Positions 1-39,735 of a stretch of DNA of 39,735 bases are shown here, piece after piece (the first letter of the stretch is position 1; the number at the start of each line of letters is the position of its first letter). The stretch comes from Chloroflexota bacterium (lineage in GTDB: Bacteria > Chloroflexota > Dehalococcoidia > Lucifugimonadales > UBA2985), in NCBI GenBank assembly GCA_002717805.1, contig PBBS01000006.1, forward strand, positions 32,840 to 72,574, in the 5' to 3' direction. Under the pieces are notes generated by a model, which worked only from the letters and a program-made list of their open reading frames with translations, was not told the DNA's origin and ran no database searches. A program made the position numbers and the translations under genes.

Positions 1-972
1 GCTCAACAAGATGTAATTTTACCTCATGTGGAAGACGGGACATTTATATTTATAGGTGCTACTACAGAAAACCCATCTTTCGAGGTAATAACGCCCCTCC
101 TGTCAAGGTGTAGTCTGTTTACACTTAGGTCTTTAACTGCTACAGATATGAATAAGATTGTATTATCAGCTATCAGAGACAAAGAAAGAGGATTAGGAGA
201 TTACCAAATATCATTCTTAGAGGATTCTCTAGAACTGATAATAATGCAATCAAGTGGGGACCCTCGTATAGCACTTAATCTCTTAGAACTATTAGTAAAA
301 ACAGCCAACTCGGATAAATCTGGTAGAGTAATTATAAATAATCTATCGGTAACTGAAGCAGTCAGTAGAGTGGCTATTAGATATGATAAGAATGGTGAAG
401 ACCACTACAACACGATATCAGCATTTATAAAATCTATCCGAGGTTCTGACCCAAATGGAGCTCTATATTGGCTTGTTAGGATGCTAGAAGCAGGTGAAGA
501 CCCACTTTTCATCGCTAGACGATTAATAATATCTGCATCAGAAGACGTAGGATTAGCAGATCCATATGCTCTTTCTATGGCTACAGCAGCGCAACAAGCA
601 GTACACGTATTAGGTATGCCTGAAGGATCAATACCGTTGGCAGAGGCAGCGATATATCTAGCAACTGCCCCTAAAAGCAATGCAGCCTACGCTGCCCTCA
701 AAAACACCACAATGGAAGTCAAAGATAGCCCAAATGAACCTATACCAATGCATCTGCGTAATCCTGTTACAAAAACCATGAATAATTTAGGGTATGGTGA
801 TGGATACAAATACCCTTATGATTTCACAAACAACTTCGTAGAACAAACCTATTTGCCAAACAACTTATCAAACAAGATATACTATGTACCAAGCGAACAG
901 GGATACGAAAATTTGATTAGAGATAGACTCTCCGAATGGTGGAGCCACTACAGAAACGATGAGAAAATATAG
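1..972 (+). CDS. rarA: Replication-associated recombination protein A (RarA/MgsA), 3' part
   Basis: The reading frame is open from base 1, so the gene starts outside the window; 323 C-terminal residues are visible. The first residues (QQDVILPHVEDG, then FIGATTENPSFE) match the end of the AAA+ ATPase core of RarA/MgsA, including the sensor-1 region and the SRC motif (LLSRCSLF). After them come the lid domain and the MgsA C-terminal tetramerisation domain, ending with the typical YKYPYDF...FVEQTYLPN...YYVPSEQGYE stretch. Known members act at stalled replication forks and at ssDNA ends. The Walker A motif lies upstream and is not visible. The gene converges on the crotonase gene ending at 1068. 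Identification is secure; only the 5' end is missing. Confidence 0.95.
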   Translation, partial: AQQDVILPHVEDGTFIFIGATTENPSFEVITPLLSRCSLFTLRSLTATDMNKIVLSAIRDKERGLGDYQISFLEDSLELIIMQSSGDPRIALNLLELLVKTANSDKSGRVIINNLSVTEAVSRVAIRYDKNGEDHYNTISAFIKSIRGSDPNGALYWLVRMLEAGEDPLFIARRLIISASEDVGLADPYALSMATAAQQAVHVLGMPEGSIPLAEAAIYLATAPKSNAAYAALKNTTMEVKDSPNEPIPMHLRNPVTKTMNNLGYGDGYKYPYDFTNNFVEQTYLPNNLSNKIYYVPSEQGYENLIRDRLSEWWSHYRNDEKI

Positions 973-1034
973 CGGGATAATCTTACAAGAAACTAACCGC
1001 AATTACTTGCTGATTCCAGAAAAAGTATCCCGCT
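971..1034. terminator. Possible bidirectional terminator (long-loop inverted repeat)
   Basis: Nine-base arms AGCGGGATA (971-979) and TATCCCGCT (1026-1034) are exact reverse complements separated by 46 bases. They lie between the convergent rarA and crotonase genes, and the left arm overlaps the rarA stop codon. The loop is long and no T-run follows, so a terminator role is only a guess from position. Confidence 0.3.
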
Positions 1035-1067
1035 TTAATTACAATATAATGGCGTTGAGCAGAAGAA

Positions 1068-1874
1068 CTAACGACGCTTCCATTGAGGAAGACGTTTCTC
1101 AGCAAACGCCGTCACACCTTCTTTGATATCTTCTGTTTTATCTATGATTTTTCTCTCTATATCCCTAAAAGCGTTCGCATATTCTGGTGGCATATTGCGT
1201 CCAATGTCGATGATTCTCTTACAGGCCTCTATAGACAATGGTGCTCCTAGCTTTATCTCACCTGCCATCTTCTCTGCTTCTACGAACAATGCCTCTCTAT
1301 CTGGGGTTATGGATTGAATTAAACCTATATCATAAGCTCGCTGAGCAGACATATGTGATCCGGTAAACTGCATCCATTTAGCCTCTCCAAGAGGAATCAT
1401 TCTACTAAGCATTACAACACCAGTTCCTGACGTACGTCCCCTCCTAACCTCCGGCAACCCAAAGGTTGATGCCTCGGTTGCAATACGTATATCACACCTT
1501 AAGGATAACTCCAAACCTCCCCCAAGTGCATATCCATCTATAGCCGCTATTATAGGTTTAGGACACTCAGTCTCATCAAATCTGAATTCAGCTCTCTCCT
1601 CGAGATCTGGTCGGCTACCAGCATAATAAGCATCTGCGCCTTGTTTCAAATCGGCACCAGCACTAAATGATCTCCCTCCTGCACCAGTCACTATAATCAC
1701 CAATATATCATCATCCTCACTGGCATCCTTGAGGGCCCTTGCCCTTGCAACCCCAAGTTCTCTACCCAAAGCGTTCATTCTCTCTGGGCGATTTAATGTA
1801 ATCCAGGCAATCCTATCCTTTTTTTCATAGAGAATAGTTTCAGATTGAGTAATTTCAAACCCTGCTGTAGTCAT
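1068..1874 (-). CDS. Enoyl-CoA hydratase/isomerase family protein (crotonase), copy 1
   Basis: A 268-residue crotonase. Oxyanion-hole segments are SAGADL (about 71-76) and GYALGGGLE (about 114-122). Both acid residues used by classical enoyl-CoA hydratases are present: Glu122 (rat Glu144 position) and Glu142 in LPEV (rat Glu164 position). Water addition to an enoyl-CoA is therefore chemically possible, but the acyl substrate cannot be read from sequence. The start at 1874 is preferred over the ATG at 1880, because AGGAGGA directly touches the 1880 ATG but lies six bases from 1874, and because the paralogue at 1924-2727 aligns from there. The gene lies 49 bases downstream of that paralogue, as a two-gene minus-strand unit. 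Confidence 0.9.
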   Translation of the reverse strand: MTTAGFEITQSETILYEKKDRIAWITLNRPERMNALGRELGVARARALKDASEDDDILVIIVTGAGGRSFSAGADLKQGADAYYAGSRPDLEERAEFRFDETECPKPIIAAIDGYALGGGLELSLRCDIRIATEASTFGLPEVRRGRTSGTGVVMLSRMIPLGEAKWMQFTGSHMSAQRAYDIGLIQSITPDREALFVEAEKMAGEIKLGAPLSIEACKRIIDIGRNMPPEYANAFRDIERKIIDKTEDIKEGVTAFAEKRLPQWKRR

Positions 1875-1923
1875 TTTCATTCCTCCTAGGATTTTATTTA
1901 TTCAACGATCAAATCAAAAATGT

Positions 1924-2727
1924 TTATGCTCTCTTCCAGACAGGTGGTCGTTTCTCGGAAAAAGCTGCTACTCCTTCCTTGATATCATCTGACGTATCAA
2001 TCATAGCTCTCTCTGCCCTGCCAACCATTTGTGAAAACTCTGGAGATATCCATGCGGCTGCGTTTATAACTCTCTTCGTAGCCTCTACTGATAGAGGAGC
2101 ATTATTCCTTATTATATTGGCAAGTCTCTCAGCTTCGGCAAATAAGGCGTCACGGTCTGGCAGTAATGCCTGTATTAGCCCAATGTCGTAAGCTCTGTGT
2201 GAAGACATATGTTCTCCTGTAATCTGAATCCATCTAGCCTCACCCATAGGTATCATATTCTGCAATAGAGTAAGTCCAGGGCCAGGCATACGACCACGTT
2301 TTACTTCTGGTAAACCCAATCTTGATTGCTCGGTTGCGATACGAATGTCACAATTGAGAGAGAGTTCCATACCTCCAGCAACTGCGTATCCATCTATGGC
2401 TGCAATAACGGGTTTTGGACAATCAGAAACGTTGTATTGCACAACTGGTCTAGCTTCAGTACCAGGAGCTATTCCTGCACTATAGTTGTCATGTGCGTTC
2501 CTTAAATCATTACCAGCGCAGAATGCCCTACCACCTTCACCAGTGATGATAACCGTATATACATCCGGATCTTCAGAAGCATCTATCATGGCTCTTGCCA
2601 TAGCTTCTCTAAGTTCAGTACTGAGCGCGTTGAGACGCTCAGGTCTATTTAACCTAACCCAAGCCATCCCATCTCTCTTATCGTACAAAATAGTCTCAGA
2701 CTGAGTCACTTCTATACCTGTTGCCAT
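1924..2727 (-). CDS. Enoyl-CoA hydratase/isomerase family protein (crotonase), copy 2
   Basis: A 267-residue crotonase and close paralogue of the next gene downstream. They share TQSETILY near the N terminus, the LNRPER motif, the GYA..GG.ELSL.CDIRIATE block and a C-terminal FSEKRPPVWKR/FAEKRLPQWKR end. Oxyanion-hole elements are CAGNDL (about 70-75) and AGGME (about 117-121). Both catalytic-type glutamates are present (Glu121 and Glu141). A GGGAGGGG ribosome binding site precedes the ATG. The pair looks like a tandem duplication acting on related CoA thioesters, perhaps with the CoA-transferase at 4946; the substrate is unknown. Confidence 0.9.
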   Translation of the reverse strand: MATGIEVTQSETILYDKRDGMAWVRLNRPERLNALSTELREAMARAMIDASEDPDVYTVIITGEGGRAFCAGNDLRNAHDNYSAGIAPGTEARPVVQYNVSDCPKPVIAAIDGYAVAGGMELSLNCDIRIATEQSRLGLPEVKRGRMPGPGLTLLQNMIPMGEARWIQITGEHMSSHRAYDIGLIQALLPDRDALFAEAERLANIIRNNAPLSVEATKRVINAAAWISPEFSQMVGRAERAMIDTSDDIKEGVAAFSEKRPPVWKRA

Positions 2728-2911
2728 AGTCCCCTCCCTTTGAGTTAATTATTGGAGACAAAATATCATCAAGTTACTGTATCTGCAACATCCACTAATG
2801 GTTTTTGTTACGGTTCATTATCTCTGGTATATTTGCCAAACCTAAAAAATTAAAACAATAATCTTCTACTATAGTGTCGACTACGAGAATTCATTCTGAT
2901 AGAATGCGGCG

Positions 2912-3274
2912 ATGAACTTAAAAGCTAAAAATTGGATACCGAATTTTTCGGGCATAATACTTGGGCTATGGGTTGCCTATATGGTACCAATACATATAGA
3001 TGCTTTCGCGTCAGACTCACTTAACCCAACGATTCTCGGTCACTCCGTAGCAGCATTATTCGGTGCTATTGGAGCTGTGATGATAATAATGCATAAGTTC
3101 TATGGAGCTATTATAAACTCTTTTTCTCATAGCCTAGGAGCCCTAATGGGGTTTGTAGACATCCAATTCTACGACCTAGAATTCCCCCCTCTACCATTTT
3201 TTATACCGATTGCTGTGACTATAATATTCATAGCAATGCTTCCATTATTATTATCAAGAGATATATTACACTAA
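2912..3274 (+). CDS. Small membrane protein of unknown function
   Basis: A 120-residue protein I do not recognise. It has hydrophobic segments at about 10-27, 43-61 and 95-114, consistent with three membrane spans, and an aromatic/proline-rich stretch (FYDLEFPPLPFFIP) before the last one. The start ATG has no clear Shine-Dalgarno sequence. A short inverted repeat, CATTCT/AGAATG with a 3-base loop (2892-2906), lies just upstream. It is followed after 29 bases by a 26-codon membrane microprotein on the same strand. Codon use is ATA-rich, like the other plus-strand genes, which supports it being a real gene. Confidence 0.6.
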   Translation: MNLKAKNWIPNFSGIILGLWVAYMVPIHIDAFASDSLNPTILGHSVAALFGAIGAVMIIMHKFYGAIINSFSHSLGALMGFVDIQFYDLEFPPLPFFIPIAVTIIFIAMLPLLLSRDILH

Positions 3275-3303
3275 GTCATACAAATATTAGGAGAGATTAC
3301 TAA

Positions 3304-3384
3304 ATGGCTAGATATACACCTTTCTTAGTAGGCCTAGCAATAGGAGCTCTACTATTCTACATGTGGACTAATTACTGGTCTTAG
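3304..3384 (+). CDS. 26-residue single-span membrane microprotein (unknown)
   Basis: ATG at 3304, stop TAG at 3382-3384. The ribosome binding site AGGAGA lies nine bases upstream. The peptide begins MARYTPFLVGLAIGALLFY and ends WTNYWS: a short polar N terminus, one 14-16-residue hydrophobic span with small-residue GxxxG-like spacing, and an aromatic tail. It follows the 120-residue membrane protein by 29 bases and may be co-transcribed with it. No family is recognised. It is below the size cut-off of routine gene callers. The good ribosome binding site and membrane-like composition are the only evidence. Confidence 0.5.
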   Translation: MARYTPFLVGLAIGALLFYMWTNYWS

Positions 3385-3417
3385 AATATTTTGATTAATC
3401 CGGTTCCATCTTCAAGA

Positions 3418-3756
3418 CTAAATTAACCTACTATCCGGCCTTATATGCTTCTCACTCCTGATTGGATTGAATGTAACTCGGCTAAGTGTTACTGAACCAG
3501 TATTCTTGAAGTAATGAGAGCTATTCTCAGGTATTAAAACGAAGTCACCTGGCTGTATATCGTATTCCTGTCCATCCACCCACACAACACCTGATCCACT
3601 CAATATAAAAGCCTGATGCTCCCAATCGTGCTCATGGTGCTCACTAGACTCCCCCGGTCCATGATCATGATACAAAGATATTACAGTCGGAACCCCATCC
3701 TGAGCACCTAGCACAGGATTAGAGAAATCCTTGTAGTTTTTTATTACAGGTTTCAT
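3418..3756 (-). CDS. Cupin-domain protein
   Basis: A 112-residue single-domain cupin. Motif 1 is visible as H41-E-H43-D-W-E46-H47 followed by FILSGSG. Motif 2 is PGDFVLIPENSSHYF with His81. Two His, one Glu and a third His are the usual metal ligands of small Cupin_2 proteins, so a metal-binding beta barrel is expected; the substrate is not predictable. AGAGG lies five bases before the ATG. It lies on the minus strand after the 71-residue zinc-ribbon membrane protein, possibly in the same transcript. Confidence 0.85.
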   Translation of the reverse strand: MKPVIKNYKDFSNPVLGAQDGVPTVISLYHDHGPGESSEHHEHDWEHQAFILSGSGVVWVDGQEYDIQPGDFVLIPENSSHYFKNTGSVTLSRVTFNPIRSEKHIRPDSRLI

Positions 3757-3810
3757 TGCTACCTCTACTACCTTTAATATTTTTTAGTCATTCTATAAAT
3801 ACTAAAAAGA

Positions 3811-4026
3811 CTAATCAACAAATTTCATGAACTCAGTTAAATCAGCCTCACAAGCAATACATAGCCCTAACCTATCTATTAAACCACTTTCCCAGTTGAC
3901 CTCGCCGCACTTTTTGCAATCTATCTCGACTTCCACTCTATTACTCTGACCCTCACTCTTGAACAATTTGCGGCTAACTAATATTGCTACTAAGGCTATA
4001 ACTAAACCAAGGATCGCTATGGTCAT
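3811..4026 (-). CDS. Membrane-anchored putative zinc-ribbon protein
   Basis: A 71-residue protein of unknown function. Residues 2-18 form a hydrophobic N-terminal anchor, followed by a basic stop (SRKLFK). Two CxxC pairs (Cys37/Cys40 and Cys56/Cys59) would form a small zinc ribbon on the cytoplasmic side. AGGAG lies eight bases before the ATG. The gene starts 41 bases downstream of the encoded CCA end of tRNA-Thr on the same strand, so it may be read through from the tRNA promoter. No family is recognised. Confidence 0.65.
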   Translation of the reverse strand: MTIAILGLVIALVAILVSRKLFKSEGQSNRVEVEIDCKKCGEVNWESGLIDRLGLCIACEADLTEFMKFVD

Positions 4027-4067
4027 ACAAACTGCTCCTGCATTAAATAAAGATAGTACCTATACTA

Positions 4068-4142
<75 letters not shown>

Positions 4143-4151
4143 AATCCTAAA

Positions 4152-4180
4152 AATATAATAGCACGAAGATATTAGCCCAA
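4152..4180 (-). promoter_or_regulatory. Candidate sigma-70 promoter of tRNA-Thr
   Basis: On the minus strand TTGGGC (4175-4180) and TATATT (4152-4157) are separated by exactly 17 bases. The -10 box ends nine bases before the mature tRNA 5' end, so transcription would start within a few bases of it. Confidence 0.55.
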
Positions 4181-4217
4181 AGAATAACAAATACAGAGTT
4201 AATTAGTACACAAGAGG

Positions 4218-4249
4218 GGCATTACGTATACTATAGTCACTGTAATGCC
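4218..4249. repeat. Inverted repeat (8-bp arms, 16-base loop)
   Basis: GGCATTAC (4218-4225) and GTAATGCC (4242-4249) are exact reverse complements. The repeat lies upstream of the tRNA promoter and downstream of the zinc-ribbon gene on the minus strand. It could be an operator or a weak transcript hairpin; the function is unknown. Confidence 0.4.
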
Positions 4250-4274
4250 ATATATCGTTAGGTTATATGTTAGA

Positions 4275-4306
4275 GAGCAGGGTTCAGCAATTGCTGAACC
4301 CTGCTC
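4275..4306. terminator. Perfect 32-bp palindrome, probable terminator hairpin
   Basis: The left half GAGCAGGGTTCAGCAA (4275-4290) is followed immediately by its exact reverse complement (4291-4306). As RNA it would fold into a roughly 14-bp stem with a minimal loop. It lies 34 bases beyond the end of the minus-strand zinc-ribbon gene (stop near 4341), the expected place for a terminator. No T-run follows on either strand, so it differs from a standard intrinsic terminator. Confidence 0.55.
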
Positions 4307-4340
4307 ATTTATCCGTCTATACTCGAATTAGACTATTTAA

Positions 4341-4553
4341 CTATCCAGAGAGAAAATCGAAAACCTTACCCATGGCTCCGCCACTACCAAGCCTGTAAAA
4401 TTCAACGTAACTACATTTCTTGCATGTTACTGCAGCAAATTTTTGATTTTGCATATTAAGAAATCTTGAGATACCAGATCCAGTAGTTCTAATCTCATCT
4501 ACATCGTATTCATTGTTAGAACATTTTACGCAAACATAACCCTGAACACTCAT
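4341..4553 (-). CDS. Zinc-ribbon nucleic-acid-binding-like protein (DUF2082/COG3478 type)
   Basis: A 70-residue protein with Cys8-x2-Cys11 and Cys44-x2-Cys47 around the conserved EIRTTGSGISRFLNMQNQKF core, ending KVFDFLSG. This layout matches the small zinc-ribbon family annotated as nucleic-acid-binding (DUF2082); its true role is unproven. The ATG at 4553 is chosen over an in-frame upstream ATG at 4586 because GGGAGGT lies seven bases before it and the family starts there. It is monocistronic, with the 32-bp palindrome at 4275-4306 downstream. Confidence 0.8.
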   Translation of the reverse strand: MSVQGYVCVKCSNNEYDVDEIRTTGSGISRFLNMQNQKFAAVTCKKCSYVEFYRLGSGGAMGKVFDFLSG

Positions 4554-4745
4554 AATAATGACCTCCCTGTATAATTCAGGGCACATAATAACATGTAGTC
4601 AAATCCAATGATATAAGACCCAATAAATCATGCCCTTCCAATCACATAAAGTGAAACAATTATCTTAAAGTATTTATTGTGATTAGTCTGGTTTATTGTT
4701 GTATACTTTCCTAAGTTCCTCGAAATCCAATAGTCCAAATGATAT
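4554..4745. other. Intergenic region with weak promoter candidate
   Basis: With the small ORF at 4746 included, this is part of a 392-base stretch between the zinc-ribbon gene and the CoA-transferase. The plus strand has TTGTGA (4677-4682) and TATACT (4702-4707), 19 bases apart, a poor but possible promoter for the genes to the right. I see no RNA gene or repeat here. Confidence 0.3.
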
Positions 4746-4928
4746 ATGAATATTGAGCCCTTAATGATATCGTTAGTTGTAATGATGCTCATAACCTTCA
4801 TTAGTGCACCATTACATATAGTCGCCCGTAAACTATCAGTCAGGCAGACTCTAACGGATAGAACCTTTTGGGCATATAATATTTCGGTCAGTATGTTTTT
4901 GGGGATAATGATAAGCATATACGGATAA
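4746..4928 (+). CDS. Possible small two-span membrane protein
   Basis: A 60-residue reading frame with two hydrophobic segments (about 6-25 and 42-59) separated by a basic linker (ARKLSVRQTLTDR). It ends 17 bases before the CoA-transferase start, on the same strand. No good ribosome binding site precedes either ATG (4746 or 4764), and I do not recognise a family. A topology of span, basic loop, span is typical of real small membrane proteins, but a chance ORF in AT-rich DNA cannot be excluded. Confidence 0.4.
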   Translation: MNIEPLMISLVVMMLITFISAPLHIVARKLSVRQTLTDRTFWAYNISVSMFLGIMISIYG

Positions 4929-4945
4929 TTCTAAGGGGGTGTCAT

Positions 4946-7615
4946 ATGTCAGATACAGAGGCTAAAAAAGAAATCAACCCACGCTCTCTACAAGGCATAA
5001 GAGTCTTAGATTTTACTTGGGTTAGAGCTGGTCCATGGTGCACCAGATGGCTAGGGGCTCTAGGTGCCGAGATAATAAAGGTGGAATGGCCAGATAAACC
5101 TAACACTAGAGGGATAGGTGGGGCTGGCACTACCCCAGCAGGAATGACAATAGATCTAAACAACAGCGGGCACTTCAACGATACAAATGCTAACAAATTA
5201 AGCATTACAGTCAATACAAAAACAGCCAAAGGCATAGATCTTATCAAAAGGCTAATATCTATATCAGACATAGTCATTGAGAATTTCGCATATGGCGTAT
5301 TGGAAAGTTGGGGTCTGGGGTATGAGGATATGAAAAAGCTAAGACCGGACATAATCTATATGTCTATGTCCGGGTTTGGTCATACAGGGAGAAACCGTGA
5401 CTATCAAACTATGGGGCCTATAGCTCAAGCTCTTTCAGGATTAACATACACATCCGGACTACCAGACCACCCACCAGCGGGTTGGGGCTGGTCTTATATG
5501 GACGATACTGGAGGTATGTATGGTCTTATATACGCACTATCAGCACTTCGCCATAGAAATGTGACCGGGCAGGGACAGCATATAGATAAATCACAATGGA
5601 TTACTGGAGTAGGATTAAACGGTCCAGTATTTCTAGATATGCAGGCGAATAACAGAACAACTGAAAGACCCAACTATCCCCCTGGAAATCGTTCTCAATG
5701 GCCAAATTCAGAAGCAATAGATAACTACAGAGAGAGAGTAGCTGCTCCTCACAACTCTTATAGAACCTCCCCGCAAGGTTATAACGATTGGTGCACTATA
5801 GTCTGTTTCACTGATGAGGAATGGGAAAAACTAGTGGCATTGATGGGATCTCCTGAATGGGCCAAACACAGTAAATTTGCCAATCTAGAAGGAAGAATTA
5901 GAAATCAAGACGAAATGGACGCTGGTATAGAATCATGGACAAGTACTATGTCCAAATATGAAGTCATGGAGACCTGCCAGAGAAACGGTATAAGATGCCT
6001 GCCGGTGCAAAGCCCTTTGGATAGATTCGATAATGACCCTCAACTTAAACACCGGGAGATGTACAGACTTGTAGATCATCCATCCATGGGGAGCTGGCCT
6101 CTACAAAATGCCCCATTCAAAATGTCAGTGACTCCAGCATACAATAATCTCTCCGGGCCGCTAATAGGTGGGCATAACAAGAAGGTATTCGAAGGGCTTT
6201 TGGGAATAAGCCATAAGGAATTAGTAGATGGATTTGAAGAAGGTGTGTTCTGGCCAAATGACTTCGGCAGAGACGGATATCCATACCTGCAAGAAATGAT
6301 TGAAGACGAGTCTGAAGAAATTTGGGACGGGCTACCTCCTCAAGCAATGGTTCCTCCTGCACCTATAAGTCCCAATCCACTAGGCAACACTGGCCCGCTT
6401 GAGGGCCTTACTATTCTCGAAATGACGGATGAAAAAGGCCAATGGTGCGGAAAGCTTATGGCAGATTTAGGAGCTAACGTAATTAAGATTGAACCCCCTG
6501 GAGGTCAGTCAAATAGGTCTATAGGTCCTTTCTATAATGACATAGCAGATAAAGAGAAAAGTCTCCATTTCTGGCACTATAACACTTCAAAACGTAGTGT
6601 TACATTAGATATAAATACTGATGAAGGTAAAAACATATTCTTAGAATTAGCAGGGAAGGCAGATATAGTACTCGAGAGTTTGGCTCTAGGCTACCTTGAT
6701 AATTTGGGAATAGGATACGATCGAATCAAGATATCGAACCCGAACGTAATAATGTGCTCACTTACTCCTTTCGGACAAACTGGTCCATGGAAAGATTTTA
6801 AAACTAGCGACTTACTTCACCTAGGTGCTGGTGGTCAGATGGCATGCTGCGGATACGGAGATGAATACCCTGACGCCCCTCCTATCGCCCCAGGCGGGGG
6901 CCAAGCTTGGCATACGGGAAGTCATTTTGCTTGTATCTCTATATTGGCTGCCCTTGTATACAAAACAGTAACTGGAGTAGGGCAATACCTTGACGTATCG
7001 ATCCATGAATCCCTAGCGTTGACGACTGAGGCCCATGTGAATAGATATATATATACTGGAGAGGTCGCACGTAGGCAAACAGGGCGTCATGCGTCTCCAT
7101 CCCCAACTGACGAAACTCAGCATATATGCTCAGATGGTAAATATGTAAATGTAGCAGCACAAATTGTAAGCAGATTAACCACAGAGAATTTGGATATGCT
7201 TGGACAGTGGATGGACAGCTTGGGTTTAGACAAAGACTTACTCGAGGTAAAAAAGAGTGATCCAGACGCAATTACAGACAACGAAATCTTCCTATACATT
7301 ATCAATAGCATGACTAGAGACCAGATATACCATGGTGGTCAACAAAGAGGATTCAATATGGGTGCAGTAAGGTCGCCAGATGATGTTATGAAAGACCCAC
7401 ATCTAGAAGATAGAGGCTTCTGGACTGACGTCGAATATCCAGAATTAGGAATAACGCTTAAACACCCTGGACCAGGTGCCAAACTTATGGGCTCTCCTTG
7501 GAAAATATATAGTAGGGCCCCGCTCATAGGAGAGCATACCGAAGAAGTTCTTCATGGTGTGCTCGGATTCACAAAAGATAAGATTGCAAACCTATACGAA
7601 AAAGGCGTTTTGTAA
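4946..7615 (+). CDS. Tandem-domain CaiB/BaiF family CoA-transferase
   Basis: An 889-residue protein with two complete class III CoA-transferase modules. Half one (about 14-430) opens LQGIRVLDFTWVRAGPWCTRWLGALGAEIIKVEWP. Half two (about 480-885) opens LEGLTILEM and continues ADLGANVIKIEPPGG. Each half carries a TGxGQ motif (VTGQGQ, VTGVGQ). Family members move CoA between carboxylic acids through an aspartyl-CoA intermediate. Half one has Asp186-Asp187 before TGG at the expected position. Half two has Trp655-His656 there and no Asp, so only half one looks catalytic. AGGGGGTG precedes the ATG. The substrate is unknown; the nearby crotonases fit a role in acyl-CoA catabolism. Confidence 0.9.
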   Translation: MSDTEAKKEINPRSLQGIRVLDFTWVRAGPWCTRWLGALGAEIIKVEWPDKPNTRGIGGAGTTPAGMTIDLNNSGHFNDTNANKLSITVNTKTAKGIDLIKRLISISDIVIENFAYGVLESWGLGYEDMKKLRPDIIYMSMSGFGHTGRNRDYQTMGPIAQALSGLTYTSGLPDHPPAGWGWSYMDDTGGMYGLIYALSALRHRNVTGQGQHIDKSQWITGVGLNGPVFLDMQANNRTTERPNYPPGNRSQWPNSEAIDNYRERVAAPHNSYRTSPQGYNDWCTIVCFTDEEWEKLVALMGSPEWAKHSKFANLEGRIRNQDEMDAGIESWTSTMSKYEVMETCQRNGIRCLPVQSPLDRFDNDPQLKHREMYRLVDHPSMGSWPLQNAPFKMSVTPAYNNLSGPLIGGHNKKVFEGLLGISHKELVDGFEEGVFWPNDFGRDGYPYLQEMIEDESEEIWDGLPPQAMVPPAPISPNPLGNTGPLEGLTILEMTDEKGQWCGKLMADLGANVIKIEPPGGQSNRSIGPFYNDIADKEKSLHFWHYNTSKRSVTLDINTDEGKNIFLELAGKADIVLESLALGYLDNLGIGYDRIKISNPNVIMCSLTPFGQTGPWKDFKTSDLLHLGAGGQMACCGYGDEYPDAPPIAPGGGQAWHTGSHFACISILAALVYKTVTGVGQYLDVSIHESLALTTEAHVNRYIYTGEVARRQTGRHASPSPTDETQHICSDGKYVNVAAQIVSRLTTENLDMLGQWMDSLGLDKDLLEVKKSDPDAITDNEIFLYIINSMTRDQIYHGGQQRGFNMGAVRSPDDVMKDPHLEDRGFWTDVEYPELGITLKHPGPGAKLMGSPWKIYSRAPLIGEHTEEVLHGVLGFTKDKIANLYEKGVL

Positions 7616-7686
7616 GGGTGCAGATTCGATCACTCGAGCGGGAATTTTTGTACTGTACCATGCCTTGTAATTTAAGGTGATTTAGA

Positions 7687-8250
7687 TTGAGTATGTATCC
7701 AGACTTATATATCTTACGTCATGGTGAAACGACTTGGAACCTACAGGGGAGATACCAAGGTCGAAAAGACTCGCCGCTTACAGAAAAAGGGCGGAGCCAA
7801 GCTCTTATCCAAAGGGCATTACTCAATGGGTTGGATAACTTGCCATCCAAAGTATTTGTTAGCCCCCTTGGTCGAGTAATTGAGACTGCACGGCTGGCAG
7901 TTACATTAGGTGATCAGCCGGTAATTGATGAGCGCTTACAAGAACTTTCTTTTGGAAGCTGGGAAGGCTCATTAAGAGAGGATATAGCAAGAAATATTCA
8001 TATGTCATCTACAGATAGATCGTGGGCTTTCAATAGTCCTGATGGTGAAACATTTGACATGATTGCAACCCGTGTTCAGGAATTTTTGGACGATCTTGAT
8101 CAGCCGGCAATCATAGTGACTCATGGTATAACTTCTATTGTTTTACGGGGTTTATGGTTAGGATTAGACCAAGCCAAGATGCTTGAGTTATCAACAGATC
8201 AAGGATGTATATACCATTTGTCTAACGGAACAGAAAAGATCATGCGATAG
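7687..8250 (+). CDS. Histidine phosphatase (phosphoglycerate mutase-like) family protein
   Basis: A 187-residue protein with the phosphohistidine motif LRHGETTWN (Arg11-His12-Gly13), then the typical GRYQGRKDSPLTEKG segment, the acid-bearing QELSFGSWEG and the second histidine in VTHGIT. These are the catalytic residues of small-molecule or phosphosugar phosphatases of this superfamily (GpmB/CobC/PhoE-like); the substrate cannot be assigned. A TTG start at 7687 fits AAGGTGA six bases upstream; ATG at 7693 is the alternative. Codon use differs from neighbouring plus-strand genes: 4 of 13 Ile codons are ATA, and CGN codons exceed AGR for Arg. This may reflect a different origin. Confidence 0.88.
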   Translation: MSMYPDLYILRHGETTWNLQGRYQGRKDSPLTEKGRSQALIQRALLNGLDNLPSKVFVSPLGRVIETARLAVTLGDQPVIDERLQELSFGSWEGSLREDIARNIHMSSTDRSWAFNSPDGETFDMIATRVQEFLDDLDQPAIIVTHGITSIVLRGLWLGLDQAKMLELSTDQGCIYHLSNGTEKIMR

Positions 8251-8302
8251 TAGACTGTCTATAATTTGAATATCTTCGATATTTATATATAGCAATATCA
8301 AA

Positions 8303-9100
8303 CTATACTGGCCTAACTGACTTACGCCGACCCTCAGCAAAGTCCTGAGTTCCTACATCGTACTCTTCTGCCTGACGTATACGCTCATAGTAGATGCCCT
8401 CTAGATGTAATCCTTCGTTCAATGGGAGTGAACGAGACTTATACAGGAATTCTTTAGTGTTACTGAGTAAAGCAGAACTAACTGAATTCATCCTATCAGC
8501 CAAGTCCATGCATTTGTTCATCAAATCTTTTTGGTCAACAACGCGGTTGACAATACCAAGGTCTAAAGCTTTATTAGCATCTATAGAATCCCCGGTCAAA
8601 GCGAGCTCCATTGCCCACCCGATAGGAATGATTTGAGACAGTCTTGTAGCTTGTCCACCACCAGCCATGTGAGAATACTTAACTTCACTACAGCCAAATA
8701 CGGCATTCGGGGAACAATATAATATGTCGCAAGCCAACGCTAAACCAAATGCTGCTCCCAAGCAGTAACCATTCACAGCTGCTATTACTGGTTTATTTAC
8801 CTCTAACCCTTGCATTACAGCCATCTGAAGACTACCAGCGCCTTTAATTGGTGCCTCCCATGAATCATCCGCAGTAACTCCTTTATATATCTCTGCCAGA
8901 TCGTTACCCGCGCTGAACGCAACATCGCCGGAGCCAGTTATGATAGCTACATTAGCCGTATTATCATCTCTAAATCTTATCCAAGAATCAATTATCCCTC
9001 TACGCGTTTGTTCATTCATAGCGTTTCGTTTTTCAGGACGATTGATCGTTATAACGGATGTTTTACCAATTTTTTCATACAAGACATCAGAATTAGACAA
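8303..9100 (-). CDS. Enoyl-CoA hydratase/isomerase family protein (crotonase), copy 3
   Basis: A 265-residue crotonase that is clearly divergent from the pair at 1-3 kb. Oxyanion-hole elements are SAGNDL (63-68) and GYCLGAAFG (111-119). The first acid position (rat Glu144) is Gly119, while the second is retained as Glu139 in GCSEV. A single-acid site is more like isomerases or other crotonase chemistries than a classical hydratase. The start is TTG at 9098-9100, supported by GGAGGAGG five bases upstream and by the absence of a nearby ATG. It converges with the histidine phosphatase. Confidence 0.88.
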   Translation of the reverse strand: MSNSDVLYEKIGKTSVITINRPEKRNAMNEQTRRGIIDSWIRFRDDNTANVAIITGSGDVAFSAGNDLAEIYKGVTADDSWEAPIKGAGSLQMAVMQGLEVNKPVIAAVNGYCLGAAFGLALACDILYCSPNAVFGCSEVKYSHMAGGGQATRLSQIIPIGWAMELALTGDSIDANKALDLGIVNRVVDQKDLMNKCMDLADRMNSVSSALLSNTKEFLYKSRSLPLNEGLHLEGIYYERIRQAEEYDVGTQDFAEGRRKSVRPV

Positions 9101-9279
9101 GTTAGCCTCCTCCTACTAAAAGATATTATTGACCCAGCAATGCTAGTTGTTCCAAAACATACCTCGGTTAAAGCAATTGGTCAAACTTGAAAATAAATAG
9201 ACTCTATATATCAAAATCCCATCGCATACCTTAGGATATATAATACAAAGCATCAAAAGTACATTTCGGAACTTAGACC

Positions 9280-10431
9280 ATGAATTTATCCAATATTAAA
9301 TTATCCAATTATCGAAATTACAATAATCTAGAACTAGAGATCCCATCTGGCTTAATAGTATTACACGGTGATAATGCCCAAGGAAAAACTAACCTGTTAG
9401 AAGCAATATATCTGCTCTCCATCAGCAAGGCCTACAGAGCCAGAAGTGACAGGGAAGTTATAAACAAATATGGAGACGGGACATTCACCCAAGTTCTCGG
9501 AGTTGCTAATACAGTCGAAGACGTACTAAGGGTAATGGTAAACATTCATACTAACGAACCATATCAACGCGACGCAAATAGCCAATACCGGATAAGAAAA
9601 GATATTAGAGTTAACGGGGTACCTAAGGTGGCATCCGATCTCGTAGGCACCTTGAAAGCAGTACTTTTTGATCCTGAGGATATAAAAATAGTAACTGGTT
9701 CGCCCGCATTAAGAAGACGATATATAGATATTCTTATATCTCAATTAGATCGACGGTATCTCAAAAGTTTACAAAAATATCAGAAAATTCTATACCAGAG
9801 GAATCATTTAATAAGGTCTATACGAGACAAAAAATCGAATCTGAGTGAAATGGATTTTTGGGATGAGCAACTTATCACAGAGGGTAGCTTTATAATAGCG
9901 AAAAGGTACGAAATAGTTGCAAAATTATTCTCTACATCCAAAGAAATGCACTCGAGATTAACAGATGACAGAGAATTACTACAGATAAACTATGTCCCAA
10001 GTTTCCATGTCGATGGCTATACATATAATGAGATAACTTCACGATTTATGAAGGCACTAGAGAAGAATAGGAATAAAGAAATAGCTTATGGAATATCAAG
10101 TACTGGACCTCATAGAGACGATCTGAGTATAACTATAGGCGGACTAGCTGCTTCATTATATGCATCCCGCGGCCAATCCAGAACTATAGCTCTCGTACTA
10201 AAATTATCTGAGGGAACTATTTTGCAAAACGAGTCTGGTATGGCTCCACTATTACTATTGGATGATATATTATCAGAATTAGACGATGTGAGAACTGATC
10301 AGCTACTAAAACACATCACAGCTAGTGAACAGGCCTTATTAACAACAAGTGATCTGCGTAGGATCACTCCGCATCATTTATCTAAATCCACTACCTACTC
10401 AGTAAAAGCCGGGACAGTAACCCGCAACTGA
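9280..10431 (+). CDS. recF: DNA replication/repair protein RecF
   Basis: A 383-residue SMC-like ATPase. Walker A GDNAQGKT is at residues 30-37, the ABC-type signature reads ASRGQSRTIAL, and Walker B LLLLDD ends at Asp328-Asp329, followed by ILSELD. RecF with RecO and RecR loads RecA at single-strand gaps. The length matches the family. In many bacteria recF lies between dnaN and gyrB; here it is isolated, with a sirtuin downstream and a crotonase upstream. The ribosome binding site is weak. Confidence 0.95.
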   Translation: MNLSNIKLSNYRNYNNLELEIPSGLIVLHGDNAQGKTNLLEAIYLLSISKAYRARSDREVINKYGDGTFTQVLGVANTVEDVLRVMVNIHTNEPYQRDANSQYRIRKDIRVNGVPKVASDLVGTLKAVLFDPEDIKIVTGSPALRRRYIDILISQLDRRYLKSLQKYQKILYQRNHLIRSIRDKKSNLSEMDFWDEQLITEGSFIIAKRYEIVAKLFSTSKEMHSRLTDDRELLQINYVPSFHVDGYTYNEITSRFMKALEKNRNKEIAYGISSTGPHRDDLSITIGGLAASLYASRGQSRTIALVLKLSEGTILQNESGMAPLLLLDDILSELDDVRTDQLLKHITASEQALLTTSDLRRITPHHLSKSTTYSVKAGTVTRN

Positions 10432-10524
10432 TATAATCATAATTGGATGCGAACCAAAAAAATCTCAATGTATCAGAAACGAATTTATCAAAAAAAATAG
10501 TATACCGTGCTCAAGGAGGCAACC

Positions 10525-11322
10525 ATGTCTAGAGAACAGAATTCACTTGACGATTATCTGAAGAAAGCGGCAATGACTATATCCCAGTCGAAACACGTAG
10601 TGGCTTTGGTAGGTGCTGGCATGTCTGTAGAGAGTGGCATACCCCCTTTCAGAGGAAGCGGAGGTCTGTGGACTCGCATCGGGGAACCCCCAATGAATGG
10701 TTATCAAAGATTCCTCGCAGACCCTGAAGCAGCATGGAAAGAAATATTAAACCCTGATGATAGTGGCCCCAGAGCAGAATTCAGGCAGGCTATTGAAAAA
10801 GCAAGACCAAACCCTGGCCACTACGCTTTAGCGAAATTCGAAGAGTTAGGTATACTTAAATACATAATAACGCAAAACGTAGATGGTCTACATTGGGACG
10901 CTGGTAGCAAGAACATAGCTGAGATACATGGAACACGACACAAGGTACGTTGCATAGAATGCAACCTAAGATGGATGAGGGCTGATTTCCAAATCCGAGA
11001 TCTCCCCCCGAAATGTCCGGAATGTGGTGGATTGATTAAGGGAGATACAGTATCTTTTGGAGAACCAATTCCCCAAGACGTGCTGCACACATCCTTCAGA
11101 CAAACCCAATTATCTGACTGCATGCTAATAATTGGCACCTCAGCATTAGTATACCCTGCAGCTGGATTACCAAGCGAAGCTAAGATGCATGGTGCAAGTC
11201 TAATAGAAATAAATACTGATGAAACCCCATTAAGCCCTATTTGCGATATTATTCTCGCGGGTCCTTCCGGCGAAATATTACCGGCAATACTAGAAGAGGT
11301 ATCGAAAATTCTAAATCTATAA
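10525..11322 (+). CDS. NAD-dependent protein deacylase (Sir2 family)
   Basis: A 265-residue sirtuin. The NAD-binding GAGMSVESGIPPFRG is at 30-44, QNVD at 117-120, the catalytic His135 in EIHGT, and a structural zinc site Cys143/Cys146/Cys164/Cys167. GTSALVYPAAGLP and the C-terminal NAD motifs are present. Known activity is NAD-dependent removal of acetyl or other acyl groups from lysine. The ATG at 10525 is preferred over the in-frame GTG at 10507 because AGGAGG lies five bases before it. It follows recF by 93 bases and converges with arsC. Confidence 0.93.
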   Translation: MSREQNSLDDYLKKAAMTISQSKHVVALVGAGMSVESGIPPFRGSGGLWTRIGEPPMNGYQRFLADPEAAWKEILNPDDSGPRAEFRQAIEKARPNPGHYALAKFEELGILKYIITQNVDGLHWDAGSKNIAEIHGTRHKVRCIECNLRWMRADFQIRDLPPKCPECGGLIKGDTVSFGEPIPQDVLHTSFRQTQLSDCMLIIGTSALVYPAAGLPSEAKMHGASLIEINTDETPLSPICDIILAGPSGEILPAILEEVSKILNL

Positions 11323-11341
11323 AAGCAATTTCTAAAGGATC

Positions 11342-11746
11342 TTACTCTAAATCCTTAATCAACTTATCAACTCTAATTTTAACCTCGTCTCTAATCATGC
11401 GAACTTTCTCAATACTCTGATCCTTAGGGTCTTCAAGACCCCAATCCTCGGTGATAGTCATATTTGCAGGGCATACTTCTTCGACATTACATCCCATCGT
11501 TATAACTTTTTCTGCCTCGTCCAACATTGTATCAGTCAAAAGCTTAGATCTATTATCAGTTAAGTCTATATCCAGTTCTTTCATAGCAGCAATCACCATT
11601 TCGTTCACCCCACCAGCAGGGGATGTACCGGCCGACCTAGCCTTATAGTTCTGACTAGCCCCAATATTAAAAAATGCCTCTGCCATTTGACTTCTACCAG
11701 TATTATGTACACAAACAAACAGGACATTCCGTATATTATCCATCAT
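11342..11746 (-). CDS. arsC: Arsenate reductase, thioredoxin-coupled type (ArsC)
   Basis: A 134-residue protein of the low-molecular-weight phosphatase fold. The P-loop is Cys12-x5-Arg18 (VCVHNTGRSQ). Two further cysteines, Cys86 and Cys92 in MGCNVEEVC, match the Cys82/Cys89 pair of the Staphylococcus plasmid-type arsenate reductase, and the acid loop reads LEDPKDQ. The triple-cysteine relay favours arsenate reduction over protein tyrosine phosphatase activity. No arsenite efflux pump or ArsR regulator is adjacent. AAGGA lies five bases before the ATG at 11746. The stop lies 19 bases from the end of the convergent sirtuin gene. Confidence 0.88.
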   Translation of the reverse strand: MMDNIRNVLFVCVHNTGRSQMAEAFFNIGASQNYKARSAGTSPAGGVNEMVIAAMKELDIDLTDNRSKLLTDTMLDEAEKVITMGCNVEEVCPANMTITEDWGLEDPKDQSIEKVRMIRDEVKIRVDKLIKDLE

Positions 11747-11784
11747 ATAATTCCTTAAATTTTATATTCAATTAATAAAGGTTC

Positions 11785-14253
11785 TTAGCTAACTACTATA
11801 TTAACTAATTTACCTGGAACATATATTAGCTGCCTTATATCCATGCCCTGTAGATATGGTTTTACCTTTTCACTTTCTGTAGCGATAGATTTAGCTTGAT
11901 CCTCAGATACAGAGGCTTCGACTTGAATCTTGTCCCTCACTTTTCCATTGACCTGAACAACCAAGGTTATTTCTTCATCTTGAGCCAAATCTTTATCCCA
12001 ATCTGGCATCAATTGATTATGAATACTGTACTCATTCCCCATGCGTTCCCATAATTCTTCCGTAACATGAGGTGCAATAGGTGCAAGCAATATTAGTAGG
12101 TTAGAGATAGTAGAAGTCCAAGAAGATTTAGTTACCTGATTATTGTCCCATGCTCTAGCCATGTAATTCGTAAGTTCCATCATAGCGGCCAACGCTGTAT
12201 TGAACTTGAACCTAGAATAGTCTTCCTCAACTCGCCTAATGGTCTTATGCAACAATCTCGTCAAGTCTCTCTCTGCCTTCTCCGGGTTAGGCGTTTCCAT
12301 TATAGTCTCTACATCCCTAGTCACAATGTCCCAAAGCCTATTAAACCATCTAGCCATACCATTGATACCGCCGTCTGACCATTCCCCTCCTTGATCCCAT
12401 GGCCCCAAAAACATTATGTATCCACGTACAACATCTGCACCTAGCTTATCTACGTAGATATCTGGGTTTATTACATTGCCTCTCGACTTGCTCATTTTGG
12501 CATTTTGAGAAATTATAGTCCCTTGATTGAAGAGACGGAGGTACGGTTCATCGTAGTCTACAAGACCAATGTCTCGAATTGCTTTGTTAAAGAAACGGGA
12601 ATAGAGTAGGTGCATAACTGCATGCTCTGCGCCTCCCGTATATTGATCTACAGGAAGCCATTTAGCCATCGTCTTAGGATCTATCGGTGCATCATGATAG
12701 CTAGGGCTAGTGTATCTCATATGATACCAAGAAGAGTCTACGAAGGTATCCATCGTATCTGTCTCGCGCTTAGCCATACCACCACAGGCTGGACAACTAG
12801 TGTTCAAAAACCCCTCGTTATATCTCAACGGAGATTCCCCTGTAGGCCTAAATTGAGCGTCTTCTGGGAGTAGGACTGGCAACATATCCTCTGAAACCGG
12901 AACGATGCCACACCTATCACAATATATTATTGGTATAGGTGTTCCCCAATACCTCTGCCTAGATATCAGCCAATCCCTAATACGATAGGATACGGTTCTC
13001 TCACCCCAACCTTGACCCTCGATGTAATCTGCTATTGCATCTTTGCCATGGTCAGAAGTTAAGCCGTCAAATTGTCCAGAATTGACTTGGGTCCCATTTT
13101 CAATATGTGCCTCTTCCAGTTCATTTCCGTTCCAATTATCTGGAGCAATAACGACTTTTACTGGCAAATCAAATTTTTGTGCAAATGCAAAATCCCTAGT
13201 GTCATGAGCAGGAACTCCCATTACTATACCTGTACCATAACTAAGCAAAGCATAGTCGGCAATAAAGATCGGTACTTTCTCGCCATTTAGTCTATTTACA
13301 CAATAAGATCCTATGAATACTCCCGTTTTTTCCTTATCAGCGGAGAGTCTCTCAATTTCGGTTTGTCGCCTGGCCTGTTCTACATAAGCCTTAACTTCTT
13401 TTGCCTTTTCTGGGGCTGTCAGCTTATCGACCAGTGGATGCTCAGGAGCCAATACTACAAATGTAACTCCATATATAGTGTCTATTCTAGTAGTAAATGT
13501 CCTTAGCTCAACTTCCTCTAATCCACAATGTGAGATATCAAAGCTGATATGTGTACCTTCACTTCTACCAATCCAATTACTCTGCATGGCCTTTATTCTT
13601 TCTGGCCAATCCAACAAACCAGAAAAGTCCAGTAACTCTTCAGCATATTTAGTTATTCTCAAGAACCATTGTTCAAGGTCTCTCCTAGAAACTTCTGTAT
13701 CACATCTTTCGCAGTTACCGTCGATAACTTGTTCATTGGCAAGAACGGTCTGACAAGAAGGGCACCAATTTGCTGGAGCGTGGGCCCTATAAGCCAATCC
13801 TGCTTTGTAAAATTGCAGGAAAAACCATTGATTCCAGCGATAGTACTCAGGCAAAGCACATATGATTTCTCTATCCCAATCATATATAGTGCCCATGGAC
13901 TTCAATTGCCCCCGCATGTTTTCTATATTTGACATAGTCCATTCATAGGGATGAATGCCCCTTTTGATAGCAGCATTCTCTGCCGGCAGGCCAAAGGCAT
14001 CGAACCCCATAGGATGCAAGACGTTATATCCCTGCATTTTGCGAAACCTTGCATGGGCATCAGATGGAGCCATAGCGTACCAATGTCCTATATGCAGGTC
14101 GCCTGAAGGATAGGGAAACATAGTCAGCTCATACCACTTAGGCCTAGGATCATTATCATCTACTGAATGCAATCCGTCCTTGGTCCACCTATCTTGCCAT
14201 TTCTTATCCAAGAATCTGGGGCTATATACATGTTCATTATTATCTGCTGTCAT
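11785..14253 (-). CDS. leuS: Leucine--tRNA ligase
   Basis: An 822-residue class I synthetase that charges tRNA-Leu. The HIGH motif is DLHIGHW (His54-His57), with the usual MGFDAFGLPAENAAI after it. A zinc-type CPSC...CERC pair, the editing (CP1) domain with VPAHDTRDF, and the KMSKSRGN signature follow, ending with the beta-rich leucine-specific C-terminal domain. The ATG at 14253 is preferred: the frame extends 20 codons further to a TTG at 14313, but no ribosome binding site precedes that codon, while GGGAGAG precedes 14253 and the protein then begins near the normal N terminus. Confidence 0.96.
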   Translation of the reverse strand: MTADNNEHVYSPRFLDKKWQDRWTKDGLHSVDDNDPRPKWYELTMFPYPSGDLHIGHWYAMAPSDAHARFRKMQGYNVLHPMGFDAFGLPAENAAIKRGIHPYEWTMSNIENMRGQLKSMGTIYDWDREIICALPEYYRWNQWFFLQFYKAGLAYRAHAPANWCPSCQTVLANEQVIDGNCERCDTEVSRRDLEQWFLRITKYAEELLDFSGLLDWPERIKAMQSNWIGRSEGTHISFDISHCGLEEVELRTFTTRIDTIYGVTFVVLAPEHPLVDKLTAPEKAKEVKAYVEQARRQTEIERLSADKEKTGVFIGSYCVNRLNGEKVPIFIADYALLSYGTGIVMGVPAHDTRDFAFAQKFDLPVKVVIAPDNWNGNELEEAHIENGTQVNSGQFDGLTSDHGKDAIADYIEGQGWGERTVSYRIRDWLISRQRYWGTPIPIIYCDRCGIVPVSEDMLPVLLPEDAQFRPTGESPLRYNEGFLNTSCPACGGMAKRETDTMDTFVDSSWYHMRYTSPSYHDAPIDPKTMAKWLPVDQYTGGAEHAVMHLLYSRFFNKAIRDIGLVDYDEPYLRLFNQGTIISQNAKMSKSRGNVINPDIYVDKLGADVVRGYIMFLGPWDQGGEWSDGGINGMARWFNRLWDIVTRDVETIMETPNPEKAERDLTRLLHKTIRRVEEDYSRFKFNTALAAMMELTNYMARAWDNNQVTKSSWTSTISNLLILLAPIAPHVTEELWERMGNEYSIHNQLMPDWDKDLAQDEEITLVVQVNGKVRDKIQVEASVSEDQAKSIATESEKVKPYLQGMDIRQLIYVPGKLVNIVVS

Positions 14254-14423
14254 TTGTTCAGGACTCTCCCAGGAAAGCTTAGTGTCATTATAATTATTAG
14301 TCAATCCTAACAATTAGGTGTTGTATGCGCATGAATTCTGTCTAATCTGCCCTAGAGATGATATATTAGTTCAGACACAATAATCGAAATGAAACAGTAC
14401 AACAAAACCAATAATATTGAGCA

Positions 14424-15827
14424 ATGATGATAAATCCAAGGACGAATTTTGACCTCGCAATAGTAGGATCTGGCCCGGGTGGCTATGTAGCTGCAATTAG
14501 AGCAAGCAAAATGGGCTTGAAAACAGCCCTTATTGAAGAGAATGAGATAGGGGGGATATGCTTGAACTGGGGATGTATCCCAAGCAAAGCACTGCTCAAG
14601 AATGCAGATGTGATAAACCTATTCAAGAGAGCAGAGGAATTTGGAGTAACATACTCAGACCTAGACTACAACTTTTCTAAAGGATTAGCCCGGAGTCGCC
14701 AAGTAGTGCAAAGGCTTGTTAGAGGTATAAATTTCCTGCTAAAGAAGAATGACGTTACTGTACTTAAGGGCCGTGCTCAGATTAAGGATACTAAAACTAT
14801 TGAGATCAACATGGCGGACAATACAACAACGATAAGTGCAAATAAAATAATAATCGCAACTGGGGCTAGCCATAAGAATATCTCTGGTATAGAACCAGAT
14901 GGAGACACGATAATTACCAGTAGAGAAGCTTTAGAATCCCCAGTTGTCCCGGCTAGTATCTTGATATTAGGCGGAGGGGCTACTGGAGTAGAGTTTTCAT
15001 ACATATACTCTACTTATGGATCTGATGTCACTATCGCTGAAACAAGAGATCACATACTGCCAAATGAAGACCAAGAAATAAGCATACTCCTCGAAAGCTC
15101 TCTCCAAAAAATCGGAGTGAATATATTAACAAGTAGCAAAGTTCTAAGCATATCAAGAACCGAGACTCATCTGATTGTACAACTGGAAACGCCAGATGGA
15201 GTCCAAACCGTGAAAGTTGAAAAACTACTAATTGCTGCGGGTATAGTAGGCAATACTAGTAACATTGGACTAGAGAATGTAGGTCTAATCCCCAAAGATA
15301 CCTTCATTGAAGTGGATCCTAGAATGCAAACCATAGTAGATGGAATCTATGCCATCGGAGATGTGACGGGGCTCCTGCCGTTAGCACACGTAGCTTCAGC
15401 ACAGGCCATAATTGCAATAGATGATATACTTGGCAATCCAACCGATCCATTAGACTACATATACATTCCGAAGGCTACCTACTCCAACCCTCAGGTAGCA
15501 AGTTTCGGGCATTCAGAAAGGACTGCTAAAGAATCAGGTTTATCTGTAAATATAGGTAGGTTCCCATTTAGAGCAAATGGGAAAGCACTGGCGATAGGCG
15601 AAAGTGAAGGATTAATCAAAGTATTGTTTAACCCTATCAACGGCTCAATAGTAGGCGCACACATGTTAGGTTCAGATGTAACAGAATTACTCGCTACAAT
15701 TAGTATGACCAATAAATTAGATGGAAATTTCGAAGACCTTAGTGAAATGACTTATGCACACCCAACCCTATCGGAAATTATAAAAGAATCAGCCATGGAA
15801 GCGCTGGGGAAAAGTATACATATATAA
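14424..15827 (+). CDS. lpdA: Dihydrolipoyl dehydrogenase
   Basis: A 467-residue flavoprotein disulfide reductase. FAD-binding GSGPGG is at 15-20, the redox disulfide Cys46/Cys51 in GGICLNWGCIPSK, the NAD motif GGGATGVEFS, the second FAD motif YAIGDVTG, and the C-terminal catalytic HPTLSE. This is the E3 subunit that reoxidises lipoamide in 2-oxoacid dehydrogenase and glycine cleavage complexes. No E1, E2 or gcv genes are beside it. The ribosome binding site is weak. It is followed 49 bases later by a flavin-reductase-like gene that may share its transcript. Confidence 0.93.
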   Translation: MMINPRTNFDLAIVGSGPGGYVAAIRASKMGLKTALIEENEIGGICLNWGCIPSKALLKNADVINLFKRAEEFGVTYSDLDYNFSKGLARSRQVVQRLVRGINFLLKKNDVTVLKGRAQIKDTKTIEINMADNTTTISANKIIIATGASHKNISGIEPDGDTIITSREALESPVVPASILILGGGATGVEFSYIYSTYGSDVTIAETRDHILPNEDQEISILLESSLQKIGVNILTSSKVLSISRTETHLIVQLETPDGVQTVKVEKLLIAAGIVGNTSNIGLENVGLIPKDTFIEVDPRMQTIVDGIYAIGDVTGLLPLAHVASAQAIIAIDDILGNPTDPLDYIYIPKATYSNPQVASFGHSERTAKESGLSVNIGRFPFRANGKALAIGESEGLIKVLFNPINGSIVGAHMLGSDVTELLATISMTNKLDGNFEDLSEMTYAHPTLSEIIKESAMEALGKSIHI

Positions 15828-15876
15828 GTCTATACCCTGATCCAAGTCTTCAGAATAGATAAAAACTGAGGAGCAT

Positions 15877-16485
15877 ATGATGATAATCGATCCAAAACAA
15901 GAAGAAAGAATTTACTACATACTCACAGGAATAGTAGCACCAAGGCCAATCGCCTTCATATCTACTAAATCGTCAAAAGGAGTACATAACCTGGCTCCAT
16001 TCTCCTTCTTCAACGCTGTTTCCGCTATACCACCAACTATAGTTGTTGGTATAGGGAGGTACATTGATAGCAAACCAAAAGACACCCTATTAAACATAGA
16101 AGAAACGGGAGAATTTGTGGTCAATATAGTAAGCAATGAAATTGTCGAAGCAATGAATATGACGGCAGCAGAATTTCCTAACGATGTAGATGAATTTGAG
16201 ATTGCAGGACTGACTAAGGCACCATCTATTCATATCGATCCACCTAGGGTCGCTGAATCCCCAGTACAACTCGAATGTAAATTAAAGCAGGTTATCCAAA
16301 TAGGTGAAGGTTCCACAGAATCCGGACTAGTAATAGCTGAGATACTGTTGATCCACCTAAAGGACGATATCATTGTCAACAACAGGATTGATAATAGCAA
16401 ATTGAATCCTGTTGGTAGACTTTCGGGCGGAATGTATGCATATACCAACGAAACATTGTATTTGAAAAGGCCAATATACCCTTAG
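15877..16485 (+). CDS. Flavin reductase-like domain protein (split-barrel FMN-binding)
   Basis: A 202-residue protein with the typical opening of the flavin_reduct family: YYILTGIVAPRPIAFIST, then NLAPFSFFNAVSAIPPTIVVGIG and DTLLNIEETGEFVVNIV. Members bind FMN and either reduce it with NAD(P)H or act as oxygenase partners; no partner is next door. TGAGGAG lies four bases before the ATG. A hairpin plus T-run (16484-16513) directly after the stop marks the end of the lpd-flavoprotein unit. Confidence 0.88.
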   Translation: MMIIDPKQEERIYYILTGIVAPRPIAFISTKSSKGVHNLAPFSFFNAVSAIPPTIVVGIGRYIDSKPKDTLLNIEETGEFVVNIVSNEIVEAMNMTAAEFPNDVDEFEIAGLTKAPSIHIDPPRVAESPVQLECKLKQVIQIGEGSTESGLVIAEILLIHLKDDIIVNNRIDNSKLNPVGRLSGGMYAYTNETLYLKRPIYP

Positions 16486-16513
16486 AAATGACCTCAATAC
16501 ATTTCTGTTTTTT
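16484..16513 (+). terminator. Intrinsic terminator after the flavin-reductase gene
   Basis: AGAAATG (16484-16490) and CATTTCT (16500-16506) form a 7-bp stem with a 9-base loop, followed by GTTTTTT (16507-16513). The stem is AT-rich and overlaps the stop codon, but the T-run and position fit an intrinsic terminator. Confidence 0.6.
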
Positions 16514-16796
16514 ACAATATACCATCTCAGGCCATGCCGCTATACGTTATATATACAGCCCTATGTGGCGTAGTACAGCATATTAGCATACTTTCCTTAC
16601 GCTTTTCGTCTGTATGTCATCTGCCAAAAATCGCCAAACAATTACATAAAATCTGTTGATAAACATTGCGAAAACCTGTAACATAGCCCCCAGATAAACA
16701 AAGAATCAGCCTCCGATATGCGCCTATGACATATTCGGTCGCGTCCGCTCAGGTGCTTATAAGGATACTGTTGTACGATAGGAGAACGGCTGCACT
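16486..16796. other. 311-base intergenic region before the PEPCK-like gene
   Basis: It contains the terminator hairpin at its left end and a good sigma-70 promoter at 16656-16684. No reading frame with a ribosome binding site and no recognisable RNA gene is seen. The 112 bases between the promoter -10 box and the ATG form a fairly long leader that could hold a regulatory element; I see no known riboswitch motif. Confidence 0.5.
16656..16684 (+). promoter_or_regulatory. Candidate sigma-70 promoter of the PEPCK-like gene
   Basis: TTGATA (16656-16661) and TAACAT (16679-16684) are separated by 17 bases, matching the consensus at 5 and 4 of 6 positions. The expected transcript start near 16691 leaves a leader of about 106 bases before the ATG at 16797, which has AGGAGA about 11 bases upstream. 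Confidence 0.55.
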
Positions 16797-19055
16797 ATGC
16801 AACCTGGAAAGCAAGGCAAATCGCCTTTGGAAGGACCCAAAGTAAACCAGAAATTCTCTTCCGCATTAGAAGAACTGGTTTCCATAGCAAAAAGGGGTCA
16901 CAGCAGTGAAAGTGAATTCTTCAACCCTTCCAACGACTGGATCTCCAGCCAAATAAGAGTATTTCAAGATCTTCCAGATGAGCAAAGGGAATCGCTGCTC
17001 CAAGATGTAAAAGAACTTGAGAAACAGGCTCAACAGCTTAATGCTGAAGGAAAAGCGGCTCCAAAAGTTTGGCCCGATTCTGCAGTCAGGCTAGACAGTG
17101 GCGGCGTAGCATTCTTCAGCCAACTTGGCGTAGCTAGAAGACCAGACCTTACACAATATTTCATCGATGGTTTCAATAAAAACAGAGACGCTTTGGCATT
17201 CGATGAGTCCAATCAAGCTCTATTTGCTGAAATAATTCCACTTATAACAGATTACCTAAAAGAGAGTCTCTCAGCTGGTAATCGTGTAGTGCAAACCGAT
17301 CGACAAATAGGAGATGTGCCTGGAAAAAGTTTCCACGCAAGACAACTACTATTTGGCACGCAATACCCGCAGTTGCCCTATATGTGGAGGCAACTAACCT
17401 TCCCCCTACCTACTTCAGAACTACAGAGCCCTCCGGATATACTAGAAGTATCGATACCAAATTGGTTAACTGATCTTCCACTGCCAGATAACATTAGAGA
17501 AAAAGTCCTAGAAGCTGGTCTAGAAAGATTGGTCTTTAAGGCCCCTACTAAAGGATTATCTTTACACTTGGGCTTTGATTACATGGGCGAGCATAAAATG
17601 GGACCTCTATCGATAGCAATGTTCAAAGTCAAGGAAGCGGATGGACTTGCGTTGCAAGCGGCACTAAGCATGGCTCATGTTAAAACTATAAATAATGATC
17701 TAAGTAAGACGGCAATCATTACGACCGGTCCCTCATTACATGGCAAGAGCACCTTGACGGTTATGCTAGAGTTCGCCAAAGAAGGAGTAAGTAAGCTCGT
17801 CGGTCTAGATCTTGACCCTAGTGAAGGTGTATATCCTATGAACGATGACATAATACTCCTTCAACCAAGGGTTGGTGACAGTATCCCGTACGGTATATAC
17901 GGAACCGAAAACAGTTTCTATGCGGTACCATTCGGGCTGACTAAAGAGGATGATCCAATAACTTACGACGTCCTAAGAGGTACTGAAAACTCTCCAAACT
18001 CACAAGAAACCTTGGAGAACGTACCAATAAATGAGAATGGAACCGAAAACGCCACTCCCGACTTTATGAGCAACCCAGTTAGAAACATGAGAATGGTCCT
18101 ATCTCGATCTGGGCTTCTTAAAAGAAAAGGGGTAGACACACTGCTTGGCACTATCACAAAAAACCAAACTAATGATGCAGTTCACATTCCAATGGAACAT
18201 ACAGATAAGATCCTCTGGCAAGGCGTGATGAGGCAGAACACAGTAGTACCACCTCTAGTCAGATTAACTGCAAAACAATATATACGCTCCTTAATGTTTG
18301 GAGAGGCAGTTCAAACAGGAGCTTCCACCGGTGCTATAGGAAGGCCGTACGTAGAATACTTCTCAGATCCATTTATAATTGGCCTAGAAGACGATAATGC
18401 CAACCTACTGCATAAAATCCTGACCGCCATCGAAGGATCAGGGATGAATCAAGGTTTCTACATGTTTAATACTGGAGGAGTTGGAGCAGATACCAACGAA
18501 GAGGCAACGGGTGCGAATTATAAGAAAATAGCACGCGAGCTGACGCTTCAATTGCAAGAGGCATTACTTAGAGAAGCGGTTAAGTTTGAACCGGATCCAA
18601 TCCTCGGAATAGATATAGCTGTAGCAATTATCGACTCTAATGGAAAAGAAGTCATAGACCTCAGGCCTGACTGGCTGCCACAAAATATATACGGTTCAGA
18701 TGATTACAATAATAAGATTGATAGTCTCAAATATAAAAGATACTATGGGAGCAGCCAAGAAGATAAAGCGGGTATATTGAGATACACGAAGGCAAATAAC
18801 GAAATATTTGAAATTGATGACATCCCAAGCCCAAGAGACGAGAGAGAGGCCGCATGGCTAATCTCCTTCTACTGGTCCCTAGACCAAGTATATGAAAACA
18901 TACCATCACTGGACAATAGTATGTCTGGACCTGCGAAGCCCGACCTTTCAACTATCTCTGCAATACAGGAGAAGTTAAATACATCCTTAAGAAATGGCTT
19001 ACGTATCGGACTAGAAGCTAAGGAAACATTAGGCAAATTCGGCCTAAACACATAA
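16797..19055 (+). CDS. Divergent ATP-dependent PEP carboxykinase-like protein
   Basis: A 752-residue protein whose middle (about 180-600) follows the ATP-PEPCK core in order: FHARQLLFG; YMGEHKMG (262-269), like the YAGE[MI]KK segment; a P-loop GPSLHGKST (311-319), at the kinase-1a position; an acidic pair NDD (Asp350-Asp351); PPLVRLTAKQ (485-494), like PPVSRLTADQ; and MFNTGGVG (556-563), like LVNTGWNG. The match is by eye. Key differences: Met268 where PEPCK has the Mn-binding Lys213, and Leu314-His315 inside the P-loop. The N-terminal ~180 and C-terminal ~150 residues are extra and unrecognised. It could be a PEPCK with changed chemistry, another nucleotide-dependent kinase of that fold, or a pseudoenzyme. 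Confidence 0.6.
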   Translation: MQPGKQGKSPLEGPKVNQKFSSALEELVSIAKRGHSSESEFFNPSNDWISSQIRVFQDLPDEQRESLLQDVKELEKQAQQLNAEGKAAPKVWPDSAVRLDSGGVAFFSQLGVARRPDLTQYFIDGFNKNRDALAFDESNQALFAEIIPLITDYLKESLSAGNRVVQTDRQIGDVPGKSFHARQLLFGTQYPQLPYMWRQLTFPLPTSELQSPPDILEVSIPNWLTDLPLPDNIREKVLEAGLERLVFKAPTKGLSLHLGFDYMGEHKMGPLSIAMFKVKEADGLALQAALSMAHVKTINNDLSKTAIITTGPSLHGKSTLTVMLEFAKEGVSKLVGLDLDPSEGVYPMNDDIILLQPRVGDSIPYGIYGTENSFYAVPFGLTKEDDPITYDVLRGTENSPNSQETLENVPINENGTENATPDFMSNPVRNMRMVLSRSGLLKRKGVDTLLGTITKNQTNDAVHIPMEHTDKILWQGVMRQNTVVPPLVRLTAKQYIRSLMFGEAVQTGASTGAIGRPYVEYFSDPFIIGLEDDNANLLHKILTAIEGSGMNQGFYMFNTGGVGADTNEEATGANYKKIARELTLQLQEALLREAVKFEPDPILGIDIAVAIIDSNGKEVIDLRPDWLPQNIYGSDDYNNKIDSLKYKRYYGSSQEDKAGILRYTKANNEIFEIDDIPSPRDEREAAWLISFYWSLDQVYENIPSLDNSMSGPAKPDLSTISAIQEKLNTSLRNGLRIGLEAKETLGKFGLNT

Positions 19056-19119
19056 CATAACTTTGGCCACTAAATAGAATCGAATTTTAACATAAACCAG
19101 GAAAGCCATTTTAATTAGA

Positions 19120-19818
19120 ATGCCACTGATAGGTATATCCTCACCAAATGAGCAAGAAGCCGAAAGATACTGCGAGGCCATCTCCAGTAGAGGATACGAT
19201 CACATTGTGATCGGACCTACTGGGGGGAAAACTCTACCAGAGCATCTTCACGGTGTGATACTAACAGGTGGATTAGATATAGATCCCAATATTTATGGAG
19301 AGGATACGGATCCTGAGGCGGATGTAAGAATATCCTCAGAAAGAGATGAATGGGAAATACCCATACTAAAGCAAGCTCTAGCCAACAATATGCCCATATT
19401 GGGCATATGCAGAGGAATGCAACTTCTAAATGTAGTATTCGGCGGTAAGCTAATACAAGACCTAAGTGGTCATAGGAATATCGAATACCCGGACGATAAA
19501 TCTGTTTTTCACCAGATATACCTATCCCCAGGAACCAAACTTGCTGCTATAATGGGATCAGGTGGATTCATAAGAGTAAATAGCCAACACCATCAAGGTC
19601 TGGGGGAGGCCCAGAAAGCCCCCTCACTTCTTGCGTCGGCATACTCACTCGATGATGGCATAATAGAGGCCATAGAGAGCCCAAACCACGATTGGGTAAT
19701 AGGGGTTCAATGGCATAACGAAATCGAGGAGGAATTGTATAAGACCTTCGGCAATATATTTCAGGCCTTCTTGGAAAGGTCTGATAGGTTCGAAAACAAT
19801 ATTAATTCACATAGCTAA
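19120..19818 (+). CDS. Gamma-glutamyl-gamma-aminobutyrate hydrolase-like (class I glutamine amidotransferase, peptidase C26)
   Basis: A 232-residue protein with the nucleophile elbow GICRGMQ (Cys97), the LTGGLDIDP motif (about 49-56) and the catalytic His199/Glu201 in GVQWHNE. This is the C26 hydrolase pattern (PuuD-like), cleaving gamma-glutamyl amides; HNE replaces the common HPE. No polyamine-catabolism genes flank it, so the real substrate is open. It lies 64 bases after the PEPCK-like gene and 60 bases before gyrA on the same strand, and may be co-transcribed with either. Confidence 0.85.
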   Translation: MPLIGISSPNEQEAERYCEAISSRGYDHIVIGPTGGKTLPEHLHGVILTGGLDIDPNIYGEDTDPEADVRISSERDEWEIPILKQALANNMPILGICRGMQLLNVVFGGKLIQDLSGHRNIEYPDDKSVFHQIYLSPGTKLAAIMGSGGFIRVNSQHHQGLGEAQKAPSLLASAYSLDDGIIEAIESPNHDWVIGVQWHNEIEEELYKTFGNIFQAFLERSDRFENNINSHS

Positions 19819-19878
19819 ATGTACAACGAGCTTTGAATGTGAACAAATGATTAACCTCACAGAAAAGAGGATACAGAT

Positions 19879-22332
19879 ATGGTGATAGAAGCAGAAAACA
19901 TCAAGCCGGTCCGCATAGAAGAGGAAATGCGGAGTTCCTATCTCGACTATGCCATGAGCGTTATAGTCGCTAGAGCTCTGCCAGATGCTAGAGACGGACT
20001 CAAACCGGTGCAAAGACGAATACTCTATGCTATGGACGAGCTTGGCATGAGACCTGGTACACAATTCAGGAAAAGTGCACGTCTAGTCGGAGAAGTTCTA
20101 GGTAAATATCATCCACATGGGGATAGTCCAGTTTACGACGCGCTGGTAAGAATGGCCCAAGATTTTAGCCTGCGATACCCACTGATCGATGGTCAGGGTA
20201 ACTTCGGCAGCATAGATGATGACCCACCAGCAGCTATGAGGTACACCGAATCTCGACTGGCAGCTATAGCCCAGGAAATACTCGCTGACATAGACAGAGA
20301 TACTGTTGATTTTGGACCCAACTTCGACGATTCCTTACAAGAACCACTCGTTCTGCCTTCCAGGATGCCAAACTTACTGCTGAATGGGGCATCAGGTATA
20401 GCGGTTGGTATGGCCACAAGCATCCCTCCTCACAATTTAGGCGAAATATGTGAGGCAGTAATACAATTAGTCGACCACCCTGAGATAACCTCAGAAGAAC
20501 TTTCTTCATACGTTAAAGGGCCAGACTTCCCAACGGGTGGAATAATACTGGGTAAAGATGGCATCTTGAATGCCTACACTAGCGGTAGAGGTCGCATAGT
20601 TGTTAGAGCGCGTGCAGAAATAGAAGATATGCCTAGAGGCGGCAGACAACAAATAACAGTCACTGAACTTCCGTATCAGGTAAATAAGGCGGCTTTGGTC
20701 GAGAAAATAGCAAACTTGGTTAAAGACAAGAAAATTGACGGCATTAGTGATATAAGAGATGAATCCGACCGTAAGGGAATGCGTGTCGTTATAGAACTTA
20801 GAAGGGATTCCCAACCACAAATAGTATTAAATAATCTTTATAAGCATACAGCCTTGCAGTCTGCATTCTACGTTAATGCATTAGCATTAGTAGACGGTCA
20901 ACCACAGGTGCTGCCGCTCAAGCGTCTGCTGCGAAGTTACGTAGACTTTAGAAGACAAATAATAACTAGGAGATCGCAATTCGAGCTGAAAAAAGCTCAA
21001 GACAGATCGCATATACTCGAAGGGCTTCGCACAGCCCTAGGTAATCTGGAAGAGGTAATAAATCTCATAAGGAATTCTGAAAGTGCAGAAGCAGCAAGAC
21101 AGGGATTGATGACTGAATATTCCCTCACTCAAATACAAGCCCAAGCTATATTAGATATGCAACTAAGAAGGATTGCCGCTCTAGAGAGAGAAAGAATAGA
21201 AGAAGAATTTCAATCTCTCCAAAAAACTATATCTGAACTACAAGAGTTACTAGATGATCAGAATAAGATCATGCGAGAGGTTAAGAAAGAAACTAGAAAA
21301 CTCAGCAAAGACTATGGAGATAATAGAAGAACCGAGATATTGGATGAAGCTCCTGACGATCCAACCAGAGAGGATCTAATACCCCATCAAGAAATGGTGG
21401 TCACGTTAACACAACGCGGATACATTAAACGGATGCCTCTTAGTACCTACAAGGCCCAACATCGTGGAGGCAAAGGCATTATAGGAATGGCTACAAGAGA
21501 AGCTGATTTCCTACAGCATCTCTTAGTAGCAGATACTCATGAGAGGCTCATGTTTTTCACTAATCTGGGAAAAGTTTATTCAATTCCTTGTTACGACCTA
21601 CCACAAGATATAACGAGATCGACTAGAGGTCTATCTATAGTAAATCTTCTACCCGTAGCCTCAGGAGAGCGAGTAACAGCCATCGTCAAAACTGAGAAAA
21701 ACAATACGTCCGGTTATATAGTACTTGCAACCCGTATGGGGGAAATAAAGAGAATGATGTTCTCATCATTGGCCAATATAAGAAGCAACGGATTAAGAAC
21801 TATGGACCTAGAACCTGGAGACGAACTTGTGTCAGCATGGCGTGCTCAGGAGTTAGACGAGATTGTAATCGTCAGCGCCGGCGGGATGGCAGTAAGATTC
21901 CCAGTAACAGACCTCATGGTCCGAAGTCGCTATGCAGGCGGTGTGAGAGGCATAAAACTCGAACCTGATGATAAAGTTGTTTCTATGGATGTGGTATTAC
22001 AAGGAGCACAATTACTCGTAATAAGCCAAAATGGTTTCGGAAAGCTCACACCTATACAAGCTTATAGAAGAACAGCTCGAGGAGCCAAAGGCGTTAGGAC
22101 ATTACGCATAACAGACAAAACTGGCCCAGTAGCTGCTGCTCACCTAATATTAGATGTCACCGAAGTAATGCTAGTATCCTCTAAAGGCATCATAATCAGG
22201 ATGCCACTGTCTGACATACCTGTCAAAGGACGATATACACAAGGTGTATGGATGATGAGGCCAAGCGGCAATGACTACGTTATAACCGTAGCAAGTATGA
22301 AAAACGGGACTGGGGAGAATAAGCAAGACTAG
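19879..22332 (+). CDS. gyrA: DNA gyrase subunit A
   Basis: An 817-residue type IIA topoisomerase subunit that cuts and rejoins DNA during negative supercoiling. The catalytic tyrosine is Tyr122 (AAMRYTE). The quinolone-determining stretch [17 protein letters not shown] has the wild-type-like Ser and Asp-type context. The coiled-coil arm is followed by the beta-pinwheel C-terminal domain, with a GyrA box QHRGGKG (canonical QRRGGKG, one change). The length is normal. AGAGGATAC precedes the ATG. gyrB is not adjacent. It converges with the inositol-phosphatase gene with only 15 bases between stops and no visible terminator. Confidence 0.96.
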
Positions 22333-22347
22333 CCCTAAAGACAACTA

Positions 22348-23175
22348 CTAAGTTCTCCAAGCCAGTCCTTCCGTTGCTCTAATAAAATTTCTATGAAGCC
22401 CTTGATTAGAAACTATGATAGATTCAGAATCTAGACTAGCATCGACAGAATACTTATCTGTAACAATGCCATTAGCTTCCCTAGCTATTAGTATTCCACT
22501 GGCCAGATCCCAGGGGGATAGCCTGTGATGGAAATACAGGTCTAACCTACCACAAGAAGCGTATGCTATACCCAATGCTGCTGAACCCAAGATCCTAGTA
22601 CCTTGAATATTGGGCCATAACGATAGAATAAGTTCTATTGCTTTTGAAGCATCTGCGTCCACGTATCCCAAATCGTAACCCAATAAGGCATCCTGAAGAT
22701 TATTCTTTTCGGAGACATTAATAGCTTCATCATTCAAGAACGCCCCCTGCCCTTTTACGGCGTGAAACATCTCTTTTCTGATAGGATCATAAGTCACCCC
22801 CATAATAACTTCACCTTCTCTACACAAAGCTATTACAACGGAAAAGAATGGAATGCCTAAACTATAGTTACGTGTTCCATCTAATGGATCGATTACCCAA
22901 GTATAGCCTGAGTTTCCTTGTATCGGTTGAGATTCTTCAGCATGAATTCCAAATCCCACATACTCTGACTGAAGGTACGCTATTATTTGTCTCTCTACGT
23001 CAATGTCAACATCTGTAACGACATCTGCCCGCCCCTTGAAGGATATATATTTGTCCTCCTTGAATCTTTCTATTAATGTATCTCCGGCACGAGTAGCCGC
23101 ATTATACATAACGGAAAATGCCGAGTTTCCGCTATTTGATATGGGGGTCGCCTCGAATGACTGAGAACTCAGCAT
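22348..23175 (-). CDS. Inositol monophosphatase family protein
   Basis: A 275-residue Mg-dependent phosphatase. Metal-binding elements are GIHAEES (Glu80-Glu81), WVIDPLDGTRNY (Asp96 and Asp99) and SPWDLASGILIAREANG near the C terminus. Family members hydrolyse myo-inositol-1-phosphate, histidinol phosphate, fructose-1,6-bisphosphate or PAP; the sequence does not single out one. The start ATG overlaps the trpS stop (TAATG, one base), indicating translational coupling with trpS upstream. Confidence 0.9.
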   Translation of the reverse strand: MLSSQSFEATPISNSGNSAFSVMYNAATRAGDTLIERFKEDKYISFKGRADVVTDVDIDVERQIIAYLQSEYVGFGIHAEESQPIQGNSGYTWVIDPLDGTRNYSLGIPFFSVVIALCREGEVIMGVTYDPIRKEMFHAVKGQGAFLNDEAINVSEKNNLQDALLGYDLGYVDADASKAIELILSLWPNIQGTRILGSAALGIAYASCGRLDLYFHHRLSPWDLASGILIAREANGIVTDKYSVDASLDSESIIVSNQGLHRNFIRATEGLAWRT

Positions 23176-24170
23176 TACCTCACTGACAAGTTCATTCTAT
23201 CCAACACCTCAGATAGCGTTTCTTGGGCAATTAATCTTGCTTTGGCAGCACCGTCTCCAAGTACTTGTTCTAAATAGTCGGTTCTATCTGCCAATTCCCT
23301 TCTGCGTTCCCTGAAATCTGCCAATTTTTCATTTATACTGTCTGCGAGCATCTGCTTATCTTCAACGCAACCTATATCAGCCGAGGTGCATCTTCGGTAA
23401 ATCTCATCCAACTTATCAGAGTTAAAATACTTTTGTAATGTATAAATATTGCAGATTTCTGGCCTACCCGGGTCAGACCGTTTCAATCTTTCTGGATCCG
23501 TAAATGCCGTACGAATACGAGCAATAGTTTCCTCTTCACTGTATGCCAATTCCACGTGATTTTGTAGACTCTTGCTCATCTTATTCTTCCCGTCTAGACC
23601 TAAAATCACAGGATTGTTTGTAACTTTAGCCTGTGGTTCAGGAAAAGTCTCGCCATATAGATTATTAAACCTGCGCACTATTTCTCTAGCCAATTCGATA
23701 TGAGGTAGTTGATCCTCACCAACTGGAACCGTGTCCGCTTTATATAAAATAATGTCAGAAGTCATTAGGACCGGATATCCAACCAACCCATAACTCACTG
23801 TCTCTTCTGTCTCATGCATCTGACGAACTTTTTCCTTGAATGTCGGCACTCTCATAAGCCAACCCATAGGTGTGACCATGCTCAGTATACTATGCAATAT
23901 CATTACTTCCCGAACGTGAGATTGGACAAAAACAATACTACTGTCGGGGTCTACTCCTGCTGCCAGCCAGTCAAGAACCATCTCGTTTATATTAGGCTTA
24001 ATCTCTTTGGTGACATCACCTTGCATATCAGTCAAAGCATGAACATCCACGGCAGAATATATGCACTCATAATCGGATTGGAGATCCACCCAATTCTGCA
24101 GCGCTCCTAAGTAGTTGCCTAAATGCAGGCGCCCAGAGGGACGCATGCCAGAAAATATTCTACCTCTCAT
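23175..24170 (-). CDS. trpS: Tryptophan--tRNA ligase
   Basis: A 331-residue class I synthetase of normal size. The HIGH-type motif is HLGN at 16-19 in SGRLHLGNYLGA, GEDQLPHIELAREI is present, and KMSKS is at 197-201. It charges tRNA-Trp. AAGGTGA lies three bases before the ATG. It is the first gene of a two-gene minus-strand unit with the inositol-phosphatase-family gene, and is divergent from the ribosomal operon. Confidence 0.96.
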   Translation of the reverse strand: MRGRIFSGMRPSGRLHLGNYLGALQNWVDLQSDYECIYSAVDVHALTDMQGDVTKEIKPNINEMVLDWLAAGVDPDSSIVFVQSHVREVMILHSILSMVTPMGWLMRVPTFKEKVRQMHETEETVSYGLVGYPVLMTSDIILYKADTVPVGEDQLPHIELAREIVRRFNNLYGETFPEPQAKVTNNPVILGLDGKNKMSKSLQNHVELAYSEEETIARIRTAFTDPERLKRSDPGRPEICNIYTLQKYFNSDKLDEIYRRCTSADIGCVEDKQMLADSINEKLADFRERRRELADRTDYLEQVLGDGAAKARLIAQETLSEVLDRMNLSVR

Positions 24171-24331
24171 AATTCACCTTTGTAACTCCGGTCGCAGTCT
24201 AGCACAAAACGAAACTTACATGAAAGACTATTCACTCAAATCGCTTCAGATAAATACGTTCCCTAGAACCATTGAACCCCAACACACGTTCAACCTGATT
24301 CTACCAAACAGGTAATAGAGTGATTACACTA

Positions 24332-24360
24332 TTGACAAATGACCTCCATATATATATATT
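24332..24360 (+). promoter_or_regulatory. Strong sigma-70 promoter of the str-S10-spc operon
   Basis: TTGACA (24332-24337, perfect -35) and TATATT (24355-24360, 5 of 6) are separated by 17 bases. Transcription would start near 24367 and give a leader of about 48 bases before rpsL. No other comparable promoter was noticed within the 15 kb operon. The short leader leaves little space for a classical S10-type leader. Confidence 0.75.
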
Positions 24361-24414
24361 CATAGTCCCTGCGACGTGGCTAGACCGCATCGCTGATGTT
24401 GAGGTTGTGTAAAC

Positions 24415-24840
24415 ATGCCGACGGTAAATCAGTTAATTAGAAAACCAAGGGTGAAAGCAGTCAAAAAGACTAAGGCCCCGGCCTTGCGCTATGGCTTCAA
24501 TTCCCTTAAGAATCGAATTAAGAGAACTGACGGGTCCCCTCAGAAAAGAGGAGTATGCGTTCAGGTAAGAACCGTGACCCCTAAGAAACCCAACTCTGCA
24601 CTCAGGAAAGTAGCGAGAGTTAGACTTGCGAACGGTATGGAAGTAACCGCATATATCCCAGGAGAAGGGCACACACTTCAGGAGCACTCAGTCGTACTGA
24701 TAAGAGGTGGAAGGGTCAAGGATCTTCCAGGAGTGAGATACCATATCGTAAGAGGTGCCTTGGATTGCGTTGGAGTATCGGACCGTAAGCGAGGTCGCAG
24801 CAAATACGGAAGCAAGAAAATGATGGCTGCAGGGAGGTAG
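24415..24840 (+). CDS. rpsL: 30S ribosomal protein S12
   Basis: A 141-residue decoding-site protein. [17 protein letters not shown] contains Lys58 (E. coli Lys43 position, streptomycin-sensitive form), and [10 protein letters not shown] contains Asp103 at the methylthiolation position. A roughly 13-residue insertion around 25-44, relative to E. coli, resembles the Bacillus-type S12. The GAGG upstream of the ATG is unusually distant, about 11 bases. First gene of the operon; rpsG follows after 5 bases. Confidence 0.97.
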
Positions 24841-24845
24841 AGGAA

Positions 24846-25316
24846 GTGGCACGGCGACGAAGAGCGACAAAGCGACCAATCAACCCTGATCCTAAGTACG
24901 GTAGCACTTATGTATCAAGCTTTATAAACCGTCTTATGACCAGAGGAAAGAAGACAACGGCCCAAAAAATAGTATACGATGCCCTAGAGATAATAAAACA
25001 AGATGGATCATCGGAACCACTTGAAATATTCAACCAGGCTATAAGAAATGCAACTCCAGCCCTAGAGGTAAAACCTAGGCGAGTCGGGGGAGCAACCTAC
25101 CAAGTTCCAATTGAGGTTAGAGGTGAACGACAGATGGCCCTCTCTATGCGTTGGATACTTAGAGCGAGTAGAGCCAGAACAGGTCAACCAATGGCACAAA
25201 AACTTGCTCAAGAACTTCTGGAGGCTTCCAGGGGTCAGGGTGCAGCTGTGAGAAGAAGGGAGGAACTCCACCGCATGGCAGAAGCGAATAGGGCTTTCGT
25301 ACACTACCGCTGGTAG
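24846..25316 (+). CDS. rpsG: 30S ribosomal protein S7
   Basis: A 156-residue primary 16S rRNA-binding protein of the small-subunit head. It opens ARRRRATKRPINPDPKYGS and includes the conserved RVGGATYQVPIEV. It starts with GTG, preceded by GGGAGG about seven bases upstream that overlaps the end of rpsL. Normal length. Confidence 0.97.
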   Translation: MARRRRATKRPINPDPKYGSTYVSSFINRLMTRGKKTTAQKIVYDALEIIKQDGSSEPLEIFNQAIRNATPALEVKPRRVGGATYQVPIEVRGERQMALSMRWILRASRARTGQPMAQKLAQELLEASRGQGAAVRRREELHRMAEANRAFVHYRW

Positions 25317-25355
25317 AAGTCGTTTCCTCTGAACAGCTATGTAAGTGATTCTATT

Positions 25356-27419
25356 ATGGCAAATTCTCCTATGAAAAATATCAGAAATATCGGTTTTATA
25401 GCTCACATTGATGCTGGTAAAACAACCGTCTCCGAGCGAGTCCTCTTCTTTACCGGACGCACCCACAAGATTGGCGAAGTTCATGATGGTACCGCTGTTA
25501 TGGACTGGATGGCACAAGAGAGGGAGCGTGGAATAACAATCACATCAGCAGCTACTACCTGCGAATGGGGAGATTATAAGATAAACATCATAGACACTCC
25601 AGGTCACGTAGACTTTACAGCTGAGGTAGAAAGAAGCCTAAGAGTACTGGATGGTGGAGTAGTAGTATTCGACGCCGTCGCAGGGGTTCAACCCCAATCA
25701 GAAACTGTATGGAGACAGGCAGATAAGTATAGAGTACCTAGAATCTGTTTTATCAACAAATGCGACAGACTTGGAGCAAATTACCAAAGAGCCATAGATA
25801 TGATAAGAGACAGGCTAAGATCGAATCCTGTAGCTGTACAAATACCTATAGGTTTGGAAGATACATTCATCGGTATGATTGACCTAATCGAAGAGAAAGC
25901 ATTCACATACCCGGAGGATGGAACCCCAATCCCAACTGAAGGCCCGATACCAGATGAACTTAAAGAATTAGCAGCTGAGTATAGGTCCACACTTATAGAG
26001 AAAATAGCGGAAACTGATGACGACCTTCTCGAAAAATTCCTAGAGGAATCTGATATATCAACAGCCGAACTTAAAGTTGCTCTCAGAAAAGCCACAATAA
26101 ACAACAGCCTAGTTCCCGTACTATGTGGCAGTGCGCTCAAGAATAAAGGAGTACAACCACTACTGGACGCTGTGGGGGATTATCTACCATCACCTCTGGA
26201 TGTACGATCCACTGAAGGCTCACATCCAATCACTGAAGATCCTATAACCCTTCAGGCAAACGAAACTGAGCCATTTGCAGCTCTAGCCTTCAAAGTAATG
26301 ACCGACCCCTATGTGGGTAGATTAGTCTTCTTCAGGGTCTATTCCGGTGCAATCCAAGCAGGATCCGCAGTATACAACCCAACAAAAGGCATAAGAGAGC
26401 GTATGGGAAGGCTACTTACAATGCATTCCAATCGCCGAGAGGAAGCTGAGGCCATATCAGCAGGCAACATAGCAGCAGCTGTAGGTCTCAAAAATACTTT
26501 CACTGGGGACACCATATGTAGTGAGTCTTCTCCAGTGTTACTAGAGAACATAACCTTCCCGCAACCTGTTATATCCGTTGCTGTTGAACCTAAAAGTAAG
26601 GTTGATCAAGACAAACTTGTAGACTCCTTGGTGAAGCTAGCGGAGGAAGATCCAACCTTCAAAGTCAATGTGGATGAGGAGACCGGGCAAACCATCATGG
26701 CCGGCATGGGTGAGCTCCACTTAGAGATCCTGGTAGACAGAATAAAGAGAGAATTCTCTGTGGATGCTAATGTAGGCAGACCGAGGGTATCCTACAGAGA
26801 ATCAATAACACAACCATCTACAGCCGAAGGCAGATTCATAAGGCAAACAGGTGGTAGAGGTCAGTTTGGACACGTTGAATTGGAGATAAGTCCACAAGAG
26901 AAAGGTGCCGGCAACGTCTTCGAAAGTAAAGTCGTTGGTGGGGCAGTACCTAGGGAATATATACCCGCAGTAAGACGAGGGGTTATGGAAGCCTTAGAAT
27001 CAGGTGTTTTGGCAGGTTTCCCCGTAGTAGATGTAAAAGTGCAATTAGTTGATGGAAGTTTCCACCCAGTGGACTCGTCCGAAATGGCATTCATGATGGC
27101 TGGCTCAATAGGTCTAAAAGAAGCTATTAGAAAAGCCAAGCCTGTTCTACTTGAGCCAATTATGGAAGTAGAGGTAGTTACCCCAGGAGACTACCTGGGG
27201 GAAGTTATGGGTGACTTGAACTCTAGACGATCCCAAATCAGGAATGTTGATAATCAAGGTGACACCCAAATAGTAACTGCTTATGTACCATTGGCAGAAA
27301 CTTTCGGTTACACCACACAGTTACGATCATTGACCCAAGGACGAGCAAGTCAATCCATGCAATTTGATCATTACGAAGTAGATCCTACAGGCGCTGCACA
27401 AGCCACAGCAAAGGTTTAA
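25356..27419 (+). CDS. fusA: Elongation factor G
   Basis: A 687-residue translocation GTPase. G1 is AHIDAGKTT (16-24), the switch region contains [14 protein letters not shown]3 is [13 protein letters not shown], and G4 is NKCD. Domains II-V follow, ending with the usual [11 protein letters not shown]. It lies 39 bases after rpsG, with only a weak ribosome binding site. It is followed directly by rpsJ; the tuf gene often found here is absent. Confidence 0.97.
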
Positions 27420-27423
27420 TAAT

Positions 27424-27732
27424 ATGCCCCAACAAAAAATAAGAATAGTATTAAGAGCCTTCGATCACAAGGTGCTAGATGTATCCGCAACTAGGATAGT
27501 CGAGGCAGCTGAAAGAACCGGAGCCGGCGTAGCAGGCCCAGTGCCAATGCCAACCGCGATAAAAAGATTCTGCGTAATAAGATCTCCACACGTTGATAAA
27601 GACTCGCGAGAGCATTTCGAACTTCGCTATCACAAAAGGCTAATCGACGTACTGGATCCAAGTTCAAAGACCATAGACGCCTTAACTAGATTAACGGTGC
27701 CAGCTGGCGTCGATATATCAATAAAGCTGTAG
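27424..27732 (+). CDS. rpsJ: 30S ribosomal protein S10
   Basis: A 102-residue S10, which also serves as NusE in antitermination complexes. It contains [22 protein letters not shown], and [23 protein letters not shown]. It starts four bases after fusA, so it is presumably translationally coupled. Eight of its nine Ile codons are ATA. Confidence 0.97.
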
Positions 27733-27753
27733 AAATTTAAGAGGATTAAAGTT

Positions 27754-28374
27754 TTGAAAGGTATTCTAGGAAAGAAAAAAGGTATGACTCGAATCTTTAC
27801 CGAGGACGGGATAGTTCAACCCGTTAGCGTTATAGAAGCTGGTCCGTGCGTTATAACTCAAGTTAAAACCCACCAGACGAATGGATATCAAGCCATTCAG
27901 CTTGGATACCAAGACGCTAGAAACCTTAACAAACCGATGTCCGGGCATCTTAGAAAATCAGCTCCAATGAAACACCTGCGTGAATTCAGGACTGACGATT
28001 TGGCGGAAGCTCAACTTGGCCAGAAAATAAACGTAGATATCTTTCAACCTGGAGACCTAGTAGATATCACTGGTATATCCAAGGGTAAAGGGTTTGCAGG
28101 TGGTGTTAAGAGATATAATTTTAGTGGCGGCCCAAAAACTCATGGACAGTCAGACAGGTGGAGGGCCCCAGGTTCAGTAGGAGCAGGAACAACACCTGGT
28201 AGAACTTTTAAAGGAACCAAAATGGCAGGACATATGGGCAGTCGTAAGACTACAGTTACAAACCTTCGGGTGGTACATATTGACGCAGAAAGAAATCTGC
28301 TTCTAGTCAAAGGAGCCATACCCGGTGGATCTAACTCAGTTCTAATAATCAAACAATCGAAGAAGAGGATATAG
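27754..28374 (+). CDS. rplC: 50S ribosomal protein L3
   Basis: A 206-residue L3, opening KGILGKKKGMTRIF, with the conserved central loop GGPKTHGQSDRWRAPGSVGAGTTPGRTFKGTKM region near the peptidyl transferase centre. The start is TTG at 27754, with AGAGGA about eight bases upstream; no ATG or GTG would give a normal N terminus. Confidence 0.96.
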   Translation: MKGILGKKKGMTRIFTEDGIVQPVSVIEAGPCVITQVKTHQTNGYQAIQLGYQDARNLNKPMSGHLRKSAPMKHLREFRTDDLAEAQLGQKINVDIFQPGDLVDITGISKGKGFAGGVKRYNFSGGPKTHGQSDRWRAPGSVGAGTTPGRTFKGTKMAGHMGSRKTTVTNLRVVHIDAERNLLLVKGAIPGGSNSVLIIKQSKKRI

Positions 28375-28377
28375 CTA

Positions 28378-29028
28378 ATGCTGATCACCTTACGAAATAC
28401 GAATGGTGAGACTACTCAAGACATTGATGTGCTTGATAGTTTGTTCAACGTGCCTATGAATCAAGCCCTAGTTCACCAGGTCGCTGTGTCCCACATGGCC
28501 AACAACCGCCAAGGCAATGCTTCCACTAAAACCCGAGGCAAAGTGGCTGGTGGAGGCGCCAAACCTTGGAGGCAAAAGCATACCGGAAGGGCAAGACAAG
28601 GCAGTCGACGAGCCCCTCAGTGGAAAGGTGGAGGAACGGTATTTGGCCCCAGTCCCAGGGATTATTCGCAAAGCATACCCAAAAAAATGAATAGAGGTGC
28701 AATTAGGTGCCTACTATCTCAGAAAGCCAAAGAAACAAAACTTATAGTCCTCGATCAACTAAACTTTGAAAATGCTGCGACTAAGCTGATGGCTGGCGTA
28801 CTGAACAATCTCGATATAAATAGCTCAACTCTTATAGTGACTGAGGAAACTGACCGGAATATAGTACTTTCCGCAAGGAATATCCCCAGAGTTAGAACTA
28901 TTCCAGCTCAACAGATAAACGTAATAGACTTACTAACCCATGATAAGTTGGTGATGACACTTGACGCGGTTAGAAAAGCAGAGGGCCTTTGGGCTCTATC
29001 CGAAAACGTTTCAGAGGAGGCGGTATAA
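28378..29028 (+). CDS. rplD: 50S ribosomal protein L4
   Basis: A 216-residue L4 with the exit-tunnel extension (TKTRGKVAGGGAKPWRQKHTGRARQGSRRAPQW region, about 52-83). In E. coli, L4 also represses its own operon; no matching leader is recognisable here. The ATG lies three bases after rplC, with AGAGGAT inside the rplC end. Confidence 0.96.
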   Translation: MLITLRNTNGETTQDIDVLDSLFNVPMNQALVHQVAVSHMANNRQGNASTKTRGKVAGGGAKPWRQKHTGRARQGSRRAPQWKGGGTVFGPSPRDYSQSIPKKMNRGAIRCLLSQKAKETKLIVLDQLNFENAATKLMAGVLNNLDINSSTLIVTEETDRNIVLSARNIPRVRTIPAQQINVIDLLTHDKLVMTLDAVRKAEGLWALSENVSEEAV

Positions 29029-29029
29029 C

Positions 29030-29323
29030 ATGGATATACACCCCTTCGATGTACTACTTAGGCCAATAATAACTGAAAAACATGCGCTTGCCCAAGACGC
29101 TTTGAATCAATACGCATTCGAAGTGGATAGGAGAGCAAACAAGAGACAAATCAAACAAGCAATTGAGATGTCCTTCGATGTGACCGTAACAGGTGTAAAT
29201 GTGTCAGTTATGAAAGGCAAAAGCAAGCGTTTTGGTCCTAGATCAATAAAAAGGCCATCATGGAAAAAGGCTGTAGTAAGCCTGAGTGCCGGAGACAAAA
29301 TACAAGTTTTCGAGGGAACATAA
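29030..29323 (+). CDS. rplW: 50S ribosomal protein L23
   Basis: A 97-residue L23, starting [18 protein letters not shown]. The frame extends 23 codons further into rplD, but the ATG at 29030 is supported by AGAGGAGG nine bases upstream and by the family N terminus. It sits at the exit-tunnel rim, docking trigger factor and SRP in known ribosomes. One base separates it from the rplD stop. Confidence 0.96.
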
Positions 29324-29324
29324 A

Positions 29325-30158
29325 TTGCCACTTAGAGCCGTAAAACCCACATCACCAGGACGCAGAGGAGTAGTGCTGCCGTCCTTTGATGAGATAACAA
29401 AAAAAGAACCTGAGAAGTCATTACTTGCACCTCTCAAGAAAACTGGTGGTCGTAACTCCCAAGGGAGGATAACAGTACGCCACAGAGGTGGTGGCGCTAA
29501 AAGAAGACTCAGAATTATCGATTTTAAAAGGGATAAAACCGGGGTGCCTGGCAAGATTGCCTCAATAGAGTACGATCCTAACAGGTCCGCTCGAATAGCG
29601 CTCGTACAATATGTGGATGGAGAGAAAAGATACAACTTAGCACCTCATGGACTTAGAGTTGGCGACACGATCCAGTCAGGACCAACATCCGAAATAAAAC
29701 TCGGTAACTGCCTGCCTCTAAATCTAATGCCCCCAGGTACTCAAGTGCACAATGTAGAAATGAACCGAGGCAAGGGTGGGCAGCTCGTCAGAGGCGCCGG
29801 AGCATCAGCCCAAGTTCTTGCAAGAGAAGAAGGTCATGTGCTTATCAGAATGCCCTCAGGAGAAGTCAGAAGATTCGACGGAGAATGTGTGGCAACAATA
29901 GGTCAAATTGGCAATCTTGATCATAAGAACACTAAGCTCGGGAAGGCCGGGCGAAGCCGACATATAGGGCGCCGGCCGAGAGTTAGAGGTGTCGCAATGA
30001 ACCCAAATGATCACCCGCACGGTGGAGGAGAAGGTAGATCTGGTATAGGCATGCCTGGACCAAAGACACCATGGGGTAAACCAGCATTAGGGTACAAAAC
30101 CCGGAGGCGTAAAGATCTTAGTGGCTCAATAATAAGACGCAGGACCAAGAAGAGATAA
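29325..30158 (+). CDS. rplB: 50S ribosomal protein L2
   Basis: A 277-residue L2. The TTG start at 29325 lies one base after the rplW stop with GAGGG about eight bases upstream, and gives [14 protein letters not shown], the expected N terminus; an in-frame ATG at 29286 lies within rplW and would add 13 unrelated residues. The essential [14 protein letters not shown] loop near the peptidyl transferase centre is intact. Confidence 0.97.
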
Positions 30159-30168
30159 GGATTAAATT

Positions 30169-30456
30169 ATGTCTAGATCAATAAAGAAAGGCCCATTCGT
30201 GCACGCCAAACTGATGAAGAAAGTTCATGCTCTTCAGCAAAGTGGTGCTAAGTCCGTAATAAGGACATGGTCTAGGGCTTCAACGATAATGCCGGACATG
30301 CTAGGTTTAACTATAGCCGTGCATGACGGAAGAAGACACGTGCCAATATTCATAACAGAGAATATGGTTGGCCACAGACTAGGTGAATTCGCACCTACTA
30401 GAACCTACAGGGGACACATATCCAAATCCGAACGTACGACTTCGGTCAGGAGATAA
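30169..30456 (+). CDS. rpsS: 30S ribosomal protein S19
   Basis: A 95-residue S19, opening [18 protein letters not shown], with VRTWSR-like [10 protein letters not shown] and the C-terminal [12 protein letters not shown]. It sits in the small-subunit head with S13. AAGGATT precedes the ATG. Confidence 0.97.
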
Positions 30457-30463
30457 GTAAATT

Positions 30464-30808
30464 ATGGCAGTTAAGGCAACATCTAAAGGTGTAAGCATAT
30501 CTCCTAAGAAAATTAGGAGAATTCTCGACAACGTCAGGGGCAAGAAGGTGGAGGCAGCTCTCGAAGTTCTCCGATTCTTGACTACACCTGCTGCAAAAGA
30601 GGTTGCCAAAACCGTAAAATCTGCAGCTAGCAACGCAGAAAATAACAATATGATGTCACCAGAAGAGTTAAAAATAGTAGAAATTCGAGCCGACGCAGGA
30701 CCAAGTCTGAAAAGATTTAGAGCTAGGTCAAGAGGTCGGGCTAGCAGAATCATTAAAAGAAGTAGTCATATAACAGTCATAGTAGATGACGAAGGGGGGG
30801 CTTCATAA
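30464..30808 (+). CDS. rplV: 50S ribosomal protein L22
   Basis: A 114-residue L22, with [20 protein letters not shown] and the hairpin reaching into the exit tunnel ([22 protein letters not shown] region). AGGAGATAAG precedes the ATG, overlapping the rpsS stop. Confidence 0.96.
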
Positions 30809-30809
30809 T

Positions 30810-31571
30810 ATGGGACAGAAAACTCACCCTATAGGATTTAGACTTGGAATAATAAAGGACTGGCATTCCAAATGGTACGCCCACAAGTCCACTGAATATC
30901 GCGAGTTATTACAAGAAGACTTAAAGATAAGGCAAACTATACTTTCCAATCTCAAAGAAGCTGGAATATCAAAAGTAGATCTAGAAAGAGGAAGTCAAGA
31001 ACTGGTCATCACAATACATTCAGCTAGACCTGGAATAGTTATAGGAAGAGGCGGGCAAAGAGTCGAAGAAATAAGGCGATCCTTAGAAGAAATAACCAAT
31101 AAGAAAGCTCGCCTAAACGTCCAAGAAATACGGCAACCAGAACTAGATGCAAAACTGGTAGCCATAAGCATCGCTGAACAATTAGAAAGGCGAGTAGCCT
31201 TCAGAAGGGCAATGCATCAGGCATCTAATAGAGCTATGCAAGCAGGAGCAGGAGGAATAAAGATAATCTGCTCTGGACGATTGGGTGGCGCTGAGATAGC
31301 TAGAAAAGAAAAGGTGATGCAAGGTAGAGTGCCCCTACACACACTAAGAGCAGACATAGATTATGGCCTTGCCGAAGCGGGAACGATAATGGGTCGCATA
31401 GGAGTCAAGGTTTGGATATATAAAGGTGAGGTACTGCCGGAAAGAGCGGAGGCCGAGTTGCCTGAAGAGCAAATGCAAATGATAGAGGTCACCGTAGGAG
31501 CCCAAACGGAAGAAGTAGAGGAAGTCGAAAATGTTTCAACCGAAGAGAGTCAAATATCGCAAGACACATAG
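30810..31571 (+). CDS. rpsC: 30S ribosomal protein S3 with acidic C-terminal tail
   Basis: A 253-residue S3. The start at 30810 ([14 protein letters not shown]) follows an AAGGGGGGG ribosome binding site; an in-frame ATG at 30786 lies inside rplV and adds eight unrelated residues. The KH domain motif [13 protein letters not shown] is present. After the normal end (about [11 protein letters not shown]) there is a Glu-rich tail of about 40 residues ending [11 protein letters not shown]. The last 41 bases also encode the start of rplP in another frame. Ile codons are 22 ATA, 3 ATC and 0 ATT. Confidence 0.96.
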
Positions 31572-31953
31572 AGGCAGGCGTGCAGGGAGAGCTATAACCG
31601 GTAATCAAGTAGATTTCGGTGACTATGCCCTGAAAGCCACCGCTGTGTCCTGGGTAACTGCTCGGCAAATAGAGGCAGGTCGTAGGGCTATAACTAGGCA
31701 CCTCCGGCGTGGCGGCAAAGTTTGGATCCGAATATTCCCAGACAAGCCAATAACCAACAAGCCAGCAGAAACAAGGATGGGAAAAGGTAAAGGAAACGTA
31801 GAGGAATGGGTAGCTGTTGTAAAGCCTGGCAGAGTTATATACGAAGTAGCCGGCATACAAGAGAAATTGGCAAAAGAGGCTCTCTGGTTAGCGTCTCAGA
31901 AACTGCCAATGGGTACCACTATAGCAAGTAAAGCTGAAAATCTTTCAGCATAG
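31531..31953 (+). CDS. rplP: 50S ribosomal protein L16
   Basis: A 140-residue L16, opening [18 protein letters not shown], with the conserved RMGKGKG-type segment ([18 protein letters not shown]) that helps place A-site tRNA. Its first 41 bases overlap the rpsC end in the +1 frame. The N terminus matches the family exactly, so the start is firm and the overlap comes from the S3 tail. Confidence 0.96.
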
Positions 31954-31976
31954 AGAAAATCAGGGGTATTATAAAA

Positions 31977-32189
31977 TTGGATATAACAGAAATTCGTAGC
32001 TTAAGCGATCAGGATCTCTATAAAGAGATTGAGAACTCTCGGAGAGAAATGATGAACCTGAGGTTCAGGCTAAGCACGCGACAAATGGAAAATTATCATG
32101 AATTAAAGAATGTCCGAAAGACTATAGCTAGACTTAAGACAATCATAAAAGAACGAGGATTGATGGAGACAGAGAATGGTTCGCAATAA
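31977..32189 (+). CDS. rpmC: 50S ribosomal protein L29
   Basis: A 70-residue two-helix protein, with [18 protein letters not shown] and [15 protein letters not shown] near the exit tunnel. The start is TTG at 31977; AGGGG lies about nine bases upstream, and no ATG fits the N terminus. The 3' end overlaps rpsQ by 14 bases. Confidence 0.95.
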
Positions 32190-32607
32190 TAGAAAGGTCC
32201 GAACAGGTCGGGTCATAAGTAACAAAATGGACAAGACGGTTGTTGTGGCGATCGAATGGCGTCAACAACATCCAGTCTACAAGAAGTCTGTAAGAAAAAT
32301 CAGTAAATTACATGCTCATGACCCAGAAAATAGATGCCAGATTGGTGACATTGTTAACCTTATGGAAACTAGACCTCTATCCAAGACCAAAAGGTGGAGG
32401 GTCACTGACATAGTGAACACAGATGACATAAGAGTTATGTCCCCAGAACAAGTTGAAGTTCTAGAGGACGATGAAACAAAACAAAACGAAGAAGCACAGG
32501 TAGAAGCTACAAACAGTGCCGGCAAGGAACCAGAAGAGTCTGGTCAGGCAGACGCATCCTCGGACGAAGAGGAACCCGCTTCTACAGAAGAAGAGGAGAA
32601 CAATTGA
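32176..32607 (+). CDS. rpsQ: 30S ribosomal protein S17 with long acidic C-terminal extension
   Basis: A 143-residue S17; usual length is about 85. Residues 1-82 are a standard S17 with [20 protein letters not shown] and an OB-fold ending RWRVTDIV. Residues 83-143 are a low-complexity tail with about 23 Asp/Glu and 3 Lys/Arg, ending EEEENN. The tail runs in frame to the TTGA overlap with rplN, whose ribosome binding site lies inside it. It overlaps rpmC by 14 bases. Confidence 0.95.
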
Positions 32608-32972
32608 TTCAGGAATACTCTAGGCTAGCAGTTGCAGATAACTCAGGTGGTAAAGTCATCATGTGCATAAACGTACCTGGTGGCACAAAGAGACGCTACG
32701 CGCATCTGGGCGATGTAATTGTAGCATCCGTGAAAGAAGCCACACCCCACGCTGGAGTAAAAGCAGGGGAAGTCGTAAAAGCAGTTATAGTAAGGACTGC
32801 TGCTCCTCATAGGAGGAAAGATGGCAGCTATATCAAATTCGGTGAAAACGCCGCTGTTATAATTAATGACAATCTGAACCCCAGAGGAACACGGATATTC
32901 GGCCCAGTCGCTCGGGAACTTCGCGAGAAAAACTTTATGCGCATTGTGTCACTTGCCCCGGAGGTATTGTAA
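32604..32972 (+). CDS. rplN: 50S ribosomal protein L14
   Basis: A 122-residue L14, with [21 protein letters not shown] and the conserved [24 protein letters not shown] end; it contacts 16S rRNA in an intersubunit bridge. The start is TTG within TTGA, overlapping the rpsQ stop by four bases, with GAGGAGA four bases upstream. The family N terminus fits exactly. Confidence 0.97.
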
Positions 32973-33283
32973 TGAACATCAGAAAAGAAGACACAGTACA
33001 AATAATATCCGGGAAAGATAGACGCAAACGAGGACCTGTCCAAAACGTCTCTATAAAAGATAACAATGTGACTGTAGAAGGGGTCAACATTATAAAACGC
33101 CACACTAAAACAAATCCAGGAGTACGGCAAGGCGGCATAATCCAATATGAAGCTCCAATATCATTGGACAAAGTTATGATCGTCTGCCCTCACTGTGACA
33201 AAGGAGTCAGAGTAGGAAATAAATTCCTGGAAGACGGCAGGAAAGTTAGGATATGTAGATCATGCCAAGAAGTAATAGACTAG
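32972..33283 (+). CDS. rplX: 50S ribosomal protein L24 (zinc-ribbon form)
   Basis: A 103-residue assembly-initiator protein with a KOW motif: [20 protein letters not shown]. The C-terminal half carries Cys72-x2-Cys75 and Cys95-x2-Cys98, a zinc-ribbon pattern also seen in many bacterial L24 proteins. Starts with a TAATG overlap on rplN. The last 22 bases overlap the start assigned to rplE. Confidence 0.96.
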
Positions 33284-34014
33284 AAGAAGCAGAGGCTGAA
33301 GAGCCTAAGACAACTGAAGAAACTTCTGATAAGCCTCAACCAAGAGCCAGAAAAACTAGGGCTAGTAGTTCTGCAGCTAAGAAGCCATCCACGACAACTA
33401 GAAGCCGTCGAACTACAGCAGCGGCCAAGGTAGATGACTCCCCTAATAAAACCATGTCAACTTCCCCAGCCCTTCTAAGAAGATATCGCGACGAAGTGAA
33501 GATCTCATTGGGACAAGAATTCAAATACAAAAACGTTATGGAAATACCATCCGTAAGAAAAGTGACTCTAAATATCGGCTTAGGTGAATCTAAAACTAAT
33601 GCCAGAGCTATGGAAAGCGCAATCAAAGACATAACATCGATAACTGGGCAAAAACCCGTTACTACCAGAGCTAGAAAATCAATTGCAGGCTTCAAACTCA
33701 GGGAAGGCGAGCCTATAGGAGTAGCCGTTACTCTGAGAGGTAATAGAATGTACGACTTTCTGGATAGATTGTTTAATGCATCCCTACCCAGGATAAGAGA
33801 TTTTCGCGGAGTATCTCGTAAGGCATTCGATGGACATGGCAACTACTCATTAGGTCTGAGAGAACAAATCATGTTCCCAGAGATAGACTACGGTCAAATA
33901 GATCGCATCAGGGGTATGCAGATATCCATAGTAACTAGTGCAAAAACTGATGCTGAGGGGATGCGCCTACTAGAACTTATGGGGCTACCATTCGCGAGGA
34001 CAAACAACTCTTAA
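33262..34014 (+). CDS. rplE: 50S ribosomal protein L5 with N-terminal low-complexity extension
   Basis: A 250-residue frame; standard L5 is about 180. Residues from about 68 on are canonical: [55 protein letters not shown] and [13 protein letters not shown]. It contacts 5S rRNA and P-site tRNA. Residues 1-66 are first Glu-rich, then Lys/Arg/Ser/Thr/Ala-rich ([20 protein letters not shown]). The upstream start is preferred because it overlaps rplX by 22 bases, as elsewhere in the operon, and the frame stays open for 64 codons; the internal ATG at 33454 (MSTSPALL) has no ribosome binding site. Confidence 0.92.
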
Positions 34015-34032
34015 ACTAAGGAAGAATCATAA

Positions 34033-34218
34033 ATGGCCAAATCGTCTAAAATAGCAAAATGGCGCAAACCACAGAAGTATGCTGTGAGACATCACAACAG
34101 ATGCAACCTATGCGGCCGCCCTAGGGCTTATATAAGGCACTTTGGCCTTTGCAGAATATGTTTCAGAACCCTCGCCTTGAGAGGCGAAATAACAGGAATT
34201 CGAAAAGCAAGTTGGTAG
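34033..34218 (+). CDS. rpsN: 30S ribosomal protein S14, type Z
   Basis: A 61-residue zinc-binding S14, with Cys24/Cys27 and Cys40/Cys43 in [24 protein letters not shown]. This short form is typical of Gram-positive-like lineages and Chloroflexota rather than Proteobacteria. AAGGAAG precedes the ATG. Confidence 0.97.
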
Positions 34219-34224
34219 ATAGAT

Positions 34225-34623
34225 ATGAATATAACTGACCCAATAGCGGATATGCTTACTCGTATAAGAAACGCAGTAATGGTTAAACACGAATCAGTCT
34301 TAGTTCCTATATCTAAGGCTAAGGTCTCTATTGCCAAGATACTTAAAGAAGAAGGATTCATAAGAGACTTTGAGACTATAGACAACGGTCCTAAAAGTAA
34401 TATAAGGATATCTCTAAAGTATAACTCTAATAGACAGCCAGCTCTGTCTGGACTGAAAAGAGTCAGTAAGCCAGGATTAAGAATATATATCGGCAAAAGT
34501 GAAATCCCTAGGATATATGGTGGAATGGGTGTATCACTTATATCAACCTCACAGGGAGTTATGACAGGAAAGGATGCATGGAGCAGAGGTATAGGGGGAG
34601 AATTCCTCTGCTACATATGGTAA
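34225..34623 (+). CDS. rpsH: 30S ribosomal protein S8
   Basis: A 132-residue S8, with MNITDPIADMLTRIRNA and the C-terminal ISTSQGVMTGKDAWSRGIGGEFLCYIW. It binds helix 21 of 16S rRNA and in E. coli represses the spc operon at rplE; no such target is obvious here. It lies six bases after rpsN. Confidence 0.97.
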   Translation: MNITDPIADMLTRIRNAVMVKHESVLVPISKAKVSIAKILKEEGFIRDFETIDNGPKSNIRISLKYNSNRQPALSGLKRVSKPGLRIYIGKSEIPRIYGGMGVSLISTSQGVMTGKDAWSRGIGGEFLCYIW

Positions 34624-34629
34624 ATAGAT

Positions 34630-35172
34630 ATGTCTAGAATAGGTAATAAGCCGATACCTCTGCCACCTGGTGTAGATTTCAACATCAACGGCAATGTGGC
34701 CACTATTAAAGGTGACAAGGGAACGTTAAGTCAAGAACTAAGCCGAGATATAACCGTCGATGTAGAAGATGGGAATCTCGTAGTTAGAAGACCCAGCGAC
34801 GCTAGAGAGCACCGTGCGTTCCACGGTCTAACGAGAGCGTTACTTGCAAACATGGTAACAGGCGTAAGTGAAGGGTACACTAGAACCCTAGAGATAATAG
34901 GAGCTGGATATAGGGCACAGCAATCCGGTAGTGGTATTGTCTTACAAGTAGGTTACAGTCATCTGGTAGATGTAAATCCGCCTGATGGGGTGACTATAGA
35001 AGTGGAAGGTACAAATCGTATACATGTAACTGGTATAGACAAACAAATTGTTGGACAGATCGCTGCTAATATAAGGAGAGTCCGTAAACCTAATGTATAC
35101 ACTGGCAAGGGCATAAGATACGAAGGCGAAACTGTAAGACTAAAACCTGGCAAATCGGCTGGAAGGAACTAG
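34630..35172 (+). CDS. rplF: 50S ribosomal protein L6
   Basis: A 180-residue L6, with [15 protein letters not shown] and the C-terminal [18 protein letters not shown]...KPGKSAGRN; it lies near the sarcin-ricin loop. Normal length, six bases after rpsH. Confidence 0.97.
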
Positions 35173-35174
35173 AG

Positions 35175-35531
35175 ATGGGTAACACAAAAAATCCTCGACT
35201 CTTGAGACATAAGCGCGTTAGAGCTAAGATATCAGGTCTTCCTGATAGACCTCGCCTGTCAGTCTTCAGGAGCGCCTCACACATATACGCTCAACTCATA
35301 GACGACAGCCACGGACATACTATGGCAGCCGCTTCTAGCCTACATGATGAAATATTGGCCGACAAAGGTACATCTAAAACAGATGTCTCCAAGGCTGTTG
35401 GTACTTCCATAGCGAAGAAGGCCAAAGTCCTAGGAATAACTAAAGTCGTGCTAGACCGAGGTGGATACAAATATCATGGCCGAGTCAAAGCGTTAGCAGA
35501 TGCAGCCAGAGAAGAAGGATTGGTATTCTAA
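35175..35531 (+). CDS. rplR: 50S ribosomal protein L18
   Basis: A 118-residue 5S rRNA-binding protein, with [20 protein letters not shown] and the C-terminal FDRGG-type segment [40 protein letters not shown] precedes the ATG, overlapping the rplF end. Confidence 0.97.
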
Positions 35532-36040
35532 TGACTAATAGAACAGACAATCAAAACCGAGAAGACAACGAAGGAAATGAAATAACCGAACGCGTGGTGA
35601 AAATCAGGCGTGTCACTAAAGTCGTGGCTGGTGGTAGGAGAAGAGGATTCAGCGCAACGGTTGTAGTTGGAGATGGTAATGGTAGTGTTGGAATAGGCAT
35701 AGGGAAGGCAGAAGCAGTCCCAGATGCAGTGCGAAAAGGAGTATCTGTCGCTAAAAAGAACATGATAACCGTACCAATGAATGGCACTACAATACCTCAT
35801 GAAGTCCTGGCGCATTTCACTTCGTCAACTGTACTACTAAAGCCTGCTGCGCCTGGGAAAGGTGTAATTGCCGGGGGACCAGTTCGCGCGGTAGTAGAAC
35901 TAGCTGGTATTCGAGATATACTAACTAAGTCCTTAGGTAGCTCTAATCCAATAAACGTAGTAAAGGCAACTATAAAGGGTCTTTCTGAACTCAAGATCCC
36001 TATGGAAGAGATTGCCAAGCGTAAAGGTCAAACAACTTAG
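35531..36040 (+). CDS. rpsE: 30S ribosomal protein S5
   Basis: A 169-residue S5. The N-terminal ~20 residues are polar and acidic ([14 protein letters not shown]), followed by the canonical [30 protein letters not shown] and [22 protein letters not shown]. It affects decoding accuracy. Starts with a TAATG overlap on rplR. Confidence 0.97.
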
Positions 36041-36065
36041 GACTCCATTTTTAGGTAGGGTATAT

Positions 36066-36248
36066 ATGTCTAAGCTTCACATTACATGGAAAAAAAGTAC
36101 TATTGGGTACTCTAGAGATCAAGCTAAAGTGATCAAGTCTCTTGGCCTCAGGAGGCTCAACCACTCGGTTTCTAGAGAAGACACTCCAATTATTAGAGGG
36201 ATGATTCAGAAAGTTAGACATCTAGTAGATGTAACTTTAGGAGAATAA
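36066..36248 (+). CDS. rpmD: 50S ribosomal protein L30
   Basis: A 60-residue L30, starting [18 protein letters not shown] with [30 protein letters not shown]. The ATG at 36066 is chosen because TAGGTAGGG lies just before it and the length fits; the frame continues upstream to an ATG at 36012 inside rpsE. Confidence 0.95.
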
Positions 36249-36691
36249 TGAGAATAGATGAACTGAAATCCACACCCGGAGCCCGTAAAAGTAAGAAACG
36301 AATAGGCCGAGGAAACGGTAGCCAAGGGACTTATGCCGGTAAAGGCATGAAGGGGCAGAAGGCACGATCAGGCTCAGGGGCCCACAGAGGATTCGAAGGC
36401 GGCCAGCTACCTCTAATCAAGCGCCTGCCAAGTCAACGCGGGTTCACAAACATATTCAAAACTATTTATGAGACGGTCAACGTAGACACACTATCTGAAA
36501 GATTTGCAAATGGGTCTGATATAAGTGTAGAGACCCTCAAGAAAGCCAATATCATTAAAGGTAGAAACCCTTCTGTAAAGGTACTGGGACGCGGTGAAAT
36601 AAGCAAACCCTTAACCGTTACTGCTGCCAAGTTTACAGCTGAAGCAAAAAGGAAGATAGAAGCTGCGGGCGGAAAGGCTGTGGAATCTTAG
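36248..36691 (+). CDS. rplO: 50S ribosomal protein L15
   Basis: A 147-residue L15, with the Gly/Lys/Arg-rich N-terminal arm (KSKKRIGRGNGSQGTYAGKG), GFEGGQLPLIKRLPSQRGF and the C-terminal KFTAEAKRKIEAAGGKA. Late-assembling 23S-binding protein. Starts with a TAATG overlap on rpmD. Confidence 0.97.
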   Translation: MRIDELKSTPGARKSKKRIGRGNGSQGTYAGKGMKGQKARSGSGAHRGFEGGQLPLIKRLPSQRGFTNIFKTIYETVNVDTLSERFANGSDISVETLKKANIIKGRNPSVKVLGRGEISKPLTVTAAKFTAEAKRKIEAAGGKAVES

Positions 36692-36692
36692 T

Positions 36693-38030
36693 ATGAGACA
36701 ATCTCAGGTCGCTAGGGCGGAAAACACTCCCAGACTACTACAATCGGTAGTTGCTGCTATGAAAATCCCAGACTTGCGAAACAAACTCCTGTTCGTGTTC
36801 GCAATGTTAGCTATATTCAGATTCTTAGCTCAAGTACCTGTACCAGGTGTAGAGAGAGAAGCACTTGCAAATTTCTTCAGAGATAACGAACTATTTGGAT
36901 TCCTAGATGTATTCAGTGGTGGTGCTCTAAGAAGCCTAAGTGTAGTTGCACTGGGAGTATTCCCTTATATAACTTCCTCAATAATTATGCAATTAATGGT
37001 ACCAGTGTTCCCTCAATTGAAAGAAATCAGTAAAGAAGGTGAGTCCGGAAGGCAAAGGATAAACCAACTTACTCACTGGCTTATGATACCTATCGCAGCC
37101 GTTCAAGGATTCGGCCAACTTACAGTATTACAAAGAGGAGGCGCTATTAGTGGTGTAGGTCTTACAGGAGATAACTTGCTACCCACTGTGGCCATACTTG
37201 CCTCCCTTATAGCAGGAACAACTCTGTTGGTCTGGATGGGTGAACTTATCACAGAAAAGGGTATAGGCAATGGCATATCGATAATAATATTCGGAGGAAT
37301 AGTTGCCACATTGCCACAAATGGTTGGTCAGGGATTTCTTGAGAGAGACAACGCTGCCGGCCTGATACTGTTAGGGGTACTAGGCCTAATAATGATATAT
37401 TTCATCGTAGTCTTCGGGGAAGCCGAGAGAAGGATACCGGTACAATATGGCAGGTCCGTATTCAGAGGAGGGAGAATGTACAGGCAGGGAGGTAGCTCGC
37501 ACATACCAATTAGAGTGAATTCTGCAGGTATGATACCCCTTATATTCGCATTCTCTATAATGATGTTTCCGAGCATAGCAGCTAGCTACTTTGTAAATCC
37601 TGCTAGTACAGCATTTCTTAGTAAAGCTGCAGCTTTCGTACAGAATCTATTCGATCCGGCTAATTTTGTATACTACATATTCACATTCATACTAGTAGTA
37701 ATATTCACATTTTTCTATGCAATACTGATGTTCCGTCAACAGAATCTAGCTGAAAGCCTTCAAAGAAACGGTGGGTTTATTCCGGGTATAAGGCCAGGAC
37801 AAGCTACTGATGAATACCTAAATAGACTAATTATGAGGATAACTTGGGGAGGAGCCATATTCTTAGGATTGATAGCCGTTTTACCATTCATTATTACCCA
37901 AATAACGGAAATTCGAGCGTTACAACTTCCGGCCATAAGTTTATTAATAATGGTTGGCGTCGCCTTAGATGCAATGCGTCAACTTGAAGCACAACTTATG
38001 ATGAGAAACTATGAAGGGTTCATAAGATAG
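36693..38030 (+). CDS. secY: Preprotein translocase subunit SecY
   Basis: A 445-residue, ten-span channel of the Sec translocase in the plasma membrane. It has the plug-region sequence FLDVFSGGALRSLSVVALGVFPYITSSIIMQL, the PVFPQLKEISKEGESGRQRINQ loop, and the cytosolic GEAERRIPVQYG and RPGQATDEYLNRL loops that meet SecA or the ribosome. Start at 36693, one base after rplO; the first 22 residues are polar, and the ATG at residue 23 (MKIPDLRNK) is a possible alternative start, though it has no ribosome binding site. Confidence 0.97.
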   Translation: MRQSQVARAENTPRLLQSVVAAMKIPDLRNKLLFVFAMLAIFRFLAQVPVPGVEREALANFFRDNELFGFLDVFSGGALRSLSVVALGVFPYITSSIIMQLMVPVFPQLKEISKEGESGRQRINQLTHWLMIPIAAVQGFGQLTVLQRGGAISGVGLTGDNLLPTVAILASLIAGTTLLVWMGELITEKGIGNGISIIIFGGIVATLPQMVGQGFLERDNAAGLILLGVLGLIMIYFIVVFGEAERRIPVQYGRSVFRGGRMYRQGGSSHIPIRVNSAGMIPLIFAFSIMMFPSIAASYFVNPASTAFLSKAAAFVQNLFDPANFVYYIFTFILVVIFTFFYAILMFRQQNLAESLQRNGGFIPGIRPGQATDEYLNRLIMRITWGGAIFLGLIAVLPFIITQITEIRALQLPAISLLIMVGVALDAMRQLEAQLMMRNYEGFIR

Positions 38031-38038
38031 GAGATCAG

Positions 38039-38680
38039 ATGCGAATTGTACTTCTAGGACCACCAGGTGCTGGCAAAGGAACACAAGCCAAAACTATATC
38101 CGAAACTCTAGCAGTTATACACGTAGCCTCTGGTGACCTACTAAGAGAAAATCAGAATAAGGGTACAGAACTTGGCGAAATGGCCAGGGGATATATGCAG
38201 AAAGGTCTACTTGTCCCAGATGATGTGATAATCGGCATGATTCAAGACAGAATATCCAACCCAGACGCTACCAATGGTTATGTACTAGATGGATTCCCAA
38301 GAACATTAGAACAAGCCAGCTCGCTAGATGCTGCCCTAAGTTCTCAAAACCAACATATTGATAAAGTATTAAATATAAAAGTCTCCGATAGTGAACTAAT
38401 CGTTAGACTGTCTGGCAGATGGATATGTCGCGACTGCCAAAGACCATACCACGAAACAAATTCCAAGCCGAAAAAACAAGGCATGTGTGATGAATGCAAT
38501 GGCGAACTCTACCAAAGAGAAGACGATACCTCAGATGCCGTCTCAAAAAGAATCCAAGTATATTCAAATCAGACAGCTCCATTAATAGAATATTACAAAG
38601 AACGGGGTAATCTCGTAGAAATTAATGGAGAACAAAGTATTGAAGATGTTAGAAAGGATCTGCTAGAAACTATTTCCTAG
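38039..38680 (+). CDS. adk: Adenylate kinase (zinc-LID type)
   Basis: A 213-residue enzyme interconverting ATP+AMP and 2 ADP. The P-loop GPPGAGKGTQ is at 7-16, DGFPRT at 84-89, and a LID domain has four cysteines (Cys130/Cys133/Cys150/Cys153) in the zinc-binding arrangement of Gram-positive-type enzymes. TAGGAGA precedes the ATG; its usual place between secY and map is kept. Confidence 0.97.
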   Translation: MRIVLLGPPGAGKGTQAKTISETLAVIHVASGDLLRENQNKGTELGEMARGYMQKGLLVPDDVIIGMIQDRISNPDATNGYVLDGFPRTLEQASSLDAALSSQNQHIDKVLNIKVSDSELIVRLSGRWICRDCQRPYHETNSKPKKQGMCDECNGELYQREDDTSDAVSKRIQVYSNQTAPLIEYYKERGNLVEINGEQSIEDVRKDLLETIS

Positions 38681-38692
38681 TAGAGAATAAGA

Positions 38693-39484
38693 ATGGGTAA
38701 AAATTCAATATTTGCACAATCTTTAGATAGAGACCGCGGGGTAACTATAAAGTCCCCTAGAGAACTCGAGTTTATGCGCGAGGCTGGTAAGGTTGTAGCT
38801 AGTGTAAAAAGAGATCTCATAGATTCTATAAAACCAGGTATGAAAACCCAGGAACTGGATGACATAGCTGTGGAATGCATACAATCCATGGGTGCCAAAC
38901 CTTCCTTTAAGGGATATCTAGGTTTTCCACGCACTATATGTGTGTCTATCAATGAAGAAATTGTACATGGGATACCGGGAGAAAGAGTCATACAAGATGG
39001 AGATTTAGTGAGTATGGATGTAGGAGCCGTTGTAGGTGGTTTCCATGGAGATTCTGCACTTACAGTGGGAGTAGGCTCTATATCCAAAGAGGCTGAAAAT
39101 CTCATGGCCGTAACAGAAACCGCCTTGGACATAGGAATATCAAAAGCTAGGAATAATGCGAGAATCGGGGATGTATCTCACGCTATACAAACCTATATTG
39201 AAAGCAAAGGATTGTCAGTTGTAAGACAATATGTAGGCCATGGCATAGGAAGAGCCTTACATGAAGAGCCACAAATACCTAACTTCGGCAACCTAGGTAC
39301 AGGACCAATACTAAGAAAAGGCATGGTTATAGCCATAGAGCCTATGGTTAACATTGGTGGCTGGGAGACAGAAGTTATGGCGGATAATTGGACGGTAGTA
39401 ACGGCTGATGGAAGTTTGTCAGCACATTTTGAGCATACTTTGGCGATCACAGATGGTGATGCTGAAGTATTAACTAGAATATAG
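38693..39484 (+). CDS. map: Methionine aminopeptidase, type I
   Basis: A 263-residue metalloprotease that removes the initiator Met. All five metal ligands are visible: Asp109, Asp120, His183, Glu216 and Glu247 (VSMDVGA, HGDSA, YVGHGIG, IEPMV, FEHTL). It lacks the N-terminal SH3-like zinc-finger extension of the actinobacterial type Ic. Followed 41 bases later by infA. Confidence 0.97.
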
Positions 39485-39525
39485 TATTATTGGTAGTATT
39501 TTCTGAGAAGGATAAAACATCAAAT

Positions 39526-39735
39526 ATGGCTAAAAAGGTAGGACTAGAAATAGAAGGAACCGTCTCTGAATCCCTTCCCAATGCAATGTTTTGGGTGGAT
39601 TTAGCTAATGGTCATCGCGTTTTAGCACACGCTTCAGGGAAAATACGCGTTCATTTCATAAGAGTATTACCAGGTGACAAGGTACTAGTAGAACTATCAC
39701 CTTACGACTTAACTAGAGGTAGGATTACCTACAGA
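39526..39735 (+). CDS. infA: Translation initiation factor IF-1 (3' end cut by window)
   Basis: ATG at 39526; 70 codons are visible to the window edge. [43 protein letters not shown] and the final [10 protein letters not shown] give the complete S1-like OB fold of IF-1, usually 72-74 residues, so only the last few residues and the stop are missing. AAGGA lies about 13 bases upstream, rather far. Blocks the A site during initiation in known systems. Confidence 0.95.

Follow-up and report, generated by a model that had tools for sequence, protein, structure and literature searches.

A Chloroflexota protein family with a PEP carboxykinase fold and an altered metal site

The window analyzed here, a stretch of 39,735 nucleotides from a Chloroflexota genome assembly (1.32 Mb, 87% complete), contains on its forward strand a genuine gene for a protein of 752 amino acids (P0001, Table 1). 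It lies between a flavin-reductase-like gene, which ends at 16485, and a peptidase-C26 gene, which starts at 19120. An AGGAG element comparable to its ribosome-binding site also precedes the genes of several relatives. The intergenic gap to the upstream gene is 311 bp, which makes a separate transcript plausible. The promoter assigned to the gene by a first-pass annotation of the window corresponds to a single 9/12 match at 16656-16684, and the region contains 10 such sites where 9.8 are expected by chance. Promoter and terminator motifs around the gene show no excess over the chance level, no conservation of the upstream region was found in relatives, and an Rfam search of the locus gave no match.

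Downstream on the same strand (19120-22332) lie the gene of the C26 peptidase, which is glutamine amidotransferase-like, and gyrA, with spacings of about 60 bp. Within the taxonomic family of the source genome, the C26 peptidase is found downstream in four of five genomes and gyrA in all five, and this preserved order suggests that the two are co-transcribed with the 752-aa gene. A comparison of gene neighborhoods across families, which left out three loci that could not be anchored, revealed no partner kept beyond the taxonomic family of the source genome, and none that indicates a pathway.

Table 1. Positions in the window of the 752-aa gene and of the features of its product; residue equivalences refer to E. 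coli PEPCK.
Feature	Position	Strand	Basis or remark
Ribosome-binding site AGGAG	16780..16784	+	12 bp 5' of ATG
CDS of PEPCK-fold protein, 752 aa	16797..19055	+	ATG start; full length kept in sequences examined
Complete PEPCK fold, residues 25-678	16869..18830	+	VIA-align to 2pc9_B
Arg114, equivalent of substrate Arg65	17136..17138	+	R in all aligned rows of all groups; gaps in 2 group 2 rows
Y-x-G-E-H-K-M-G, residues 262-269	17580..17603	+	26/26
Gln287, replacing Mn ligand His232	17655..17657	+	Q in 26/26; same register in hhalign
P-loop GPSLHGKST, residues 311-319	17727..17753	+	26/26
N-D-D, residues 349-351; Asp350 at the position of Asp269, kinase-2 / Mn ligand (register uncertain by one)	17841..17849	+	26/26
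Val377, replacing ATP-phosphate Lys288	17925..17927	+	25 V and 1 M of 26; same register in hhalign
Arg432, equivalent of phosphate-binding Arg333	18090..18092	+	26/26
C-terminal tail, residues 679-752, helical, unmatched to PEPCK	18831..19052	+	Fold alignment; end poorly conserved

By fold and by profile, the 752-aa protein is a distant member of the PEP carboxykinase (PEPCK) superfamily, as the first-pass annotation had proposed. Its sole Pfam match is PEPCK_ATP (PF01293), which scores 44.9 bits (cut-off 26.5) with an E value of 8.7e-12, and the same model matches 17/17 family members. The NCBIfam PEPCK model NF006821 gives 148 bits against a cut-off of 369, which places the protein below the threshold for ATP-PEPCK proper. 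When the PDB was searched by sequence, neither the 752-aa protein on its own nor the profile of its family matched a PEPCK, so the link to PEPCK has to be made through Pfam and NCBIfam, hhalign or structure. In hhalign the family profile matches canonical PEPCK at 97.2% (E 4e-11) and the divergent Dehalococcoidia PEPCKs, referred to below as groups 2 and 3, at 99.95% (E 1.7e-37).

An AlphaFold model built from 17 family rows reached only a mediocre pLDDT of 72.8; after the addition of group 2 and group 3 rows, giving 36 alignment rows, the pLDDT was 87 and the pTM 0.89. All 50 matches listed in each of the fold searches with this model are PEPCKs. The best of them is the Thermus ATP-PEPCK 2pc9_B, to which VIA-align superimposes model residues 26-677 with a Z score of 26.4, an rmsd of 3.2 and 488 of 511 residues aligned, the end of the aligned range falling at 677-680. 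The similarity to the fold of GTP-PEPCK is lower (Z ~20), and the GTP-PEPCK profile PF00821 has no match in the source genome at E 0.001. HPr kinase/phosphorylase has been placed in the same fold group as PEPCK (PMC1079889); Pfam gives PEPCK_ATP alone for the 752-aa protein, and HprK is absent among the top fold matches listed.

The unusual length of the protein had been ascribed to large unrecognized extensions at its ends. Since the two-lobed PEPCK fold spans residues ~25-678, the protein cannot be described as a PEPCK core flanked by large foreign ends. The extra length consists chiefly of insertions within the fold, plus the helical C-terminal tail, and only ~24 N-terminal and ~74 C-terminal residues lie outside.

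To compare the active sites, we aligned E. coli Pck and a further 26 PEPCK-like proteins jointly with 26 full or nearly full-length members of the family, one of which is the window protein. The roles of the E. coli residues in carboxylate, phosphate, ATP and Mn binding are those known from PEPCK structures. The substrate residues Arg65, Tyr207, Lys212, Ser250 and Arg333 are all present and invariant in the family, as Arg114, Tyr262, Lys267, Ser313 and Arg432, respectively. The substrate arginine near the N-terminus, earlier thought to be missing, is thus in place. Within the Y-x-G-E-H-K-M-G motif, Gly209 is likewise retained as Gly264, and Met211 has become His266, in 26/26 members.

In PEPCK, an enzyme-bound Mn2+ ion stabilizes the enolate and is needed for the reaction (PMC8100219, PMC10441589). 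The ligand set Lys213/His232/Asp269 of this ion corresponds to Met268/Gln287/Asp350 in every one of the 26 members, which means that two of the three protein ligands are lost. The methionine at the Lys213 position (17598-17600) had been recognized in the first-pass annotation, and the alignment does not restore the lysine. The exchange of His232, which remains a histidine in canonical PEPCK and in groups 2 and 3, had been overlooked, as had that of Lys288, whose position holds a lysine in every other aligned group; His232 to Gln287 is the most telling of the changes missed. That annotation would have yielded to a lack of any PEPCK match or to an alignment restoring both the lysine and the arginine; PEPCK is matched by the profile and fold searches, and of the two residues only the arginine is recovered.

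The P-loop retains Ser250, Gly253 and Lys254 (Ser313 and Lys317 for the first and last of these) and has a conservative exchange of Thr255 to Ser318, while Gly251-Thr252 is replaced by Leu314-His315 throughout the family, in agreement with what had been read from the window protein. None of the 26 members has the canonical G-L-S-G-T-G-K-T-T, and all have the generic Walker A pattern GxxxxGK(S/T). The histidines 257, 266 and 315 are new and invariant in the family, and Phe413, which appears as Phe526, is invariant in the family alignment as well. Residue 294, also singled out at first, is a histidine in the window protein but an arginine in nearly all relatives.

The family consists of ~750-aa proteins of SAR202-type Chloroflexota, with 54-63% identity to the window protein; it is strongly conserved and so far found only in some members of this phylum. 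The gene is present in 75 of the 250 genomes of the order (31/95 of those of good quality, 37/97 genera), and all five genomes of the source's taxonomic family carry it; more than one copy per genome is rare. It is patchier in the class-level sampling (12/393 genomes), and in a phylum sampling of 400 genomes at E 1e-20 none has it except the source genome itself. In a scan covering 84,980 species genomes, whose search patterns can detect no more than close relatives, matches were confined to Chloroflexota, and the relatives that carry names are MAGs from SAR202 and from other Chloroflexota. The pairwise dN/dS values within the family, 0.05-0.16, indicate strong purifying selection on the protein. 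Two family members (G784:C49 and G867:C94) contain one internal stop each (TAG and TAA), representing either assembly errors or recent pseudogenes. A literature search found no paper on the ~750-aa family or on PEPCK in SAR202.

Closest by profile, in the combined profile of groups 2 and 3, is group 2, which comprises ~500-aa divergent Dehalococcoidia proteins and haloarchaeal 'PEPCK (ATP)'. Its members, which fall short of the 752-aa family by 250 residues, share with it the Gly-Thr-Glu...Tyr motif, x-Asp-Asp and Asn-x-Arg, but retain Lys-Lys, the metal-binding histidine, GLS(G/A)TGK(T/S) and Lys288. The haloarchaeal plasmid homologues resemble group 2 at the active-site positions. Group 3 (~540 aa; L018:1279-2898(-), L036:1021-2640 and L037:1021-2538) has the same exchange of Lys213 to Met, in GEVKMG, but keeps His232, GLSGTGKTT and Lys288 and forms a separate branch. 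G054, one of the genomes with the group 3 form, is assigned to family f41, in which the other genomes often have the 750-aa form instead. The tree unites the 752-aa family in a single clade (100/100), whose stem is very long at 5.5 changes per site. A joint clade with group 3 is not rejected by the AU test (p 0.287, with the long branches flagged), so the common Lys to Met exchange is not established as proof of a shared origin.

With the canonical ATP-PEPCKs (E. coli Pck, PDB 1AYL; Thermus 2PC9), the 752-aa protein has the full fold in common (Z 24-26) at 17-20% identity in the structural alignment. The family shares with them the equivalents of Arg65, Tyr207, Lys212, Ser250, Lys254, Asp269 and Arg333, whereas Lys213, His232, Lys288 and the Gly-Thr of the P-loop are replaced. 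In view of the Mn ligands, the P-loop, Lys288 and the NCBIfam score, the family should not be filed as ATP-PEPCK proper.

The metabolic gene content of the carriers bears on what such a protein could do. No second PF01293 match was found in the source genome, and no other ATP-PEPCK, GTP-PEPCK or PEP carboxylase in the 25 carrier genomes, although every absence given here is limited by the incompleteness of the MAGs. PEP carboxylase (PF00311) and GTP-PEPCK (PF00821) were undetected in all 48 genomes examined from the order and class. A match to FBPase, by PF01950 or PF03320, is present in 17/25 carriers against 7/20 non-carriers of the same order (Fisher p 0.038, uncorrected for kinship). Genes for PPDK or PEP-synthase-like proteins occur in 17/25 carriers and 9/20 non-carriers (p 0.14), that is, a distribution complementary to that of the 752-aa gene is not seen, and in these 17 carriers a second PEP-forming enzyme would be unneeded. 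Two carriers (G003 and G053) have FBPase and no PPDK/PEP synthase match, so that PEP formation there has no PEPCK-type candidate other than the 752-aa-type protein. Six others (G000, G001, G004, G030, G052 and G058), one of which is the source genome, have no convincing match for FBPase or for PPDK/PEP synthase, and a purely gluconeogenic role thus does not fit.

We consider the 752-aa protein a putative active, clade-specific PEPCK-fold phosphotransferase with a rebuilt metal site, probably still operating at the PEP-oxaloacetate node, and give this reading a probability of roughly 0.45 on the basis of the sequences and the model. The protein would bind Mg-ATP together with a small carboxylate of the 2-oxo or enol type, moving the γ-phosphate between the two; as the only PEPCK-type enzyme of the carrier cells, it would most likely still interconvert oxaloacetate and PEP, in either direction. 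The enolate could then be stabilized by a metal that is ligated in a different way or is of the hard Mg type (Asp350, Gln287 and waters) and/or by the invariant His257, His266 and His315, in place of the classical Lys/His-bound Mn. The fold and homology, the residues invariant in 26 members, the dN/dS values, the single copy, the lack of a detected other PEPCK or PEP carboxylase, the excess of FBPase and the two carriers with FBPase but no PPDK/PEP synthase match all point in this direction. Against it count the lost Mn ligands, which are central to the classical PEPCK mechanism and at which single mutants of yeast PEPCK are severely impaired, as well as the PPDK/PEP synthase genes in 17/25 carriers, the six carriers with neither pathway marker and the lack of an operon partner conserved beyond the source's taxonomic family.

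The same loss of two Mn ligands, with the P-loop, the kinase-2 Asp and the carboxylate Arg kept, suits the main rival, a new small-molecule kinase, which we hold to be possible at a lower probability. Here the fold and carboxylate pocket would be reused to phosphorylate another carboxylic acid, such as a hydroxy acid, with no decarboxylation and with the Mg-ATP site alone, much as in HPr kinase, which is likewise a P-loop kinase with this fold but lacks both the OAA-type Mn site and the PEPCK N-domain. The very long stem branch, the three new invariant histidines and the retention of the gene in genomes without FBPase or PPDK matches are consistent with this, but every residue that contacts OAA/PEP in PEPCK is retained and no neighboring gene points to another substrate. 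A non-catalytic nucleotide or metabolite sensor, the pseudoenzyme envisaged in the first-pass annotation, would account for the loss of the two ligands and of Lys288; it is improbable, however, given that the Walker A Lys/Ser, the kinase-2 Asp, Arg114, Lys267 and Arg432 are invariant in 26/26 members and that dN/dS is low, and no conserved partner gene was found. What that annotation said of a PEPCK fold with altered catalytic positions holds. Least probable is an ordinary ATP-PEPCK of cosmetic divergence, binding Mn and working like the E. coli enzyme: the fold match, the score above the Pfam cut-off and the Arg65 equivalent would fit, but Lys213 and His232 are replaced in every member, the NCBIfam score is far under the cut-off and the clade is separate.

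PEPCK acts at the junction of PEP and oxaloacetate, and the Mn that it binds through Lys, His and Asp is regarded as essential for enolate stabilization. A family that has dispensed with two of these ligands and kept the substrate pocket sets an alternative route to the same chemistry against conversion to a new kinase. Taking both outcomes together, the sequences make it fairly probable that the family is either a PEPCK-fold class that makes or uses PEP without classical Lys/His-bound Mn2+ or a new carboxylate kinase, and that its carriers, in a large SAR202-type lineage known mostly from uncultured members, have no other PEPCK-type enzyme. Automatic annotation based on Pfam would name the family PEPCK, and models of the metabolism of SAR202 and its Chloroflexota relatives may for this reason merely presume gluconeogenesis or anaplerosis.

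Elsewhere in the window, positions 4946-7615 of the same strand encode a protein of 889 aa whose single chain contains CoA_transf_3 stretches twice and which is probably a fused tandem family III CoA-transferase.
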